A stretch of DNA of 64,000 nucleotides from Snuella sedimenti (GTDB taxonomy: Bacteria > Bacteroidota > Bacteroidia > Flavobacteriales > Flavobacteriaceae). A program made the position numbers and the translations under genes. The DNA is taken from assembly GCF_016428595.1 (NCBI RefSeq), contig NZ_JAELVQ010000002.1, forward strand, positions 124,001-188,000, in the 5' to 3' direction. Shown here in pieces: positions 1 to 64,000 of the stretch; the stretch's first letter is position 1; each line of letters starts with the position of its first letter. Below the pieces are notes generated by a model. It did no database searches and had not been told where the DNA came from. It was given only the letters and a program-made list of their open reading frames with translations.

Positions 1-262
1 TTAAATCACCTTTAATATCCATAAGTAATACAGGAACGCCTTTGTTACTTAAATTCTCAGCTAGAACTTGTAAAGATTTGGTCTTTCCAGTTCCGGTTGC
101 CCCAGCTATTAAGCCATGTCTGTTCATGGTCTTTAAAGGGATTTTTACATGTGCGCCCGAAATGGTTTCTCCATCTAACATGGCAGCACCAATAGGAATA
201 AAATCGCCCTTAGTCGTGTTGCCCTCTACAATATGGTTTAAAAAAGCTTCCTTTCTGTTCAT
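1..262 (-). CDS. HerA-like ATPase/helicase (DUF853 type), N-terminal part, cut by window edge
   Basis: The 87 visible codons start at an ATG (262-260) and run off the left edge. The Walker A loop is plain ([12 protein letters not shown], about residues 54-65), followed by a Walker B-like strand ([12 protein letters not shown]). The order of a short N-domain, an early P-loop and an 'MDIKGDL' strand fits the bacterial HerA-like/DUF853 ATPases, thought to be hexameric DNA-translocating motors of poorly known role. Only the N-terminus is seen, so the family call rests on the P-loop context. It is divergent from queE. Confidence 0.75.
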
Positions 263-621
263 AGGTGATAATTTCGGATAAAAATAACTATTCTATGTTA
301 AACGATAATGAACTCATCTTGACTTTTTGTTTTTAACCGAAAATGAGATCAAAATTTATTCAGTTGAGGCACTTTTTGAAAGTTATAGTATTCCTACGAG
401 TAAAAAAGTAACGAATTATGAATGGATTTAAGTCATTTTTTAGGAAACAGAAAAGGTTAAAATAAACTCAATAATTAAGCTATATAAAACAATAAACTTT
501 TAATTCATACTTTTTTAAAGTATTGTATCTTTGCAAACTAATAAATAAGCCATAGAAAAGACGATATCTTACCAAATTTATTATTGGCGTGTTATATCTG
601 ACCAGATTAAAGAGTAAACAG
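263..621. other. Intergenic region between herA-like gene and queE
   Basis: About 360 bases between divergent genes. I see a Bacteroidota-type promoter box near 526 for queE, and otherwise A+T-rich sequence without a convincing ORF or RNA. A preQ1 riboswitch would be a natural thing before queE, but I could not fold one convincingly here. Confidence 0.5.
526..533 (+). promoter_or_regulatory. Promoter -7 box for queE
   Basis: TATCTTTG matches the Bacteroidota sigma-A element TAnnTTTG. It lies about 90 bases before the chosen ATG of queE. Prediction only. Confidence 0.55.
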
Positions 622-1251
622 ATGAATAAGGAAATACAGTTACTAGTAGATAAAGGCGAAATGTTGCCTTTAATGGAGGAGTTTTATACCATTCAAGGAG
701 AGGGGTATCACAAAGGAACTGCAGCTTATTTTATTCGTATAGGAGGTTGTGATGTGGGATGTCATTGGTGCGATGTTAAAGAAAGTTGGAATGCAGATAT
801 ACATCCGCCAACAGAGACGGTTAAGATTGTTGCCCAAGCTAAAAAATATAGTGATACAGTAGTGGTAACAGGAGGCGAGCCCTTAACTTGGGACATGACA
901 GCCTTAACAGCACAATTAAAGGCAGAAGGATTGCAAGTGCATATCGAAACATCTGGAGCTTATAAACTTACCGGCATTTGGGATTGGATTTGTTTGTCTC
1001 CTAAAAAGATGAAATTACCAACACAAGAAGTTTATGAAAAGGCTAATGAACTCAAAATGATTATTTATAATAGAGATGATTTTCGGTTTGCAGAAGAACA
1101 AGCAGCTAAAGTAAATAAAGATTGCATATTATATATGCAACCAGAATGGAGTAAGCGTGACAAGGTGATTCCCGAAATTGTAGATTATGTGATGGCACAC
1201 CCAAAATGGAAAGTGTCTTTACAAACGCATAAATATTTAAATATACCCTAA
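622..1251 (+). CDS. queE: 7-carboxy-7-deazaguanine synthase (radical SAM)
   Basis: QueE converts 6-carboxy-tetrahydropterin to 7-carboxy-7-deazaguanine in queuosine (tRNA wobble base) synthesis, using SAM and a 4Fe-4S cluster. The protein (209 aa) has the cluster motif C-x3-C-x2-C (CDVGCHWC), the N-terminal MEEFYTIQGEG segment typical of the family, and a GGEPL SAM-binding motif. The ATG at 622 is preferred over an in-frame GTG at 589 because it gives the normal family N-terminus. It is monocistronic, ending in a strong hairpin shared with the convergent DUF2911 gene. No other que genes are in the window. Confidence 0.93.
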   Translation: MNKEIQLLVDKGEMLPLMEEFYTIQGEGYHKGTAAYFIRIGGCDVGCHWCDVKESWNADIHPPTETVKIVAQAKKYSDTVVVTGGEPLTWDMTALTAQLKAEGLQVHIETSGAYKLTGIWDWICLSPKKMKLPTQEVYEKANELKMIIYNRDDFRFAEEQAAKVNKDCILYMQPEWSKRDKVIPEIVDYVMAHPKWKVSLQTHKYLNIP

Positions 1252-1257
1252 ACATAA

Positions 1258-1285
1258 AAAAAGTGCCTAATAAGGCACTTTTTTT
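1258..1285. terminator. Bidirectional rho-independent terminator
   Basis: The AAGTGCC/GGCACTT stem (1261-1267 with 1274-1280) is flanked by A and T runs on both sides. It sits between the convergent queE and DUF2911 genes and can serve both. Confidence 0.85.
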
Positions 1286-1305
1286 ATGTTTATAATAGCA
1301 TCATG

Positions 1306-1836
1306 CTATTTCGTGAAAGCAACGGCAACTCTTGTCGTACCCCATCCTAAATGTAAAGCATCATTAGTAAAAGCAATGGAAAAAGCCTCAAGGGATTCGC
1401 TTGCAGTTGTAACAGGTGCTGGAACCCTAATAGCATCATTTGCTTCTTTATAAGAATAAGCACCCCAAACGTTAATATCCTTGCTCAAAATAATCGTCCA
1501 TTCTTTTTCTCCAGGAATGGTGAAAAGCGAATACTCTCCGGCACTTACAGTTTTTCCTCCAATTTTTACGTCTTCGTATAAAGTAATGTTGGCAGCTTCA
1601 TTAGCGCCAGTACGCCAAACTTTACCATTTGGAGCAAGCGAACCTAATGAGCGTCCTTTAAGTTGAGGTCTACTATAGATAACTTTTGCAATTGCAGGAG
1701 CATTTCGGGATGTTCTATATATAGTTGCATCCATAGGACTTTTATCGAGTTTACTAAACTCTTGAGCCCCAGCATTGGTTGTTAATAATAATACAATAGC
1801 AAAAGCTATACTTGAAATAAAATTTGATGTCTTCAT
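1306..1836 (-). CDS. DUF2911 domain protein, exported
   Basis: A protein of 176 aa with a signal peptide (MKTSNFISSIAFAIVLLLTTNAGAQ), so periplasmic or outer-membrane associated. The rest matches the DUF2911 pattern as I know it: a 'YSRPQLKGR..LG.L.P.G.VWRTGANEA' block, then 'G..V.AGEYSLFTIPG..EWTIIL' and a C-terminal 'GWG.TRV.V.F' strand. Function is unknown for the family. The ATG at 1836 is chosen over an upstream in-frame ATG at 1866 because it places the signal peptide at the very N-terminus. Confidence 0.85.
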   Translation of the reverse strand: MKTSNFISSIAFAIVLLLTTNAGAQEFSKLDKSPMDATIYRTSRNAPAIAKVIYSRPQLKGRSLGSLAPNGKVWRTGANEAANITLYEDVKIGGKTVSAGEYSLFTIPGEKEWTIILSKDINVWGAYSYKEANDAIRVPAPVTTASESLEAFSIAFTNDALHLGWGTTRVAVAFTK

Positions 1837-1923
1837 AGTTTTTTTATAGTTAGTGTTAATATGCAATTTTAAAATTAAGTAATTCTTTGTTTGAAGTTCT
1901 TAATATTATATTAAAAAATGATG

Positions 1924-3225
1924 TTACTTCTTAATAAATTTTTTGGACTCCCTTCCTGTATTATTATGGAAGTTAATAAAGTAAACTCCAGAAGCCAGAT
2001 CTTCAACAGAGAAAGCATAGTTTTGAGGTGTTTTGGCTTGAATGTTGTTTTTAATACTCAATTGTTTAATGTATTTTCCGTTTGAGTTGTATAGTTCAAT
2101 TACCAAATTATCGATAGATTCAAATACAATATCAAACTCTAATGTAGATGTTACGGGGTTGTTTTTAAATGAAATGTTTAATGGTGCCCTATTTTGGTTT
2201 CTTACGATTTTGGTACTCAAAGTTTCATCGGTAAACTTGTAAAGTGACGTGCCACTAGCGTAAGCTAGATTAGAGTTGATAATAAAAATTCGGTTTAGAT
2301 TACTACCTGTATTAAGATTTGTCCACGTTTGTCCTCCATCTTCTGTTTCGTAAAAACCGGTAGTATGCCCACCCATCCATCCACGGTTTTCTGAAATAAA
2401 ACCTACCGCTTGTACGTCTGTTTCTGGCGCATTATAACTACTCCAGGTTTGACCGCCATCATTTGTTTTAACAAGCTTACCTGGGTTTTGAGGAACGGAT
2501 GATATGGAACCAAAAATGATGTTTGTATTACTTTCTAGGACCTGCAACTTCCAAAAATATTCCCCTGTTATATTAGAATTGTAAATTTCTGTCCAACTAC
2601 TTCCTCCATCTGTTGTTTTTAGTATTGTAGCACCATTGTTACTTCTACCAGAAGCATAACCAACAGATTCTGTTAAGAAATAAATTTCAACCAAGGCATT
2701 GGCATAAGCAGACATATCAATATACTGCCATGTGCTTCCACTGTCGGTTGATTTAATTATATAAGCTGGAGAAAAATACGCTCCACATCCGTAAATGGTA
2801 GATTCCCCAACAGTATCCAGTCCACAAATTGCTGACGGATTTGGAGATATATTTGTTACCTCTTCCCAGTTATCACCACCGTTTGATGTTATAAAAAACT
2901 TGCCATTTAATGTGCCCAGGAAGCCAATGTCTTCATTTAAGAACTCAATGTTTCTAAAATAATAATCACCTCCAAGTTCACTTTCATTTAGTTGCTCTGT
3001 CCATGTTTTTCCACCATCTATAGTTTTGTATACGGCAGCATAAAAGCCATTAGCGGCCCAACCTATATTTTCATCTAGAAAGAAGATGTCGTCAAAACGT
3101 TGGTTGTTTATATTGGGAGTAATAGCTGTTAAAGTTTGCCAAGTGGGTTGCGAATAGGTGTTGAAAAATACCAAAAAGCAGCTATAGAACAACAGTTTTG
3201 CAAAATGGTTGTTTAGTGGATTCAT
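1924..3225 (-). CDS. BNR/YCF48-like repeat protein with T9SS sorting domain
   Basis: A secreted protein of 433 aa. It has an N-terminal signal peptide ending near TYSQ, then about six Asp-box/BNR-type repeats with the recurring pattern 'KT.DGG.TW' (for example near residues 66-73, 205-212 and 253-260) expected to form a beta-propeller. The last roughly 80 residues resemble a type A T9SS C-terminal signal (ELYNSNGKYIKQ, then LASGVYFINFHN...KKFIKK). It is probably exported through the outer membrane by the gliding-associated T9SS. The ligand is unknown. It lies just downstream of the gat operon terminator. Confidence 0.85.
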   Translation of the reverse strand: MNPLNNHFAKLLFYSCFLVFFNTYSQPTWQTLTAITPNINNQRFDDIFFLDENIGWAANGFYAAVYKTIDGGKTWTEQLNESELGGDYYFRNIEFLNEDIGFLGTLNGKFFITSNGGDNWEEVTNISPNPSAICGLDTVGESTIYGCGAYFSPAYIIKSTDSGSTWQYIDMSAYANALVEIYFLTESVGYASGRSNNGATILKTTDGGSSWTEIYNSNITGEYFWKLQVLESNTNIIFGSISSVPQNPGKLVKTNDGGQTWSSYNAPETDVQAVGFISENRGWMGGHTTGFYETEDGGQTWTNLNTGSNLNRIFIINSNLAYASGTSLYKFTDETLSTKIVRNQNRAPLNISFKNNPVTSTLEFDIVFESIDNLVIELYNSNGKYIKQLSIKNNIQAKTPQNYAFSVEDLASGVYFINFHNNTGRESKKFIKK

Positions 3226-3231
3226 AGATGT

Positions 3232-3264
3232 AAAAAAAAAATGCCTTAGACAAAACTAAGGCAT
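3232..3264 (-). terminator. Terminator of the gatC-gatA-gatB/aspS operon
   Basis: On the minus strand the ATGCCTTAG/CTAAGGCAT stem (3241-3249 with 3256-3264) is followed by a run of about nine T. It lies 27 bases past the stop codon of the gatB/aspS fusion. Confidence 0.85.
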
Positions 3265-3290
3265 TTCTTTAGTCAATATTAAAGAAAAGT

Positions 3291-6200
3291 TTATTTTTTA
3301 ATTACTCTTACATTCATTTCTTCTACTTTTTTGTCAGATAATGGAGAAGGTGAGCCGAATAATAAATCTTCACTGGTTCCTGTTTTAGGAAAGGCCATAA
3401 CCTCTCTAATAGAGGCTTTTTTCTCTAAGATCATCATTAAGCGGTCTACACCCCAGGCTATACCACCATGTGGTGGAGCGCCATAATGAAATGCTTTATA
3501 CATGGTGCCTACACTTTTTAACATCTCTTCTTTATTGTAGCCCATATTTCTGTATGTAGCTTCTAGTATTTCAGGTTTATGTGCTCTAATAGAACCGCCA
3601 CCGATTTCGTAACCATTTAAAATTAAATCGTATTGTTGTGAAATAATGGTGCCAATTTCTTCTTCTTTACCGTTCATATGTTTTTCTATGTCGTTAATAG
3701 TCGGCATGGAAAATGGGTTGTGAGTAAAAGTCCACCTACCTTCATCGGTTTTCTCGAACATAGGGAAGTCTATTACCCAGGCAGGGCGTAGTTCTTTTGG
3801 GTTTATTAAACGTAAAAAGCGTCCCATTTCCTGTCGTACGGCATCCAAAGCTTTATTGGCCGTAGCATGGTCGGCTGCCGAGAAAAATACAATATCACCT
3901 ACCTTGGCATTGGTAGCTTCAATAATTCTAGCAGCTATATCTTCGCCTAAAAATTTAATGATTGGTGACTGTAAATCATTCTCGTTAACTATTATGTAGG
4001 CCAGACCTCCTAGACCATTAGCTTGAGCAATGGCCGTTAGGTTTTCAATTTGACCTTTGGACAGACGTTTGTTTCCTTGTTCTTTGGCCGATACTTTAAT
4101 ACATTTTACAATACCACCATCTTCAATAGGTTTACTAAATACTTGGAAGGTTGTATCTTTTACAATATCTGTAATGTCTTGCATTTGTAAGCCAAAACGT
4201 AAATCGGGTCGGTCGCAACCATACTTGTCCATGGCTTCTTTATAGGTAAGGACTTCAAAAGGATGTAATATCCATTTTTTACCGTACACTTTTTGGACAA
4301 TCTCATTAAACATGCGTGTGTTTAAGTCTATAATGTCCTGCATGCTGGCATAAGCCATTTCAATGTCCAATTGCGTAAATTCTGGTTGACGGTCGCCACG
4401 AGAATCTTCATCCCTAAAGCAACGGGCGATTTGGAAATACTTTTCAAATCCACCAACCATTAGCATTTGTTTGAATTGCTGTGGCGCTTGTGGTAAGGTG
4501 TAAAAAGATCCCGATTGTTTACGCGTTGGGACAATGAACTCTCTAGCACCTTCGTCGGTACCAGCGGTTAAAATGGGGGTTTCAATTTCTAAAAAATCTT
4601 CATTGTCTAAAATATCACGCATTAGCTTTGTTACCTTATGTCGGTTTACAATAGCTCTTCGTACACTGTCATTTCTGTGATCTAAAAATTTATATTGAAA
4701 ACGAACCGTTTCGTTAGAACGTGCTGCCCTTTTTATTTCAAAAGGCAAGGTTTTAGACAGGTTCAATATTTCTAATGCAGAGGTTTCCAGCTCAATAGTT
4801 CCAGTGCGTAATCCAGCATTGTAATCATCTTCTTTACGTTGTACAACGTCTCCTGTAACCGAGATTACGGTTTCTGGTTTTAGTTTTACCAGTTCATCTA
4901 AATTGGGGAACGATTCCCTGCTTAAACGAACCTGGAATATTTCGTTGCTCGAATCCCTTAAATCGATAAAAATCAATTCACCATGATCACGCACACTCGA
5001 CACCCATCCAGCCAAAGTTACTGTGTTGGAAATAGAGGCTTCTGAAAGTTCCGTAATTTTATGCGTTCTATAAGCTTCTTTAACAACTAAAGGAATGTTA
5101 GGTATTACTTCTTCTTCAGCTTTTGTTGTGGTAGCTTTATCGGATGTCTTTTTTTGTTTCTGTGTTTCGGTTTGCGCTTCTTTAATACCATCGGCCGATA
5201 GTGCATCTAATATACCTTGACGGATAACTTTCCCAGATGCACCTTTTCCAATAATGGCAATTACTTTTCCAACAAGAATTCCAGCTTTGCCTTGGTTTCC
5301 AGCTTTTATATCGCTAGCAATAGCTTCATTTTCAGAAATAACCTTATTAATAGCTTCAGTAATTTTGTCTTCAGAAATGGTATTAGCTTCAAAGTACTTT
5401 TTATAATCAAAAGTTCTGTCTTTTAAGTAAGAAGTAATGGCATTCTGAACTAAAACAGCTGTTATTTTTTCGGATTTAAAAAGTTTGAAGATGTCAATTA
5501 AGTGGTTAATATCGTGAATGTCCCCATATTCGTCCGCACCAATATTGTTAACCAGTGTTTTTGCAACAAAAGAAGGGTCTTTAAGCTCGTTGTTTATTGT
5601 TACGAATGTTTTAGATCGGATAGCATCGGCCGTAAAGAATTTGGCATCTTGGGGTAAAACGCCTCCTTTTATTAAAATAGACTCTACAGCAAATGGCAAT
5701 GCACTAATATCAACATCGATGGTTTCAACCACCTCTTTAATGTTTACAAAAGGCAAATCGGGCTCAGAAATAAAGCGATAGTCTGCTTCAAATTCCTTTT
5801 TACGCATGGTTTTGGTTTGCTTCAAGTCGGCATCCCATAGCACGGTAGTTTGCTCTGGTCTAAATTCTTTATGTTCTAAGTAATAGTTTAATTGCTTTTC
5901 AACTTCCTCTTTTAAGGCATCGACCATGAACTTGAATGAATTCAAGTTTTTTATTTCTGTACGCGGATTTAAATTGTAAGTATGCTTTTTTCGTAAGGAT
6001 ACCGAAACATCCGATTTAAACTCGCCCTTTTCAAGGTTGGCCTCCGATATTTTTAAATTTTGAACGATGCGTTGTATATATTGTGCATAGGTTGAAGCAT
6101 CTTCAATATGGCGGATACAAGGCGTGGTAACAATTTCAATTAAAGGCACCCCTGCTTTGTTAAAGTCAACTAAAGAGACTTTCTTTTCGTGTATTAGCTT

Positions 6201-6626
6201 GGCTGCATCTTCTTCAATGTGTACTTGTGTAAGGTTTACAGTAAACTGCGAACCATCATTTCTAAAGCAAGATACTTGTCCATCGGGTATAATGGGGTTG
6301 TGAAACTGGGTAATCTGAATATTTTTGGGGTTATCGGGATATTCATAATGTTTTCTATCCCATGAGATCACATCATTGTCGAATGTAGATTTTACGGCTT
6401 TTCCAAAATGAATGGCCTTGGTAATGGCTTCTTTGTTAACCGCAGGAAGCACCCCCATTTGTCCTGTACAAACGGCACATATATTTTGGTTTGGCGTTTC
6501 TATTTCTTGATTTGGACAAGAACAAAACAATTTGGTATTGGTATTTAACCTAACATGCGTTTCCAGTCCAATTACCAATTCTAACTCGTGGGCTTTAAGC
6601 GCCGCATTTAATTGTTCCAATTTCAT
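3291..6626 (-). CDS. Fused GatB (tRNA amidotransferase subunit B) and aspartyl-tRNA synthetase
   Basis: A single 1111-residue chain. Residues 1 to about 480 are GatB, with the 'VIGLETHV.LNT' N-motif, zinc-type cysteines C35, C37, C50 and C53, and a C-terminal YqeY-like helical tail. A charged K/T/E/Q-rich linker (about 485-515) follows. Residues from about 520 to 1111 are a bacterial AspRS: OB-fold anticodon domain, class II motif 2 (FRDEDSRGDRQPEF), GAD insertion and motif 3 (GVDRLMMIL). GatB binds misacylated Asp- or Glu-tRNA and AspRS loads Asp, so the fusion tethers consecutive enzymes of indirect Asn-tRNA synthesis. His548 sits in the 'VRDHGELIF' loop, where non-discriminating AspRS have His and discriminating ones Leu. 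It is the last gene of the operon after gatC and gatA. The frame is open throughout, so this is not two adjacent genes. Confidence 0.95.
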   Translation of the reverse strand: MKLEQLNAALKAHELELVIGLETHVRLNTNTKLFCSCPNQEIETPNQNICAVCTGQMGVLPAVNKEAITKAIHFGKAVKSTFDNDVISWDRKHYEYPDNPKNIQITQFHNPIIPDGQVSCFRNDGSQFTVNLTQVHIEEDAAKLIHEKKVSLVDFNKAGVPLIEIVTTPCIRHIEDASTYAQYIQRIVQNLKISEANLEKGEFKSDVSVSLRKKHTYNLNPRTEIKNLNSFKFMVDALKEEVEKQLNYYLEHKEFRPEQTTVLWDADLKQTKTMRKKEFEADYRFISEPDLPFVNIKEVVETIDVDISALPFAVESILIKGGVLPQDAKFFTADAIRSKTFVTINNELKDPSFVAKTLVNNIGADEYGDIHDINHLIDIFKLFKSEKITAVLVQNAITSYLKDRTFDYKKYFEANTISEDKITEAINKVISENEAIASDIKAGNQGKAGILVGKVIAIIGKGASGKVIRQGILDALSADGIKEAQTETQKQKKTSDKATTTKAEEEVIPNIPLVVKEAYRTHKITELSEASISNTVTLAGWVSSVRDHGELIFIDLRDSSNEIFQVRLSRESFPNLDELVKLKPETVISVTGDVVQRKEDDYNAGLRTGTIELETSALEILNLSKTLPFEIKRAARSNETVRFQYKFLDHRNDSVRRAIVNRHKVTKLMRDILDNEDFLEIETPILTAGTDEGAREFIVPTRKQSGSFYTLPQAPQQFKQMLMVGGFEKYFQIARCFRDEDSRGDRQPEFTQLDIEMAYASMQDIIDLNTRMFNEIVQKVYGKKWILHPFEVLTYKEAMDKYGCDRPDLRFGLQMQDITDIVKDTTFQVFSKPIEDGGIVKCIKVSAKEQGNKRLSKGQIENLTAIAQANGLGGLAYIIVNENDLQSPIIKFLGEDIAARIIEATNAKVGDIVFFSAADHATANKALDAVRQEMGRFLRLINPKELRPAWVIDFPMFEKTDEGRWTFTHNPFSMPTINDIEKHMNGKEEEIGTIISQQYDLILNGYEIGGGSIRAHKPEILEATYRNMGYNKEEMLKSVGTMYKAFHYGAPPHGGIAWGVDRLMMILEKKASIREVMAFPKTGTSEDLLFGSPSPLSDKKVEEMNVRVIKK

Positions 6627-6713
6627 CTGTTCATTATATTTTTTTAGGGGTCAGATGCAATACACAAATGAATGCCCTTAGTTGTTTCAGAAATTTCATT
6701 TTTGTGCATTTCA

Positions 6714-8114
6714 TTATATAGTTTCTTTTAAGAAGTTAGCAAATTGTAGCACATGTGCATCATTGTTCTTGGCAGCTGTAATTTGTATACCAGTAGATGT
6801 GCCTTGCGGAATGGTTAGGGTAGGTAACTGTCCTAAACTAAACCCAACGGTGTAGGCGTCTGATAAGTACATGGCCAGAGGGTCTTTTAAGCTGTCTCCT
6901 ATTTTGGGAGGTGTGCTTGGGGTTACAGGTGAAATAATAATATCGACTTCTTCAAAATCCTTATTAAAATTTTCTGAAATTTGATCTCTTAGAGCAAGTC
7001 CTTTTAAATAGATCTCATCTGAAAACCCTTGTGACAATACCTGGTTGCCCCCAACAATACGGCGTTTGGTTTCTTCTGAAAAATTTTCAGAACGTGTAAC
7101 AGCATAAGTTTCCTTTAAATTTTCGGATTCAATACGATTACCATAGTTAGTACCATCTAGGCGCGATAAATTGGAAGCAGTCTCGGCCATAGCCAATGTG
7201 TAGTAGGTTGAAACTAGAATGTCCGATTTAAAGAAGTCTAAAGCCTTTACTTCGATGCCTTTTGCTTTTATTTTTTCGATGCTAGCTAAAAAGTCGTTTT
7301 TAATTTGGGTATCAATAGCATCATTTTCAATAAAATTTTTAAAATAACCAATGGTTTTTACGGTATTGGTATTTGCTATTGTTTCTTCACTAATGCTCTC
7401 GGATTCTATAGACGTTTGGTCTTTAGCGTCCTTACCGCTCATAACATTAAGTACAATGCGTATGTCTTCAATAGACTTGGCTAAAGGCCCTACACAGTCG
7501 GTAGACGACGCATAAGCCATTAAGCCATATCGGGAAATACGACCATACGTAGGCTTTAAGCCATATATTTTGTTATAACCAGCAGGTTGTCTAATGGAAC
7601 CTCCCGTATCGCCTCCAATGGAGAATATAGTATAATCTTTGGCAACATTTACTGCAGAACCACCACTGGAACCACCTCCAACTAATTCGGGGTTGATTGC
7701 ATTTTTAACCGCACCAAATATGGTGTTTTCACTGGATGATCCATGTCCAAAACTATCGCAGTTTTCTTTAACTATAGGAATGGCTCCAGCATCCAATAAT
7801 TTTTGTATAGCGGTAGCTGTATAAGCAGATTTGTAATGTTTTAACAGGTTAGAACTTGCAGTTGTGTACGTACCTTGCAGCATATATACGTCTTTGATGC
7901 CAAAGGGAATACCTTCTAACACCCCAATAGTTTCCCCATTTGAAATTTTTGCATCGACTTTAGCAGCTAGTTCAAGCGCAGATGATTCTAATAGGCTATT
8001 TGCTGTATTATGGGTGTTCTTTTTAAGTAAATCTAGTTTCCTCTGTACTAGCTCTGTACAGGTAATTTCCTTACTTACTAATTGTTGGTGAATCTTTTTT
8101 ATTTGAGAGTCCAT
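6714..8114 (-). CDS. gatA: Asp-tRNA(Asn)/Glu-tRNA(Gln) amidotransferase subunit A
   Basis: GatA is the glutaminase subunit that frees ammonia from glutamine for GatB. The 466-aa protein belongs to the amidase-signature family. The catalytic Lys is K74 (GIPFGIKDVY), the cis-Ser is S149 in GGGSSGGSA, and the nucleophile is S173 in GGDTGGSIRQP, followed by 'GLKPTYGR.SRYG'. The length is slightly below the usual 480-490. It starts 3 bases after the gatC stop and is followed 87 bases later by the gatB/aspS fusion, so the whole set is one transcription unit. Confidence 0.95.
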   Translation of the reverse strand: MDSQIKKIHQQLVSKEITCTELVQRKLDLLKKNTHNTANSLLESSALELAAKVDAKISNGETIGVLEGIPFGIKDVYMLQGTYTTASSNLLKHYKSAYTATAIQKLLDAGAIPIVKENCDSFGHGSSSENTIFGAVKNAINPELVGGGSSGGSAVNVAKDYTIFSIGGDTGGSIRQPAGYNKIYGLKPTYGRISRYGLMAYASSTDCVGPLAKSIEDIRIVLNVMSGKDAKDQTSIESESISEETIANTNTVKTIGYFKNFIENDAIDTQIKNDFLASIEKIKAKGIEVKALDFFKSDILVSTYYTLAMAETASNLSRLDGTNYGNRIESENLKETYAVTRSENFSEETKRRIVGGNQVLSQGFSDEIYLKGLALRDQISENFNKDFEEVDIIISPVTPSTPPKIGDSLKDPLAMYLSDAYTVGFSLGQLPTLTIPQGTSTGIQITAAKNNDAHVLQFANFLKETI

Positions 8115-8117
8115 AAC

Positions 8118-8387
8118 TTATTCTTCTATAACTTTAGAAACTACTAAATACCCATTTTTCTCTTTGGGAAAATTTTCTATTATAATTTGCTTTTCTATTG
8201 CAGAACTTTCAATTACAACATCATCTCTCAAATCGTTTACAGACAGAGCATTATTATTAACATTATTAAAAGACTCATTATTTTCGGTATGGGCGTTCTT
8301 TATTACGTCAAATAATTTGTTAACAGCCTCCGAGGGTTGTGCTCCTTTAATACTCGACAATATGTCGACGGTCATAATTTTACTCAT
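8118..8387 (-). CDS. gatC: Divergent GatC-like amidotransferase subunit C
   Basis: A protein of 89 aa. The C-terminal half reads like GatC: a 'DLRDDVV' block followed by 'NFPKEKNGYLVVSKVIEE', equivalent to the conserved 'LR.D......APE...G...VPKVIE' tail that wraps between GatA and GatB. The N-terminal half is unlike standard GatC, which begins with a helix of the type 'VEHIAKLARLEL'; here it reads MSKIMTVDILSSIKGAQ. Position directly before gatA supports the call. The ATG at 8387 is chosen because longer frames run into the terminator hairpin. An alternative start is the ATG at 8375. Confidence 0.75.
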   Translation of the reverse strand: MSKIMTVDILSSIKGAQPSEAVNKLFDVIKNAHTENNESFNNVNNNALSVNDLRDDVVIESSAIEKQIIIENFPKEKNGYLVVSKVIEE

Positions 8388-8406
8388 TTCTTTGATTTTT
8401 AGGTTT

Positions 8407-8435
8407 AAAAAAAGCCTTCCGAATTCGGAAGGCTT
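8407..8435 (-). terminator. Attenuator terminator in the gat operon leader
   Basis: Bases 8412-8435 form a perfect 24-base palindrome. On the minus strand it folds as a stem of about 10 bp and is followed by seven T (8413-8407). It lies 20 bases before the gatC start and just after a short Asn-rich open frame, the place of an attenuator rather than an end-of-gene terminator. No gene lies upstream on this strand that it could close. Confidence 0.88.
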
Positions 8436-8498
8436 CATATATTTTTTAACAATAACCTTCCAGTCCTAAAAATTAGGATTATTGAAATTATTATTGTT
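8426..8498 (-). promoter_or_regulatory. Competing 1:2 and 2:3 RNA pairings of the gat leader (anti-terminator)
   Basis: Segment 1 is AACAATAA (8498-8491), inside the Asn codons. Segment 2 includes TTATTGTT (8455-8448), which pairs exactly with segment 1, and TGGAAGGTT (8462-8454), which pairs over 9 positions (two G-U) with AGCCTTCCG (8434-8426), the 5' arm of the terminator. The pairings exclude one another, as in trp/his/phe attenuators. A ribosome stalled on Asn codons would hide segment 1 and free segment 2 to prevent termination. A ribosome reaching the stop codon (8468-8466) would cover segment 2 and allow termination. This comes from manual pairing, not energy calculation. Confidence 0.75.
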
Positions 8499-8513
8499 AT
8501 TATTATTTATCAT
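8466..8513 (-). CDS. Asn-rich leader peptide of the gatC-gatA-gatB/aspS operon
   Basis: A 15-codon frame, MINNNNNNNFNNPNF followed by TAG, with seven Asn codons in a row and ten in total. It is too short for normal gene calling. A TAnnTTTG box ends 17 bases before its ATG, and the terminator lies 31-59 bases after its stop. Its likely role is as a translational sensor of Asn-tRNA(Asn) charging, not as a functional peptide. The caution is that AAT repeats are easy to produce in A+T-rich DNA. The case rests on position, the matched pairings and the downstream genes together. Confidence 0.8.
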   Translation of the reverse strand: MINNNNNNNFNNPNF

Positions 8514-8530
8514 TGCTCTATTTTGAAGGT

Positions 8531-8538
8531 CAAATATA
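8531..8538 (-). promoter_or_regulatory. Promoter -7 box for the gat operon leader
   Basis: TATATTTG on the minus strand fits TAnnTTTG. A transcript starting a few bases on would have a 5' leader of only about 10-14 bases before the ATG of the Asn-rich peptide. No clear -33 TTTG was found. Confidence 0.6.
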
Positions 8539-10953
<2,415 letters not shown>

Positions 10954-10978
10954 AAATAGAGCATGAATACAAACTAAA

Positions 10979-11008
10979 AAATGTCGCTTAATTTAAGCGA
11001 CATTTTTT
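10979..11008. terminator. Terminator after gyrB
   Basis: The ATGTCGCTTA/TAAGCGACAT stem (10981-10990 with 10994-11003) is flanked by A and T runs. It also serves the convergent beta-barrel gene. Confidence 0.88.
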
Positions 11009-11022
11009 AGTTAATTTAAAAA

Positions 11023-11604
11023 TCAAAAGTCAAATCCAATTGAGAATTGCCAAACCCTATTTTTAGGGCTGCCATCGTCATAAATACTTCCTAATCCCAA
11101 ATGGTAACGCACACCAAGGCTAACACCTGAGTCGGTTTTAAATCCGCCTCCAAAATTTACTCCCCAGTCCAAATCTTTTGGGTTAAATTCTTGGGAGGTA
11201 TTAAAAAGACTAAAGTTGCTATCATATTCTTCTTTGTGTGAGATGGCTAATCCTAATTGCGGTCCTACCTCCAGAAAAAAATGATCGCTTGGGTACATTT
11301 TAAATAAAACGGGCAAGTTAACATAGTCTATTTTTTGTGTAAACGTACTACCATTATCATCTAATTCATATCCCTGTTGCGAGTATAATAATTCAACTTG
11401 AAGTGCTATGCTTTCAGTTAAAAAGGATTCACCATAAAGCCCTATGTGAAATCCATGTCTTTGTCCCGTTTCGGTATTACCATCAAAACTAACAGCGGCG
11501 AGGTTATAGCCTCCCTTAATTCCTGCGTTAGATTTATGGTCTTGAGCATTTATAAATAAAGTTGAGAATAGTGTACACATAATTGTGAAAAAAGTCGTTT
11601 TCAT
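11023..11604 (-). CDS. Outer-membrane beta-barrel protein (PorT-like family)
   Basis: A protein of 193 aa with a signal peptide ending near FINAQ. The mature part shows alternating beta strands: 'GIKGGYNLAAVSF', 'GFHIGLYGESFL', 'LQVELLYSQQGYEL', 'YVNLPVLFKMYP', 'FFLEVGPQLGLAI', 'WGVNFGGGFKT', 'LGVRYHLGLGS' and a terminal 'RVWQFSIGFDF' ending in an aromatic residue. This is the usual pattern of an eight-stranded outer-membrane barrel of the Bacteroidota 'porin family/PorT' group. Function is unknown. It may be co-transcribed with the metalloprotease gene 40 bases upstream. Confidence 0.8.
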   Translation of the reverse strand: MKTTFFTIMCTLFSTLFINAQDHKSNAGIKGGYNLAAVSFDGNTETGQRHGFHIGLYGESFLTESIALQVELLYSQQGYELDDNGSTFTQKIDYVNLPVLFKMYPSDHFFLEVGPQLGLAISHKEEYDSNFSLFNTSQEFNPKDLDWGVNFGGGFKTDSGVSLGVRYHLGLGSIYDDGSPKNRVWQFSIGFDF

Positions 11605-11644
11605 TGTTTTTTTTAATTTAAGTTAATGATGTGTTGGGTAAAGT

Positions 11645-12427
11645 CTATTTTCCACCGTTAGCTCTCAAATCGGCAATACATTGGTCGTCGAGTTGAGGTA
11701 TAGAATTAGAACCAATCATATTAGCAATGCCAGCAGCAGATTCAACGGCCCAGTACATTAGGCAGCTTTCTACATTGCAGTGTTTTTCATGATCAGGATC
11801 TTCATGATCGCTTTGCGGAGTTGCTCCTAAATTTGTTAATCCAAGAATATGTCCGAACTCATGATTGATAACGGTTGCTTCTAGAAGGTTTCTATTAGGT
11901 TCAAAAGGACTGTTGCTTAAATCGTGAATACTTTCCTCAAAAATTACGAACGATGTGTTTCTGTATGCCGTACCAAGCACAACACTGTCTTCAGAATTGC
12001 TGTCCGATTCGCCATCGGTAAAGAAAGCCCAAATGGCAATAGTGTCGTTAGTATTATATTTTGTACGGTTTGCATCTTCAATAGCAACAATTTCCTCTAT
12101 CGTTAAACGGTCATCTTCCGGAGAATTAATAGCTCTTTTTTCTATAGTAATGCCGTTAGGCTTATGGGTTCTTGCTTCTAAAAAGGAAACAAAATTGTCT
12201 TGAGCAGCTTGTGTTGGTGCAAAGCCGTCAACGTAAACAAGTTCAATAACCATACTTTTGTATGTGTCATCCGATAAAATATCGTTAGAAGCACTTCCTG
12301 TAGCTTTTTTATTGGCAGCTTTGTTTACTGAAGTTTCTTGGTTATTGGTAGCATCATCACTGTCCGTCGTACAAGCTTGAAGGATAAATAATAGAAAAAA
12401 GAATGGAATTAAAATGTTATGCTTCAT
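11645..12427 (-). CDS. Archaemetzincin-like zinc metalloprotease lipoprotein
   Basis: A protein of 260 aa. The signal peptide ends in a lipobox with Cys19 (LFILQAC), so it should be lipid-anchored. The zinc motif is H189-E-F-G-H193-I-L-G196, with E190 as catalytic base. About 20 residues later comes H216-C217-x4-C222-L-M224, the H-C-x4-C-x-M block that in archaemetzincins directly follows HExxHxxGxx. Here a His/Asp-rich insert separates the two halves. H216 is therefore the likely third zinc ligand and M224 the Met-turn. The substrate is unknown. Similar flavobacterial proteins are often called membrane metalloproteases. Confidence 0.78.
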   Translation of the reverse strand: MKHNILIPFFFLLFILQACTTDSDDATNNQETSVNKAANKKATGSASNDILSDDTYKSMVIELVYVDGFAPTQAAQDNFVSFLEARTHKPNGITIEKRAINSPEDDRLTIEEIVAIEDANRTKYNTNDTIAIWAFFTDGESDSNSEDSVVLGTAYRNTSFVIFEESIHDLSNSPFEPNRNLLEATVINHEFGHILGLTNLGATPQSDHEDPDHEKHCNVESCLMYWAVESAAGIANMIGSNSIPQLDDQCIADLRANGGK

Positions 12428-12493
12428 GATTTTTGAATTAACAGTGTTTCTCTTGTTTTTATAGGTGCTATAATAACAATTTTTTTGTTATTA

Positions 12494-12524
12494 AACAGCT
12501 ACCGAAATTTCGGCAGCTGTTTTT
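12494..12524 (-). terminator. Hairpin terminator after the repeat lipoprotein gene
   Basis: The AACAGCT-x-CCGAAA/TTTCGG-x-AGCTGTT stem spans 12494-12521, with one internal mismatch on plus that becomes a G-U pair on minus. It lies just past the end of the 12556-13599 gene. Confidence 0.7.
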
Positions 12525-12555
12525 ACCATAACAATGGGACAAATGCGATACTAGT

Positions 12556-13599
12556 TTATATTTGGTCTAAAACTAGTGTTATAGTAGCATTTGTAGTGCT
12601 TTGTAGTGAGATTGAGTTCTCGGAATAGCTTGTTACTTCCCAGGTATGATTTAATAGTTCAAAATTGGCATTACCAGAAAAGTTTAAAGTTAAGAACACT
12701 TCAAGCGATGATGTTACCTCGTAAGTACCTTCAACAGTAGTATTAATAGTGTGCTCGGCCAAACATGTTAAATCGTTAGCGAAGTCTATAGTATAATCTG
12801 CATAGTTGTTGGCTGTGTTTACACCTGCATTTACAAACGATTCTACTTTAAACATACCATTGACTAAAATGGTTTCCAAGGCATCAGCATTTTCTTCAGC
12901 TTCATCTTTAATGTCTTCGTTTTCCAAACAGTCGTTAATTTGTGTTCTTAAATCTAAATCACTGGTAATGTTTACGACTGTTTCGTCTTCTAATGTAGCT
13001 GTGATTGGGTAATTTACGGCAAACAATTCGTCATTACCAAAGTTGTTCATGTATGTGTATAACTGTTGTTCAGATTCAATAACAACACTACCTGTTTGTT
13101 CAAATTTAAGGTCATATGTCAATATGGTAATAGGAAAGTCTATATCCAAACAATTAATAGCGTCTTCTGCTTCGTCTTCAGCTTGCTCACAAGCATCCAT
13201 TAAGGCGTTGTACTCTGCTTGATTTGCTACGTTTACTTCGTTATAGTTGCTTAATTTAACCGATAAAGGAAAGTGTAAAACAACATTGTCATCATCAGTA
13301 TTAAATTGTCCTAAAATATCTAATACCAAAGAATAATCCAATTGACTTAATAGGGTTACCTGTGTGCCATTTACTGTAGCCGTTACAGGAAATAAAATAG
13401 AAGAACAAGACATGCCATCTAAAAAATCGTCAAAACTACCGTCGTACATAGAAGTACGTTCTAAGTTGCTGGCTGTTTCAGAATTCGCCGAATTTGTGTT
13501 TGGGTTTTGTCCATTTTCATTGTCTATTTCATCTTGACAAGAAGTTAATCCTAGAAATGAAAGTAATAAGATTGCGGTAATAAATTTTAATGTTTTCAT
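12556..13599 (-). CDS. Lipoprotein with four related internal modules, function unknown
   Basis: A protein of 347 aa. The lipobox is 'LLSFLGLTSC' followed by QDEID, an acidic start like the surface-export signals of Bacteroidota lipoproteins. The body holds four similar stretches starting 'FPVTATVNG', 'FPLSVKLSN', 'FPITILTYD' and 'YPITATLED', each followed by a V/N-rich strand and a helix, usually with an acidic Cys-containing end (MDACEQ, INCLD, NDCLEN). The modules appear to be a tandem-duplicated fold. A last domain of about 100 residues is beta-rich. The ATG at 13599 is chosen over 13638 because it places the signal sequence at the N-terminus. I do not recognise a named family. Confidence 0.75.
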   Translation of the reverse strand: MKTLKFITAILLLSFLGLTSCQDEIDNENGQNPNTNSANSETASNLERTSMYDGSFDDFLDGMSCSSILFPVTATVNGTQVTLLSQLDYSLVLDILGQFNTDDDNVVLHFPLSVKLSNYNEVNVANQAEYNALMDACEQAEDEAEDAINCLDIDFPITILTYDLKFEQTGSVVIESEQQLYTYMNNFGNDELFAVNYPITATLEDETVVNITSDLDLRTQINDCLENEDIKDEAEENADALETILVNGMFKVESFVNAGVNTANNYADYTIDFANDLTCLAEHTINTTVEGTYEVTSSLEVFLTLNFSGNANFELLNHTWEVTSYSENSISLQSTTNATITLVLDQI

Positions 13600-13768
13600 G
13601 ATACTAATTTTTTGGGTTATAATAATTTTCTTTTTCATAGCGATTTTTTCGCCTTTCTGAATTTAAGACCCCTATCAATTATTTTACCCTATGCTTTTTT
13701 TGTTTTTTTTACGAATTTTTAGTCAAATCACTGTTTTTCAGTGTGTTATTTTTTAAATATTTATTTTA

Positions 13769-13776
13769 TATTTTTG
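13769..13776 (+). promoter_or_regulatory. Promoter -7 box for the ECF sigma operon
   Basis: TATTTTTG fits TAnnTTTG and lies 94 bases before the sigma factor ATG. ECF operons often also have an autoregulated promoter; I could not identify one. Confidence 0.5.
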
Positions 13777-13870
13777 TTGCAATCTACATTTTATAAAGAC
13801 TATATGAAATAGTCTAGACTAAAACTTATTACGTTATAACAGATAGCTATTAAAAAGTTAAATATAGTAT

Positions 13871-14392
13871 ATGAGTAGTCCCAAACATAAACTCTGCGAA
13901 GAATCTTTTTTTAATTCATTTTATTTAGAACATGTGCAGGCTGTAAATAATTTTGCCTTTTATAAGTGTGGTGATAAGGCAGCCTCATTGGATTTTGTAC
14001 AAGATGCTTTTGCTAAGATATGGGAAAATTGTTCCAAGATAGATTTTACAAAAGCAAAAACGTATTTGTTTACTACAGTTAATAATTTGTTCTTAAATAC
14101 AGTACGGCATCAAAAAGTGGTGATGACTTATGAAAAGGAAAAACCCTACATGGATAGGACGAATTTGAGTCCAGAATATTTAATGGAGGAAGAAGAGTTC
14201 AAACAGAAATTGATGTCTGCCATTTCTGGTTTAAGTGCTGAGCAGCGGGAAGTATTTTTATTGAATAGAATAGAAGGGAAAAAGTACAGGGAAATTGCAG
14301 AATTACTGGATATTTCCCAAAAAACAGTAGAGAAGAGAATGTCTGGAGCCTTGAAAATATTACGAGCAAAGGTTGAAGAAATAAAAATTTAA
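13871..14392 (+). CDS. ECF-family RNA polymerase sigma factor
   Basis: A protein of 173 aa of the FecI-like group common in Bacteroidota. Region 2 shows 'AASLDFVQDAFAKIWENC' (about residues 38-55) and region 4 shows 'LSAEQREVFLLNRIEGKKYREIAELLDISQKTVEKRMSGALKILR' features of a helix-turn-helix binding the -35 element. The anti-sigma FecR gene follows 58 bases downstream and then a TonB receptor. The sigma factor therefore probably turns on the operon when the receptor binds its ligand. Confidence 0.92.
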   Translation: MSSPKHKLCEESFFNSFYLEHVQAVNNFAFYKCGDKAASLDFVQDAFAKIWENCSKIDFTKAKTYLFTTVNNLFLNTVRHQKVVMTYEKEKPYMDRTNLSPEYLMEEEEFKQKLMSAISGLSAEQREVFLLNRIEGKKYREIAELLDISQKTVEKRMSGALKILRAKVEEIKI

Positions 14393-14450
14393 CTTGTTAT
14401 TGTAGGGTAAATTTATATATAGGTGTCTCAATTATAGAAAACGTTGTTTA

Positions 14451-15365
14451 ATGAGCAAAGAAAAGGACATATTAAAATGGTTTGAAGGTGAAATTTCTAC
14501 CGAGGAAATTAAAAAACGCCATAGCGAAGAAGATTTTTCAACACTTGAGAAGTTAGGGTTTTATGCAAAACAAATTGAAGCACCTAAAATTGATGCTCAA
14601 GCTGCATTAGCTGATTTTAAAGCTAGAAATCTTAAAAGAACCAAGCCTAAAGTTGTCCGCTTAAACTTTAATAGCGTTTTAAAAGTGGCAGCCGTTCTGG
14701 TTGTTATGCTTACGTCTTCTTATTTCTTGTTTTTTAATACAAACAAGTCATTTTCAACACATATTGCCCAAACAGAAATAGTGTATCTTCCCGATAATTC
14801 AGAGGTTATCTTAAATGCACAATCTAAACTGGTATATAACAAAAAGCAGTGGAAGCAAAAGCGGATTCTTGAATTGGAAGGTGAAGCTTTTTTTAAAGTG
14901 TCCAAGGGCGAAACGTTTACAGTAAAAACAGAAGTAGGGGCTATACAAGTATTGGGAACACAGTTTAATGTAAAAGAGCGAATCAATTATTTTGAGGTAC
15001 AATGTTATGAAGGTTCGGTACAGGTTCAATACAATGCTGTAAAGACTGTTTTGACACCTGGAAAGTCTTTTAGGGTAGTAAATGGTGAGGTGAGTCCTGC
15101 TGCAGACTTTGTTTCAAAAAATCCGTCCTGGCTAGCCAATGAATCCTCTTTTGATAATGTTCCATTGTGGCAGGTTATTGCAGAATTACAAATACAGTAC
15201 AACATAATTATAGTTGCAGATAACATTGATACATTCCAAAAGTTTTCAGGAAGCTTTACACATACCGATAAGAATATTGCATTACAATCGGTTACAATTC
15301 CTCTCAAATTAAGTTACAAGATAGATGGTGAAAATGTTACGTTCTACACTTATGAAGCTAACTAA
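14451..15365 (+). CDS. FecR-family anti-sigma factor
   Basis: An inner-membrane anti-sigma factor of 304 aa. It has a cytoplasmic N-terminal part (about 1-75), one transmembrane helix (VLKVAAVLVVMLTSSYFLFF, about 79-98), a periplasmic FecR domain (LPDNSEVILNAQSKLVY...LEGEAFFKV... VLGTQFNV), and a C-terminal DUF4974-type domain (about 235-300) thought to contact the receptor STN domain. It would hold the upstream sigma factor until signalled. Its stop overlaps the next gene by 14 bases, implying translational coupling. Confidence 0.92.
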   Translation: MSKEKDILKWFEGEISTEEIKKRHSEEDFSTLEKLGFYAKQIEAPKIDAQAALADFKARNLKRTKPKVVRLNFNSVLKVAAVLVVMLTSSYFLFFNTNKSFSTHIAQTEIVYLPDNSEVILNAQSKLVYNKKQWKQKRILELEGEAFFKVSKGETFTVKTEVGAIQVLGTQFNVKERINYFEVQCYEGSVQVQYNAVKTVLTPGKSFRVVNGEVSPAADFVSKNPSWLANESSFDNVPLWQVIAELQIQYNIIIVADNIDTFQKFSGSFTHTDKNIALQSVTIPLKLSYKIDGENVTFYTYEAN

Positions 15366-17895
15366 TTACTTATTTTTATCAGTTATATGTTTTGGGTTTT
15401 CTTTTGTTGGTCAAGCACAGGAAACAGTGTCTTTGGTAAAGCTTATGGCCGATATTGAAGCACAATTTGATGTGAAATTTTCTTATTCAGTTAATGATGT
15501 CGAAAATGTTGATGTAAATGAGCCTAGCGAAGCGTATACTTTAAATCAGGTTATTGCTTACCTTAATGAAAATACACTTTTAAACTTTAAGTTTTTAAAC
15601 GATCGTTATATAACGGTGTCTACTTTAGATAAAACCATTTCAGTTTGTGGTATACTGGTTAGCCATGATACTGGCGAACCCATTTTTGGAGCCTCGGTTA
15701 TTTTAAATAATTCAACTAAAGGCGGGATTACGGATGTTAATGGTAGATTTCAATTAGACAATGTGCCGTTAAATAAAACCATTGTAATTTCATTTCTGGG
15801 TTATGAAACACAAAAGATTCAAGCCAATGCGTTGTTATCAAGAAATGGGAACTGCAAAACTATTTTAATCAAGGAAGAGGCCGAAGTTTTAAATCGGGTA
15901 CTTATTTCAAAATTCTTAACTACCGGTTTACAAAAGCGCAGTGATGGAAGTACAGTTTTAAATACCGAAAAATTTGGCATTTTGCCAGGGCTTACCGAAC
16001 CAGATATTTTGCAATCTATCCAAGCACTTCCTGGTGTAGAAAGTGTAAACGAGAGCATTGCAAATATTAATGTAAGGGGAGGGACTAACGATCAGAACTT
16101 AATGCTTTGGGACGGAATCAAGATGTACCACTCGGGACACTTTTTTGGACTCATTTCTGCTTACAATCCCTATCTTACCGATAAGGTAGTTGTTACCAAA
16201 AATGGAACCAGTAGCGAGTTTAGCGATGGCGTGTCCAGTACGGTAAATATGTTTACAAAAAACAAGCTTAATACAAAGCTTTCTGGAGGTGCTGGTTTGA
16301 ATTTATTGCATGCCGATGCCTTTTTAGAAATACCAATAACAAATAAAGTAGCCCTACATGTATCGGGAAGACGTTCATTTACCGATTTTTACAATTCGCC
16401 AACTTACGACACGTATTTTGAACGTAGTTTTCAAGATAGTGAGCTAACAACGAATAGTGATAATATTAGTGAGAGTAATAGATCCTCAGAGTTTTTCTTT
16501 TATGATTATTCGGCGAAGTTACTTTTTGATCTTAATGAAAATCATAAGATAAGAGTCAATGCAATAGGCATTAGTAATAATTTAGACTATACAGAAAGCT
16601 TTGTTAACACTGATGGTGAAACAGAGTCTAAGACCAGTAATTTAAAACAAGAGAACATAGGCGTTGGAGCTAATTGGTCAGCCAATTGGAGTGCTAGGTT
16701 TAATAGTGAATTTGTTGCTTTTTATTCGAATTATAATGTCGATGCCATCGATTATAGAATTGAAACCGACCAAAAGTTAACGCAGACTAATGAGGTTATT
16801 GAAACAGGGATAAAATTAAAAACCAATTATTCGGTTAATAATAATTTACACTTGTTAAATGGATATCAATTTAGTGAGATAGGTATTCTAAATGAAACCA
16901 CGGTAAGCGCACCTTCTTATGAACGTACTAAAAAGGACGTATTGCTAAATCATGCACTTTTTACCGAGGCAGAGTTTAATAAAAACCGTACCTATTTTCG
17001 AATTGGTGTACGGGCTAATTATTTTCAGAAGTTTAATAAACTATTAATTGAGCCAAGGTTAAATTTTAGACAGAAACTTTCGAATCGATTTACCACAAAG
17101 CTACAAGGAGAATTTAAGAATCAATCAGCCACACAGGTTGTCGATTTTCAAGACGATTTTTTAGGAGTTGAAAATAGACGTTGGATTTTAGCAGATGAAG
17201 AAAACATTCCAATTTCCACGAGTAAACAAGGATCTTTTGGTTTTGAATTTAACCATAATAATTTAATGATTGATGTAGAAGGGTTTTATAAGTTGGTAAC
17301 TGGTGTAACCGCTAAAAATCAAGGCTTTTACAATAACTTTCAATACCTTAATGCTTCAGGAAACTATACAGCTAAAGGCGTGGAATTCTTAATTAATAAA
17401 ACAGCCAATAAATATAGTGCTTGGTTTAGTTATACTTATAGTATTAATGATTATGAGTTTAAAGCATTTACGCCTTCGGTATTTCCAAATAATGTTGATA
17501 TTAGGCACTCGGTATCTTTGGCTTTTAATTACGATGTTTTGCAAAATTTAAAGCTATCTATTGGAGGCATATGGCGTACAGGACGCCCATATACCAAACC
17601 AGTAGCCGGCAATGAAACTGTTAGGGACGGTAATACAACTTTGGTAAACTATGATACCCCTAACAGTGAAAATTTAGATGCCTTTCAACGATTGGATGCT
17701 TCGCTTAATTATTATTTTAATATTACAAAATCGGTAAAAGCATCCTTTCGAGCTGGTGTTTTAAACATTTTAGATAGACAAAATAGCATCAATAGGTATT
17801 ATGAAGTAGACCCAAATGATTCAGAGTCCGCTATTCAAATTGACAACACGTCTTTAGGGCTAACCCCTAATGTAAGTTTTAGAGTTAAATTTTAA
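15352..17895 (+). CDS. TonB-dependent receptor with STN signalling domain (FecA-like)
   Basis: An outer-membrane receptor of 847 aa. A signal peptide ends near GQAQ. It is followed by an STN domain (about 25-90) for signalling to FecR, a carboxypeptidase-regulatory-like beta domain (about 98-170, 'GVLVSHDTGEPIFGASV' type), a plug ('LPGVESVNESIANINVRGGT.D', 'KVVVTKNG') and a barrel ending in 'NVSFRVKF' with a terminal Phe. The ATG at 15352 overlaps the fecR end by 14 bases. The substrate cannot be read from the sequence. No SusD partner follows, so a glycan Sus system is unlikely; a small ligand, cofactor or chelate is more plausible. Confidence 0.9.
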   Translation: MKLTNYLFLSVICFGFSFVGQAQETVSLVKLMADIEAQFDVKFSYSVNDVENVDVNEPSEAYTLNQVIAYLNENTLLNFKFLNDRYITVSTLDKTISVCGILVSHDTGEPIFGASVILNNSTKGGITDVNGRFQLDNVPLNKTIVISFLGYETQKIQANALLSRNGNCKTILIKEEAEVLNRVLISKFLTTGLQKRSDGSTVLNTEKFGILPGLTEPDILQSIQALPGVESVNESIANINVRGGTNDQNLMLWDGIKMYHSGHFFGLISAYNPYLTDKVVVTKNGTSSEFSDGVSSTVNMFTKNKLNTKLSGGAGLNLLHADAFLEIPITNKVALHVSGRRSFTDFYNSPTYDTYFERSFQDSELTTNSDNISESNRSSEFFFYDYSAKLLFDLNENHKIRVNAIGISNNLDYTESFVNTDGETESKTSNLKQENIGVGANWSANWSARFNSEFVAFYSNYNVDAIDYRIETDQKLTQTNEVIETGIKLKTNYSVNNNLHLLNGYQFSEIGILNETTVSAPSYERTKKDVLLNHALFTEAEFNKNRTYFRIGVRANYFQKFNKLLIEPRLNFRQKLSNRFTTKLQGEFKNQSATQVVDFQDDFLGVENRRWILADEENIPISTSKQGSFGFEFNHNNLMIDVEGFYKLVTGVTAKNQGFYNNFQYLNASGNYTAKGVEFLINKTANKYSAWFSYTYSINDYEFKAFTPSVFPNNVDIRHSVSLAFNYDVLQNLKLSIGGIWRTGRPYTKPVAGNETVRDGNTTLVNYDTPNSENLDAFQRLDASLNYYFNITKSVKASFRAGVLNILDRQNSINRYYEVDPNDSESAIQIDNTSLGLTPNVSFRVKF

Positions 17896-17913
17896 GTATA
17901 TAATGGAATTTGT

Positions 17914-17939
17914 ATCGATTAAAAGCAATTTTAATCGAT
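17914..17939. terminator. Terminator-like hairpin after the TonB receptor
   Basis: An 11-bp perfect stem ATCGATTAAAA/TTTTAATCGAT with a GCAA tetraloop, 18 bases past the stop. The stem is A+T-rich, so termination strength is uncertain. Confidence 0.6.
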
Positions 17940-17966
17940 TAAATGTTGTTTTTTAATATAATTTAC

Positions 17967-17974
17967 TATTTTTG
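17967..17974 (+). promoter_or_regulatory. Promoter -7 box for the DUF6588 gene
   Basis: TATTTTTG fits TAnnTTTG, with a TTG about 20 bases upstream that can act as the -33 element. The downstream ATG is at 17997. Confidence 0.65.
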
Positions 17975-17996
17975 TTGCACCCAAATTTATAGAACT

Positions 17997-19013
17997 ATGA
18001 AAAAGTTAACCTTATTTATGTTACTAAGTCTAGTAACAATTACAGTAAAAGCCCAAAACGATTTAGATGCGCTTTTGGCGGCAGGAGTTGAAGATGCTGA
18101 ACATTTTGCTAACGACTATTTAATGCCGGGAACCAATGGTCTTATGTATAGTATGAATGCCAATTGGTTTAATACAGCCGACGCAAAACCTTTAGGCGGT
18201 TTTGAAATATCCATAGTTGCAAACGCGGCGACGATTAAAAATGAGCATAAATCCTTTTTAATGGATACGGATACGTATAATAATGTGCGATTTGTCCAAG
18301 GTTCTAATGCTCAAATGGTCGCAACTGCCTTAGGGGAAAATGATCCAGACGTGGTTGTAGAGATTACTTATGATGATCCTATTTTTGGACAGCAAACAGA
18401 AGAAATAACCTTGCCTTCAGGGATTGGTTCAGAAACAGCAAATTTGTTACCTACCGCTTTTATTCAAGGCGCATTAGGACTGAGCAAAGGTATAGAGCTT
18501 AAAGCACGTTTTGTGCCTAAGATTGATACAGATGATGTGTCCATAAGTATGTATGGAGCTGGTTTGCAGCTTGAATTTACAAAATGGTTACCGGCCGATA
18601 AACTCTTGCCAGTTGCTATATCTGGTTTGGTCGCTTATACGCATTTAGATGGAACCTATAATTTAGATGATTCCTCAAATATAGAAGGTGAGAATCAACG
18701 TTTAGAAACAGCGACCAATACCTGGTTGCTTCAATTAATAGCGTCTACCAAAATGCCGGTTATTAATTTTTATGGCGGACTAGGGTATTTAAAAGGTAAA
18801 TCGGAATCAGATTTGTTGGGAACGTATAGGGTTTCTAATGGTGTTTTAACGACAAGTGATATTGTTGATCCTTTTTCTGTATCCAGTGAGATTTCTGGCG
18901 TACGTGGTACAATAGGTACAAAATTAAAACTAGGATTCTTTAGGCTTAATGCAGAATACCACTTAGCAGAATTTAATGCTTTTTCTGTGGGGATCAATTT
19001 TGGATTTAGATAA
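17997..19013 (+). CDS. DUF6588-type outer-membrane/periplasmic protein
   Basis: A protein of 338 aa with a signal peptide (MKKLTLFMLLSLVTITVKAQ). It has an early 'NDYLMPGTNGLMYSMNANWFNTA' segment and later beta strands such as 'GIELKARFVPKI', 'YGAGLQLEFTKWLP', 'INFYGGLGYLKG' and a terminal 'FSVGINFGFR', suggesting an outer-membrane beta barrel. I associate this layout with DUF6588, whose function is unknown. The ATG at 17997 is chosen over 17943 because the longer frame spans the promoter box. It is transcribed separately from the sigma/FecR operon. Confidence 0.7.
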   Translation: MKKLTLFMLLSLVTITVKAQNDLDALLAAGVEDAEHFANDYLMPGTNGLMYSMNANWFNTADAKPLGGFEISIVANAATIKNEHKSFLMDTDTYNNVRFVQGSNAQMVATALGENDPDVVVEITYDDPIFGQQTEEITLPSGIGSETANLLPTAFIQGALGLSKGIELKARFVPKIDTDDVSISMYGAGLQLEFTKWLPADKLLPVAISGLVAYTHLDGTYNLDDSSNIEGENQRLETATNTWLLQLIASTKMPVINFYGGLGYLKGKSESDLLGTYRVSNGVLTTSDIVDPFSVSSEISGVRGTIGTKLKLGFFRLNAEYHLAEFNAFSVGINFGFR

Positions 19014-19098
19014 TGTTAAAAACAGGAATTGGCTGCATGAATATTTGTTAGTAGTGCCCTATATCGTTTTAGTTAAAAATGTATAAAAATTATTGCGA

Positions 19099-19129
19099 AA
19101 AGTGTAAGATTTAATCTTGCACTTTTTTT
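19099..19129 (+). terminator. Terminator after the DUF6588 gene
   Basis: The AAAGTGTAAGA/TCTTGCACTTT stem (one G-U) is followed by TTTTTTT. Confidence 0.8.
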
Positions 19130-19149
19130 ATTAACCGTATATTTATTCG

Positions 19150-19157
19150 TATTTTTG
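19150..19157 (+). promoter_or_regulatory. Promoter -7 box for mdh
   Basis: TATTTTTG fits TAnnTTTG and lies just after the preceding terminator. It predicts a 5' untranslated region of about 120 bases before mdh. Confidence 0.5.
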
Positions 19158-19283
19158 AGCTATAGAAATCAACGAAATAACAAAATTGATTAAGGTGAAA
19201 ACATTAGGGATTTTCAATGTAAATTGAAAGTTCCTTTTGTTTGAAGTAACATATAATCATTAAAATTCTTAAAAAGTTAACTT

Positions 19284-20210
19284 ATGAAAGTAACAGTAGT
19301 AGGAGCAGGAGCAGTAGGTGCCAGTTGTGCAGAGTATATTGCTATTAAAGATTTTGCTTCAGAGGTCGTTTTATTGGATATTAAAGAAGGCTATGCTGAA
19401 GGAAAAGCTATGGATTTAATGCAAACCGCATCATTAAATGGGTTTGATACCAAAATCACGGGAATCACTAACGATTATAGCCTAACGGCAGATAGTGATA
19501 TATGTGTTATTACCTCAGGAATACCGCGTAAGCCGGGAATGACACGAGAAGAATTGATAGGCATCAATGCAGGCATTGTAAAAACCGTTGCATCAAGTCT
19601 AATTGCGCATTCTCCAAATACGATTATTATTGTTGTAAGTAACCCTATGGATACGATGACCTATTTGGTACATAAGTCAACCAACCTACCTAAAAATAGA
19701 ATTATTGGTATGGGAGGTGCATTGGATTCAGCACGTTTTAAATACAGATTGGCAGAAGCACTAGACGCACCAATAAGCGATGTGGATGGTATGGTGATAG
19801 GCGGACATAGTGATACGGGTATGGTGCCATTAACTTCTCATGCTACAAGAAACAGTGTTAAAGTATCAGAATTTTTAAGTGAAGAACGCTTAGAGCAAGT
19901 GGCAGCCGATACTAAAGTAGGTGGAGCAACCCTTACCAAATTATTGGGAACATCCGCTTGGTATGCTCCAGGAGCGGCAGTAAGTGGTTTGGTACAAGCC
20001 ATTGCTTGCGATCAAAAGAAATTATTCCCATGTTCAACATTGTTGGAAGGGGAATACCAATTAGAAGACATTTGTATAGGAGTGCCGGTAATTTTAGGTA
20101 AAAATGGTATTGAGCGTATTGTTGATATACCTTTAAGCGATGCCGAAAAAGAACACATGCAGGCTAGTGCCGAAGGTGTTAGGAAAACAAACGGATTGTT
20201 AGAATTTTAA
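19284..20210 (+). CDS. mdh: Malate dehydrogenase
   Basis: A TCA-cycle NAD-dependent enzyme interconverting malate and oxaloacetate; 308 aa, the normal length of the LDH-like MDH type. The Rossmann motif is GAGAVGASCAEYIA, with an acidic D35 at the end of beta-2 for NAD. The active site shows 'SGIPRKPGMTREELI' (Arg residues of the mobile loop), 'VSNPMDTMTYL', and the catalytic His in 'VIGGHSDTGMVPL'. It is monocistronic, with a promoter and a downstream terminator. Confidence 0.95.
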   Translation: MKVTVVGAGAVGASCAEYIAIKDFASEVVLLDIKEGYAEGKAMDLMQTASLNGFDTKITGITNDYSLTADSDICVITSGIPRKPGMTREELIGINAGIVKTVASSLIAHSPNTIIIVVSNPMDTMTYLVHKSTNLPKNRIIGMGGALDSARFKYRLAEALDAPISDVDGMVIGGHSDTGMVPLTSHATRNSVKVSEFLSEERLEQVAADTKVGGATLTKLLGTSAWYAPGAAVSGLVQAIACDQKKLFPCSTLLEGEYQLEDICIGVPVILGKNGIERIVDIPLSDAEKEHMQASAEGVRKTNGLLEF

Positions 20211-20265
20211 TATTCAATAATTTAAAAATAGCCATTGTGCGTTTGGATTGAACTAGTTTCAATAA

Positions 20266-20384
20266 TGTCTGTTCGAGTGATTTTTTGATAAAAAAATAGT
20301 ATCGAGAACTATTTTAAAGGCTAAAATTCTTATTCTCGATACAAATTTTACTCGTTTCAATCGTAAAGAGCACTCGAATTGACA
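20266..20384. repeat. Nested inverted-repeat intergenic element
   Basis: Outer arms TGTCTGTTCGAGTG (20266-20279) and CACTCGAATTGACA (20371-20384) pair at 12 of 14 positions. Inner arms GTATCGAGAA (20299-20308) and TTCTCGATAC (20333-20342) pair perfectly. The whole could fold into one long hairpin with bulges. It contains no coding frame, and I saw no second copy in this window. Layout and wording resemble dispersed non-coding repeats of Flavobacteriaceae that I have seen, but this needs a genome search. Confidence 0.6.
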
Positions 20385-20430
20385 GGGTTTTATTAAAATG
20401 CACAAAGGATTTAAAAATAGATATTTATAT

Positions 20431-20459
20431 AAAGACTGTAGAAATACAGTCTTTATTTT
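20431..20459 (+). terminator. Terminator with GAAA tetraloop upstream of the 20472 gene
   Basis: The AAAGACTGTA/TACAGTCTTT perfect stem with a GAAA loop is followed by ATTTTT. It probably ends transcripts from mdh. Confidence 0.8.
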
Positions 20460-20467
20460 TATATTTG
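20460..20467 (+). promoter_or_regulatory. Promoter -7 box directly before the 20472 gene
   Basis: TATATTTG fits TAnnTTTG and ends 4 bases before the ATG. If used, the transcript would be leaderless or nearly so. Confidence 0.5.
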
Positions 20468-20471
20468 GCGC

Positions 20472-21077
20472 ATGAACAAAAAATGGTACTTTGGTGCTCT
20501 TACAATTATCCTAATCGTATTAGGTGTTTACCAGAACGGCGTTTCTGGACCTAATCAGGAGGTTGTATTGAAATTCTCAGATGCAAATATCACATCTGAT
20601 GAAGCCCAAAGCGCTATTATGGCTGTTAAAAATCAATTGCAGACCATTGGAATTGATGCGGTTCAGGTACAAGAGCTAAGCAACGGAGAGTTTAAAATAA
20701 CCTATTACAGTGCGACCGATGTTGAATTTATAAAAGAAAAGCTTTCAGAATCTAAAGCACTCAAATCAGGTTATTTATCTGCGAACAAACACGAAAGGTC
20801 TCCTAATGACGATTCAAAGCAGTATAAGCTCGATGTATTCGAAATCCATAAAGGGAATGATGTGCCTTCTGGATTGGATGGGAAATGTGTTTTGAATGTA
20901 AAACAGGATTTCGATAGGTTCTATAATCCCAACCTTTATAACTTTAACAATGAAATAGATGCTAAGGACGAGGATAAAACCGTTAAAGTAGCATTTAAGG
21001 TGTGCCGCACTATTGCGGTAGCACTAGATACAACTTCACGTAATATACCAGAAGTCAGGGCTGGACCATTGGCTTAA
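20472..21077 (+). CDS. Small membrane-anchored protein next to secDF, function unknown
   Basis: A protein of 201 aa with one N-terminal transmembrane helix (about residues 5-22) and a periplasmic domain. The segment about 30-95 ('VVLKFSDANITSDEAQSAIMAVKNQLQTIGIDAVQVQELSNGEFKI' in character) has the strand-helix-strand layout of the SecD P1 base ('VLRKRIDEFGV..PNIQ..G..RI.VELPG'), which the neighbouring gene also contains. A role beside SecDF is a guess from this and from position. The spacing to secDF is 192 bases, so it may be transcribed separately. No named family recognised. Confidence 0.7.
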   Translation: MNKKWYFGALTIILIVLGVYQNGVSGPNQEVVLKFSDANITSDEAQSAIMAVKNQLQTIGIDAVQVQELSNGEFKITYYSATDVEFIKEKLSESKALKSGYLSANKHERSPNDDSKQYKLDVFEIHKGNDVPSGLDGKCVLNVKQDFDRFYNPNLYNFNNEIDAKDEDKTVKVAFKVCRTIAVALDTTSRNIPEVRAGPLA

Positions 21078-21269
21078 GGAAATGAGGTGCTAGTATATTT
21101 TACTTCTTACTACTATGCCTCCAGTTAAAATTTCAAATTATACTTTTAAGTATACCATTACTTTCTAAATAATATTATTTAGGAAATACATTTAAGATTA
21201 ACCATAAAACATGTACGTAACAAGATTTGTATTGTTACAAGAAACATTTAAAACTAAAAAAACATAAAG

Positions 21270-24266
21270 ATGCAAAATAAAGGACTAGTAAAATTATTTG
21301 CAGTTTTATTCGGGTTGGTTAGTATTTACCAACTATCCTTTACATTTAAGGCGAATCAGATTGAAAAAAATGCAGAAGAGATTGCTATAACTAAAATTCC
21401 AGATACTGAAGAAAATTATAGAGTTAAACGAAGTGCAGAAGAAGCTAACTATTTAGAGTCTATTGCGACAGATACCGTTTTTAATATAGGTATTGCTAAA
21501 TTCACTTATAATGAGGTGAAAGCTAAAGCCATGAATTTAGGTTTGGACCTAAAAGGTGGTTTAAACGTTATTCTACAGATATCTGTAAAAGACATATTAA
21601 AAGGACTGGCTAACCATACGACCAATCCTGCTTTTAACCAGGCCTTAGATAATGCTTCCGAGCTCCAAAAGGATAGTCAAAATACTTATTTAGAGGATTT
21701 TTTCATCGCATTTGATGCCATTAAAGGCGATACTAAGTTAGCATCACCAGACATTTTCTACACCAAGGAGCTTGATGGGGAAATTAATGGTACGATGAGC
21801 GATGATGAGGTAAAACAAGTTATAGGAAGAAAAATAGATGAATCCATCGTTTCGGCTTTTGAAGTATTACGTAAGCGTATTGATGAGTTTGGTGTAACAT
21901 CTCCAAACATACAACGTTTAGGGACTTCAGGGCGTATTTTAGTTGAATTGCCAGGTGTTAAAGATGTTGAGCGTGCCACAAGTCTTTTACAAAGTACGGC
22001 GCAATTAGAGTTTTGGGATGCCTATAAAGGAGAGCAGTTCTTTCCGTTTTTAGCCCAAGCAAATGAGGTTTTAAAAGAGATTGTCGATACACAAGAAACT
22101 ACAGAAGAATTAAAAAGTGAAGACGCCGAAGATGCTACCGATTCTAAGATTGATGAACTTTTAGGAGATGCAGAAACCGATTCTACCGCTGTTGCCAGTG
22201 TAAACCCAATTTTCGATTTAATTAAAGGACAAGGTTACCCAGGAGGACCTGTTCTCGCTAAGTTCGAGTTAAAGGACAGGGAAACACTTTTAAACTATTT
22301 GAATTCAAAAGAAGTAAGGGCCTTGTTACCTGCCGAGCAACGCTATGTTAAGTTTGCGTTTGGGAAGCCTGAAAAAAATAGTGAGCTTGTCGATTTATAT
22401 GCTTTGGTTGGTAATAGAGATAATGTGCCACCGTTAAGTGGTGCCGTGGTTACCGATGCGAGAAACCAATTTAGCCCAACAGGTAAGTCTGAAGTATCTA
22501 TGCAAATGAATGCTAAAGGAGCTAAGATATGGGAAGAAATGACTGGTGAGGCATACGCGACTAAAGGAAACATAGCAATCGTGCTAGATAATATTGTGTA
22601 CTCAGCACCAACAGTTAGCACTGGTCCTATCGCTGGTGGAAGTTCTTCAATTTCAGGTGATTTTACCTTGAATGAAGCGATCGATTTAGCAAACGTATTG
22701 CGTGCAGGTAAATTACCAGCTTCGGCCGATATTATTCAAAGTGATGTTGTGGGACCATCTTTAGGTCAAGAAGCTATCGATAGTGGTAGTATGTCATTCT
22801 TAATAGCCTTGGTATTAGTGTTATTATGGATGGTATTTTATTATGGGAAAGTTGGTGTTTTCTCAGACATAGCAATGTTATTAAATATCTTGTTGATTTT
22901 TGGTATTTTATCTGGTCTAGGAGCGGTACTAACCTTACCTGGTATAGCCGGTATTGTACTTACCATAGGTATGTCGGTAGATGCCAACGTACTTATTTTT
23001 GAACGTATTCGAGAAGAGATAGCAAAAGGGAAAGCTTATAAAGAGGCCATTCAAGATGGATTTAGTAATGCACTATCCTCAATTTTAGATGCTAACATTA
23101 CGACTGGTTTAACAGCCTTAATCTTATTCGTTTTTGGAACGGGACCAATCAAAGGGTTTGCTACTACTTTGTTAATTGGTATAGGTACTTCTTTATTTAC
23201 AGCGATCTTTATTACCCGTTTACTAATAGATTGGTATGTAAATAGAGGCGGGAAACTAAACTTTTCGACATTTATTACTAAAAACCTTTTTAGAAATATT
23301 AATGTAGAGTTCCTTAGAAAGCGAAAAATTGCTTACATCATTTCAGGAGTAATAATCGTTATAGGCTTAGGGTCTTTGTTTTCTAATGGCTTAGACCAAG
23401 GGGTTGATTTTGTTGGAGGAAGAACTTATCAGGTACGTTTTGCGCAGGATGTAAGTGCATCTGAAATAACAAGTGTTTTGTCTAAACCAGATGTATTTGG
23501 AAGTGCCGATGCTAAAACTGTTGGTGAGGCTAACAACTTAAAAATCACGACGAAGTACAAAGTTGATGAAACAGGTAAAGAAGTAGATGAAGAAATAAGA
23601 AGTAAACTGTTTACAGCTTTACAACCCTATTTACCAAATTTAACATACGAAGCGTTTATTGATAATACTAGTGATACTAAAACAGTAGGTATCATGGAGC
23701 AATATAAGGTGAGCCCAACGATTGCTGATGATATTAAGCAAGCATCCTTCTGGGCGATTTTAGGATCTTTAATCGTAGTATTCCTTTACATCTTATTACG
23801 TTTTAAAAGGTGGCAGTATTCACTTGGTGCGGTAGCCGCTGTATTTCACGATGTATTAATTGTATTGGGTGTGTTCTCTATAACATACCGATTCATGCCA
23901 TTTAGTATGGAAATCGATCAAGCATTTATAGCAGCTATCCTAACGGTAATTGGTTATTCCCTGAATGATACCGTGGTTGTTTTCGATAGAATACGTGAGT
24001 ATTTTAACGAGCACACTTCTTGGGAGTTCAATAAAGTTGTAGATGTATCTCTAAGTAGCACATTGAGTAGAACCTTAAACACCTCTTTAACGACTTTGGT
24101 TGTATTATTAGCAATCTTTATCTTTGGAGGCGATTCTATTAGAGGCTTTATGTTTGCATTAATTGTGGGCGTTATTGTCGGTACATACTCTTCATTGTTT
24201 ATTGCAACACCCGTTATGTTCGATTCAGTTCAAAAACTAGAAGATAAAAAGAAGAAAAATAGCTAA
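21270..24266 (+). CDS. secDF: Fused protein translocase SecDF
   Basis: A single 998-aa chain of SecD (about 1-650) and SecF (about 690-998), the RND-type proton-driven accessory of the Sec translocon that aids release of exported proteins. The SecD half shows the first transmembrane helix, 'GLDLKGGLNVIL', P1-domain segments 'VLRKRIDEFGVTSPNIQR', and 'SMSFLIALVLVLLWMVFYY' with 'IVLTIGMSVDANVLIFERIREE'. The SecF half shows 'GVDFVGGRTYQVRF' and 'VIGYSLNDTVVVFDRIRE'. The paired Asp residues expected for proton flow are present in both halves. The fusion is usual in Bacteroidota. A strong terminator follows. Confidence 0.95.
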   Translation: MQNKGLVKLFAVLFGLVSIYQLSFTFKANQIEKNAEEIAITKIPDTEENYRVKRSAEEANYLESIATDTVFNIGIAKFTYNEVKAKAMNLGLDLKGGLNVILQISVKDILKGLANHTTNPAFNQALDNASELQKDSQNTYLEDFFIAFDAIKGDTKLASPDIFYTKELDGEINGTMSDDEVKQVIGRKIDESIVSAFEVLRKRIDEFGVTSPNIQRLGTSGRILVELPGVKDVERATSLLQSTAQLEFWDAYKGEQFFPFLAQANEVLKEIVDTQETTEELKSEDAEDATDSKIDELLGDAETDSTAVASVNPIFDLIKGQGYPGGPVLAKFELKDRETLLNYLNSKEVRALLPAEQRYVKFAFGKPEKNSELVDLYALVGNRDNVPPLSGAVVTDARNQFSPTGKSEVSMQMNAKGAKIWEEMTGEAYATKGNIAIVLDNIVYSAPTVSTGPIAGGSSSISGDFTLNEAIDLANVLRAGKLPASADIIQSDVVGPSLGQEAIDSGSMSFLIALVLVLLWMVFYYGKVGVFSDIAMLLNILLIFGILSGLGAVLTLPGIAGIVLTIGMSVDANVLIFERIREEIAKGKAYKEAIQDGFSNALSSILDANITTGLTALILFVFGTGPIKGFATTLLIGIGTSLFTAIFITRLLIDWYVNRGGKLNFSTFITKNLFRNINVEFLRKRKIAYIISGVIIVIGLGSLFSNGLDQGVDFVGGRTYQVRFAQDVSASEITSVLSKPDVFGSADAKTVGEANNLKITTKYKVDETGKEVDEEIRSKLFTALQPYLPNLTYEAFIDNTSDTKTVGIMEQYKVSPTIADDIKQASFWAILGSLIVVFLYILLRFKRWQYSLGAVAAVFHDVLIVLGVFSITYRFMPFSMEIDQAFIAAILTVIGYSLNDTVVVFDRIREYFNEHTSWEFNKVVDVSLSSTLSRTLNTSLTTLVVLLAIFIFGGDSIRGFMFALIVGVIVGTYSSLFIATPVMFDSVQKLEDKKKKNS

Positions 24267-24288
24267 CTCAAATTTTTTCTTTATTATG

Positions 24289-24323
24289 AAGCCCATCTCC
24301 AATTTGGTTGATGGGCTTTTTTA
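24289..24323 (+). terminator. Terminator after secDF
   Basis: The AAGCCCATC/GATGGGCTT stem is followed by TTTTTATTTTT. Confidence 0.88.
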
Positions 24324-24399
24324 TTTTTGACGTGATAGTAGAGGAGACCATTCAATTAACGTATACCGTATATTTTTATAAAGTATAATATAGAGAACC

Positions 24400-25464
24400 C
24401 TAAATTATGTCCAAATCTGATTTTTCGTAAACTTTATTTAAATATTGAAATTTACCGAATTGGTATTTAGATTCGATACCTAGTTGCTTTTCGCATTTAT
24501 ATTTATCTGAAAATTCAATTAACTTACCTTTAGAACTTATCTTATTAATGTTTTTCAATAAATTATTATAAATATTAAAAAGAAGGTCATCAGTGAAAAT
24601 CAAATCTTCTTTTGTTATTTCTTTAAATTTTCCATCATGAACATAATCACATCTTTTTTTGTACATCTCACTAATCCTAGTTTCAATTTGATTGGTTTCC
24701 CACTTCTCATACCAATCTAGAAGGTATCTAGTCCTTTCAATAATTTTATCTTCAATTTTTTCAGATTGATTTACCAATAACATTTCTAAGGCTATAATGT
24801 TTTTTAAAAATGATTCTGGAATGTCATGGGAATTTAAACTTTTGCCAATCATCTTTGCAACTGAAATCAAAAGATTTCTCCACTTTGAATTTATCTCTAC
24901 TTCTCGATTTATTATAGCTAAAAGCTTGTGATAATAGAAATTATTATGAAACTCTTTCCATCTCTCGTTTAATTCAAGTGGTAAAGGGTGTAAAGATTTA
25001 CTGCCTAATATCAGTCTTAAATTTTTTTTGTCAATCAACAATGTTTTGTTACGAAGTGAGTATTCTGAATTCTTTATTTGGATCTTATAATGAAATCTTC
25101 TAGTCGAGAAACCAAGCGAGGAAAAAGTAATTAGGTCTATTGCGTCTTCAATTAATCTAATATTGTCAAAATATTTTTCTTTTGGTACACCTGTAAAGTT
25201 TAAGACCGCGTAGGTTTGAGAGAATTCAAAAAAATCTCTAAGACTAATTTTATACCGTTTCGGAGTATTAACTCCAATATTGCCAAGTTTTGAGATTGGA
25301 ATTTGAATACCCAATCTTTTTCTTATCCTTGGTAATCTACTCTTTGAAACGAAAATTACATTACCAACTTTTAATTCGTTGGATATTGTGCCAGTGAGTT
25401 TTAAACCTGAAATGGGAACTATAAACAACCACTCACTATTTGAGTCAGAACTATTTTGCATCAT
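24400..25464 (-). CDS. HEPN-domain protein (Apea-like), function unknown
   Basis: A protein of 354 aa, very rich in I, K and N compared with its neighbours. The C-terminal third reads like an Apea-like HEPN domain: a helix 'FLKNIIALEMLLVNQ', a second helix with 'RTRYLLDWYEKWE', then 'RISEMYKKRCDYVHDG', which contains the R-x4-H signature (R..H) of HEPN ribonucleases and toxins. The N-terminal two thirds have no family I recognise. It follows the sulfatase on the same strand with 26 bases between. A TTG 15 bases upstream is a possible alternative start. No antitoxin-like partner is adjacent. Confidence 0.7.
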   Translation of the reverse strand: MMQNSSDSNSEWLFIVPISGLKLTGTISNELKVGNVIFVSKSRLPRIRKRLGIQIPISKLGNIGVNTPKRYKISLRDFFEFSQTYAVLNFTGVPKEKYFDNIRLIEDAIDLITFSSLGFSTRRFHYKIQIKNSEYSLRNKTLLIDKKNLRLILGSKSLHPLPLELNERWKEFHNNFYYHKLLAIINREVEINSKWRNLLISVAKMIGKSLNSHDIPESFLKNIIALEMLLVNQSEKIEDKIIERTRYLLDWYEKWETNQIETRISEMYKKRCDYVHDGKFKEITKEDLIFTDDLLFNIYNNLLKNINKISSKGKLIEFSDKYKCEKQLGIESKYQFGKFQYLNKVYEKSDLDII

Positions 25465-25490
25465 ATTAGATTTTGTCAAATCTACACAAA

Positions 25491-26924
25491 CTACGGATAT
25501 ACAACCCCTAAATCATTTGTTCTTACTTTTTCTAGCTTCTTTTTTAGTTTCTTTTTAAAGAAAGCAACGGTTTTGGCATACTCTGGCATGTTGGCTAAGT
25601 TTGTATATTGCTTTGGGTCGTTCTCCATATCAAATAGCTCTATACCGGCTGAAGCATCTTCATTGTATTGAATATAAGCCCATTTTTTAGTTCTTAATAA
25701 AAACGATTTACCGCCTTGTGTTACGCTAAATGCCATATCCCTAACACTGTGTTGGGGCCTGTCTAAGGTTTTGGTTAAACTTTTCCCTTGAATGTACTTA
25801 GGGTATTTTAATCCCGCCAGTTCCGAAATGGTAGGGTAAAGGTCAAGTAGCTCTACAAACGAATGGCATACCTGTGGTTGTTTGCCGGGAACTTTAATGA
25901 TTAAAGGGACACGTACCGATTCTTCATGTAAGCTTACTTTCATCCAAAAATCGTGTTCTCCTAGATGAAATCCGTGGTCTGAGGTGAAAATAACAATAGT
26001 GTTATCTTCCAGTCCCTCATCCTTAAGTGCTTTTAATACTTTGCCTACTTGTGCATCCATATAAGAAACCGAGGCGTAATAAGCGGCTACAGCTTTTTTT
26101 TCTTGTTCAAGAGACATTTCGGCATTGACACTCGTTACGTAATTAATGCCTCTTTTGGGGATGTCGTCCCAATCGCCCTTTACTTTTTTGGGCATTACGA
26201 CTTCCTCATAAGGATAAGGCGTAAAGTAGGATTTAGGAGCAACAAAAGGAACGTGTGGTCTAACAAAGCCTACTGCCAGAAAGAATGGCTCATTTTTATG
26301 TTCCTTAATTAAAGCTACTGCTTTTTTGGCTGTCTTTCCATCCGAATGAACAAGGTCGTCTCCTTCGGCTTTTACAATGGTCATAACATTGCCGCCTTTG
26401 CGTTCAATTTTACCGTCGGGGTTGTTCTGTACCAATTCGGCATCTCCAATTGCTTTCCATTCTGGCCCTTGACTGTTATAGCGTTCGGTCCAAGAAGCCT
26501 GATCGTCTTGTCCGTTCGATCCTGTTTCAATGTCTATGGGAACTCCCATGTGGTATATTTTACTAACTCGGGCTGTGTAATAACCGTTGTCTTTAAATAA
26601 TTGAGACCATGTTTTTCGATTGGGTCCAATATTTTCACGTCCGCTTACATAACCAAACGTTTTGGTAGCATTGGGGTAGTAACCAGACATAAGCGATGCT
26701 CTGGAGGGGCCACAAACGGGATATTGTGTGTATGCTTTGGTATAAAGCGTACCTTCAGAAGCTAATTGATCGATATTAGGTGTATGGCAAGCTTTATTTT
26801 CATAGGAAGAAACAGCCGTAGCCGTTAAATCATCCGAAATTATGAACAAGATGTTAGGCTTTTTATCTTGAGTGTAGGCAATCCCGCTAATTAGAAATAA
26901 CAGTAATATTAATTGTTTCATCAT
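25491..26924 (-). CDS. Sulfatase (family S1, iduronate-2-sulfatase-like), exported
   Basis: A protein of 477 aa with a signal peptide ending near GIAYTQ. The formylglycine motif is C71-G-P-S-R, preceded by metal ligands in 'FIISDDLT' and followed by 'SGYYPN'. The metal site is completed by 'VIFTSDHGFHLGEHDFWMK'. It would cleave sulfate esters from sulfated sugars in the periplasm and needs a formylglycine-generating enzyme elsewhere; the NirV-like gene in this window lacks obvious catalytic cysteines for that. It is the end of the nrnA-gldI-PPIase-lgt-DUF192 gene row, with a 7-base gap. Confidence 0.92.
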   Translation of the reverse strand: MMKQLILLLFLISGIAYTQDKKPNILFIISDDLTATAVSSYENKACHTPNIDQLASEGTLYTKAYTQYPVCGPSRASLMSGYYPNATKTFGYVSGRENIGPNRKTWSQLFKDNGYYTARVSKIYHMGVPIDIETGSNGQDDQASWTERYNSQGPEWKAIGDAELVQNNPDGKIERKGGNVMTIVKAEGDDLVHSDGKTAKKAVALIKEHKNEPFFLAVGFVRPHVPFVAPKSYFTPYPYEEVVMPKKVKGDWDDIPKRGINYVTSVNAEMSLEQEKKAVAAYYASVSYMDAQVGKVLKALKDEGLEDNTIVIFTSDHGFHLGEHDFWMKVSLHEESVRVPLIIKVPGKQPQVCHSFVELLDLYPTISELAGLKYPKYIQGKSLTKTLDRPQHSVRDMAFSVTQGGKSFLLRTKKWAYIQYNEDASAGIELFDMENDPKQYTNLANMPEYAKTVAFFKKKLKKKLEKVRTNDLGVVYP

Positions 26925-26931
26925 GCAAATT

Positions 26932-27420
26932 TTATTTAGTATAACCTATGCTATCACCAATGGCTAATCCCCAAATATCCACTAGACCAGCATTCACTTC
27001 CAAGACATGTTTGGCAGGTGCGTTTGAAGGTAAAGAGGTCTCGTCAAAAGGTTTGGCATTTTTTTGAAAGCTAACAATCGTATTCTTGTCACTTATATAA
27101 ATGATGTCTAGTGGGAAACGAGTATTTTTCATGTAAAAATAACGCTCTTGAGCATCTTTAAACACAAAAAGCATGCCTTGGTTGTTTAGCATTGCATTCC
27201 TGTACATCAAGCCCGTTTGAATATCGTAGTCCGTATCGGCTATTTCAATATCAAGCGAAACTTTTAAGGTGTCACTAGAAGATTTAAAAATACTGAGCTC
27301 ACCTTCTTTTTTAAAGTGCACTTCCGTTTGTTTTATTTCTTTTTTACCTTCTTTACAAGAATGTATGCTAATGTTTAAGCACAAAATGAAGGATAATACT
27401 ATTACCGATTTAACATGCAT
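26932..27420 (-). CDS. DUF192 family lipoprotein
   Basis: A protein of 162 aa with a lipobox near 'NISIHSC'. The DUF192 core is clear: 'EIADTDYDIQTGLMYR..ML..QGMLFVF.......FYMKNTRFPLDIIYI', then 'ETSLPSNAPAKHVLEVNAGLVDIWGLAIGD'. The function of the family is not established; it forms a small beta barrel. Its 5-base spacing after lgt suggests one transcript. Confidence 0.9.
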   Translation of the reverse strand: MHVKSVIVLSFILCLNISIHSCKEGKKEIKQTEVHFKKEGELSIFKSSSDTLKVSLDIEIADTDYDIQTGLMYRNAMLNNQGMLFVFKDAQERYFYMKNTRFPLDIIYISDKNTIVSFQKNAKPFDETSLPSNAPAKHVLEVNAGLVDIWGLAIGDSIGYTK

Positions 27421-27425
27421 TTTTA

Positions 27426-28352
27426 TTACTTAACTGCAGATTTTGGTTTGTATATAAACATAAAATAGAATCCTAATAAAACAAATGGAATACTTAGCCA
27501 TTGTCCGGTATTTAAAGCCCATGAAGCTCTTTCGTCGACTTGTGCTTCTTTAACAAATTCAACAAAAAATCGGATGGTCCATAATAAAACCAAGAACAGT
27601 CCAAATAGAAATCCTGTTTGCTCACTTTTGGGTGTTTTAGTGTAGACATACCATAAAATTAAAAATACGAAAACATAGCAAAACGATTCGTATAATTGGG
27701 CTGGATGACGATAAGGAACAGCTTCTAAAAGGCTTTGGAATTTTGGGTTGTCCGTTACTGCGTTATAGGCTTTTTGAACGTCTTTAATTCCGGTTAGTCT
27801 TACAATCTCACTTTTGTAATAGTAATCTTGGATAAAACGAACCCCAAAGTTAGAATCGGTTACTTTGCCAATAATTTCAGAGTTTATAAAGTTACCTATA
27901 CGTATAAAAATAGCTCCAGAGGCCACCGATATAACAACCCTATCTAAAATCCACAATAAGGATTTGTAGGTGTATTTTCTGCGATACAGGTACATCCCTA
28001 TTATTATTCCTATGGCAGCGCCATGACTAGCAAGCCCTTGAAACCCCGTAAATTCAAAACCGCCTTTAAACTTAAAGGGGAGAAAAATACTAAAAAAATC
28101 CTGCGTTATTAACTCCGATTGGTAAAAGAGTACATGCCCTAAGCGCGCACCAATCATAGTAGCTAGAACTGTATAAATAAATAAAGGGTCTAAATAATCC
28201 AAAGATACTTTTTCCTTTGTAAAGATACGTTTCATAATATACCAACCTATAACAAAGGCTACCACCCACATGAGGCTGTAAAAATGGAGTTTAAAATTTC
28301 CAACAATGTCAATTCCGGTTATAGGGTTCCAATCAAATTTTAATAAGTACAT
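27426..28352 (-). CDS. lgt: Prolipoprotein diacylglyceryl transferase
   Basis: An inner-membrane enzyme (308 aa) that moves diacylglycerol from phosphatidylglycerol to the lipobox Cys of prolipoproteins. It has seven or so transmembrane helices. The Lgt signature region 'IGNFINSEIIGK' contains the conserved R-x-G-N-F-x-N-x-E pattern, and 'YRHPAQLYES' gives the HPxxLYE motif. An insert of about 35 residues follows 'GVRFIQDYYYKSE', which seems usual for flavobacteria. Many lipoproteins in this window would be its substrates. Confidence 0.95.
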   Translation of the reverse strand: MYLLKFDWNPITGIDIVGNFKLHFYSLMWVVAFVIGWYIMKRIFTKEKVSLDYLDPLFIYTVLATMIGARLGHVLFYQSELITQDFFSIFLPFKFKGGFEFTGFQGLASHGAAIGIIIGMYLYRRKYTYKSLLWILDRVVISVASGAIFIRIGNFINSEIIGKVTDSNFGVRFIQDYYYKSEIVRLTGIKDVQKAYNAVTDNPKFQSLLEAVPYRHPAQLYESFCYVFVFLILWYVYTKTPKSEQTGFLFGLFLVLLWTIRFFVEFVKEAQVDERASWALNTGQWLSIPFVLLGFYFMFIYKPKSAVK

Positions 28353-28400
28353 GGTTTTTATATTTTAACGTAGCTTAACGGCTTTTGTTTTTATTGCGTG

Positions 28401-29531
28401 TTATTTAATAAGTTCAACTATTTCGACTTCAAAGATTAAGTTGGATTTTGGAGGGATACCCCTGTTGCCTGTCTCTCCGTAGGCTAGATGGTATGGGATA
28501 AACAATGTCGCTTTATCACCTACGCTTAACTGTTGTAGACCTTCCTTAAAGCCTGCTATCATACTGGCATCCGGACTAATATCGGCCGTTATAGGTTGGT
28601 AGCCATTGTTTGCTTTTTTTCTGTCATTAACTGCATTAAAACTTTCAGCAGTTTCCAATTTGCTAGTGTCCAATAGTTTGCCGTCTTCAAAATATACTGC
28701 ATAGTGTGTTAACACCTGGGCTGTTTCCGTTAATTTTTCCCCCGTTCCCTTTTCGGTGATAATATATTGTAACCCTGATGCCAAACTTGTTGCGTTGGCC
28801 TTTTGCGTGTTGAATTTGTCTTTAGCAGTCTCGATAGCTGCATCGATTTTTGCTGCTTTTTCTTTTTCAAGGCGTGTTGCTTCCTCAAAATAATTATTAA
28901 AGGTATTAGCAGCATCAAAAGCTTTAGCATTTTTACCTTTTCTAATAATGTTCAATTCCTTAATAACAACATCTTCTACAGGTTTGTTTTGCGGTTTGGT
29001 AGTTTTTACATTAGAAATGGAGTCTTGTACATCCAGTCCCATGACGAGTTGTCCAAATACAGTATGCCTGTTGTCTAAATGTGGTGTTGGTTTTTCAGTT
29101 ATGAAAAACTGACTACCGTTAGTTTTAGGTCCCGAATTGGCCATGGAAAGAATACCGGGTTTGTCATGTCTTAAATCTGGATGGAATTCATCATCAAATT
29201 TATAACCCGGGCTCCCAGTTCCTGTTCCAGTTGGATCACCACCTTGGATCATGAAATCATCTATAACACGATGAAAAATCGTGCCGTTAAAGTATTTTTT
29301 CTCTAGATATTTATTATCTACCATGGTATTGGTTCCTTCGGCTAGGGACACAAAGTTGGCAACCGTAATGGGTGTTTTGTTATATGTAAGTTTAGCAACC
29401 ATTATGCCTTTGGAAGTAACAAATTCGGCATACAAACCATCTTCAAGATCAGGATACTGCGCTTTACATGAGGTTAATATAATGGTTAATGAGATGAATA
29501 AGATTTTAAAAGGGCATTTTAATGTCACCAT
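28401..29531 (-). CDS. Cyclophilin-FKBP double-domain peptidyl-prolyl isomerase, lipoprotein
   Basis: A protein of 376 aa. The lipobox is 'TIILTSC' (Cys22). Residues about 30-190 are a cyclophilin domain ('[24 protein letters not shown]', '[16 protein letters not shown]', '[11 protein letters not shown]'). A helical linker (about 205-240) follows. Residues about 245-376 are an FKBP domain ('[20 protein letters not shown]', '[29 protein letters not shown]', '[16 protein letters not shown]'). Two unrelated proline isomerase folds in one periplasmic chain suggest a folding helper for exported proteins. It is 7 bases downstream of gldI. Confidence 0.93.
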
Positions 29532-29538
29532 AAATGTA

Positions 29539-30087
29539 TTATTTGTTAGTTCTGTTTTCGGTTATGGAGTTTACTGTTACTTCGCAAATTAAAGGCGTGT
29601 TGCTTCCTATTTTGTTTTGATCGCCATAATAGCCATATGCTTTTAGGGAAGGAAATAAAAAGGTAACGGTCTCTCCAGCTTTCATGAGTTTTAGGCCTTC
29701 ACGAAGCCCTGTAAATAACTCCTCTTGATCCATGGCATAATTTTGTGTTTTGATGTCTTCCTTCGAGTAAATTAGGGCACCGTTTAATGCTTTTACATTA
29801 TAATTATAGCTAACAATATCTCCAAAGCTAGGCGTGTTTAAGCTATCTATGGTTGCTTTATTATTATAGTAATACCAAAAACCACTTTCGGAAGCTAGGT
29901 ACTCTTTGTCGTCTTGAGCCATTAGCTTTTTTATGTTGGCTTCCTCAAGAGCATTTAATTTTTTATTGCGTTCTACAGAAGCATCAATAAACGACCCGGT
30001 TTTAACGGTAATAGGTCTTCGAGCTTCAGGTGTTTTACAATTAAAGGTTAGTAATACAGCTATTAGTATAAGTAGTCTAGACATCAT
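29539..30087 (-). CDS. gldI: Gliding-motility-associated FKBP-type isomerase lipoprotein GldI
   Basis: A protein of 182 aa. Lipoprotein signal '[10 protein letters not shown]' (Cys17), a short charged spacer helix, then an FKBP-like domain (about 80-178) with '[20 protein letters not shown]' and '[34 protein letters not shown]'. Length and the position directly after the DHH phosphoesterase gene fit GldI, which is needed for gliding in flavobacteria, probably by folding other Gld/T9SS parts. It overlaps nrnA by 11 bases. A second ATG three bases on is an equal start. Confidence 0.85.
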
Positions 30088-31096
30088 TTAGAGCTTTGTT
30101 ATAACTAGGCAATATACTAATAAATTTTTCAACGGTATCTTCTAAAGATAAATAGCTTTTGCCTCCTGCGGCATTTATATGTCCGCCACCATTAAAATGG
30201 GAACGAGACAATTCGTTTACAGAAAAATTGCCTTTAGAACGTAACGATATTTTTATGATACCTTCTTGTTTGTCTTCAATAAAAATAGCAGCTAAAACAA
30301 TGTTGTCTAGAGAAAGCCCATAATTAACTACGCCTTCGGTATCTCCTTTCTTATAGTTATAGGTGTTGAGTTCCTCTTGAGAAAGGCTAATATAAGCAGT
30401 TCTGGATTCGGGGATGACTTTTAAATTATTTAAAGCACATCCCAATAGTTGTAGACGTTCGTAGCTATTGGTATCGTATACATTGTTGTGTATTTCTGCA
30501 TTGTTGGCTCCTTTTTCGATAAGCTGCGCTACAATTTTATGTGTTTGACTTGAGGTAGAAGCAAAACGAAACGACCCTGTATCGGTCATTATACCAAGGT
30601 ATATGCAGGTAGCAATGGTTTTGTCTATTAAATCTGTATCTTCTAGCATGTGTATGAAGTGATATACCATTTCGCAGGTAGAACTCATATTTACATCGGA
30701 AAACATGTAGGTTGCATAATCGTCTGGAGCTTGATGGTGGTCTATCATTATTTTTAAGGCCTTACTTTCAGATAAAATTGTTTCCATGCCACCAGTTCTG
30801 TGAAATGCATTAAAATCCAAAGTGAAAATAATATCGGCATTTTTAACTAAATCATTGCATGTATTAGTTTGCAGATCGTATTTTAAAATAGACGTTTCTC
30901 CTGGTACCCATTTTAAAAACGAAGGATAATCGTTAGGAGTGATAACGGTTGCATTATGGTTGTACTTTAAAAGGTAATGATAGAGTCCTAATACAGAGCC
31001 AATAGCATCACCGTCGGGGTTTTTATGGGGAACAATTACAATATTTTTGGGTTCGGAAAGTAACTGTTTTATGCTTGATATGTCTTGTTTTTTCAT
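30077..31096 (-). CDS. nrnA: DHH-family oligoribonuclease / pAp phosphatase
   Basis: NrnA degrades very short RNA oligomers and 3'-phosphoadenosine 5'-phosphate in the cytoplasm. The 339-aa form has the DHH motifs 'VPHKNPDGDAIGS', 'FTLDFNAFHRTG', 'MIDHHQAP' and 'YLGIMTDTGSFRF', with the C-terminal DHHA1 glycine block 'FNGGGHINAAGG'. The ATG at 31096 gives the normal N-terminus; a longer frame to 31237 runs through the ndk promoter region and is rejected. It is the first gene of the row down to the sulfatase. Confidence 0.9.
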   Translation of the reverse strand: MKKQDISSIKQLLSEPKNIVIVPHKNPDGDAIGSVLGLYHYLLKYNHNATVITPNDYPSFLKWVPGETSILKYDLQTNTCNDLVKNADIIFTLDFNAFHRTGGMETILSESKALKIMIDHHQAPDDYATYMFSDVNMSSTCEMVYHFIHMLEDTDLIDKTIATCIYLGIMTDTGSFRFASTSSQTHKIVAQLIEKGANNAEIHNNVYDTNSYERLQLLGCALNNLKVIPESRTAYISLSQEELNTYNYKKGDTEGVVNYGLSLDNIVLAAIFIEDKQEGIIKISLRSKGNFSVNELSRSHFNGGGHINAAGGKSYLSLEDTVEKFISILPSYNKALNDV

Positions 31097-31156
31097 AAGG
31101 CACGAAGATACGATATTTTTAAAATTGGATAGGCTTGTTTTTACTGATAAATACAT

Positions 31157-31164
31157 TACTTTTG
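31157..31164 (+). promoter_or_regulatory. Promoter -7 box for ndk
   Basis: TACTTTTG fits TAnnTTTG, about 106 bases before the ndk ATG, with a TTG about 20 bases upstream. Confidence 0.55.
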
Positions 31165-31269
31165 CACGAAAATCATATAGAAGTTTGTTAAATTTTTTCT
31201 TATGGTAACGGTGATTCCATGAAGACTTATTTATCAAATTTTAGAAAACGGAATAAATTAAAATTATAA

Positions 31270-31689
31270 ATGACAACAAATAGAACATTTACAATGCTTA
31301 AGCCAGATGCTGTTGAAAAAGGGCACATAGGCGCAATACTAGAAAAAATTTCAGCTTCAGGATTTAGAATTGTAGCTATGAAATTAACCCAAATGACCAA
31401 AGCCGATGCTGAGACATTTTATGCAATTCACAGTGAGCGTCCGTTTTTTGGTGAATTGGTAGAGTATATGACACGAGGACCAATAGTTGCAGCAATTTTA
31501 GAAAAAGATAACGCGGTAGAGGATTTTAGAACGTTAATTGGTGCTACCAATCCAGCCGATGCAGCCGAAGGAACCATTCGTAAGCTGTATGCAGCTTCTA
31601 TAAGTGAAAATGCAGTTCATGGTAGTGATAGTGATGAGAATGCAGCTATTGAAGGTGCGTTTCACTTTTCAGGAAGAGAGATGTTTTAA
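31270..31689 (+). CDS. ndk: Nucleoside-diphosphate kinase
   Basis: A protein of 139 aa that equilibrates NTP pools by phosphotransfer through a histidine. It starts '[14 protein letters not shown]' and has the active-site signature 'NAVHGSDS' with the phosphorylated His. It is full length and monocistronic, with a terminator. Confidence 0.97.
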
Positions 31690-31726
31690 GATAAATACGT
31701 TTCAAATTCGAATTGGTATTATAATG

Positions 31727-31757
31727 AAAAACCCAGCAATAAATTTGCTGGGTTTTT
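31727..31757. terminator. Terminator between ndk and the cold-shock gene
   Basis: The AAAACCCAGCA/TGCTGGGTTTT stem is followed by TT on plus and preceded by A on minus. It is usable for both convergent genes. Confidence 0.85.
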
Positions 31758-31785
31758 TGTTTCCAAAAAAATTAAATAGTATATA

Positions 31786-31977
31786 TTAAATTACTTTTAC
31801 ATTTACTGCGTTTAATCCTTTTCGGCCTTCTTGTAGATCGAATTCAACGTCATCGCCTTCGCGAATCTCGTCAACTAATCCAGAAATGTGGACAAAATGT
31901 TCTTTTTTTGAACCTTCTTCTATAATAAATCCAAACCCTTTTGAATCGTTGAAGAATTTTACTGTTCCTTTACTCAT
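31786..31977 (-). CDS. Cold-shock domain protein (copy 1)
   Basis: A single-domain Csp of 63 aa that binds single-stranded nucleic acid. RNP1 is KGFGFI (about residues 13-18) and RNP2 is HFVHIS. It differs from the second copy 155 bases upstream at seven residues only. Both have an untranslated leader, as is usual for csp mRNAs. Confidence 0.95.
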   Translation of the reverse strand: MSKGTVKFFNDSKGFGFIIEEGSKKEHFVHISGLVDEIREGDDVEFDLQEGRKGLNAVNVKVI

Positions 31978-32070
31978 TGTTAAAAATATTAATTAATAAA
32001 TTATGTTTAATTAACTCAATGCCAAATAGTAAAAATTAATATTTAACAGAAAGTTAAGAGGAAAGATAGT

Positions 32071-32106
32071 AAATAAAAAAAGTCTATCAAAAAAATGATA
32101 GACTTT
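32071..32106 (-). terminator. Terminator after cold-shock copy 2
   Basis: The AAAGTCTATCA/TGATAGACTTT stem (32079-32089 with 32096-32106) is followed on minus by a T-rich run. It shows the two csp genes are mainly separate transcripts. Confidence 0.8.
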
Positions 32107-32132
32107 AATTTGTAATTGTTAAAGTATATGTA

Positions 32133-32324
32133 TTAGATTACTTTTACGTTTACGGCGTTTAATCCTTTTCTACCTTCTTGTAGATCGAATTCTACGGCAT
32201 CACCTTCACGAATTTCATCGATAAGTCCTGAAATGTGTACGAAATGTTCTTTGTTGTTGTCATCCTCAACGATGAATCCAAAACCTTTAGAATCATTGAA
32301 GAATTTTACGGTACCTTTACTCAT
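32133..32324 (-). CDS. Cold-shock domain protein (copy 2)
   Basis: A 63-aa Csp with RNP1 KGFGFI and RNP2 HFVHIS. It is 56 of 63 residues identical to copy 1, and the differences cluster in the loop after RNP1 (VEDDNN versus IEEGSK). This is a recent tandem duplication. A TACCTTTG promoter box lies 30 bases upstream. Confidence 0.95.
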   Translation of the reverse strand: MSKGTVKFFNDSKGFGFIVEDDNNKEHFVHISGLIDEIREGDAVEFDLQEGRKGLNAVNVKVI

Positions 32325-32353
32325 TGTATTTTATATTATAAATAATTAAGCAC

Positions 32354-32361
32354 CAAAGGTA
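32354..32361 (-). promoter_or_regulatory. Promoter -7 box for cold-shock copy 2
   Basis: TACCTTTG on the minus strand fits TAnnTTTG. Confidence 0.6.
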
Positions 32362-32422
32362 GTATAAATAAGTTTAGTTTGGTGATTTTAATTCAATTAT
32401 TTCAAAAAAATAATATTGGGTA

Positions 32423-32719
32423 CTAGCGAAGTACCAGTTTTTTAACAATTTCTTTACCTAAAGATTCGTTTAGTAAATTAATAATCTTTTGTTTGCCATA
32501 ACTCAACTCTTCCCTAAGAACACTGGAACTAAGTTGCACATAAAGTGTATCACGCTCCAAACTTACAGAAGTGGTGTAGTTATTTACGCCATTACCCATA
32601 AGGTTTGCCCAAGCTTCGGCAACATTAACTTTGTTTAAACCTTTTTCTAGTTTATTGGTTTCTACAAATTCTTTTAGTGCATCAGCAATACTTATGTGTT
32701 CGTTGTTTCGTTTTGCCAT
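32423..32719 (-). CDS. DUF721/DciA-like protein
   Basis: A protein of 98 aa. The DUF721 core shows 'VNVAEAWANLMGNGVNNYTTSVSLERDTLYVQLSSSVLREELSYGKQKIINLLNESLG', with the typical 'W..L.G..V...T......G.L.V...S...R.EL...K..I...LN'. Members of this family (DciA) act as operators of the replicative helicase in bacteria without DnaC. The location beside recF fits a DNA-replication role. The ATG at 32719 gives the normal start. A TACTTTTG box at 32757-32750 is the likely promoter. Confidence 0.85.
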   Translation of the reverse strand: MAKRNNEHISIADALKEFVETNKLEKGLNKVNVAEAWANLMGNGVNNYTTSVSLERDTLYVQLSSSVLREELSYGKQKIINLLNESLGKEIVKKLVLR

Positions 32720-32749
32720 GGGGTTGGTTAAAAAATATGTTAGGGAATA

Positions 32750-32757
32750 CAAAAGTA
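32750..32757 (-). promoter_or_regulatory. Promoter -7 box for the DUF721 gene
   Basis: TACTTTTG on the minus strand, 30 bases before the DUF721 ATG and downstream of the recF stop. Confidence 0.55.
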
Positions 32758-32818
32758 CATCCTATAATAGTTATTTTAGTGTTAGAAGCTGTTAAAATTC
32801 GTTTGGAATAGATATAAA

Positions 32819-33898
32819 TTACAATCTGAAAATTTCGTACGATTGGTGTACTTGTTTTACGGCATTTTCAGTGCGTTCGGCGTGGGTGTCACTTATGAAA
32901 ATCTGACCAAAATTTTCATCATCAACTAGTTTAATTATTTGGGAAACCCGCTGTTCGTCCAGTTTATCGAAAATATCATCAAGTAGTAAGATGGGGTTTA
33001 CACCACTTTGCTTTTTTAAAAAGTCGAATTGGGCCAATTTAAGTGCAATTAAGAATGATTTTTGCTGCCCTTGACTTCCAAATTTTTTAATAGGATGCGT
33101 TTCTATGTTAAAATGTAAATCGTCCTTGTGGATGCCTTTACTTGTGTACTGAAGTGCTTTGTCCTTGTTTAAAGCGTCTTGTAGAAGGCTGCTTATATCA
33201 TTATCGAACAAATCGCTATGATACACTAAATCTACAGTTTCATTGCCATTACTAATAGCTTTATAACGTGCCTTGAAAATAGGAATAAATGTTTCCAAAA
33301 AGGCTTCTCTTTTTTTGAAAATATGAGTGCCATAATCAGACAGTTGTGTGTTATAAATATCTAAAGTGTCTGCGTTAAAGGTATGGTTTAGTGCAAAATA
33401 CTTTAGTAGCGCATTGCGCTGTGCAAGTACTTTGTTATATTTAATTAAATGAGATAAATAGCTTTTGTCACTTTGGGAAATAACGCTGTCTATAAATTTT
33501 CTACGGGTATCACTACCTTCTATTATAAGGTTTCTATCGGCTGGCGAAATAATAACTAAAGGTAAAAAACCAATATGGTCGCTAAATTTATCATATTCCT
33601 TGCCGTTACGCTTTATTATTTTTTTTTGTCCGCGCTTAAGACTAATAACTATTTTTTCAATAGCATCCCCTTTAATGTAGTCTCCGTTAATTACAAAAAA
33701 GGCTTCATCGTGTTTAATGTTTTGAGTTGCTACTGGATTGAAATAGCTTTTTCCAAACGATAAGTGGTAAATGGCATCTAGGATATTGGTTTTGCCTATG
33801 CCGTTGTTTCCAACAATGCAATTTATTTTACTGTCAAACGTAAATGTTCTATTATCAAAGTTTTTATAATTAAGTAATGAAAGCGATTTTAAAATCAT
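32819..33898 (-). CDS. recF: DNA replication and repair protein RecF
   Basis: An SMC-like ATPase (359 aa) that loads RecA at single-strand gaps together with RecOR. Walker A is GNNGIGKTN (about residues 30-38) after '[14 protein letters not shown]'. The ABC signature region is '[20 protein letters not shown]' and Walker B is '[15 protein letters not shown]'. Full length. It is divergent from the TPR gene and in line with DUF721. Confidence 0.95.
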
Positions 33899-34003
33899 GC
33901 AAAAAGTTATCTAATGCTGTTGGAAACCTACAATGCTTTAAAAAGAAGTGCAAATTATTGAAAAATATCAAATAAATAACCTTTTAGTTATAAAGAAAAA
34001 TTA

Positions 34004-34011
34004 TATTTTTG
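34004..34011 (+). promoter_or_regulatory. Promoter -7 box for the TPR-ribH pair
   Basis: TATTTTTG fits TAnnTTTG, 25 bases before the ATG of the TPR gene. Confidence 0.65.
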
Positions 34012-34035
34012 CGGCGCATTAATATTTAAGAATAT

Positions 34036-34806
34036 ATGGCTACGTATAGTAAAAGAGGATACAAACCAAAAAATAAAGTAGAGAAAGAACAGAATATAGA
34101 GGAAGGTTCTACTACTGCAGAAGTATTTAATACATTAGACGAAACAGCGTCTAAAACTGAAGCGTTTGTAGAAAAGAATCAAAAGTATATTTTTATAATA
34201 ATAGGCTTAGTTGCTTTGGTTGTTTTAGGAACCTTGGGATACAAGGAGTTTATTGCAAAACCAAAGCAGATAACAGCGATGAACGACATGTTTCAAGCGC
34301 AAAAGTATTTCGATCAGGCAATAAACGGTGTTGAAAAAGACTCACTTTTCAATTTGGCACTAAATGGTGGTGAAGGTAAATATGGTATGCTTGATATTAT
34401 TAATGAATACAGTGGTACACGTGCAGCTAATTTAGCAAACTATTATGCAGGTACTGCTTATTTAAGGTTGAAAGATTATAAAAAAGCAGTAGAGCATTTA
34501 AGTAATTTCTCAAGCGAAGATGAGGTGTTAGCACCTTTGGCTAAAGGAAATATTGGAGATGCCTTTGTACAGTTAAATCAGCCAGAAGATGCGTTGGATT
34601 ATTACGAGCAAGCAGCAAAAATGCGTAATAACGAATATACGACGCCTATGTATTTGTATAAAGCAGGAGCGATAGCTTTAGATTTAGGTAAAGCCGATAA
34701 GGCACTTGGCTACTTTAAGCGTATAAAGGAAGAGTACCCTAATGCAACTGAAGCATCAACAATTGATGTATTTATAGGAAAAGCACAAGCGTTGGCAAAT
34801 AAATAA
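34036..34806 (+). CDS. Membrane-anchored tetratricopeptide repeat protein
   Basis: A protein of 256 aa with a cytoplasmic basic N-terminus, one transmembrane helix (about 50-69) and a periplasmic TPR region (about 130-250; 'ANYYAGTAYLRLKDYKKAVEHL', 'KGNIGDAFVQLNQPEDALDYYEQAAK', 'AGAIALDLGKADKALGYFKRIKEEYP'). The layout resembles YfgM of proteobacteria, a Sec-associated chaperone-type protein, but no direct evidence links it. The ribH gene begins one base after its stop, so the two are co-translated. Confidence 0.85.
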   Translation: MATYSKRGYKPKNKVEKEQNIEEGSTTAEVFNTLDETASKTEAFVEKNQKYIFIIIGLVALVVLGTLGYKEFIAKPKQITAMNDMFQAQKYFDQAINGVEKDSLFNLALNGGEGKYGMLDIINEYSGTRAANLANYYAGTAYLRLKDYKKAVEHLSNFSSEDEVLAPLAKGNIGDAFVQLNQPEDALDYYEQAAKMRNNEYTTPMYLYKAGAIALDLGKADKALGYFKRIKEEYPNATEASTIDVFIGKAQALANK

Positions 34807-34807
34807 T

Positions 34808-35293
34808 ATGGCTACTGCAAACAAAAATTTATCCGATTACGATAAAACAACAATCCCAAATGCGAAACATTTTCGATTTGGGATTGTTGTTTCAGAGTGG
34901 AATGATTCGATTACCGAAAGCTTGTACCAAGGTGCTTTCGAAACCTTACTTGCCCATGGTGTTTTAGAGAAAAACATTGTGCGTTGGGATGTTCCTGGAA
35001 GTTACGAACTCATCTATGGAAGCAAAAAAATGCAAGAGCAAATGGTAAGTGCTGTTATTGCCATAGGTAGCGTTATTCAAGGAGAAACAAAGCATTTCGA
35101 TTTTGTATGCGAAGCTGTTTCGCAAGGTATTAAAGACTTGAATGTTTTACATGAAACACCTGTTATTTTTTGTGTGTTAACAGATGATACATTGCAGCAG
35201 GCTATAGACCGCTCTGGAGGTAAACATGGTAATAAAGGTACAGAAGCTGCAGTTGCTGCTATAAAAATGGCAGCGCTAAGACAAAATAGCTAA
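34808..35293 (+). CDS. ribH: 6,7-dimethyl-8-ribityllumazine synthase
   Basis: The penultimate step of riboflavin synthesis; condenses the pyrimidine with dihydroxybutanone phosphate. The 161-aa protein shows 'FGIVVSEWNDSITESLYQGA', 'VPGSYELIYGSKKM', the 'IAIGSVIQGETKHFDFVCEAVSQGI' active-site strand (conserved His), and 'GNKGTEAA'. Other rib genes are not nearby. Confidence 0.95.
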   Translation: MATANKNLSDYDKTTIPNAKHFRFGIVVSEWNDSITESLYQGAFETLLAHGVLEKNIVRWDVPGSYELIYGSKKMQEQMVSAVIAIGSVIQGETKHFDFVCEAVSQGIKDLNVLHETPVIFCVLTDDTLQQAIDRSGGKHGNKGTEAAVAAIKMAALRQNS

Positions 35294-35509
35294 ACCAATA
35301 TTATTTTATAGAAAAAGAACCCCTGCTCAAAATTGGAAATAGCCTGGAGTTAAGGGGCTTCCATTAATTAGAACTGTGGTTGGTTTCATTTTTAGGTAAT
35401 TACAGTGATTTATTGGATTTACCCAATTGGGGTGTTAACAATTTTTGGCAATTCTATTACTTGTTTTTGTCTATTTTTAAGTAATTTTGAGGTATAAGCT
35501 TCATATACT

Positions 35510-35743
35510 TTGTTTAAGCGACGCAAAAATAAAACCTTTAATTATAAGCCTAGATTTTCTCAAGGAAATGAGAAGGATTCTAAAGAGGATGCATTTAGGG
35601 AAGACGATTTTATTTCTAAATGGAAACAGACTCGCGAAGCCAATAAATCGAAGGTAAGGGGCGTTGTGTCTATACGTACACTTGTCTTACTTTTGGTATT
35701 GTTATTGATCTGTATGTATTTGTTAGAAACAAAGTTCATGTAA
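35510..35743 (+). CDS. Small membrane protein with RKNKxFNYxPR box (TTG start)
   Basis: A protein of 77 aa read from a TTG. No ATG lies before the conserved box RRKNKTFNYKPR at its N-terminus, so TTG appears to be the real start. The middle is charged, followed by one C-terminal transmembrane helix (about 55-72). It shares the N-terminal box and overall layout with the next gene 18 bases downstream. Function unknown. Homologues before mutL in flavobacteria are sometimes named after the neighbouring rib gene, without functional basis. Confidence 0.65.
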   Translation: MFKRRKNKTFNYKPRFSQGNEKDSKEDAFREDDFISKWKQTREANKSKVRGVVSIRTLVLLLVLLLICMYLLETKFM

Positions 35744-35761
35744 CTTAAAAGCTTAGAAATT

Positions 35762-36049
35762 ATGGGAATCTTAAAATTACGTAAGAATAAAAAATTCAAC
35801 TATACACCACGCTATTTCGACGATAAAGGTGAAGGTAACCCTTTTGAAATCAAGCATAAATTTGATGATTTTAGAAAAACAGTGGGTAGTAATTCCGGAT
35901 TAAAGACGAAACTCAGCAATGCTTTAGATGACTTTAAGACCAATCGTAATAAAGAAGCCGATAAACGGGTGTTGATTATAGCTCTTATTCTGGTTTTAAT
36001 ATTTCTTTTTATCATCGATTTCGATTTATCTATTTTCTTTTCTAAATAA
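35762..36049 (+). CDS. Small membrane protein with RKNKxFNYxPR box (paralogue)
   Basis: A protein of 95 aa with the N-terminal box LRKNKKFNYTPR, a charged helix, and a C-terminal transmembrane helix (VLIIALILVLIFLFII, about 73-88). The ATG is normal. It ends 3 bases before mutL, so the three genes are likely one transcript. Function unknown. The basic box could bind a cytoplasmic partner at the membrane, but that is speculation. Confidence 0.75.
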   Translation: MGILKLRKNKKFNYTPRYFDDKGEGNPFEIKHKFDDFRKTVGSNSGLKTKLSNALDDFKTNRNKEADKRVLIIALILVLIFLFIIDFDLSIFFSK

Positions 36050-36052
36050 TAC

Positions 36053-37906
36053 ATGGCAGACATTATTCAGCTATTACCAGATCATGTAGCAAACCAAATA
36101 GCAGCTGGAGAAGTGGTACAGCGACCTGCTTCGGTAGTTAAAGAGCTTTTGGAAAATGCTATTGACGCAGAAGCTTCAACAATTAAACTAATAATAAAGG
36201 ATGCAGGCAAAACCCTTATTCAGGTTATAGATAACGGAAAGGGAATGAGTAATACCGATGCACGGCTTAGCTTTGAACGCCATGCAACTTCTAAGATTAA
36301 ATGTGCCGACGATTTGTTTCAATTGCATACAAAAGGCTTTAGGGGAGAAGCATTGGCAAGTATCGCAGCCATTGCCCATGTGGAACTAAAAACGAAGCAG
36401 GAAGAGGATGAGGTAGGATGTGCTCTTGTAATTGAAGGAAGTGATGTTATATCGCAGGAGGTAGTGGTAACACCAAAAGGTACTTCGGTATCGGTAAAGA
36501 ATTTGTTTTATAATATTCCGGCACGACGTAATTTCTTAAAATCGAATACAGTGGAATTGCGGCATGTAATTGATGAGTTCCAGCGCGTAGCTTTAGCACA
36601 TCCCAATATTACATTTGCATTTTATAATAATGGTAATGAAACGTTTAATCTTCCTGTTAGTAATTACCGACAGCGTATTGTTAATATTTTCGGAAATAAA
36701 ACCAACGAAAAACTGGTGCCAGTAGAGGAAGACACCGAGGTACTTAAAATATCGGGATTTGTAGGAAAGCCTGAATTTGCCAAGAAGTCTAGAGGCGAGC
36801 AGTATTTTTTTGTTAACAATCGTTTTATTAAAAGTGCTTATTTAAACCATGCGATCTCATCGGCTTTCGATGGTTTGTTAAAAAGTGGTACGCACCCCAG
36901 TTACTTTTTAAACTTAACGGTAAATCCACAAACAATTGATATTAATATTCATCCAACGAAAACTGAAATTAAGTTTGATGATGAACATACCCTATATGCT
37001 TTATTACGTGCAGCTGTAAAACATAGCTTAGGACAGTTTAATATTGCACCGGTGCTTGATTTTGATCGTGATGCCAGTTTAGATACGCCTTACAATATTA
37101 GCCAAAGTGCAACTGTTAGTGCACCAACCATAGAAGTCGATAGAAGTTTTAATCCGTTTCAAGATGAAACATCTTCGCGACCAAGATCAACTACTTATAA
37201 GAAGGAACCAGCTGCAAGTTGGGAAGGTTTGTATGTTGGTCTGGAATCAAAGGGGACACAAACGCAAGATGATTTTAGCGAGGTACATTTTGAGAGCGAG
37301 GAGTCGGAACTGGTAATCTTTAAAGATCATAATGCGCTTGAACAGGTGCATACTACTTATCAAATAAGTAATAAGTACATAGTTAGCGCTATAAAGTCGG
37401 GCATGTTGGTTATCGATCAACATAGGGCGCACCAACGTATACTTTACGAAGATTTTCTTCAGAATATTACCGTTAAGGATGCCGTGAGCCAACAGTTATT
37501 GTTTCCGCTTCAGCTTCATTTTTCGCCTCAGGAAGTTGCTGTTATCGAACAATTAAAAGAAGATTTAGAGCACACTGGATTTGTGTTTTCAAATCTTGTT
37601 GATGAAACGGTTGAAATTACGGGTGTACCGGTAGGTGTACCAGATAGTGAGGTGTCTATTATTTTAGAACAGTTAATAAGCGATATCGAAAATGAAGTGC
37701 CCGACAGTAATTTTAGTGCAGCCGATTTATTGGCGAAGTCCATGGCAAAAAGCTTGGCTATTAAAACTGGACAATCTTTAGAAAAGGAAGAACAAGAACA
37801 CTTGGTAAATAAGCTTTTTGCATGTAAAGAACCCAATGTTTCTCCAAGTAATAGAATGACATTCATCACGATGAGCGTGGATGAATTGGATAAAAAATTT
37901 ATATAA
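36053..37906 (+). CDS. mutL: DNA mismatch repair protein MutL
   Basis: MutL links mismatch recognition by MutS to downstream strand removal. The 617-aa protein has the GHKL ATPase motifs 'KELLENAIDAEASTI', 'DNGKGM', 'GFRGEALASIAAIA' and 'GTSVSVKNLFYNIPARRNFLKS', then the transducer domain and a C-terminal dimer domain (about 430-617). The endonuclease motif normally written DQHAxxExxxxE appears as DQHRAHQRILYE, and the CPHGRP block is not visible, so nicking activity is doubtful. It is co-directional with the two small membrane proteins and the rhomboids. Confidence 0.93.
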   Translation: MADIIQLLPDHVANQIAAGEVVQRPASVVKELLENAIDAEASTIKLIIKDAGKTLIQVIDNGKGMSNTDARLSFERHATSKIKCADDLFQLHTKGFRGEALASIAAIAHVELKTKQEEDEVGCALVIEGSDVISQEVVVTPKGTSVSVKNLFYNIPARRNFLKSNTVELRHVIDEFQRVALAHPNITFAFYNNGNETFNLPVSNYRQRIVNIFGNKTNEKLVPVEEDTEVLKISGFVGKPEFAKKSRGEQYFFVNNRFIKSAYLNHAISSAFDGLLKSGTHPSYFLNLTVNPQTIDINIHPTKTEIKFDDEHTLYALLRAAVKHSLGQFNIAPVLDFDRDASLDTPYNISQSATVSAPTIEVDRSFNPFQDETSSRPRSTTYKKEPAASWEGLYVGLESKGTQTQDDFSEVHFESEESELVIFKDHNALEQVHTTYQISNKYIVSAIKSGMLVIDQHRAHQRILYEDFLQNITVKDAVSQQLLFPLQLHFSPQEVAVIEQLKEDLEHTGFVFSNLVDETVEITGVPVGVPDSEVSIILEQLISDIENEVPDSNFSAADLLAKSMAKSLAIKTGQSLEKEEQEHLVNKLFACKEPNVSPSNRMTFITMSVDELDKKFI

Positions 37907-37909
37907 AAT

Positions 37910-38656
37910 ATGATAAGGATTTCTGAAGCCGTTAAACATTTAATGATTATTAATGTCATTATGTTTATAGGTACATTGTTTATTGGAAATGGTGTTTTTT
38001 ACGAGTGGTTTGCCATGTATTTTCCAAAAAATGATGCGTTCCAGCCTTGGCAAATTGTTACACATATGTTTATGCATGGTGGCATTTCACATATATTGTT
38101 TAACATGTTTGCCCTTTGGATGTTTGGAACACCAGTAGAACAAGTTTTAGGCAAGAAACGTTTTTTATTTATTTATTTTTCTGCTGGTCTCGGAGCTGTT
38201 GCATTACAAGTAGGGTATTATTACTTTCAATACGTGCCTAATTACAATGCTTTGTTGGCTTCTGGGCTGTCTCCAGAGCATATCAAGCAAATGCTGGCTA
38301 CCAATAAGTTGATGGAAGGGGTTTCGCAATCACAACTTTTGGAGTTGCAAACTATTTTCCCTGCTTTTAATGCAAGTATGGTAGGAGCTTCAGGTTGTAT
38401 TATGGGGGTGCTTGCCGCTTTTGGAATGATGAATCCGAATGCAGAATTAATGCTTATTTTTTTACCTATTCCTATAAAAGCAAAGTATTTTATTCCGGGA
38501 ATTATTATTTTAGATTTAATTTCAGGAATCACAGGACAATCGTTTTTTAGTCCTAGTAATACAGCTTATATGGCACATGTTGGAGGCGCATTAGCCGGTT
38601 TCCTGATCATGTGGTATTGGAAAAAAAATCAGTTTAACCAAAATCGTTGGTATTAA
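37910..38656 (+). CDS. Rhomboid intramembrane serine protease (first of pair)
   Basis: A protein of 248 aa with six or seven transmembrane helices. The catalytic Ser is in GASGCIMGVLAAFG (GxSG) and the catalytic His in AHVGGALAGFLI. The early 'WQIVTHMFMHGGISHILFNMFALWMFG' loop is typical. It cleaves membrane helices in the bilayer; substrates unknown. It starts 3 bases after mutL and its stop overlaps the start of the next rhomboid (TAATG). Confidence 0.93.
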   Translation: MIRISEAVKHLMIINVIMFIGTLFIGNGVFYEWFAMYFPKNDAFQPWQIVTHMFMHGGISHILFNMFALWMFGTPVEQVLGKKRFLFIYFSAGLGAVALQVGYYYFQYVPNYNALLASGLSPEHIKQMLATNKLMEGVSQSQLLELQTIFPAFNASMVGASGCIMGVLAAFGMMNPNAELMLIFLPIPIKAKYFIPGIIILDLISGITGQSFFSPSNTAYMAHVGGALAGFLIMWYWKKNQFNQNRWY

Positions 38657-39504
38657 TGACGTCATTAACACAAGATATAAAATATAAATTGTCACGGCTT
38701 AATGTATTGGAAAAGATCATAGCCATTAATGTGGTTGTTTTTATTATAGGGCTTGTAGTACGATCAAATTTAGGGTGGTTAGAGTTGCCAAGCGACTTTA
38801 GCGATTTTATCGTTAAGCCATGGGCCATTGTAAGTTATGCTTTTTTGCACTATGACTTTTTGCACATCCTTTTTAATATGCTTTGGCTGTATATTATCGG
38901 ACGTATGTTTTTAAATTTGTTTAACCCAAAAATGGCCTTAAACGTTTATTTTTTAGGAGCTATTGCTGGTGGCTTGTTGTTTATGCTAGCCTATACCTTA
39001 TTCCCCAGTATTTTTGGTGTAAACTCCCGTTTGGTAGGAGCCTCGGCTGCAGTAAGAGCACTATTGATTTTTCTTTGTGCTTATTTGCCTAATCAGGATA
39101 TACGTTTCTTTACTTTTAGTTTAAAGCTTTGGCATATTGGCTTGGCTATTGTTATTTTGGATGGTATAGGACTTTTTGGGGCTAATGCAGGAGGTAACTT
39201 GGCGCATCTAGGAGGTGCTTTATTAGGATATGCATATGCCAAACAGCTGACCAAAGGTAATGATATAGGTAAAGGGTTTGAAAGATTAATGGATGGTATA
39301 ATAGGCATGTTTAAATCTGCTAAAAAAGGCCCTTTGAAAACAGTGCATAAAAATAAGTCGAAGGTAGGGGGTTATACCAAAGCCGATTTTGATGAGTTTA
39401 ACCACCAAAAAAAGATTGATGTTATTTTGGATAAAATAAGCAAAAGTGGTTACGATAGCTTAACAGCCGAGGAAAAAGAGTTTTTATTTAGGGCTGGAAA
39501 GTAG
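38656..39504 (+). CDS. Rhomboid intramembrane serine protease (second of pair)
   Basis: A protein of 282 aa. 'AIVSYAFLHYDFLHILFNMLWLYIIGRMF', the catalytic Ser in VGASAAVRALLIFL (GxSA form) and His in LAHLGGALLGYAYA. A C-terminal cytoplasmic extension of about 80 residues ends in a helical 'DVILDKISKSGYDSLTAEEKEFLFRAGK' segment, common on flavobacterial rhomboids. The ATG at 38656 overlaps the preceding stop; an in-frame GTG upstream is rejected. Confidence 0.92.
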   Translation: MTSLTQDIKYKLSRLNVLEKIIAINVVVFIIGLVVRSNLGWLELPSDFSDFIVKPWAIVSYAFLHYDFLHILFNMLWLYIIGRMFLNLFNPKMALNVYFLGAIAGGLLFMLAYTLFPSIFGVNSRLVGASAAVRALLIFLCAYLPNQDIRFFTFSLKLWHIGLAIVILDGIGLFGANAGGNLAHLGGALLGYAYAKQLTKGNDIGKGFERLMDGIIGMFKSAKKGPLKTVHKNKSKVGGYTKADFDEFNHQKKIDVILDKISKSGYDSLTAEEKEFLFRAGK

Positions 39505-39508
39505 CGTT

Positions 39509-40531
39509 ATGAAGCAGTTAAGCCTCCTTGATAAACTGATTTTTTTGCTGAATCAAATAGCGGCCTTAGCACTGTTATTGTCGTTTGTTTTACCATATGT
39601 ACCTCCAAAAACCTTTGCTGGACTCTCTGTTCTAAATTTGAGCGTTTCCTTTTTAATTCTTAGCAATGTTTTGTTCTGTCTGTACTGGTTGGTTAAGCTG
39701 AAAAGGCAATTGATGCTATCGCTTGTGGTATTAATTATTAGTTATTTTTCTTTTGGATCACTATATAAGTTTACTTCATCCAAAGAAGAAGCAAATAAAG
39801 ATAGCATAAAGGTTATGAACTATAACATTAGGCTGTTTAATCTTTATGAATGGTTACCCGAAGCACATTTGGAAACAAAGATTGTGGATTTTATTAAGGC
39901 AGAAGCTCCAGGTGTTTTAAGTGTTCAGGAATACCATCCCCATGAAGCGATAGATCTTTCTTTCTTTAAGTATAAGTTCGAAAAGCTATCAGGAAAGAAA
40001 ACGAAGTACGGCCAGGCTATTTTTTCACAATATCCCATAATAAACTCGGGTTCCATAGAATTTCCAAATACGGCTAATAATGCAATTTTCATTGACCTGG
40101 TAAAGGGTAATGATACGGTAAGGGTGTATAATATTCATCTAGAGTCACTACGTATTAATACTAAAGTTGAAAGTTTAAAGAAAGAAGATTCCGAAAGGCT
40201 TTTTAAGCGGGTAAGAGGAGCTTTTAAGAAGCAACAGGAGCAAACCGAGTTGTTTTTAGCGCATAAAGAACAATGTAAGTATAAAATGATAGTTTGCGGC
40301 GATTTTAATAATACGGCATTCTCGTATGTGTACCGAAAAATAAAAGGTAATTTACGCGATGCATTTAAGGAAGCAGGCAATGGCTTTGGACGTACCTATG
40401 ATTTTAGGTACTTCCCGGTAAGGATCGATTTTATTTTAGCTGATGAAAGTTATCCCGTTAAGGAATTTAAAACCTATGACGAGCATTATTCTGACCATTA
40501 TCCAATCATGGCGACTTTGGCTTTGAAATAA
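39509..40531 (+). CDS. Endonuclease/exonuclease/phosphatase family protein, membrane-anchored
   Basis: A protein of 340 aa. Three N-terminal transmembrane helices (about 10-90), then an EEP domain (about 100-340) with 'KVMNYNIRLFN', 'LSVQEYH', 'HLESLR', 'IVCGDFNNTAFSY', 'IDFILAD' and 'HYSDHYPIMATL' as metal and catalytic blocks. Substrates in this family range from nucleic acids to phospholipids, so no precise activity can be given. It directly abuts the convergent DUF6122 gene. Confidence 0.9.
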   Translation: MKQLSLLDKLIFLLNQIAALALLLSFVLPYVPPKTFAGLSVLNLSVSFLILSNVLFCLYWLVKLKRQLMLSLVVLIISYFSFGSLYKFTSSKEEANKDSIKVMNYNIRLFNLYEWLPEAHLETKIVDFIKAEAPGVLSVQEYHPHEAIDLSFFKYKFEKLSGKKTKYGQAIFSQYPIINSGSIEFPNTANNAIFIDLVKGNDTVRVYNIHLESLRINTKVESLKKEDSERLFKRVRGAFKKQQEQTELFLAHKEQCKYKMIVCGDFNNTAFSYVYRKIKGNLRDAFKEAGNGFGRTYDFRYFPVRIDFILADESYPVKEFKTYDEHYSDHYPIMATLALK

Positions 40532-40840
40532 TTACATAAGCAAACAGTCTACAACATCGGCAATAATATGGATTACCAAACCCAAAGCGACTAAGCGTGT
40601 CTTGTTGGGAATTAACAAGATAAGATATACCGTTATGGCATAATAACTGTGGAGTGGGTGAAAATTAATGCTACATCGGTTGGGGGAGAATATAGGGGTG
40701 GCCAGTAAATGATCTATATCTATCCAAAAACCCGATAGCATAATTAAAAAGGCCAGTTGCCATTTCGGTTTATACCAAATTAGGGCAACAAAAAGTGGCA
40801 GGAGGATATGACAACCATAATGAAGAAAGGGTTGTAGCAT
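40532..40840 (-). CDS. DUF6122-type small membrane protein
   Basis: A protein of 102 aa with about four membrane segments and conserved polar residues in 'HYGCHILLP', 'GFWIDIDHLLATPIFSPNRCSINFHPLHSY' and 'HIIADVVDC'. The His/Asp pattern recalls membrane-bound metal-dependent hydrolases. I associate it with DUF6122, function unknown. It overlaps the wbqC stop by one base and is the last gene of the parA row. Its stop touches the stop of the convergent EEP gene. Confidence 0.75.
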   Translation of the reverse strand: MLQPFLHYGCHILLPLFVALIWYKPKWQLAFLIMLSGFWIDIDHLLATPIFSPNRCSINFHPLHSYYAITVYLILLIPNKTRLVALGLVIHIIADVVDCLLM

Positions 40841-41463
40841 TATTGCGCAGGGATTACTTGGGATTCTAAATAGTTCAATGCATTAGGTCCCTCATTAAAT
40901 AGAAGGTCCAATATGCTCAAATTAGGAATAAAGCCATGCTTATTGTCGAAAACTTGGGTGTAGGCATCAAAAGATTGTTGTTGTTCTTTTTTAGCATTTA
41001 CCAGATACCTAAAATCTTCACAATTTTCAACAGACTTATTAAAGGTTTGGGATTTTGAAGTATTTAATTCTAATTGTAAACACTCACATATTACTTCAAA
41101 ACATTTTAGGTTAAAGTCTAAAATATAATCCATTTTACAATTAAATAAAGGGAAAAGTTCGTCTTCATAATATTCAAAAAAAGGAGAGGTACGATAAGCA
41201 GATAAAAGGGATTTCCAATGTGTAACCTGCCAATTTTCAGCATTGAAAATTTTAACATCCTTGTATTTTTGACGATTCTTCTGGGTATGGATTACGGGAA
41301 TGTGCAGTGCCAATTTCCCATTAGCCCCATAAATGTAAGTTCTGTTTCTATAGGTTTGTTTTAAAAAATTGTCTTCAACTTCAAATTGAATATGGTTCGC
41401 CTTAACCATGGCTACAAAATGTGCTATGTTAGGGAAATACGTAGGGTGTATTAAAACGGTCAT
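40840..41463 (-). CDS. WbqC-like family protein
   Basis: A protein of 207 aa with the WbqC pattern: 'LIHPTYFPNIAHF', a 'QFEVEDNFLKQTYRNRTYIYGANGKLALHIPV' block and 'WKSLLSAYRTSPFFEYYEDEL.PLF'. The family is found in polysaccharide and signal-peptidase neighbourhoods; its activity is not established. It lies between lepB and DUF6122 in a conserved flavobacterial gene order. Confidence 0.85.
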   Translation of the reverse strand: MTVLIHPTYFPNIAHFVAMVKANHIQFEVEDNFLKQTYRNRTYIYGANGKLALHIPVIHTQKNRQKYKDVKIFNAENWQVTHWKSLLSAYRTSPFFEYYEDELFPLFNCKMDYILDFNLKCFEVICECLQLELNTSKSQTFNKSVENCEDFRYLVNAKKEQQQSFDAYTQVFDNKHGFIPNLSILDLLFNEGPNALNYLESQVIPAQ

Positions 41464-41516
41464 CTGTGGATGCGTTTATTTGGTGGGTACTATGCTTATA
41501 TTAAACGAAAAACAAA

Positions 41517-43109
41517 TTAATCATTCTTCTTACGAGCACGCCATTTACTGTATCCAATCCATCCAAAAAGTAATACTATAAATGGGATAAAATAGGAGGT
41601 AGGTTTGCCACTGCCACCTACAGTAGTGAATAAACGTTTCCAACGTATTTTCTTAAAACCATCGGCAAACGAATCCCAACTCATCCAAATGAAAACAGGT
41701 TTTCCAACCACATGGTCAAAAGGAACGAATCCCCATGCCCTGGCATCTAGTGAGTTGTGACGGTTATCACCCATCATCCAGTAGTAATCTTGTTTAAAGG
41801 TGTAAGAGTCAGCTTTTGTGCCGTTTATATAAATTTGATTGCCCTTAACTTCCAAGGTATTGCCTTCGTATTCTGTTATGACCCTTTTGTAAAGAGGAAG
41901 TACTTCCAGATTGATGTCTACCGCTGTTCCTGCTTTAGGGATATACAAAGGTCCAAAGAAATCAACATTCCATTTGTAATTCGGGTCATGAGGGAACAAA
42001 CTAGGATCCCTAACGCCTTTTTCCTGTTTTACGGGCATGATGCTGGCCACATTGGGGTGGTTTTTAAATTTAGCTAATGCTTCATCTGAAATAGCAGAAA
42101 AATAATAGGTGTTTTGATTGTTAATAATTTGGAATCTATCTGTAATATCGTATCTGTTTGCTAAAAACTTAGGGTTGAACTGATTTGTTTTTGGCTGTAC
42201 ATAATAACTAAATTGTAAGTGTGCCCGATCTGGTAATTCGTTTTGTTTGCCATTAATATACACATAACCATTTCTAATTTCCAATGAGTCCCCAGGGATA
42301 CCTACACAACGTTTTACAAGGTTTGTTTTTTTGTCAATAGGTTTGTAGTAATTCCTGTTAGGGTGAAAGTTATTCATATCCAACAAAGTATCTGCTGGTT
42401 GGTTAAATACTACAATATCATTGCGTTCAATTTTTTCAAAGCCTGGTATTCTAAGGTATGGTAATTGTAATTTATTTTGCCAAGACGTTTTACGTTTGTT
42501 ATAATCGTCATTGAACAAATACGATTTCTTTTTTAGAACAGGAATGGTATCATGAACCATTGGAGCAGCAACAGTTGTCATTGGTATCCTGGCACCATAA
42601 TGAAATTTACTTACGAAAAGAAAATCTCCGACCAATAATGACTTTTCTAACGACGATGTTGGAATTGTAAATGGTTGAATAAAATAAGTATGTACAATGG
42701 TAGCAGCTACAATAGCAAATAAAATAGAACTTACCCAATCGCCTAAACCTGTTCTGGGGTGTAAGCTTCTGTTTTCAATATGTTTAACGTCGGCAACATA
42801 ATTTAAATAATAGTTGTAGAAGCCAAGGGTTACTACAGCTAAAAATGTGTCCATGGGTTGGTTTTTACCAAAACTTCTTGCGGTTTCAACCCAAACAACA
42901 ACAAACATAATGAGATTAACAATAGGTAAAAACAACAAAAATATCCACCACCAAGGACGGTTTATTATTTTCATCAATACAATGCCATTGTATACGGGAA
43001 CAAAAGCTTCCCAGGCTTGTCTTCCTGCTTTAGTATATAATTTCCATGTGCCTAAACCATGAATAACCTGAATAATTAAAAAGCATATAAACCATTGTAT
43101 TAACGTCAT
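41517..43109 (-). CDS. lepB: Signal peptidase I
   Basis: Removes Sec signal peptides at the periplasmic face. At 530 aa it is much longer than the E. coli enzyme, with an N-terminal domain of about three transmembrane helices (1-110), then the catalytic part. The catalytic Ser is in 'FTIPTSSLEKSLLVGDFLFVSKF' (family pattern PSxSMxPTL, here with Leu and Lys-Ser changes). The Lys is in 'TNLVKRCVGIPGDSLEI', and box E is 'YWMMGDNRHNSLDARAWGFVP'. A C-terminal transmembrane helix follows. The long insert between boxes is usual in Bacteroidota. Confidence 0.94.
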   Translation of the reverse strand: MTLIQWFICFLIIQVIHGLGTWKLYTKAGRQAWEAFVPVYNGIVLMKIINRPWWWIFLLFLPIVNLIMFVVVWVETARSFGKNQPMDTFLAVVTLGFYNYYLNYVADVKHIENRSLHPRTGLGDWVSSILFAIVAATIVHTYFIQPFTIPTSSLEKSLLVGDFLFVSKFHYGARIPMTTVAAPMVHDTIPVLKKKSYLFNDDYNKRKTSWQNKLQLPYLRIPGFEKIERNDIVVFNQPADTLLDMNNFHPNRNYYKPIDKKTNLVKRCVGIPGDSLEIRNGYVYINGKQNELPDRAHLQFSYYVQPKTNQFNPKFLANRYDITDRFQIINNQNTYYFSAISDEALAKFKNHPNVASIMPVKQEKGVRDPSLFPHDPNYKWNVDFFGPLYIPKAGTAVDINLEVLPLYKRVITEYEGNTLEVKGNQIYINGTKADSYTFKQDYYWMMGDNRHNSLDARAWGFVPFDHVVGKPVFIWMSWDSFADGFKKIRWKRLFTTVGGSGKPTSYFIPFIVLLFGWIGYSKWRARKKND

Positions 43110-43175
43110 AATTGTAGTTTTTTTATCTTTAGTTAGTAGCCAAACTTACTAATGTTGTTACCGTTTTTAAATGTA

Positions 43176-43880
43176 TTAACCAATATTTAACACATCATTC
43201 ATAGTGAAGATTCCCGTTTTTCCAACCAACCATTCGGCTGCGATAACAGCACCAAGCGCAAAGCCTTGTCGGTTGTGTGCAATGTGCTCGATAGTAATGG
43301 TATCGACTTCACTTTCGTAATTTACAGTATGCGTTCCGGGTACATCTTCTATACGTTTTGCTACAATAGGTATGCCTGCATCTTCTTGTGTATCTAACGA
43401 CCATGTTTTGTAACTGTCGTGGTTGGAGATTATGTCGTTAGCCAACGAAATAGCTGTGCCACTAGGAGCATCTAGTTTTTGAGTATGGTGAATTTCTTCC
43501 ATAGAGACATTATATTGCTTTAGGTTGCTCATCATTTTTGCCAATGTTTTATTGAGTTCAAAAAAGATGTTAACACCTAAGCTATAGTTTGATGCATAGA
43601 TAAACGCACCGTTTTTCTCTTTACATAAAGCTACCGCTTTTTCGTAGTCGTTTAACCAACCTGTGGTACCCGATACAACAGGAACGTTGTTGTTTATACA
43701 ATTGGATATGTTATTAAAAGCTACTGTAGGGACGCTAAAGTCGATGGCAACATCGGCCTTGGTTATATCGTATTCTTTATCCTCTTTGTCAATGGCTAAT
43801 ACAATATTGTGTCCGCGTTTTATGGCAATCTTTTCAATAGTTTGCCCCATTTTTCCGTATCCAAGTAAAGCTATGTTCAT
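43176..43880 (-). CDS. dapB: 4-hydroxy-tetrahydrodipicolinate reductase
   Basis: The second step from aspartate semialdehyde to lysine and diaminopimelate (peptidoglycan). The 234-aa protein has the Rossmann start 'ALLGYGKMGQTIE', 'DFSVPTVAFNNI', 'VPVVSGTTGWL', 'SNYSLGVNIFFEL', and the catalytic 'EEIHHTQKLDAPSGTAISLA' with His-His and Lys. It is in the parAB-lepB row. Confidence 0.95.
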   Translation of the reverse strand: MNIALLGYGKMGQTIEKIAIKRGHNIVLAIDKEDKEYDITKADVAIDFSVPTVAFNNISNCINNNVPVVSGTTGWLNDYEKAVALCKEKNGAFIYASNYSLGVNIFFELNKTLAKMMSNLKQYNVSMEEIHHTQKLDAPSGTAISLANDIISNHDSYKTWSLDTQEDAGIPIVAKRIEDVPGTHTVNYESEVDTITIEHIAHNRQGFALGAVIAAEWLVGKTGIFTMNDVLNIG

Positions 43881-43882
43881 TT

Positions 43883-44500
43883 TTAAAATTTGAAATTTAA
43901 AGTTAATCCAAGATTGCTTGTGGCATCCATCTTATCTATATTAAAATGAGGAGCCAAAGATAGGTTTTCATCCACATTGTATTGTAATAAATGTGCATCT
44001 ACATTGGCATCGATTATATTCAAGGTATAAATACCTAAAATGACTAAAAGAGATATCTCTTTATTCCTTCTATAAAATTTTTGTCCGCGTTCCAATCCTT
44101 CTGTGGTTACTCTGGGTGTGGGGAGTTGGTTGCCCTGGGCGTCTAAATAAAACTCATCGTTAGTAAAACCGGCAAGTCGGCTTTTATACGCATCGCGGTA
44201 ACGATTGTATTCTTTGTTGTTATTTATATAAAAATAAATACCTGTACCCAGAGCACCGTAAACAATGGGTATTTTCCAATACTTTTTATTGTAGGCTTGT
44301 CCCAATCCAGGTAAAATAGCCGAATAAAAAGCAGCACGTGCAGGGGATAAAGGATCGATAGGAGCCTTAGTAACCTGCAAGAGCGTATCCACTTCAATTG
44401 CTTTAGGAAGCTTAGTATCGGAAGTTTTTTTTTCTTGAGCTACTATTGTTAAAGAAAATAGTAATGAGACTATGCCCGTTATTAGGAGTTTATTTGGCAC
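43883..44500 (-). CDS. DUF5683 family membrane protein
   Basis: A protein of 205 aa. Read from a GTG that overlaps the end of parB by 11 bases; no ATG would keep the signal-like N-terminus. It has an N-terminal signal sequence (LLITGIVSLLFSLTIVAQ), then 'SPARAAFYSAILPGLGQAYNKKYWKIPIVYGALGTGIYFY' (the DUF5683 core), a second membrane helix and a beta-rich C-terminus ending in 'LTLNFKF'. Function unknown. The fixed place between parB and dapB suggests an envelope role. Confidence 0.85.
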   Translation of the reverse strand: MPNKLLITGIVSLLFSLTIVAQEKKTSDTKLPKAIEVDTLLQVTKAPIDPLSPARAAFYSAILPGLGQAYNKKYWKIPIVYGALGTGIYFYINNNKEYNRYRDAYKSRLAGFTNDEFYLDAQGNQLPTPRVTTEGLERGQKFYRRNKEISLLVILGIYTLNIIDANVDAHLLQYNVDENLSLAPHFNIDKMDATSNLGLTLNFKF

Positions 44501-45404
44501 CTTGTACTAATTTTTTAATGCGGTTAAAATCTTCTTCTGAGTGAAAGGGAATGGTTATCTTTCCTTTTCCATTCTTAGAGACCTTAACGTCAATTTTATG
44601 CCCAAAGTATTCCGAAAAGGTTGTAATACCTTTTTTTATGTATTTAGGAACATTTTCGGTTTCTGCATCTTTTTTAGGAGTTACCTCAATGTTTTGCGTA
44701 TTGTTAAAATTACGAATTAATGCTTCCGTTTCTCTTACAGAGAGTTTGTTGGAAAGAATTTTTTCATAAATATCCAACTGAATTGCTTGATCTTCAATTG
44801 CAATTAATGCACGACCATGGCCCATTGAAATAAAACCATCCCGCATTCCCGTTTGAATTATTGGATCTAATTTTAGCAAGCGCAGGTAGTTAGTAATGGT
44901 CGAACGTTTTTTGCCAACACGTTCACTCATTTGCTCTTGTGTTAAATTAATTTCGTCAATAAGACGTTGGTAGGACAAGGCTATTTCTATTGGATCTAAA
45001 TCTTGACGCTGGATATTTTCAACCAATGCCATTTCAAGAGATTCCTGGTCATTGGCAATTCTTATATAAGCAGGAATGGTCGCTAACCCAATTAGTTTTG
45101 AAGCTCTAAAGCGTCGTTCTCCTGAGACTAACTGATAACTGTTAAAGTCAAGTTTTCGTACGGTTATAGGCTGAATAATGCCTAATTCTTTTATGGAAGA
45201 AGCAAGTTCTTGTAATGATTCCTCATTAAAATTGGTACGAGGCTGAAATGGATTAACTTCAATAAAATCGATATCTAGCTCAACAATATTACCTATAACT
45301 TTATCTGCATTTTTATCCTGTGCAGATTGAATATCGTTACTAGGGTCTTTTAAAAGTGCCGATAAACCTCTTCCTAAAGCCTGTTTTTTTGTTGCCTTCG
45401 CCAT
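44490..45404 (-). CDS. parB: Chromosome-partitioning protein ParB
   Basis: A centromere-binding CTP-dependent clamp (304 aa). It starts 'ALGRGLSALL', has the nuclease-fold motifs 'NPFQPRTNF' and 'LVSGERRFRASKL' (GERRxRA box), then the helix-turn-helix 'LTQEQMSERVGKKRSTITNYLRLLKL' and a C-terminal dimer domain. It follows parA by 3 bases. I found no parS palindrome in the window. Confidence 0.96.
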   Translation of the reverse strand: MAKATKKQALGRGLSALLKDPSNDIQSAQDKNADKVIGNIVELDIDFIEVNPFQPRTNFNEESLQELASSIKELGIIQPITVRKLDFNSYQLVSGERRFRASKLIGLATIPAYIRIANDQESLEMALVENIQRQDLDPIEIALSYQRLIDEINLTQEQMSERVGKKRSTITNYLRLLKLDPIIQTGMRDGFISMGHGRALIAIEDQAIQLDIYEKILSNKLSVRETEALIRNFNNTQNIEVTPKKDAETENVPKYIKKGITTFSEYFGHKIDVKVSKNGKGKITIPFHSEEDFNRIKKLVQGAK

Positions 45405-45407
45405 ATA

Positions 45408-46172
45408 TTAGGAGTTTTTATTGATAATTTCTTTCGCCAAACTTAGGTAGTTACTGGCTCCTTTACTGCTGGCATCATAATTTATAATGCTTTCGCCATA
45501 ACTAGGGGCTTCGCTTAAGCGTACGTTGCGTTGTATAATAGTTTGGAAAACCATGTTGTTAAAGTGCTTTTGAACTTCGTCTACAACTTGGTTTGATAAA
45601 CGCAATCGTGAATCGTACATGGTTAAAAGTAAGCCTTCAATATCCAGTGCTTCATTGTGAATTTTTTGAACACTTTTAATGGTGTTCAACAGTTTTCCTA
45701 AACCTTCCAGTGCAAAATACTCGCATTGAATAGGTATGATTACAGCATCGGCTGCTGTTAAGGCATTTAAAGTTAATAAACCTAGAGATGGCGCACAGTC
45801 TATTAAAATATAGTCATAGTCCTCTTTTATGTCGGCTAATGCTTTTTTTAACATATACTCGCGTTGATCTTTATCTACAAGTTCTATTTCAATAGCGACA
45901 AGGTCAATATGAGCCGGAATAATATCAAGATTTGGTGTTTCGGTTTTTATAATGGCTTCTCTTGCAGAATTAGAATGTTCTAAAAGCTGATAGGTGCCAA
46001 TTTCAACAGTCTCGACATCAATGCCTATACCAGATGTTGCATTTGCTTGAGGGTCTGCATCAATTAATAATACTTTTTTCTCTAAAACACCAAGTGAAGC
46101 GGCTAAGTTTACAGATGTAGTTGTTTTACCAACACCTCCTTTTTGGTTAGCAATTGCAATAATTTTACCCAT
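45408..46172 (-). CDS. parA: Chromosome-partitioning ATPase ParA
   Basis: A deviant-Walker ATPase (254 aa) working with ParB to separate chromosome origins. The P-loop is 'NQKGGVGKTTTSVNLAASLG' with the signature Lys, followed by 'LLIDADPQANAT' and 'YILIDCAPSLGLLTLNAL'. It is the first gene of the minus-strand row down to DUF6122 and divergent from nirK. Confidence 0.96.
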   Translation of the reverse strand: MGKIIAIANQKGGVGKTTTSVNLAASLGVLEKKVLLIDADPQANATSGIGIDVETVEIGTYQLLEHSNSAREAIIKTETPNLDIIPAHIDLVAIEIELVDKDQREYMLKKALADIKEDYDYILIDCAPSLGLLTLNALTAADAVIIPIQCEYFALEGLGKLLNTIKSVQKIHNEALDIEGLLLTMYDSRLRLSNQVVDEVQKHFNNMVFQTIIQRNVRLSEAPSYGESIINYDASSKGASNYLSLAKEIINKNS

Positions 46173-46392
46173 TAATGATTTGGTTTTTATGACTGTAAAA
46201 ATACAATTATTTACGAGTATAAAAAATGTTACTTGTTAACAAAGCGCATGCTTAATACTTAGTCCTAAATTTCTTATATTTATTAAGAATCTTTATTGAA
46301 GAATTATTTTGGTATTTTTCATTTTTAAGTGGGTAATATGATAAAAATCATATTTTTAAAAGCACTTTGAAGTTACTTTTGGTTCCTAAATT

Positions 46393-46409
46393 AGGATAAA
46401 ATTATCTTA
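46393..46409 (+). promoter_or_regulatory. Candidate NO-responsive operator before nirK
   Basis: AGGATAAAATTATCTTA, an imperfect dyad (14 of 18 with flanks). It is repeated with one base changed before ric (55897-55913) and in related form before the Rrf2 gene (56421-56440). It ends 33 bases before the chosen nirK ATG, within the likely promoter. Confidence 0.7.
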
Positions 46410-46442
46410 TTTGTAATGACCAACTTAATTAAACACATTATT

Positions 46443-47921
46443 ATGATACTAAAACAAGACAAGTTAAAAATTAAGCTATCAAGCTTTTTAGCCTATTTAG
46501 GATTAGTTACAGTACTACTTACTGTGTCGTGTGTAAACACAAAAAAGAAAACTTATGAAAATACGGCCGATATCCCCGTAAATAGAGAAATGGTGGCCGA
46601 GTTAACAGCACCCCCTCATGTACCTACACCTGTAGGAAAGCGTTTGGCTAAAAAATTAATAGTCAACATGGAAATCCTTGAAAAGGAAGGGGAAATGACC
46701 GATGGTGTAAAATACGTATACTGGACTTTTGGCGGTAGTGTACCTGGTAGTTTTATTAGAACCCGGGTGGGTGATGAGGTAGAGTTCACGTTATCCAATC
46801 ATCCAGACAATAAATTACCGCATAACATCGATCTACATGCTGTTACAGGACCAGGAGGAGGTGCAACATCGTCTTTTGTGGCACCTGGTCATGAAAAGAC
46901 GTTCAGTTTTAAAACATTAAACCCTGGTTTATATGTGTACCATTGTGCAACAGCTCCAGTTGGGATGCATATAGCGAATGGAATGTATGGTTTAATTTTA
47001 GTGGAGCCAGAAGGCGGCTTGCCTCCTGTAGATAAAGAGTATTACATCATGCAAGGTGATTTTTATACTAAGGGCGAAAACGGCGAGCCTGGTTTACAGG
47101 CGTTCGATATGAATAAGGCTGTTGATGAAGATGCCGATTATGTTGTATTCAATGGTAGTGTAAATGCACTAACAGGTGATAATGCGATTACGGCGAAAGT
47201 AGGAGAAACTGTGCGTTTATTTGTTGGTAATGGCGGCCCTAATTTAACATCGTCATTTCATGTAATTGGTGAGATATTTGACAATGTTTTCGTTGAAGGT
47301 GGTGACATGATAAATGAAAATGTGCAAACAACGTCTATTCCAGCTGGAGGAGCTGCTATTGTGGAGTTTAGAGTAGATGTGCCCGGTACTTTTATTTTAG
47401 TAGATCATGCTATTTTTAGGGCTTTTAATAAAGGTGCTTTAGGAATGTTAAAGGTAGAGGGTGAAGACAATAAAACTATTTACTCTGGAGTTGTTCAAGA
47501 AGGTATTTATAACCCAGAAGGAGGAGGCGTACAAACCATGCCAGATGATGGTAAAGCAAAACAAACTGTAGCAACTACAGAGAAGACCTTAGCAGAAAAG
47601 ATGGAATCTGGAAAACAAATTTATATGCAAACCTGTTTTGCCTGTCATCAGGCAGAAGGGCAAGGTATTCCTAATGCATTTCCTCCATTGGCTAAGTCAG
47701 ATTACTTAAATGCCAATGTAGATCGCGCTATAGAGATCGTACTCAAAGGAAAGACAGGAGAAATTACTGTTAACGGTGAAAAGTATAATAGTGTGATGAC
47801 AAGACAGTCGATAAGCAATGACGAAATTGCAGATGTATTGACCTATGTATATAACTCATGGGATAACAATAAAACCAATGTAACCAAAGCAATGGTTGAT
47901 CGTGTTAAAAGTGGGCACTAA
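46443..47921 (+). CDS. nirK: Copper nitrite reductase with C-terminal cytochrome c domain
   Basis: Reduces nitrite to nitric oxide in the periplasm (492 aa). The N-terminal signal ends near 'LLTVSC' and is perhaps lipid-anchored. Two cupredoxin domains follow. Type 1 copper ligands are seen in 'LPHNIDLHA' (first His), 'YHCATAPVGMHIANGMYG' (Cys, His, Met). Type 2 ligands are the His of 'DLHA', the His of 'YHC' and the His of 'LVDHAIFRAF'. Catalytic Asp (NID) and His (SFHVIG) are present. Residues about 390-485 are a cytochrome c domain (C-F-A-C-H, distal Met in 'YNSVMTRQ'), which would feed electrons directly. The ATG at 46443 is preferred over 46416 because it leaves the operator outside the gene. 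nirV follows after 20 bases. Confidence 0.95.
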   Translation: MILKQDKLKIKLSSFLAYLGLVTVLLTVSCVNTKKKTYENTADIPVNREMVAELTAPPHVPTPVGKRLAKKLIVNMEILEKEGEMTDGVKYVYWTFGGSVPGSFIRTRVGDEVEFTLSNHPDNKLPHNIDLHAVTGPGGGATSSFVAPGHEKTFSFKTLNPGLYVYHCATAPVGMHIANGMYGLILVEPEGGLPPVDKEYYIMQGDFYTKGENGEPGLQAFDMNKAVDEDADYVVFNGSVNALTGDNAITAKVGETVRLFVGNGGPNLTSSFHVIGEIFDNVFVEGGDMINENVQTTSIPAGGAAIVEFRVDVPGTFILVDHAIFRAFNKGALGMLKVEGEDNKTIYSGVVQEGIYNPEGGGVQTMPDDGKAKQTVATTEKTLAEKMESGKQIYMQTCFACHQAEGQGIPNAFPPLAKSDYLNANVDRAIEIVLKGKTGEITVNGEKYNSVMTRQSISNDEIADVLTYVYNSWDNNKTNVTKAMVDRVKSGH

Positions 47922-47941
47922 TCAGTTATTAAGATAAAAAA

Positions 47942-48712
47942 ATGAAAGCTGTTTTACGATTGACAATTTGCATATTGCTATTTTGGGTTCATCCGGCAGA
48001 TTGTCAATCTAAAATGGTAAAAATAAAAGGAGGAACCTATATTCCGCTTTACGGACGTGATTCATTAAAGGTTACTATTGTAGATTTCCAAATGGATGTG
48101 TACCCCGTAACTAATAAAGAATTTCTTGAATTTGTTAAGGCAAATCCAAAATGGCAACGCTCTAAAGTAAAAAAACTATTTGCAGACAAAAATTATTTAA
48201 AAGATTGGAAATCGGATACCGAACTAGGAGACCAACAATCATTAAAAGCTCCTATTACAAATATCTCATGGTTTGCTGCAAAGGATTATTGTGAGTGTCA
48301 AGGAAAACGTTTGGCAACAATAGATGAATGGGAATACGTTGCTATGTCGAATGAAACGATTCCTGATGCGAGAACATTGAAAAGTTATAATGAATTTATC
48401 TTGGGGTGGTACGAAAAGCCAAAAACCTTTAATAATGAAATTGGTTCCACATTTAAAAATTATTGGAATGTCTATGACCTACATGGTTTGGTTTGGGAGT
48501 GGACTTTAGATTTTAATTCGGTTTTAGTATCTGGAGAGTCGAGGAAAGATGTGGATAATGATACCAATTTGTTTTGTGGAAGTGCAGCAGTAGGAGCGAC
48601 CGATTTAATGAATTATGCAGCTTTTATGCGCTATGCTATTCGAGGTAGTTTAAAGGCTAAGTATGCCATGAAAAATTTGGGGTTTAGATGTGTAAGAGAT
48701 ATAAATGAATAA
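47942..48712 (+). CDS. nirV: NirV-like SUMF1/formylglycine-generating-enzyme family protein
   Basis: A protein of 256 aa with a signal peptide ending near PADCQ. The SUMF1 fold shows as 'MVKIKGGTYIPLYG', 'VDFQMDVYPVTNKEFLEFV', 'PITNISWFAAKDYCECQGKRLATIDEWEYVA', 'GLVWEWTLDF' and the terminal 'NLGFRCVRD'. Such genes directly after nirK are called nirV. The exact role in nitrite reductase maturation is unknown. The active-site cysteine pair of true formylglycine-generating enzymes is not evident. Confidence 0.85.
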   Translation: MKAVLRLTICILLFWVHPADCQSKMVKIKGGTYIPLYGRDSLKVTIVDFQMDVYPVTNKEFLEFVKANPKWQRSKVKKLFADKNYLKDWKSDTELGDQQSLKAPITNISWFAAKDYCECQGKRLATIDEWEYVAMSNETIPDARTLKSYNEFILGWYEKPKTFNNEIGSTFKNYWNVYDLHGLVWEWTLDFNSVLVSGESRKDVDNDTNLFCGSAAVGATDLMNYAAFMRYAIRGSLKAKYAMKNLGFRCVRDINE

Positions 48713-48714
48713 TA

Positions 48715-49431
48715 ATGAAGTACCTAAAATTTATTGTAGTACTGTTAGTTTTAACGGTTATTACTGCTTGTAAAGATAATGCTTCGCATAAAGTAAGTGA
48801 AGAGGAATCGGTTTATAAATGTCCTATGCAATGTGAAGGAAATAAAACCTATGCCAAATTAGAAGCCTGTCCGGTTTGTAAAATGGATTTGGTAATGGTT
48901 GAAAACCAAAGAACAAAATCAGTTGCAGACGATGTTATTTCAGATGAGTCTATTTTCAACCTTACAACTACCTGGCATACCGAAGAAGGGAGCACCGTTC
49001 AGCTTAAAGATTTAAAGGGGAAAACGTTGGTGATGGTTATGATTTATACAACATGTAAGGCGGCCTGTCCGCGTTTGGTAGCCGATATGCGAAATATTGA
49101 AGCCAAAATACCCAAGGATAAATTAAACGACCTTCAGTTTGTGTTGGTTAGTATCGATCCTAAAAATGATACACCTGCTCGTTTGAAAGCTTTTGCTAAG
49201 GAGAATTTTATGGATGGCGAACAATGGACATTTTTACAAGGCACAGAAAGTGGTGTAAGGGAATTTGCTAATGTACTTGCTGTAAAATATAAACAGATTT
49301 CACCTCTAGATTTTTCGCATTCCAATATTATTAGTGTTTTTAATTCAGGAGGCGAATTGGTTCACCAGCAGGAAGGTTTGGGAGTAGATAACAAAGAAAC
49401 CGTGGATAGTATTTTAAAACTGGTACAATAG
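48715..49431 (+). CDS. SCO1/SenC copper chaperone with N-terminal heavy-metal domain
   Basis: A lipoprotein (238 aa, lipobox 'VITAC', Cys19). Residues about 33-60 form a heavy-metal-binding-type module 'YKCPMQCEGNKTYAKLEACPVCKMDL' in character. The thioredoxin-like SCO domain (about 80-235) has the copper site 'TTCKAACPRL' (CxxxC) and the distant His in 'DFSHSNII'. SCO proteins deliver copper to cytochrome oxidases and other copper enzymes; here nirK is the obvious client. It is 2 bases after nirV, in one transcript. Confidence 0.92.
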   Translation: MKYLKFIVVLLVLTVITACKDNASHKVSEEESVYKCPMQCEGNKTYAKLEACPVCKMDLVMVENQRTKSVADDVISDESIFNLTTTWHTEEGSTVQLKDLKGKTLVMVMIYTTCKAACPRLVADMRNIEAKIPKDKLNDLQFVLVSIDPKNDTPARLKAFAKENFMDGEQWTFLQGTESGVREFANVLAVKYKQISPLDFSHSNIISVFNSGGELVHQQEGLGVDNKETVDSILKLVQ

Positions 49432-49471
49432 AATACCTGTAAATTAACTAGGAGTTAAATTCACAAAATAC

Positions 49472-49479
49472 TACTTTTG
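49472..49479 (+). promoter_or_regulatory. Promoter -7 box before the 49559 gene
   Basis: TACTTTTG fits TAnnTTTG, 80 bases before the ATG. Confidence 0.55.
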
Positions 49480-49558
49480 CGGCTTTGTAAAAAATAAAGT
49501 TTTAGCTATAGTGACTTCCGTCATGTTTTGGAAGACCTGTTAGTTTTAAATTCGCAAC

Positions 49559-49957
49559 ATGATAAAACGTGTTTTACATAAAACAACCGTTGTTGTATTG
49601 ATTATTGCATTGTTGTTCAATAACATCAATACCTTGGTTATTATGGGACACTTTTTATGGAATCAAGATTTTATTGCCGCGACACTTTGTGTTCAAAAAG
49701 ATGACCAACAAGGGTGTAATGGTAAGTGTCATTTACAAGAGCAGTTGGCCCAAAACGATTCACGCTCTAATAATCAAGAAGCCCCTTTGCCAGAAAATAA
49801 ACCGCAATCATTAGATGTGTTTTACATAGCTAAGTCGAGCACTATCGAAATACAGTTTATACAAACGCTATTGCCTAAAATTGTACTGTCAAGAAACGTC
49901 TTCAAAATAACAAAAACAGCTTTGGCAGTAGAAACGCCACCACCAATTTTAAGCTAA
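49559..49957 (+). CDS. Small exported or membrane protein with CNGKCHL motif
   Basis: A protein of 132 aa. The N-terminal hydrophobic segment (about 11-33) acts as a signal or anchor. Then 'TLCVQKDDQQGCNGKCHLQEQL' gives three cysteines and a His in a compact motif (C, then CxxxCH), followed by a polar, Pro-containing region and a hydrophobic stretch. I recognise no named family. The Cys/His motif and location between SCO and the OprC-like receptor suggest metal (copper) binding, by inference only. Confidence 0.65.
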   Translation: MIKRVLHKTTVVVLIIALLFNNINTLVIMGHFLWNQDFIAATLCVQKDDQQGCNGKCHLQEQLAQNDSRSNNQEAPLPENKPQSLDVFYIAKSSTIEIQFIQTLLPKIVLSRNVFKITKTALAVETPPPILS

Positions 49958-50282
49958 TATTTATTTTTTAGAGACTGTTTAAATTTCAAAAATGGAATTT
50001 AAACAGTCTCTAAATCAGAAATGGTTTAAATCCAAATAGATTAACCTTTTCCGGCTTGCAAAAATAAGTTGGCTGGGAGGTAAATGGTATTCCTTAAAAT
50101 TAATTATAAACAAGTATTCATTACTATGGGCAGTTTGTGTAACGCCTGTAAATGGATTGCTTATACCTAACTTTTTAAATTTAAATTATCGTAAAATAAA
50201 GTATATGCTTTATTCGGTGATCTCAAAAAGTTACTGGGTATATACCCATGGTATAATACAATCATACCTAAAATTTAAGCAA
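49958..50282. other. Intergenic region with long perfect hairpin
   Basis: About 325 bases without a credible gene; an in-frame upstream extension of the next gene from 50157 lacks signal logic. It holds a 19-bp perfect inverted repeat (49967-49985 with 49996-50014, loop of 10) that is not followed by a T-run on either strand, so it is only partly terminator-like. The rest is featureless to me. Confidence 0.55.
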
Positions 50283-51128
50283 ATGAAATTAAAATATATA
50301 TTCCCAATCTTATTAGTTATTCTATTAATAACAGCATGTTCTACCGATAACGATGATACACCTGAACTAAATGAAGTTGAAGGTCTTTTAAAAATTCAAG
50401 AACTAACAAACGATAGCCATACCATAGAATTGTATACGGCATCGGGTAAATTTTATACTGGTTATAATGCGGTGAGTATCCGTATAAAAGAGCATAGTTC
50501 TGATACTTACGTATCTAATGCATCGTTAGTATGGAAGCCTATGATGCAGATGCCAAGTATGCAGCATTCATGCCCTAAATCGGTGATTGAAAAAGCGTCT
50601 GGAAAAAAGACAGTTTTCACAGGTTTTGTAATCTATCAAATGACCAATTTAGATGGTTCTGGTTGGACATTAACGATAGATTATTCTATTAACGGAGAAG
50701 ATTATTCGATTAGTGAAGCCATAACAGTTGAGCAAAGTGAAAAGAAAAATGTAACTAGTTTTATGGGAACCGATGACAAACGTTATGTTGTAGCCCTAAT
50801 TGAGCCTACTCAGCCTATTATTGGTGTAAATGATATTATAGTTGGAGTTTACAAAATGGAAAACATGATGTCTTTCCCTGTTGTAGAAGGCTATACATTG
50901 CATTCGGATCCTAGAATGCCAGGAATGGGTAACCATAGCTCACCCAATAATACCAATTTAACGTACAATCATGAAGAAGCCACATATCATGGAGAATTGT
51001 CATTAACAATGACAGGGTATTGGGTGTTAAACTTAAAACTTGCAAATGCAAAGGAAGAGGTACTTAAAGGCGAAGATGTAACAGAAGAGCATACGCAAAG
51101 TAGTTTGTACTTAGAACTCCAATTTTAA
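50283..51128 (+). CDS. Met/His-containing lipoprotein beside copper receptor
   Basis: A protein of 281 aa with lipobox 'LLVILLITAC' followed by STDNDD. The body has two beta-rich repeats (about 40-160 and 165-280), each with a Met/His-rich loop: 'WKPMMQMPSMQHSCPKS' and 'SDPRMPGMGNHSSP'. Such loops bind Cu(I) in other copper proteins. It is followed by the OprC-like receptor. A role as surface or periplasmic copper binder is inferred. The ATG at 50283 is chosen over 50157 because it creates a proper lipoprotein signal. Confidence 0.7.
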   Translation: MKLKYIFPILLVILLITACSTDNDDTPELNEVEGLLKIQELTNDSHTIELYTASGKFYTGYNAVSIRIKEHSSDTYVSNASLVWKPMMQMPSMQHSCPKSVIEKASGKKTVFTGFVIYQMTNLDGSGWTLTIDYSINGEDYSISEAITVEQSEKKNVTSFMGTDDKRYVVALIEPTQPIIGVNDIIVGVYKMENMMSFPVVEGYTLHSDPRMPGMGNHSSPNNTNLTYNHEEATYHGELSLTMTGYWVLNLKLANAKEEVLKGEDVTEEHTQSSLYLELQF

Positions 51129-51192
51129 TCGAAAAGAATTCCTTGAGGCTCTGACTCTGGGATAATTCGTTTCAAGAAATTCTTTATTAAAG
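51126..51192 (+). repeat. Dispersed hairpin repeat, copy A
   Basis: It begins at the TAA stop of the lipoprotein gene and is about 88 percent identical to 59388-59455. The central hairpin (TCCTTGAGGC...) is degraded in this copy. Shared blocks include TAATCGAAAAGAA, GAGGCTCTG and TTCGTTTCAAGAAA. Confidence 0.75.
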
Positions 51193-51214
51193 GAATATTT
51201 TGTTTTATAGATTA

Positions 51215-51268
51215 AGGTTGTCTAAAGTATGAAGAACAGAATTTAGCTTTTTAGGCTTTAGGCAACCT
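51215..51268. repeat. Inverted repeat before the copper TonB receptor
   Basis: AGGTTGTCTAAAG (51215-51227) pairs with CTTTAGGCAACCT (51256-51268), 13 positions with one G-U, loop of 28. It ends 30 bases before the receptor ATG, so it lies in its leader. No T-run follows directly. Regulatory or terminator-like; role unknown. Confidence 0.5.
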
Positions 51269-51298
51269 CACTTCCCGTCTTATTTTAATTTTTTTATT

Positions 51299-53299
51299 AT
51301 GCAAAAGATTGTATTAGTATACATTGGCGTTTTATTAAGTATGTCTGGTTATACCCAGCAAGGAGAGCAATTTATTAGAAAAGATACAACACAGTTAGAT
51401 GAAGTCATTTTAATTGGACAGCGTAAATTAAGCAATCATCGGCAAGAAAAAACACTCTCAAGTATTGATGATTATTTAGAGAAGTCGAACAAAATTACAA
51501 TGCTAAAGCGTGGTAATTATGCATGGGAAGCGACTTTAAATAATATGACGAGTGAACGTTTAAACGTGACCATTGATGGCATGCAGATTTTTGGAGCCTG
51601 TACCGATAAAATGGATCCCGTAACTTCTTATGTCGACGTTTCTAATTTAGAGAAGGTAACCGTCAATTCCGGTCAGCAGGGAGCTGAAAATGGACATAGT
51701 ATCGGAGGTGCTATCGATATGAAGCGACCATCATCAAAGTTTTATGATAAAGGTTTAACGACACATATCGATATGGGGTATGAGACCAATGGAAATTATG
51801 GAACCACTGGATTGGATCTGGAATATTCAGGTGATAAGTTTTATTTGAATACTGATGGTATATTTCGAAGATCAGATAATTATAAGGCAGGAAATCAAAC
51901 AGAGGTCTTCCATTCCCAATTTCAAAAGTATAACCTATCGTTACAAGGAGGCTATAAACTTTCCGATAGGCATATTCTGGAAACTAATATAATTTACGAT
52001 AAGGCTACGGATATTGGATATCCAGCTTTGCCAATGGATGTGTCTTTAGCAGAGGCATTAATAAGCTCTATAACGTATCGTTATAAAGGCCATCATTCAT
52101 TATTGCAATCATGGGAATCAAAGATATATTTTAATACCATAACCCATATTATGGACGATTCGCAACGTGACGATGTTGCCATTCGTATGGATATGCCTGG
52201 TTGGAGTGATACCTATGGGATTTATAGTAAAGCTGCTTTACATAAAGGGAAACATAAATTATTGATTAACCTCAGTAGTTTTTATAACAGGTCGATAGCA
52301 GAAATGACGATGTATCCCAATGACCCAAATCAACCGGATATGTTTATGTATACTTGGCCAGATATTAGAACATTTTATTCGGGAGTTTATGTTAAAGAAG
52401 CGTATGCTATTAATGCATTTGAAACGGTATCTGGGGCATTGCGTTTTGGTTATCATAACAATACCATTGCTAAGCAAACAGGTTTAGAGAGTCTTCAAAT
52501 CTTTTATCCAAATATAACAGATTCTAAAAATAGAATGCTGATGAGCCTTTCTGCAGATTATAAGTTAAGTGAGGATAGTTATGATGCTTCATTTGCACTT
52601 GGTTATGGAGAACGGGCACCTTCGGTAAGTGAAGGGTATGGTTTTTTCCTGTTTAACAGCTTCGATAATTATGATTACATAGGAAACCCAAACTTGAAAA
52701 AGGAAAAAAGCTTGGAGTTCCATGTCAATTCTAATTTTCATTTCGATAAACTAAAAATAGGATTAGAGTCGTCGTGCTTTTATATTTCGGATTATATAAT
52801 TGGAGATATAGATACCACTATAAATTCGATGACTATTGGTGCTGATGGCGTAAGGGTGTATAAGGCCATTGATTATGCTACAATTCTAGATGTTTATCTT
52901 GATGCCGATTATACGTTTAATAAAAGGTTTTCCATTAACAGTTCGGTTGGGTATAATTACGGAACTGGTAACGATAATATAAAGTTACCTTTAATTAGGC
53001 CCTTTTCATATTTGGCAGAGTTTAATTATAATAGCCTTGGGTTTAATGCTGCTTTGCAATTAGAAGGGAATGCTAACCAAAGTCAGTATAGTAGTTTTTA
53101 TGGTGAAGATAAAACACCTGCTTATGGTATATTAAACTTGAATTTAGGAAATATGTTTTATGTTAAAACTAATAAAGTGGTTTTAAAGTATGGTGTTGAG
53201 AATATATTAGATGCCAACTATTCAACATATGCCGATTGGAATAATATAGCAAGACAAGGACGGAATTTTTATATGAACGTGTCTTTTGTAATACGTTAA
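51299..53299 (+). CDS. OprC/NosA-like TonB-dependent copper receptor
   Basis: An outer-membrane receptor of 666 aa with a short signal peptide ending near GYTQ. The plug (about 45-150) contains 'FGAC101TDKM105DPVTSYVDVSNLEKVTVNSG', and the barrel contains 'THIMDD' (H283-x-M285). The CxxxM plus HxM residues are those described for the copper site of the OprC family. The barrel continues to a terminal 'NFYMNVSFVIR'. It would import copper for NirK and oxidases. It follows the Met/His-rich lipoprotein. No FecR/sigma pair is adjacent. The assignment to copper rests on these motifs and the neighbours. Confidence 0.85.
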   Translation: MQKIVLVYIGVLLSMSGYTQQGEQFIRKDTTQLDEVILIGQRKLSNHRQEKTLSSIDDYLEKSNKITMLKRGNYAWEATLNNMTSERLNVTIDGMQIFGACTDKMDPVTSYVDVSNLEKVTVNSGQQGAENGHSIGGAIDMKRPSSKFYDKGLTTHIDMGYETNGNYGTTGLDLEYSGDKFYLNTDGIFRRSDNYKAGNQTEVFHSQFQKYNLSLQGGYKLSDRHILETNIIYDKATDIGYPALPMDVSLAEALISSITYRYKGHHSLLQSWESKIYFNTITHIMDDSQRDDVAIRMDMPGWSDTYGIYSKAALHKGKHKLLINLSSFYNRSIAEMTMYPNDPNQPDMFMYTWPDIRTFYSGVYVKEAYAINAFETVSGALRFGYHNNTIAKQTGLESLQIFYPNITDSKNRMLMSLSADYKLSEDSYDASFALGYGERAPSVSEGYGFFLFNSFDNYDYIGNPNLKKEKSLEFHVNSNFHFDKLKIGLESSCFYISDYIIGDIDTTINSMTIGADGVRVYKAIDYATILDVYLDADYTFNKRFSINSSVGYNYGTGNDNIKLPLIRPFSYLAEFNYNSLGFNAALQLEGNANQSQYSSFYGEDKTPAYGILNLNLGNMFYVKTNKVVLKYGVENILDANYSTYADWNNIARQGRNFYMNVSFVIR

Positions 53300-53761
53300 T
53301 TATTTCCAGAATTCATCATCAAGTTTGTCTTCAAATGTAGACGGGCTATGGATGCTTTCAATGAGTAATAGTTGAGCATCGGTTGCTTTGTTTTGTATTT
53401 CAGGAAATAGAATACGTTCTTCAAATCTTATGTGTGCCTCAAGTGTTCCCTCAATATCGTTAAGCGTTTTTTCATCATATCTAGATGTGTTAAATAAATG
53501 CTCTAAATTCCTGTGTTCGGACAAAGCACGTTTTATAAGTTGGTTTTCCTCATTTAAAATAGGAAATATGTGTTTTTCCTCCATTTCAAAGTGTGGTACT
53601 AAATGTGTTTTAAAAAACCAATTGGTGTATGCTTTAATACGTTCAACGGGAATATTTTTACTTAGCCCACTGCGTATTTTCCACGATAATAATAAACCGT
53701 GATGGTGTTCTCTACTAAGAGGTTGTAGCGCTTTATGGCGTTTTAAGGGTTTTTTGTCCAT
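53300..53761 (-). CDS. Hemerythrin-like domain protein
   Basis: A four-helix protein of 153 aa. Di-iron ligands: His of 'REHHHGLLL', His and Glu of 'HLVPHFEMEEKHIFP', His of 'LSEHRNLEHLF', His and Glu of 'LEAHIRFEERILFPEI'. Such proteins bind O2 or NO or act in iron storage. The gene overlaps the end of the upstream membrane-protein gene by 29 bases and lies in a cluster for nitrite/NO metabolism, so NO handling is likely. Confidence 0.88.
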   Translation of the reverse strand: MDKKPLKRHKALQPLSREHHHGLLLSWKIRSGLSKNIPVERIKAYTNWFFKTHLVPHFEMEEKHIFPILNEENQLIKRALSEHRNLEHLFNTSRYDEKTLNDIEGTLEAHIRFEERILFPEIQNKATDAQLLLIESIHSPSTFEDKLDDEFWK

Positions 53762-54944
53762 GCGTTTTAGTTTTTAAAATATTGAATAGTAAGCTCATTA
53801 TACCAATGGGTAATAAAGCACTGAAAAGAAATAATAAGAGGTAGTAGTTTGGTATAAACCCTTTACCATAATAAAACATACCACCTTGTAACATTAAAAG
53901 CAATTCGGTTAAAACAAATCCAAAAATAAAGGTGTAGATGGCGAACGGTAAACTGCTATTACGGCTCACTAATTTACTTTGTAATATAAATGAAAATATA
54001 AAGCCCGATATAATACCCAATAGCGTTAAATGTATAAAACCAATAACGAAATTTCGATGTTGATAAATAACTTCCGATATATCTGGAAGTAGTGAAAGCG
54101 ACCGTAAGAGTATCTTTAAAACAAAACAAAAAATTGCAAAGCTATAAAGATGTACAACAAGCTTTGAGTGTTGTTTTAGTACCAATGGTAGCTTGGGTTT
54201 AATAAGTTGTAAAAAATGAAACAAGGCGACTAACTGAATAATGACGCCAATACCATTTATCCATAACAGACTGTTGTTTTCTATAAACCAGTAAACAGGC
54301 AAAGCAAGCGTTAAGATGGTAGAGGTAACTAAAAGTTTGAAAAAGACCCTAAACCTTTTTGAGTCGCGAAGCTGCAATAGGTGAAATAAAACAGCAACAA
54401 CCGCTATTATAAACCAACCGTTAAACTGGAAGTGCAAAAAGAATTGTATGGCGATTTGATAAAAGGCCGACGCTTGGCCTAACATCGATACAGCCGGTCC
54501 TAAACACCAAACACCTATAGTAGAAATCAACATAAAAATAAGCGAGGTTTTTAACAGGTACTTCGTTACCACCGATTCGGTTTTATGGTGTTTCCAGATA
54601 AGGTATACAAAATAATAACTACAAAAAATATGTAAGGTTGAGAAGCTAATGGATACAGCAGCATAACCTTGAATCGGGAAGCTTAGCATCATACCAATTA
54701 CTGCAAATTCGGTAAACCAAAATAGCCGATTATATATTGGACGCTTTTCTGGTATAAAAAAATGAACAAGCAATACATATAGCATTAAATACAGCCACCC
54801 TAGCATGGCTACGTGCGAATGCGCATGCGTTAAAAAGCGATAATTAAGTCCAATGGGCTGTATATAGGTGTAGCGCAAAGCCAGACCCATAAGGGCGGCA
54901 ATTAAAAAATTAATCAAGCATACAATTACTAGTCTTTTTTGCAT
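53733..54944 (-). CDS. Heme-copper-oxidase-subunit-I-like membrane protein, NO cluster
   Basis: A polytopic protein of 403 aa with about 11-12 transmembrane helices. Helix II carries 'LTHAHSHVAMLGWLYLMLY' (H40, H42, H44), a later helix 'LHFQFNGWFIIAVVAVLFH' (H171), and another 'HRNFVIGFIHLTLLGIISGFI', which aligns in wording with helix X of CcoN/NorB ('GHVHxGALGW') but with Phe in place of the first His. This suggests a distant, perhaps non-catalytic, relative of heme-copper oxidase subunit I. NnrS is an alternative. It is translated with the hemerythrin gene (29-base overlap). The biochemical role is unknown. Confidence 0.55.
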   Translation of the reverse strand: MQKRLVIVCLINFLIAALMGLALRYTYIQPIGLNYRFLTHAHSHVAMLGWLYLMLYVLLVHFFIPEKRPIYNRLFWFTEFAVIGMMLSFPIQGYAAVSISFSTLHIFCSYYFVYLIWKHHKTESVVTKYLLKTSLIFMLISTIGVWCLGPAVSMLGQASAFYQIAIQFFLHFQFNGWFIIAVVAVLFHLLQLRDSKRFRVFFKLLVTSTILTLALPVYWFIENNSLLWINGIGVIIQLVALFHFLQLIKPKLPLVLKQHSKLVVHLYSFAIFCFVLKILLRSLSLLPDISEVIYQHRNFVIGFIHLTLLGIISGFIFSFILQSKLVSRNSSLPFAIYTFIFGFVLTELLLMLQGGMFYYGKGFIPNYYLLLFLFSALLPIGIMSLLFNILKTKTHGQKTLKTP

Positions 54945-55064
54945 AGCTAAATTCTTGTTCGATTAATAGTACTTTAGAAGCAAGAAGGTATAAATATAGA
55001 AGCTTTTAAATGAAGTGGTTTAAACTTTTTAGCCAATTTATAAAAGTTTAAATCACTTCAATAT

Positions 55065-55102
55065 AAAATTCCAGAAAGTAACAAGGACTTTCTGGAATTT
55101 TT
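55065..55102. terminator. Terminator after ric
   Basis: The AAAATTCCAGAAAGT/ACTTTCTGGAATTTT stem (55065-55079 with 55087-55101) lies between ric and the membrane-protein gene on the minus strand. Confidence 0.85.
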
Positions 55103-55150
55103 AAACCAATTAAATTAGAGGGCACTATTAATCAATTCTTAAGCTTCCAA

Positions 55151-55882
55151 TTATGTAAACTGTTTTTCTAATTTAATGGCTTTGGGAAATAAAATGTTAT
55201 TCTCTAAATGAATATGTAAATGCAAATCCTTTTCAAATTCTTCTAGCATTGCAAACGTTACGCGGTATGTATTACAGGCATCAGCTGGAGGCGTATAATT
55301 ATTTGTTAGTTCTGCAATTTTTCTAAAACGCTCTCCTTCATTGTCATGTTCCTGCATCATCATGGTAATTGGATTTTCAACCGTTCCAAATTGAGGTGCT
55401 TGTATTGGATTTTGATCTAAAGTTGCTTGCACCATTTTTTTTACGAAAGGGAATAATATCAATTCTTCTTTTTTCATATGGGCAGCTAATTCCCTGGAAG
55501 ATGCCACGAATAAAGCGTTTATTTCTAATAGTTCCCGATGCCTTTCACCATGAACACGGCATAATTTATCTAAAAATTGTCTCAGTACGGGAACTTTTTC
55601 TTCTACATACCTATGATGTTTCTTTTCTATATATTCTGTAAGCAGATCTAAAGGCCATGACTTGTAATCAATAGACTGGTTTGCTGAGGTATTTATAACA
55701 CTGTTTAGTTTATCTAATAGTTCGTCGCTGTCTATTCCTTTTTTTTCGCAAACCTCTTCAATGGTTCTCTGGCCTTTACAGCAAAAATCAATACCATAGT
55801 TACTAAATATGGCAGCTGTTCTATAATCTTCGGCTACAAATTGTCCGATTTGTTTTTGTGAATTGTTGTTTAATACTTCCAT
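55151..55882 (-). CDS. ric: Iron-sulfur cluster repair di-iron protein (Ric/YtfE/ScdA)
   Basis: Repairs Fe-S clusters and relieves nitrosative stress. The 243-aa protein has an N-terminal DUF542/ScdA_N part with 'IFSNYGIDFCCKGQRTIEEVC' (double Cys) and a hemerythrin-like di-iron domain (His in 'YIEKKHHRYV', 'VHGERHREL', 'HMKKEELILFPF', 'QEHDNEGERF', 'HLHIHLENNILFP'). The candidate operator AGGATAAAATTGTCTTA sits 15 bases before its start, matching the one before nirK. It is downstream of the Rrf2 regulator gene but has its own control region. Confidence 0.95.
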   Translation of the reverse strand: MEVLNNNSQKQIGQFVAEDYRTAAIFSNYGIDFCCKGQRTIEEVCEKKGIDSDELLDKLNSVINTSANQSIDYKSWPLDLLTEYIEKKHHRYVEEKVPVLRQFLDKLCRVHGERHRELLEINALFVASSRELAAHMKKEELILFPFVKKMVQATLDQNPIQAPQFGTVENPITMMMQEHDNEGERFRKIAELTNNYTPPADACNTYRVTFAMLEEFEKDLHLHIHLENNILFPKAIKLEKQFT

Positions 55883-55896
55883 AATGCTATTTATTT

Positions 55897-55913
55897 AGGA
55901 TAAAATTGTCTTA
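55897..55913 (-). promoter_or_regulatory. Candidate NO-responsive operator before ric
   Basis: AGGATAAAATTGTCTTA read on plus (ric is on minus). It differs from the nirK copy at one base, and the flanking TTA and TTTGT are shared as well. It lies between the Rrf2 stop and the ric start. Confidence 0.7.
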
Positions 55914-55937
55914 TTTGTGATTAAATTTTTTTGTTCT

Positions 55938-56378
55938 TTACGTAATAGTTTTTAAAAAGGAAGCTCCAGATTTTATATTAAGTGCTAATTCTTCAAGACT
56001 TGTGTGTTCTAACATGTGTTTGAGTTCGTCTCGTACAACTTTAAATTTATCATGTACAGGGCAGGGTCTGTTTTCATCGCAGGTATGAAGCCCTAAACCA
56101 CAACCATTATAAATCTTGTCGCCATCAATTGCATTCACAATCTGTGATAATTTAATTAAAGCAATGTCCTTTTTGTCTATTTCAAAACCACCATAAGCGC
56201 CTTTTACCGAATTAATGACACCGTGCCTTACTAAGGCTTGCAAAATTTTGGCAGTAAAAGCTTGGGGGGAATCAATTTCTTCGGCTATTTCTTTAGGACT
56301 AACACGTTTACCTTCAAAAGAGTTTATCGCTATAAAAATAGACGCCTTAATTCCATATTCACAAGCTTTTGAAAACAT
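55938..56378 (-). CDS. Rrf2-family transcription regulator, probably NO-sensing (NsrR-like)
   Basis: A regulator of 146 aa. The winged helix-turn-helix is 'MFSKACEYGIKASIFIA...VSPKEIAEEIDSPQAFTAKILQALVRHGVINSVKGAYGGFEI'. The cluster loop has three cysteines, 'NGCGLGLHTCDENRPCPVH' (C-x6-C-x5-C), as in NsrR/IscR. An Fe-S cluster destroyed by NO would release repression. Its neighbours are ric, the hemerythrin and nirK, and a 20-base dyad lies 43 bases before its own start, suggesting autoregulation. Confidence 0.88.
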   Translation of the reverse strand: MFSKACEYGIKASIFIAINSFEGKRVSPKEIAEEIDSPQAFTAKILQALVRHGVINSVKGAYGGFEIDKKDIALIKLSQIVNAIDGDKIYNGCGLGLHTCDENRPCPVHDKFKVVRDELKHMLEHTSLEELALNIKSGASFLKTIT

Positions 56379-56420
56379 TCTTATTGGTTTTGTTTGGTCA
56401 AATGTAGAAAATAATTTTAA

Positions 56421-56440
56421 TTAAGACAAATTTATCTTAA
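56421..56440 (-). promoter_or_regulatory. Candidate operator before the Rrf2 regulator
   Basis: TTAAGACAAATTTATCTTAA, palindromic at 18 of 20 positions. It shares the A(A/G)GAyAAAwTTrTCTTA core with the nirK and ric sites. Confidence 0.65.
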
Positions 56441-56621
56441 TTTAAATTAATTTTTAAAGAAGATAGCCATTAATGAGGTCTGTTGATGTGGTATTGTAGA
56501 TGGATTTGCTGTATCGAAGCGGCAAATTGGTTGTATAGGGCTTTTGTGTAGTATTTTTAACATGCTTTTAAGGAAACAATCATTATATTTACTTAGCTTA
56601 TATTTATTAAATTTTAGACAC

Positions 56622-59390
56622 ATGACAAACATCAATCAAAACATCAAAGTATTAATGCTTTTTGTAATGCTAGTGGTTAGTCCACTGGTTTCCAAAGCAC
56701 AAATTAAACAGACTGCCAGTGTTGAAGGTATTTCTGAGTACGTTTTAGGAAATGGTATGAAAGTATTATTGTTTCCCGATAATTCTTCACAAACTATTAC
56801 GGTTAATATAACTTATAAGGTGGGATCACGCCATGAAGGATATGGCGAAAAAGGGATGGCCCACCTATTAGAGCATATGGTATTTAAAGGAACGCCGAAC
56901 CATCCGGATATTCCCAAGGAATTAACAGCTCGCGGAGCTAGACCTAATGGAACGACTTGGTACGATAGAACAAATTATTTTGAAACCTTTAATGCAACCG
57001 ATGAAAACTTGGACTGGGCTCTAGACTTGGAAGCCGATAGAATGGTTAATTCTTATATAGCTAAAGAAGATTTAGAATCGGAGTTTTCAGTAGTGAGAAA
57101 TGAATTTGAAAGTGGTGAAAATTCGCCCTCCAGTGTGCTTATGCAAAAAGTGATAAGTAGTGCTTATTTGTGGCATAATTACGGAAAGTCAACCATTGGT
57201 AACCGATCGGATATAGAACGTGTTCCCATAGAAAACTTAAAGGCTTTTTATAAAAAATATTACCGTCCAGACAATGCTGTACTTATGGTTACTGGAAAGT
57301 TTGAAACAGAAAAGACATTGGCTCTTATTGAGAAAAAGTTTGGAGCAATCAAAAATCCAGAACACCCTTTAAGGGATATCCCCACCATAGAGCCTCCTCA
57401 AGATGGAGAAAAAAGAGTGACTTTAAGTAGGGTGGGAGACTTACAAATTGTTTCGGCATTATACCATACACCAGCGGGATCTCATGAAGATTATGCCGCT
57501 ATGGCAGTTGCAGAAAATGTACTTACAGATCAACCTTCGGGACGTTTATACAAAGCTTTAGTTGATAGTCAGAAAGCATCATCGGTATGGTCTTTTTCGC
57601 CTTTTACCAAAGAACCTTCCTTCATGTATTTTAATGTTAATGTGCCTTCCGATAAATCTTTAAATGAAGCCGAAAATACACTATTAACTGTTTTGGATGA
57701 TCTGAGTAGTAATCCAATAACAGAAGAGGAGCTAAATAGAGCAAAGGCCAATTTACTTAAGCGATACGATCAAATTTTTAGAAATTCAGCCTATTTAGGT
57801 ACTTACATGAGCGAGTTTATAGGTGCAGGTGATTGGCGATTATCCTTTATACACAGAGATAGGATCGAGAGTATGACTGTTGAAAAGATTAACCAAGCCA
57901 GTCAAAGATATTTTATAAATACCAATAGAACGGTTGGTAATTTTATCCCAACAAAAAAGCCAATTAGGGTAGAAATTGAGCATACAGAAGGTTTAGAAGA
58001 TTTAGTGTCGAACTATAAGGGAAAGGAAGGTTATGGTACAGGAGAAGCGTTTGACGTGTCTTATGAAAATATTCAGGAAAGATTGGATGCTGGCATCTTA
58101 AAAAATACACCTATAGAATATGGGTTTATTAAAAAGGACAACAGAGGAAAAACGGTCACCTTATCATTTACTTTTAGAAACGGTAATGTAAACGACTTTA
58201 TGAATAAAGGACGTTTAGCAAGTTATACGGCAAGAATGCTTAATAAAGGAACGGTAAATAATACGCGGCAAGATATTGAAGATAAACTAAGTGCCATAAA
58301 ATCATCTATAAGTTTTGGAGGCTCTAATGGACGTGTAACAGCGAATATAAGTACCAAGGAAGAACATATTATGGAGGCTTTGTCGTTAATGACCGATATG
58401 CTAAAAAATCCTAAGTTCGATGAAGCAGAACTTGAAAAACTTAAAACCCAAGAGTTGGCAAGTATTGAGCAAAACAAAACTGAACCACAGTACCTAGCAA
58501 GTAAGACATTAGGATTGCTTAATCAGAATTACCCTAAAGGACACCCGCTTCACGCGAATACCATAGAGGAAGATATTGTAGATATTAAAGCGGTTAATGT
58601 AGAAGCTATACAGGCGTATTACGATGCGTTTTATGGCATATCCGATAATGCAACCTTAGTAGCTATAGGTAATATTAATGAGCAAGAGTTGAAGGACTAT
58701 TTTGAAAAAGAATATGCCGATTTTAAATCGGATAAACCTTATGTGCCAATTTCGGATGTATTTATACCAAATGCCGTTGCTAACGAAAAAATTAAAACGC
58801 CAGATAAAAAGAACGCAATAAGCATAGGGCTTTTGTCTTTTGAAGGGAGTCAGGTCGATGAGGACTATGCTGCATTGCAAATAGCAAGCACTATTTTTGG
58901 TGGTGGCGTTTTAAGTTCAAGGATAACAACCAGATTACGCCAGAACGATGGGGTTAGCTATGGAGCCGGAGGTTACGTAAATGTTGATGCCGATGAAAAA
59001 GGTAAAAAGTCTTCTATAGTAGTTTATGCTATTTATGCTCCGGAAAATGCTTCAAAAGTACAAACAGGGTTTCAAGAGGAAATAGCTCGTTTTATTAATG
59101 ATGGTATTACTGAAGAAGAATTAGAGGTCGCTGTTACCAGTTGGGTACAAGGACGTAACGTATCCAGGGCTAAGGATAATGAATTATCAGGTTTAATTAA
59201 CAATAACCTCTACTACGATAGAGATATGATGTTTCATAAAAGTATTGAAGACCGTGTTGAAAAATTAACTGTAGCAAAGGTAAATGAAGTCATAAAAAAA
59301 TATTTTAAAACTTTCGATAAATGGACTGTTGTAAATGCAGGTGATTTTGAAGATTTTGAAATTAAGAATTCTAATAAAAAGGTGGATTAA
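56622..59390 (+). CDS. M16-family zinc peptidase (pitrilysin type), two-domain, exported
   Basis: A protein of 922 aa with a signal peptide ending near VSKAQ. The zinc motif HxxEH is in 'GMAHLLEHMVFKGT' with the distal Glu in 'EFSVVRNEFESGENSP'. The second half (about 470-920) repeats the fold without an intact motif ('FGGGVLSSRITTRLRQNDGVSYGAGGY'), as usual in the family. It degrades peptides in the periplasm. The ATG at 56622 is chosen over 56544 to place the signal peptide first. Its TAA stop is the first base of a dispersed repeat. Confidence 0.92.
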   Translation: MTNINQNIKVLMLFVMLVVSPLVSKAQIKQTASVEGISEYVLGNGMKVLLFPDNSSQTITVNITYKVGSRHEGYGEKGMAHLLEHMVFKGTPNHPDIPKELTARGARPNGTTWYDRTNYFETFNATDENLDWALDLEADRMVNSYIAKEDLESEFSVVRNEFESGENSPSSVLMQKVISSAYLWHNYGKSTIGNRSDIERVPIENLKAFYKKYYRPDNAVLMVTGKFETEKTLALIEKKFGAIKNPEHPLRDIPTIEPPQDGEKRVTLSRVGDLQIVSALYHTPAGSHEDYAAMAVAENVLTDQPSGRLYKALVDSQKASSVWSFSPFTKEPSFMYFNVNVPSDKSLNEAENTLLTVLDDLSSNPITEEELNRAKANLLKRYDQIFRNSAYLGTYMSEFIGAGDWRLSFIHRDRIESMTVEKINQASQRYFINTNRTVGNFIPTKKPIRVEIEHTEGLEDLVSNYKGKEGYGTGEAFDVSYENIQERLDAGILKNTPIEYGFIKKDNRGKTVTLSFTFRNGNVNDFMNKGRLASYTARMLNKGTVNNTRQDIEDKLSAIKSSISFGGSNGRVTANISTKEEHIMEALSLMTDMLKNPKFDEAELEKLKTQELASIEQNKTEPQYLASKTLGLLNQNYPKGHPLHANTIEEDIVDIKAVNVEAIQAYYDAFYGISDNATLVAIGNINEQELKDYFEKEYADFKSDKPYVPISDVFIPNAVANEKIKTPDKKNAISIGLLSFEGSQVDEDYAALQIASTIFGGGVLSSRITTRLRQNDGVSYGAGGYVNVDADEKGKKSSIVVYAIYAPENASKVQTGFQEEIARFINDGITEEELEVAVTSWVQGRNVSRAKDNELSGLINNNLYYDRDMMFHKSIEDRVEKLTVAKVNEVIKKYFKTFDKWTVVNAGDFEDFEIKNSNKKVD

Positions 59391-59455
59391 TCGAAAAGAA
59401 TCCCTCGAGGCTCTGCCTCGGGGATAGTTCGTTTCAAGAAACTCATTATTTAAAG
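59388..59455 (+). repeat. Dispersed hairpin repeat, copy B
   Basis: It begins at the TAA stop of the M16 peptidase gene and is about 88 percent identical to copy A (51126-51192). Here the centre folds well: CCTCGAGGC with GCCTCGGGG around a TCT loop, 9 bp with one G-U. Confidence 0.75.
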
Positions 59456-59472
59456 AAGAAGAAGAAGAAACT

Positions 59473-59510
59473 AAAGCCAATTTGCCATCTCACAAATTGG
59501 CTTTTTTTTT
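59473..59510. terminator. Terminator between the M16 peptidase and PepSY genes
   Basis: The AAGCCAATTTG/CAAATTGGCTT stem is followed by eight or more T on plus. Confidence 0.9.
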
Positions 59511-59528
59511 GAAATCTGTCAATTTTTG

Positions 59529-60662
59529 TCAGACACCAATTTGTTTTTTCCTTTTGTAGGTACGACCATACCATAAAAGGATTCCTGTAACGGGCAATGA
59601 TGCTGTAAGGAGACTAATTAAAAAGGCAATTATTTTTCCAGCTAGCCCACCGATTGCGCCAATGTGAATATCATAGTTCATACGTAAAATCTTGTCAGCC
59701 ACTTTAGCATCACTATATTTTCCATAGATACCAGGGGTTTCAATTTCTTCTAAAGTGTACTGGTCAAAAAAGCGAAAGTCGGAATCATAATATAAGCCTT
59801 TACTGTTGGAAACTTCTATATCTATACTTGATGAATCCGATTTGGGGTAATGGAGTTCAAAGCTTTTTGCATTAGGTGATTCTTTTTGAAGCATTACTAT
59901 CAAACGATCAATAGGAGCTGTATTGGTATCGGTAACTAAGCTTTTGTTAATGTTATTAGGGATAATGAACTGAGGTACTTTGTCGCCTCCCGCCGATTTG
60001 TATACAACATATTTTAACCAGTTATACGATATTACCGACCCCGTAAAGGCAAGTGCCAAGGCAAGTGAACATATATAGAAACCTATAACACTATGTAGGT
60101 CAAAGTTCTTGCGCTTCCATCTTGTGCTAGGCTTCCATTCAAAAGTTAAACGTTGTTTTAAGTTTTTACGCCTTTTTGGTAGCCATAGAATAAAACCAGA
60201 GATGATGATAAGAATAAACACGAGTATAGAGATACCTACTACCTGTTCGCCAATTTTTTTAGGTAACCATAGGCGCATGTGCCCTTTTAGAATAAAAGCA
60301 AAGAAGCCTGAAAGGTGGTTGTCTACCTTAATGACTGCGCCTGAGTAAGGATTTAAAAACACACTTTGATAAAATTCAGGTTGTCTGTTATAAAATATAA
60401 CTTCAATGGCATCATCTGGTTGCTTAAACACAGTACCATGAATGCTGTTGTTTGGGAAAACGGACTTGGCATAAATTTGAGCTTCTGTAGGGGTTAAGAT
60501 AGGTTTGTTTTGTGGGATTATTTTTTTATAATCATTATATGTGTTTTCTATTTCTTCTTTAAAAGCCCAGCAACAACCCGTTATAGCGACTATAAAAACT
60601 ACAAAACCAGTTGTAAGCCCTAATATTTTATGAAGTGTAAGGATACTTTTTTTGAATGTCAT
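59529..60662 (-). CDS. PepSY-associated transmembrane protein (ferric-reductase-like)
   Basis: A protein of 377 aa with four main transmembrane helices (about 14-36, 140-165, 192-217, 338-365) and PepSY domains in the long periplasmic loops. Membrane-embedded His occur in 'LTLHKILGLTTGF', 'HMRLWLP', 'NFDLHSVIGFYICS' and 'MNYDIHIGAIGGLAGK', which fits the b-type heme reductases that free iron from siderophores (PiuB/FoxB-like). It is downstream of a siderophore-type TonB receptor on the same strand, supporting a role in iron uptake. Confidence 0.88.
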   Translation of the reverse strand: MTFKKSILTLHKILGLTTGFVVFIVAITGCCWAFKEEIENTYNDYKKIIPQNKPILTPTEAQIYAKSVFPNNSIHGTVFKQPDDAIEVIFYNRQPEFYQSVFLNPYSGAVIKVDNHLSGFFAFILKGHMRLWLPKKIGEQVVGISILVFILIIISGFILWLPKRRKNLKQRLTFEWKPSTRWKRKNFDLHSVIGFYICSLALALAFTGSVISYNWLKYVVYKSAGGDKVPQFIIPNNINKSLVTDTNTAPIDRLIVMLQKESPNAKSFELHYPKSDSSSIDIEVSNSKGLYYDSDFRFFDQYTLEEIETPGIYGKYSDAKVADKILRMNYDIHIGAIGGLAGKIIAFLISLLTASLPVTGILLWYGRTYKRKKQIGV

Positions 60663-60702
60663 ATTTTGGGAAATGAGGAGTGAAAAGTAAATTAGACGTT
60701 AC

Positions 60703-60765
60703 GTTGAACACCGTCGAAATGTTTTAGTGCTTGGTGATCAAACATAGGTTTCGACGGTACTCAAC
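60703..60765. repeat. Intergenic inverted repeat between PepSY and siderophore receptor genes
   Basis: GTTGAACACCGTCGAAA (60703-60719) and TTTCGACGGTACTCAAC (60749-60765) pair at 15 of 17 positions around a 29-base loop. It has no T-run and resembles G+C-richer dispersed intergenic repeats of flavobacteria. The G+C content stands out from the surroundings. Confidence 0.6.
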
Positions 60766-60804
60766 CAGACAAATCATTAACAGGTCTTTAATTGTTAAGC
60801 AGGT

Positions 60805-63225
60805 TTAAAATTTATAAGTAAAGTTTGCTAATAAGGTTCTTGGGGATTGCGGATTTATAGTTGTCCAGCCTTTATAATATTCTTTATTAAAAGCATTGTT
60901 AAGTTTTAGGCTTATGCGATAGTTTTGGGTTTGGTAAAACAATGAAGCATTCACAATCGTATAGCTAGGGAGTATAAATTCCCCTGTAGATTCATAATTA
61001 ATTGCAAAACGTTCGCTTGCACCATTGGCACCTAGTCCAAATCCAAATCCTTTTAATGTGCCTTCTTGAAGTTGGTAGTTTGCCCATAGATTGTAAAGTG
61101 TTTTCGGTCCAGATTCAAGAGGTCTGCGGTTTAATATTTGGATGTTATCCGATTTTGTTGTTTCACTATCATTGTTACTGTACCCTGCTTTTATGTTTAG
61201 TCCTTTTATTGGGTTTGTATTGATATCAATTTCAAAGCCTTTACTAATTACTTCTCCGCCTTGTATTTTGTTAAAAGGTGAATCGGGATCTGTGATGACG
61301 CGATCGGTTACTTTAATGTTGTAATAGCTTATTGTTGTATTTAAACGGTTGTTGAACAGGTTTGTTTTTATACCAAACTCGAACTGATTTGCTTGTTCAG
61401 GGTCAAAAGATTTTAAGGTTTGGGGACCGTTATCGGGATTACCAACTAGAATGGGAGCTACATTGGTAAATCCATTTTGGTAATTTGCAAATATTGATAA
61501 TTTGTTTATTATGGGTTGGAACAAAAGCCCAAATTTAGGAGATAGGGTAGTTTGGTCAAAATCATCTTCTGTATTCACCAAGCTTCCTTTGTTGTCGAAT
61601 CTGTCTAAACGTAAACCAATCATTGCCGATAGCTTGTTCGTGATATTTAAAATATTAGAAGCATATAAGCTGTAAATATGGTATTTAGATTTAATGTTGC
61701 CAATAGACTTGGTCGCAAGGACAGCATCGACACCTGTAGTTGATAGGGGGTATGTGTCGTTTTCTACCTCGGTAGTAAAAGGATTATCTCCATTAACGTT
61801 CCCATTTGGCATCACATTTCCATAAAAAGCATAGCCACTATTATTACTTGTTTCTGTAACGTTTAAATAATCAATCCCAATAACCACTCTATTTCTTAAC
61901 GTTGCAATTTTAAAATCACCAATAAAGTTTTGTTGTATATCTGTTGTTTGTGTATTGGCATTTTGTTTGCTAATAAAGCGTGTAAATGTATTATTACCCA
62001 ATATACCGTAATCGTATAAATACGAATAGTAGCCTTTGGTTGAGGTAGAACTTTTGGATAGTAGGGTTTGCGACTGCCATGCATCCGATAGTTTGTAATG
62101 CATTTCAATTCTATAGTTTTGTGTCGGATTTTTTAAGGATAGATCATTACTCGTAAACGATAACTTATTGTTATACCCTAGCTCCTTAAGGTTTTTGGCA
62201 TCGGAGGGAGCACTTCTGTTAAGGAATAAGAATGTTGGGTTTGTTTGTTCAGTTTGTGTAATTTCTCCATAGAAAGAAAAGGAGAGCTTATCGTTCACTT
62301 TATAAGAAAGTGATGGGGCAGCAAAAAATGATTTTCTAAAACCAGCATCTTGAAAACTTTGTTCTGTAGCATATGAGGTATTTAGTCTAAAATAGATATT
62401 TTTTTCTTTGTTTAAAGCAGTATTGAAATCGCCTGTAACTTGATTTAACCCATACGTTCCAGATGTAAAGGACAATTCTCCTCCAGTTCCAACAAAGGGT
62501 TTTTTGGTAACAACATTTATTAACCCGCCATAAGATGTTACAGCATTACCAAATAAGGTGGCAGATGGTCCTTTTATAACTTCTATGCGCTCTATGTTAG
62601 CTGGGTTTATTGTACCGTTTGTTATTCCCGGTAATCCATTTACTAGTTTGGGTTGTACAGAAAAGCCACGCAACGCATAGTAACCTGCACCATCACCACC
62701 GCGACCGGTAGATGCCCAAAGGTTTTCTACACCAACAGCATTTTTTAGGGCATCGTTAAAAGTGGTAATGACTTGAGATTCGAGTAGATCATGGGTAATC
62801 GTACTATAAACCTGCGTGTTTTCAATATCTTTTATGGGAAACTTAGAAACATAAGCTGTTTCCTTTCGGGAAAACTTGTTGGTTCGTTCGCCATTGATAA
62901 CAACTTCATTTAAAATTTCATTGCCTTCGTAAAGGTGTATTGTTTTTAAGTTTAAGGATTCATTGTTTGATATGTTGATTTGTAACGTTTTGGTTTTGAA
63001 GCCTAGATAGGAAATGACCAGTATGTAGTTCCCTTGTTTAATATTGGTTATTTTAAAATACCCATTTTCATTTGTTTGTGCACCTTTGGCTGTATTCTTC
63101 AAAGAAATGTTTACACCAAGTAAAGCACTTTGGCTGTTATCTTTTATAGTTCCCGTAATTGTTCCGTTTTGGGAAAACCCAACCATGCTTAATGTTAAAA
63201 AGAGTAGAATGCTTGTTTGTTTCAT
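60805..63225 (-). CDS. TonB-dependent siderophore receptor
   Basis: An outer-membrane receptor of 806 aa. Signal peptide ending near GFSQ; carboxypeptidase-regulatory-like domain (about 22-105, 'GTITGTIKDNSQSALLGVNISLKNT'); plug (about 130-250, 'SQVITTFNDALKNAVGVENLW.STGRGGDGAGYYALRGFS', 'IERIEVIKGPSATLFGN'); and a 22-strand-type barrel to the terminal 'SPRTLLANFTYKF'. The 'ALRGF' and 'IEVIKGPSATLFG' wording is typical of ferric-siderophore receptors. It is paired with the PepSY reductase-like gene. Confidence 0.9.
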   Translation of the reverse strand: MKQTSILLFLTLSMVGFSQNGTITGTIKDNSQSALLGVNISLKNTAKGAQTNENGYFKITNIKQGNYILVISYLGFKTKTLQINISNNESLNLKTIHLYEGNEILNEVVINGERTNKFSRKETAYVSKFPIKDIENTQVYSTITHDLLESQVITTFNDALKNAVGVENLWASTGRGGDGAGYYALRGFSVQPKLVNGLPGITNGTINPANIERIEVIKGPSATLFGNAVTSYGGLINVVTKKPFVGTGGELSFTSGTYGLNQVTGDFNTALNKEKNIYFRLNTSYATEQSFQDAGFRKSFFAAPSLSYKVNDKLSFSFYGEITQTEQTNPTFLFLNRSAPSDAKNLKELGYNNKLSFTSNDLSLKNPTQNYRIEMHYKLSDAWQSQTLLSKSSTSTKGYYSYLYDYGILGNNTFTRFISKQNANTQTTDIQQNFIGDFKIATLRNRVVIGIDYLNVTETSNNSGYAFYGNVMPNGNVNGDNPFTTEVENDTYPLSTTGVDAVLATKSIGNIKSKYHIYSLYASNILNITNKLSAMIGLRLDRFDNKGSLVNTEDDFDQTTLSPKFGLLFQPIINKLSIFANYQNGFTNVAPILVGNPDNGPQTLKSFDPEQANQFEFGIKTNLFNNRLNTTISYYNIKVTDRVITDPDSPFNKIQGGEVISKGFEIDINTNPIKGLNIKAGYSNNDSETTKSDNIQILNRRPLESGPKTLYNLWANYQLQEGTLKGFGFGLGANGASERFAINYESTGEFILPSYTIVNASLFYQTQNYRISLKLNNAFNKEYYKGWTTINPQSPRTLLANFTYKF

Positions 63226-63475
63226 TTTATTTTTATTTAGACTAATTATAAATAATAGATTTGTGATGCAAACATAAGTCCTACATTTCTTTCGTGCAAC
63301 TTATTTATAATAATTCTAAATAATGATTTTTGACGCTTTTGATTTTATAGATATTATGTTTTTGAAAATCAATTTTTTAACACACAATTAGGTGTGACAG
63401 AAAATGAAGAAATTTGTTTAGCCGAAGTGTTTTTTTAAAAAAATCAGGATTTTATTGGGAAGTTGAAGTGTGGGG
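63226..63475. other. Intergenic region between siderophore receptor and methylmalonyl-CoA mutase
   Basis: About 250 bases, A+T-rich, with no credible ORF. It should hold the promoter of the receptor gene. I could not single out a Fur box. Confidence 0.4.
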
Positions 63476-64000
63476 CTAATCGATTAAGATATCAAGAATT
63501 TTAATTGCTGCTTCGCTTATTTTAGTGCCAGGACCGAAGATTGCTACAGCACCTGCATCAAATAAAAAGGGATAATCCTGTTTTGGTATTACGCCCCCTA
63601 CAACAACCATAATATCGTCCCTTCCGTATTCTTTTAGAGCTTTAATAACTTGGGGTACTAAGGTTTTGTGGCCAGCTGCCTGAGACGATATACCTAATAC
63701 ATGCACGTCGTTTTCTACAGCTTGTTTTGCAGCTTCTTGAGGTGTTTGGAACAGCGGCCCTATATCTACATCAAAGCCAACATCGGCATAGCCTGTAGCA
63801 ACTACTTTAGCGCCACGGTCGTGTCCATCTTGCCCCATTTTAGCAATCATAATACGTGGTCTTCTACCATCTTGTTCTGCAAAAATATCGGCTAGTTCCC
63901 TTGCTTTTTTAAAGGAATCGTCGTCTTTTATTTCGTTACTGTACACACCTGAAAATGATTTTATTTGTGCTTTATATCTTCCGTACACCGTTTCAAGGGC
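63476..64000 (-). CDS. scpA: Methylmalonyl-CoA mutase large subunit, C-terminal part, cut by window edge
   Basis: The last 174 codons are in the window, and the frame is open to the right edge. It contains the B12-binding domain with the DxHxxG motif in '[13 protein letters not shown]', then '[24 protein letters not shown]' and 'VVVGGVIP'. The enzyme interconverts methylmalonyl-CoA and succinyl-CoA using adenosylcobalamin. The visible part also fits the related MutB name. Confidence 0.93.

Follow-up and report, generated by a model that had tools for sequence, protein, structure and literature searches.

A candidate asparagine-specific leader-peptide attenuator before the gatC-gatA-gatB::aspS operon of Flavobacteriaceae

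Described attenuators and amidation pathways

Ribosome-mediated leader-peptide attenuators are known for the trp, his, phe, leu, thr and ilv operons. The leader described here lies on the minus strand of a 64 kb stretch of flavobacterial DNA (the window, by which we mean the whole stretch that was analysed). It shares with the classical attenuators a short frame rich in control codons for the amino acid supplied by the operon, four segments with mutually exclusive 1:2, 2:3 and 3:4 pairings, and, ahead of the first structural gene, an intrinsic terminator. It differs from them in its Asn control codons, in having tRNA-dependent amidation as its target, in its Bacteroidota host, and in having no Shine-Dalgarno start. 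Rfam holds known attenuator families of the same class, such as Phe_leader (RF01859) and His_leader (RF00514). The best match of the leader is Phe_leader, at 37.5 bits against a gathering threshold of 55, with control codons for Asn and not for Phe. Across the whole window, no Rfam 15 family reaches its gathering threshold. Judged from its sequence, the leader is very probably an asparagine-specific transcription attenuator of the ribosome-mediated kind, controlling tRNA-dependent Asn synthesis.

Attenuation by leader peptides has been inferred for amino-acid operons in Flavobacterium psychrophilum (PMC9723704). Those attenuators come from the same bacterial family and belong to the same mechanism class, and the accessible part of that paper, which also describes the TAnnTTTG promoter consensus for Flavobacterium, makes no mention of Asn or gatCAB. 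The first-pass annotation of this DNA knew of no such Asn leader for GatCAB in Bacteroidota, and our search of open-licence PMC papers found neither an Asn leader nor a leader for GatCAB. The mechanism class is old; its specificity for Asn and its target, tRNA-dependent amidation, seem to be new. We think it likely that this is the first Asn-specific leader-peptide attenuator and the first to guard tRNA-dependent amidation, with feedback through the product aminoacyl-tRNA where the pathway has displaced AsnB/AsnA. With such a leader, asparagine would join the amino acids for which ribosome-mediated attenuation is recognised; the leader also provides strong comparative evidence for an attenuator of this kind in Bacteroidota, beyond the classical phyla.

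RNA control of the AspRS and GatCAB pathway has a precedent in Clostridium, where it is exerted by a T-box (J Biol Chem 287:20382, 2012, as cited in PMC4206432). As far as the citing paper describes it, that system has in common with the present leader the RNA-based control of AspRS and GatCAB and the use of Asn-tRNA supply as the signal. Unlike the leader, the T-box binds uncharged tRNA directly and needs no leader translation. Could this locus also be a T-box, or some other RNA in direct contact with uncharged tRNA(Asn), like the one that controls the transamidation operon of Clostridium acetobutylicum? The target genes are of one kind and the signal is the same, and T-box control of tRNA-dependent amidation is on record by citation (Saad 2012, in PMC4206432). 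T-box covariance models have no match here, however, and the approximately 130 nt from the -7 box to the T-run appear to be taken up by a translated frame and the hairpins that go with it. We assign this explanation a negligible probability.

The amidation pathway has its own described counterparts. GatCAB has been proposed as the asparagine pathway of Deinococcus, Thermus and Bdellovibrio (PMC4206432). Deinococcus radiodurans and Thermus thermophilus have AsnRS, GlnRS, two AspRS and GatCAB, with no AsnA or AsnB (PMC4206432), and the same set is seen here. In those two species the second AspRS is archaeal-type with a gene of its own; here it is of bacterial type and part of a GatB fusion.

Anatomy and proposed working of the leader

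Read on the minus strand from 8538 to 8407, the leader consists of a TATATTTG box, a MINNNNNNNFNNPNF-TAG frame, and then an alternative hairpin ahead of an intrinsic terminator, with gatC next (Table 1). The frame opens with an ATG at 8513 and runs for 15 codons (M I N N N N N N N F N N P N F) to the TAG at 8468-8466; ten of these codons are for Asn, seven of them consecutive. Within segment 1, AACAATAA (8498-8491) is the exact complement of TTATTGTT (8455-8448) in segment 2, and the hairpin made by the two segments is capped by a further pairing of 8478-8473 with 8469-8464. Segment 2 has a second partner, as TGGAAGGTT (8462-8454) pairs with AGCCTTCCG (8434-8426) through nine pairs, including two G-U. 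The terminator, AAGCCTTCCGAATTCGGAAGGCTTTTTTT, runs to 8407. Direct reading bore out the first-pass annotation to the base in its coordinates for the box, frame, pairings and terminator; the 15-codon frame with its ten Asn and seven-Asn run is as it stated, and both of the complementarities that it reported are present. The leader segment folds at -32.5 kcal/mol, compared to a mean of -16.9 for shuffled sequences (z -5.1; 0 of 200 shuffles).

Table 1. Features of the leader and of the operon that follows it, in window coordinates
Feature	Positions	Strand	Remarks
Promoter -7 box TATATTTG	8531..8538	-	Fits the Bacteroidota sigma-A consensus TAnnTTTG
Leader peptide frame MINNNNNNNFNNPNF, stop TAG	8466..8513	-	Same frame in 76 distinct sequences
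Segment 1, within Asn/Phe codons	8484..8498	-	Partner is segment 2
Segment 2 TGGAAGGTTATTGTT	8448..8462	-	Partner is segment 1, or segment 3 via 8462-8454
Segment 3, terminator 5' arm GAAGCCTTCCG	8426..8436	-	
Segment 4 (terminator 3' arm CGGAAGGC) and T-run	8407..8421	-	
gatC, divergent, 89 aa	8118..8387	-	TIGR00135 22.9 bits, below cut-off; same position and synteny in relatives
gatA, 466 aa	6714..8114	-	TIGR00132 434.8 bits, best family, below the cut-off of 481
gatB::aspS fusion, 1111 aa	3291..6626	-	GatB, residues 14-477; bacterial-type AspRS, residues 517-1111

The region is A+T-rich, and chance AAT repeats arise in such DNA. One might then see here only an insulator, an ordinary terminator against upstream read-through, accompanied by an Asn-rich frame of chance origin. 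The upstream neighbour is a gyrB-like gene (9004-10953) on the opposite strand, divergent from the operon, so there is no co-directional transcript for an insulator to stop. Nor is there a second such frame: among short ATG frames (8-35 aa) on both strands of the 64 kb window, this is the only one with at least five identical residues in a row. The frame is kept in 76 sequences, only before gatC, and chance is thereby excluded as its origin. An insulator beside a chance frame is an explanation that we find scarcely credible.

The working of the attenuator can be outlined as follows. RNA polymerase would start just 3' of 8531, and a ribosome would begin on the 15 codons of the leader. Given ample Asn-tRNA(Asn), the ribosome would reach the TAG, with its footprint over the GGAAGG of segment 2 (8461-8456). 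Upon its release at the TAG, segment 2 would pair again with segment 1, leaving segment 3 free for the 3:4 terminator, and with that terminator formed transcription would end short of gatC. Under a shortage of Asn-tRNA, the ribosome would stall on the Asn run and cover segment 1, permitting the 2:3 antiterminator to form. This structure would block the terminator, and gatC-gatA-gatB::aspS would be transcribed. With the fused AspRS and GatCAB, Asp-tRNA(Asn) would then be formed and converted to Asn-tRNA(Asn) by amidation. The geometry of this scheme can be read from the sequence. The ribosome footprint, the stalling and the termination are modelled on the trp/his paradigm; with them we infer the translation of the leader and the direction of control. 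Since the Asn-tRNA(Asn) route is apparently the sole asparagine source, the regulated enzymes would directly produce the molecule that the leader senses. This would be an unusual loop, in which the regulated product and the sensed molecule are one aminoacyl-tRNA. The carriers are marine bacteria, and in them the genes would apparently be read only when charged asparagine tRNA is short.

The operon and asparagine supply

The first structural gene most likely starts at the ATG at 8387 (MSKIMTV), and not at the in-frame ATG at 8438 just ahead of the terminator stem. GatC is divergent here, which explains why the Pfam HMM for GatC had no match in this genome and why GatA served as our handle on the operon. 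The gene content and order given by the first-pass annotation, gatC-gatA-gatB/aspS, hold, except that gatB and aspS are not separate genes; they form one fused open reading frame. GatB and a bacterial-type AspRS in one polypeptide amount to a covalent two-enzyme complex. Complete GatB-AspRS fusions of more than 1000 aa occur in 26 loci, the remaining loci being cut or shorter. The fused AspRS, which is probably non-discriminating, has an RDHG motif. The His of this motif, which may mark relaxed specificity, is present in 26 of the 26 complete fusions. RDHG is also found in the P. aeruginosa Asp/Asn enzyme (4wj3), and T. thermophilus AspRS1 (1efw) has RDLG.

The genes for tRNA-dependent Asn synthesis are complete in this genome, comprising GatC, GatA, GatB and the extra AspRS; AsnRS, GlnRS and a separate AspRS are encoded elsewhere. 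Both of its tRNA-Asn genes have U1-A72, a requirement for tRNA-dependent Asn synthesis (PMC4206432). Searches of the genome with NF006949 (AsnB) and TIGR00669 (AsnA) found neither enzyme. One AsnB-like protein was considered as an asparagine synthetase and set aside because of its low score (230.8 versus a cut-off of 499) and its position between glycosyltransferases; it is probably a polysaccharide enzyme.

The same replacement extends through the family. AsnB is present in 0 of 55 GatA-positive genomes, compared to 85 of 94 GatA-negative genomes, and five of those 85 belong to four genera in which GatA-positive members occur as well. Nine genomes have neither GatA nor AsnB, and seven of these have AsnA, an enzyme found in none of the 16 GatA-positive genomes tested for it. 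In two genomes (G041 and G098), GatA, AsnB and AsnA were all not found; these may be asparagine auxotrophs, or may use another route. All 18 genomes tested for GlnRS have it and thus do not depend on GatCAB for Gln-tRNA. As the GatCAB operon replaces AsnB/AsnA, gatC-gatA-gatB::aspS appears to be an asparagine-biosynthesis operon, standing beside an ordinary AsnRS, GlnRS and second AspRS. In this genome, GatCAB and the fused AspRS appear to be the sole asparagine-making route. This offers a reason for the retention of GatCAB in a bacterium that has both AsnRS and GlnRS: across the family, the asparagine synthetases on one side and GatCAB with the fused AspRS on the other stand in for each other almost perfectly.

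Conservation and distribution of the leader

Leaders were collected by two routes. The first used GatA homology and ignored the leader. GatA was found in 58 of 397 Flavobacteriaceae genomes, and the leader is present in 35 of the 57 gatCAB upstream regions retrieved in this way; the motif used to call these 35 included the FNNP codons and excluded the TAG. The second route was blind to genes. A degenerate DNA pattern (four Asn codons, Phe-Asn-Asn-Pro, TAG) was run over the genomes of 84,980 species and gave 67 matches, every one with gatC directly downstream on the same strand, its start 77-244 nt 3' of the leader. There was no background. As far as titles tell, all of the matches are from Flavobacteriaceae, one being titled only Bacteroidia. 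Both FNNP and TAG had been written into the scan pattern, so independent evidence on how constant they are can come only from the 35 loci of the GatA route, and there for TAG alone.

The 76 distinct leaders have 14-16 codons, 7-10 of them for Asn. All 76 have the -7 box (TATATTTG in 59 and TATCTTTG in 17), which ends 10-23 nt before the leader ATG. Hairpins 1:2, 2:3 and 3:4 are predicted in every one, with mean energies of -12.9, -12.2 and -16.6 kcal/mol respectively, and in none of 40 loci did more than four out of 200 shuffles match the 2:3 complementarity. Segment 2 reads GGAAGGTT in 72 leaders, GGGAGGTT in three and GGAAGGCT in one. Pairwise identity in the leader core is 95%, versus 50% at the third positions and 84% at the first and second positions of gatA codons. 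The first-pass annotation had proposed an alignment across Flavobacteriaceae as the check on its Asn attenuator with exclusive 1:2, 2:3 and 3:4 pairings. About 76 distinct sequences preserve the Asn run, the in-frame stop, the promoter box and all three stems, and this family-wide conservation, along with the occurrence before gatC only, argues for the attenuator. Covarying stems, which it had named as support, are seen in part. In the terminator, the pair 8426:8421 shows two-sided change (G-C in 17 of 35 leaders and A-U in 13 of 35), and the outer pair 8433:8414 changes from G-C to A-U in two of 76. Stems 1:2 and 2:3 are nearly invariant, with little covariation, as expected where one segment must pair in two ways; their support comes from conservation and complementarity.

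Selection on the leader peptide is visible at the Asn codons that lie outside the paired region. Counted back from the Phe codon, codon -6 is AAT in 55 leaders, AAC in 14 and other in six (Asn in 69 of 75), and codon -5 is AAT in 35, AAC in 35 and other in five (Asn in 70 of 75). The codons at -8 and -7 are variable at every position. Asn is thus kept at -6 and -5 with free exchange of AAT and AAC, which indicates selection on the encoded residue, while the third bases inside segment 1 are fixed because the pairing demands it.

Beyond the Asn run, FNNP is almost invariant. That would be expected of an arrest peptide (N6-7 F N N P), or of a general translation sensor that responds to, for example, slowing by antibiotics and not to Asn-tRNA. 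However, nucleotides of the F, NN and P codons lie within the 1:2 hairpin (8487-8484 with 8461-8458; 8478-8473 with 8469-8464), so most of their constancy is explained at the RNA level. The residues after Pro are free to vary, the Asn codons outside the stem hold their residue under free synonymous change, and the regulated operon makes Asn-tRNA. An arrest peptide or general sensor is very unlikely on this evidence, and we prefer asparagine-specific attenuation.

The terminator is present in 35 of 35 aligned leaders as a G+C-rich stem of 10-11 bp followed directly by at least five T. Its place close to gatC raises another explanation, control at the level of translation, in which the leader and its hairpins couple or block gatC initiation and the 3:4 stem is no terminator. 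About 80 nt separate the leader stop from gatC, whose start follows the stem by 17-22 nt, as such control would allow. Against this, the stem and T-run make a textbook intrinsic terminator, and no part of the 3:4 stem pairs with the gatC start; we hold translational control to be highly improbable. For the transcription attenuator, the same spacing is informative. The first-pass annotation had named a transcription start downstream of the leader as evidence against itself. Of 72 distinct leaders measured for this distance, 64 have 17-22 nt between the end of the T-run and the gatC ATG, too little for another promoter, which makes such a start unlikely. Three loci have 168-244 nt from the TAG to gatC and could have room for another promoter.

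In the other 22 of the 57 upstream regions there is no leader; these have no Asn-rich frame and carry a promoter-like AACTTTYGTAATTTTG directly before gatC (loci L008, L014-L016, L018, L022, L024, L027, L028, L030, L032, L041, L043, L045, L046, L048, L056, L058 and L064-L067). Relatives with the same operon and no leader had been listed by the first-pass annotation as grounds against its proposal. They exist, beside the 35 that keep it, and we read the 22 leaderless operons, with their different promoter, as loss or gain of regulation and not as a contradiction. On a GatC/GatA tree, the leader state changes about ten times by parsimony, with at least four changes on supported branches, so placed that the leader is gained or lost repeatedly among these sequences. 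Close relatives with and without the leader make this a well-defined system for bench work.

All leaders found belong to one bacterial family, Flavobacteriaceae. Most carriers are of the Algibacter group. Leader and operon are also present in five Polaribacter assemblies (L103, L122, L138, L149 and L163), where they were possibly transferred as a unit. An Asn leader before asnB was sought in four GatA-negative genomes and none was found, and none of 27 loci examined in other Bacteroidota had a leader before its distant gatA (about 40-45% identical). A family scan with a covariance model (R2) at E 0.01 had matches in 293 of 397 genomes, of which the real element accounts for the 37 above about 90 bits; the model added two genomes that have the operon on short contigs. 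Matches below about 90 bits are other terminators, with the exception of ilvD leaders. One of the latter is a second attenuator in the genome studied here, outside the window (G000:C11:10620-10754, locus L234). It has an Ile/Val-rich frame, MKRQFLNIISIIVIVIIS-stop, and a GGCCTTCC/GGAAGGC terminator before ilvD, and thus belongs to the same mechanism class with other amino acids. In a relative (locus L231), MKRNLINIIAVVIIVIISQ stands before ilvD.

Follow-up and report, generated by a model that had tools for sequence, protein, structure and literature searches.

Three plus-strand ORFs (49559-49957, 50157-51128 and 51299-53299) lie behind a nitrite reductase gene in the window, the 64,000-nucleotide stretch of Snuella sedimenti DNA analysed here, and the question they raise is what they do and whether they belong to nirK at all. 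An earlier note had read them as a complete copper route from import to insertion, with the small first protein as a relay, attached to a copper-dependent nirK. We consider it probable that 49559-53299 is a copper-acquisition module which comprises OprC-type import, a Cu(I) lipoprotein and a regulatory leader and which moved from nos to the nirK-nirV-sco operon. The assignment of nirK (46416..47921, plus strand) to a copper nitrite reductase was confirmed by TIGR02376 (356.7 bits, cut-off 296.3) and by a C-terminal cytochrome c domain (Cytochrom_C). It is followed on the same strand by an FGE-sulfatase-domain gene (47942..48712; PF03781, E 5.8e-30), which stands in the nirV position, and by an SCO gene (48715..49431; PF02630, PF19335). 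This order was found in 23 of the 24 nirK loci examined. The succession of nirK and an FGE-sulfatase-domain gene is that of nirK-nirV loci; the differences are the SCO gene next in line (23/24) and, in the window, the added copper receptor module. The SCO gene counted into the module by the earlier note is indeed present, but it belongs with nirK, and both genes lie outside 49559-53299. The neighbourhood ORFs were called with a simple longest-ORF script.

Gene neighbourhoods indicate that nirK is not the module's original partner and that the module was probably moved from a nos cluster to the nirK-nirV-sco operon. Attachment to nirK does not hold as a rule: of 39 carriers, 16 have the module no more than 8 kb from nosZ, and four have it no more than 14 kb from nirK. 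In three of these four nosZ is alongside as well, so that linkage to nirK alone was found once in 39, in the window. Among the 15 closest relatives, 12 carry the module 5-8 kb from nosZ, and nosZ was not detected in the remaining three; in the nos-linked relatives the module is placed after nosLDFY. The window receptor falls into a clade with 100/100 support, the 16 rows of which are ten linked to nos, two to nos and nirK, three to neither, and the window itself. The nosZ gene of the window genome is on another contig, and its own nos cluster is without the module. The earlier note had allowed that regular occurrence of these genes without copper enzymes would speak against it. This applies in part to nirK, because 21 of the 39 carriers are without nirK and five without both nirK and nosZ, and not to copper generally; the copper enzymes mapped were absent from the fetched stretch in 13 of 39 modules. 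N2O reductase has a high copper demand and flavobacteria are N2O sinks, which is why the nos linkage matters: it singles out a receptor that may supply N2O-reducing flavobacteria with copper, and reading the module as nirK biology would mislead annotation.

It could still be argued that in this genome the module is dedicated to NirK and that its move was selected for supplying that enzyme. The two are linked within 3.8 kb, the nirK operon carries an Rrf2 operator, and nirK is enriched among receptor carriers (18/39 vs 19/160). The odds ratios of co-occurrence with the receptor were 6.4 for nirK and 6.6 for nosZ, in a genome set with apparently one genome per genus in the family and in counts that ignore phylogeny; on this measure nirK is tied to the receptor no less than nosZ, which speaks against our reading. 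Further nirK places were fetched for 20 of 34, and nosZ places without the receptor for 20 of 62. On its linkage in the 39 carriers, and with nirK absent from 21 of them, nirK was rejected as the native partner of the module. Moreover, a single copy of the receptor was detected in the genome, which also has nosZ on another contig, and the module therefore presumably serves all copper enzymes. We regard dedication to NirK as unlikely.

The Rrf2-type palindromic operator upstream of nirK has a AGGATAAAATTATCTT core (46391..46408). Among the genes tested, sites of this type lie upstream of nirK in 11/24 cases, of rrf2 in 28/35, of RIC in 10/20 and of the lead gene of nos in 28/47. In the window, two further sites lie upstream of RIC (55897..55914) and of the rrf2 gene (56421..56440). 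The Rrf2-family regulator encoded at 55938..56378 (minus strand; PF02082) is the likely reader of these operators. The same strand encodes a hemerythrin-domain protein (53300..53761; PF01814), a 403-aa membrane protein (53733..54944) and the RIC/ScdA/YtfE iron-sulfur repair protein (55151..55882; TIGR03652, 250 bits, over the cut-off). The membrane protein, a neighbour of RIC, matched no Pfam or NCBIfam family; the label NnrS, used for it provisionally, gained no support from these searches and was dropped.

The small protein (49559..49957, plus strand; 132 aa) belongs to no Pfam or NCBIfam family. It has an N-terminal hydrophobic helix, the cysteines C44...CNGKC (53-57) and a C-terminal TPPPILS. 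C44, C53, G55, C57, L59 and P128-P129 are invariant in the 38 aligned members, which were picked for spread from 82 relatives. CXXXC is present in all 82, and its spacing had been noted correctly; the histidine of the 'CxxxCH' reading is not conserved, since the following residue is H in 33, Y in 27 and Q in 12 relatives, and the relay of that description was rejected. All 82 leaders have PP within the last 22 residues, mostly after [H/T/K/R], compared with 39 of 1962 other ORFs. The Cys-to-PP spacing is 66-73 residues in 82/82 across a linker with a mean pairwise identity of just 14%. The next gene is on the same strand in 82/82 (1303/1750 other neighbour pairs), and a crude scan found a hydrophobic N-terminus in 78/82. 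The 3' two-thirds contain more C than G in 73/82 leaders and in 87/380 size-matched ORFs; this excess is partly an amino-acid effect, being smaller at third positions (+3.7 vs +0.6, p 7e-4). A Bacteroidota promoter consensus occurred upstream of the small gene in 3/82 cases and in 10/410 shuffles. The family is present in 117 of 296 sampled Bacteroidota genomes.

These features make a role of the small protein in copper relay improbable. As a membrane-anchored periplasmic relay it would take over copper at the receptor and hand it on in the direction of SCO and NirK; its invariant cysteines could bind Cu(I), its N-terminal helix would provide anchoring or export, and it is a constant neighbour of copper receptors. 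However, its most conserved distal element is the C-terminal PP, held at a fixed spacing over an unconserved linker, and the AF2 model has no fold past the N-terminal helices and none after residue 71. The leader is always directly upstream of its partners, whereas the lipoprotein and receptor swap order. The genes directly downstream of leaders also vary (OprC-type receptors, MbnP-MbnH, receptor-PepSY_TM pairs, barrels and others), which fits a regulator more readily than a dedicated relay. The orphan small-gene loci were fetched for 20 of 65, with partner types assigned by Pfam on representatives and for the rest by size and N-terminal similarity. We consider the relay rather unlikely, and with its sensor-like conserved features and unfolded model the complete import-to-insertion route is not supported either.

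In its anatomy the small protein resembles the copper-sensing leaders CruR and CutF, and a regulatory function would follow by analogy. According to the accessible text on CruR, a DUF2946 protein of Bordetella pertussis, it is likewise the first gene of copper-uptake operons and shares an N-terminal export signal (putative in the window family), a Cys motif, PP near the C-terminus at a near-fixed distance, a C>G bubble associated in that study with Rho termination, and the partners TBDT, OprC-type, PepSY_TM and MbnPH (PMC9426467). Our proteobacterial controls were of the same kind: a TonB copper receptor is immediately preceded by a DUF2946 protein carrying CGYC...RAPP, and a TonB receptor by a protein carrying CPFC...RGPP. 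The window family differs in having CXXXC instead of CXXC, in lacking Arg-Ala before PP and in a spacing of 66-73 instead of the 45 residues given there for CruR and CutF (PMC9426467; PMC9973294). Homology to DUF2946 was undetectable: hhalign gave E 0.66 and 0.38, PF11162 matched none of 38 leader members at E up to 10, and it was found in none of 199 related Flavobacteriaceae genomes, with Caulobacter as a positive control.

On balance we lean towards a family of nascent-chain copper sensors, as yet uncurated, that stands at the head of many copper-acquisition operons in Bacteroidota. The CXXXC would sample copper just outside the membrane during translation and export, and its distance from PP would put it in the periplasm just as the PP motif close to the leader end makes the ribosome pause. 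At low copper the pause would permit expression of the lipoprotein and receptor; copper would release it and expression would stop, probably via Rho-dependent termination. With leaders placed inside nos or behind nirK operons, and since the upstream nirK operon carries an operator of the Rrf2 (nitrogen-oxide) type, expression of a co-transcribed receptor would require nitrogen-oxide respiration and copper scarcity together. Many Bacteroidota copper-uptake operons would then be controlled during translation, by proteobacterial leader logic without detectable shared sequence, and an unnamed gene carried by more than one in three sampled Bacteroidota genomes would be explained.

The opposite direction of control was considered for the leader as well. 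In the CutF sense, copper would promote the pause and turn the downstream genes on. CutF of Rhodobacter capsulatus shares with the window leader CXXXC, a C-terminal proline motif, a short and presumably exported product and a downstream gene on the same strand, and most family members pass the published CutF-like filters as given in the accessible part of that study, namely <150 aa, PP in the last 15 residues and a same-strand gene within 1000 nt downstream (PMC9973294). The window protein passes all three, and the family does so in 78/82, 81/82 and 82/82 cases, respectively. However, the genes downstream serve uptake, for which copper induction makes little sense, and the C>G bubble is in keeping with Rho. 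CutF acts through a stem-loop and switches on a copper oxidase (PMC9973294, as far as its accessible text goes), whereas no stem-loop is conserved after the leaders; post-leader regions fold no more strongly than control intergenic regions (median z -1.8 vs -2.6). Control in the CutF sense is therefore improbable in our view. The hairpin 49959-50022 after the small gene was rejected as an attenuator, since its sequence, AGAGACTGTTTAAATT, is a dispersed repeat with 84 genome matches at <=1 mismatch, many paired ~147 bp apart. Bacteroidota leaders of a similar kind are already in print in bulk, CutF-like proteins being listed in the phylum and upstream of TonB-type genes in the accessible part of the CutF study (PMC9973294). 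No description of the module or of this leader was found in the literature searched, the coverage of which was partial.

For the lipoprotein, ATG 50283 (50283..51128, plus strand) is a more likely start than TTG 50157, which just gives the longest ORF: from the ATG there is a signal sequence and lipobox with Cys19 invariant in 32/32 aligned members, picked for spread from 39. The two Met/His loops proposed earlier were borne out, loop 2 (DP[RQ]MP..M..H type) in 39/39 and loop 1 (MQM/MHM..H.CP type) in 28/39. The AF2 model has two beta-sandwich domains (pLDDT 90.7), and as modelled the protein resembles the copper protein CrdA of Helicobacter pylori in fold (9ll2; Z 13.2, rmsd 2.6, 105/108 residues for domain 1; next best Z 8.9). 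Domain 2 is similar to CrdA in a profile match (E 0.0032), and a Met-rich loop of the MPGM type is shared with CrdA as well, according to the accessible text on that protein (PMC9182242). YtkA was matched by 32/32 members at E up to 0.1 (best 4.8e-12), the window protein missing the Pfam gathering score (23.1 of 25.9 bits); neither it nor the small protein had a match in PHROGs. In contrast to CrdA, two domains are joined in one protein, the loops contain His and Cys, and the gene goes with uptake rather than the efflux described for CrdA in the accessible text (PMC9182242). The tandem CrdA-like domains would most likely bind Cu(I) beside the receptor and hold it or hand it on.

The receptor (51299..53299, plus strand) is predicted from its ligand residues to be an OprC-type copper receptor that would capture copper at a Cys/Met/His/Met site and import it with TonB energy. 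As the earlier note had proposed, C101-x3-M105 and H283-x-M285 fall on the copper-ligand columns when aligned with crystallised OprC (6fok; E 1.4e-21), and the OprC mutant entries M147H and M325H point to the same columns. The four residues are invariant in 39/39 receptors of the clade, far from chance. Since it scored 141.2 bits against the 472.45 required for the TonB-copper equivalog TIGR01778, the receptor was filed only as OprC-type. Uptake of chelated copper (CrtA-like or chalkophore) or of a different metal, and not of ionic copper, is improbable, being suggested by this score, by the low overall identity to OprC and by other leaders heading a receptor-PepSY_TM pair as in Bordetella (PMC9426467, accessible text), and opposed by the four invariant OprC ligands, the CrdA-like partner and the MbnP-MbnH association. 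MbnP-MbnH adjoins the module in 9/9 of the most distant sub-clade and also occurs downstream of other leaders.

Besides the aligned CxxxM-HxM site, the barrel aligns with OprC over its full length, and the Pseudomonas receptor NosA is linked to N2O reductase in the accessible part of its description (PMC8610252), as the nos linkage here suggests for the window type. The latter differs from OprC and NosA in its distant match and TIGR01778 score and in forming a distinct lineage with ACTDKMDP, accompanied by the two-domain lipoprotein. Another Flavobacteriaceae receptor with CxxxM-HxM, the OprC-like G2EC70 of Bizionia argentinensis, is listed near NosL and CcoG in a report the accessible text of which mentions neither a leader nor a lipoprotein for it (PMC11213822). 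Receptors with a weak, 25% identity might have been unrelated TonB receptors; this was rejected, because both ligand pairs (ACPNRMDP and HxM) occur in all 20 loci fetched of 38. These receptors therefore represent a further OprC-type lineage, and in 20/20 of these loci the small gene immediately precedes the receptor gene.

The small gene of the module, which encodes a protein of 132 aa (49559-49957, forward strand), is followed on the same strand by a lipoprotein gene (50283-51128 when read from the best start) and by the gene of a TonB receptor (51299-53299), and its product is proposed to be a leader sensing copper as a nascent chain. No Pfam, NCBIfam or PHROGs family was found for the protein (38 members, Pfam and NCBIfam up to E 10), nor was a relative in the PDB, and its AlphaFold2 model was confident for the N-terminal helix only. 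CXXXC is present in 82/82 members, PP occurs within the last 22 residues in all of them (82/82 vs 39/1962 other ORFs) and the two motifs are always 66-73 residues apart. The next gene is on the same strand in 82/82 cases, compared with 1303/1750 control pairs. Across an alignment of 38 members, the Cys region has a mean pairwise identity of 0.58, against 0.14 for the linker.

The small gene was detected in 104/199 genomes of the family, often beside receptors of a second OprC-type lineage with 25% identity. The orphan small genes, those not beside such receptors (20/65 fetched), lie directly upstream of a receptor with PepSY_TM, of MbnP-MbnH, of a PF13557 barrel or of others. By profile search, the protein family was found in 117/296 genomes of the phylum, a set overlapping that of the family. 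All 30 loci listed for this search combine CXXXC with a PP-bearing end; in 27 the following ORF shares the strand, in two it is on the other strand, and one stretch ends first. Many of the genes after the leader in these loci encode MbnP-MbnH or OprC-type receptors, and a SCO gene occurs in one stretch. Two leader genes per locus were seen in L066, L067, L068 and L162.

CruR of Bordetella pertussis is described in the available part of its report as a leader with a C>G bubble whose CXXC and C-terminal RAPP lie a nearly constant distance apart, and the operons headed by CruR leaders contain TonB receptors, OprC-type receptors, PepSY_TM and MbnPH (PMC9426467), a list that overlaps closely with the partners of the small gene. 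CutF combines CXXXC with a proline-rich end, according to the portion of the paper at hand (PMC9973294). As controls, an OprC-type receptor on a Pandoraea plasmid is directly preceded by a DUF2946 protein with CGYC and RAPP, and one on a Thioclava plasmid by a protein with CPFC and RGPP. The Bacteroidota small protein occupies the same place as these proteobacterial leaders, with CXXXC and PP, but no homology to DUF2946 was found, and DUF2946 is absent from 199/199 family genomes. We therefore read it as a protein that probably works like CruR or CutF, though it is no DUF2946 member. Conserved stem-loops after the leader are lacking, which makes the CutF mechanism less likely. The CruR sense, in which copper would switch uptake off, is favoured by the uptake context and by the C>G excess (73/82 leaders vs 87/380 size-matched ORFs, weaker at third positions). 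Given the lengths of tunnel and membrane stated in the accessible text of PMC9973294, a spacing of 66-73 residues would place CXXXC beyond the membrane by the time the ribosome arrives at PP. The leader is interesting and testable. CutF-like proteins of Bacteroidota are listed in bulk in the part of PMC9973294 available, and a survey of RAPP/RGPP leaders, as far as its text is accessible, reports none related to copper in Bacteroidota (PMC12992588), which fits the variant motif. No published description of the module, the tandem CrdA-like lipoprotein or the leader was found in the literature covered in part and as main texts.

In the window, the module is preceded on the forward strand by nirK (46416-47921), an FGE-sulfatase-domain gene in the nirV position (47942-48712) and a SCO gene (48715-49431); genes for a hemerythrin protein, a 403-aa membrane protein, RIC and an Rrf2 regulator lie after the receptor on the reverse strand. 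The 199 genomes were searched for receptor, lipoprotein, small protein, nirK and nosZ. The receptor clade (at least 40% identity) was present in 39/199, and the lipoprotein was found in exactly these 39 genomes, adjoining the receptor. By co-occurrence alone, nirK is enriched in these carriers as much as nosZ (18/39 and 31/39; odds ratios 6.4 vs 6.6), and it is physical linkage that tells them apart. The earlier note had the module attached to nirK; however, nirK lies within 14 kb in 4/39 carriers (the window, 3.8 kb; G134, 1.7 kb; G013, 12.2 kb; G080, 13.7 kb), the last three with nosZ alongside too, whereas nosZ lies within 8 kb in 16/39. In the 15 closest relatives, the module is 5.4-7.8 kb from nosZ in 12 and nosZ was undetected in three. 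Five carriers have neither nirK nor nosZ, and MbnP and MbnH adjoin the module in four of them. A maximum-likelihood tree placed the window receptor inside a fully supported clade of 16, together with ten nos-linked receptors, two linked to both nos and nirK and three linked to neither. The nirK linkage is derived. Since the nirK-nirV-sco trio is present in the four nirK loci first compared and in 19/20 further ones (the exception lies on a 5.8-kb contig), sco belongs with nirK and the module is an addition.

The nos loci read cytochrome c, fasciclin-domain protein, nosZ, a conserved 200-aa protein, nosL, nosD, nosF and nosY, followed by the small gene, lipoprotein and receptor; the names nosF and nosY are assumed from position. 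The window genome's own nos cluster is on another contig, C1, without the module, and is followed by two genes (36 and 37) which we take, by position, to be norC and norB. Five loci (L031, L035-L038) have a 149-aa lipoprotein-like gene, for which no Pfam family was found, after nosY and ahead of the small gene; in L035 a 605-aa ORF lies there too.

Palindromes of the type ARGAYAwwwwTRTCYT stand ahead of three window genes (nirK, RIC and rrf2) and of the nos operon elsewhere in this genome. They precede rrf2 in 28/35, the nos lead gene in 28/47, nirK in 11/24, RIC in 10/20 and norC in 4/11 cases, the small gene in 4/82, the lipoprotein and receptor in 0/39 each and other genes in 2/275. Because the palindromes precede enzyme and regulator genes and rarely the small gene, nitrogen-oxide-type control, as judged from the family and neighbours of the regulator, probably falls on the enzymes. 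The module would feel it only via read-through from the operon ahead; the gap between sco and the small gene measures 127 bp in the window, and that between nosY and the small gene at most 59 bp in three relatives.

The copper-capture motifs claimed for the receptor proved real: C101, M105, H283 and M285 fall, when aligned, on the copper-ligand positions of OprC crystal structures and are unchanged in 39/39 receptors of the clade, and the barrel methionines M246, M297, M299, M336, M338 and M348 are likewise invariant. The receptors with 25% identity have C-x3-M, H-x-M and the small gene directly upstream in each of the 20 loci fetched (of 38). Flavobacterial OprC-type receptors are already in print, as the available part of PMC11213822 attests, and the window receptor is ordinary. 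In the most distant sub-clade (L060-L068, 40-42% identity) MbnP and MbnH always come after the receptor (9/9), a possible copper-acquisition operon.

The AlphaFold2 model of the lipoprotein (with 32 relatives; mean pLDDT 90.7) is all-beta with two domains. The N-terminal domain (34-149) matched Helicobacter pylori CrdA (9ll2) with Z 13.2 and rmsd 2.6 over 105/108 residues, the second-best match scoring 8.9. CrdA ranked only 19th of 50 by Foldseek E-value and had by far the top target-normalised TM-score of that list (0.75). The second domain matched CrdA by sequence profile (E 0.0032), and the Pfam YtkA model matched 32/32 members, the window protein just below the curated cut-off. Because of this CrdA-like fold and profile, the second loop (DP[RQ]MP..M..H type) in 39/39 and the Met-rich loop with MPGM by which CrdA is reported to bind copper (PMC9182242, in the part available), a Cu(I)-binding role is likely.

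A candidate second copper porin, an outer-membrane barrel of about 340 aa whose N-terminal stretch resembles DGHAPIS.MGDH, is headed by the leader in 6/20 orphan loci (L158:6449-7462, PF13557, and similar genes in L145, L150, L154, L157 and L161, assigned by size and N-terminus). Lipoprotein-like proteins of about 145 aa with an HDE.M motif, for which no convincing Pfam family was found, lie downstream of the leader at L162:6348-6779 and L163:6444-6884. The 403-aa membrane protein between hemerythrin and RIC (53733-54944), which gave no Pfam or NCBIfam match, has relatives in 16/23 fetched RIC-holding loci. A near-perfect hairpin 3' of the small gene (49959-50022) belongs to a dispersed repeat, AGAGACTGTTTAAATT, with 84 genome matches at one mismatch or fewer, many in MITE-like inverted pairs about 147 bp apart; a further copy lies directly ahead of the nos operon of the window genome (C1:302631).
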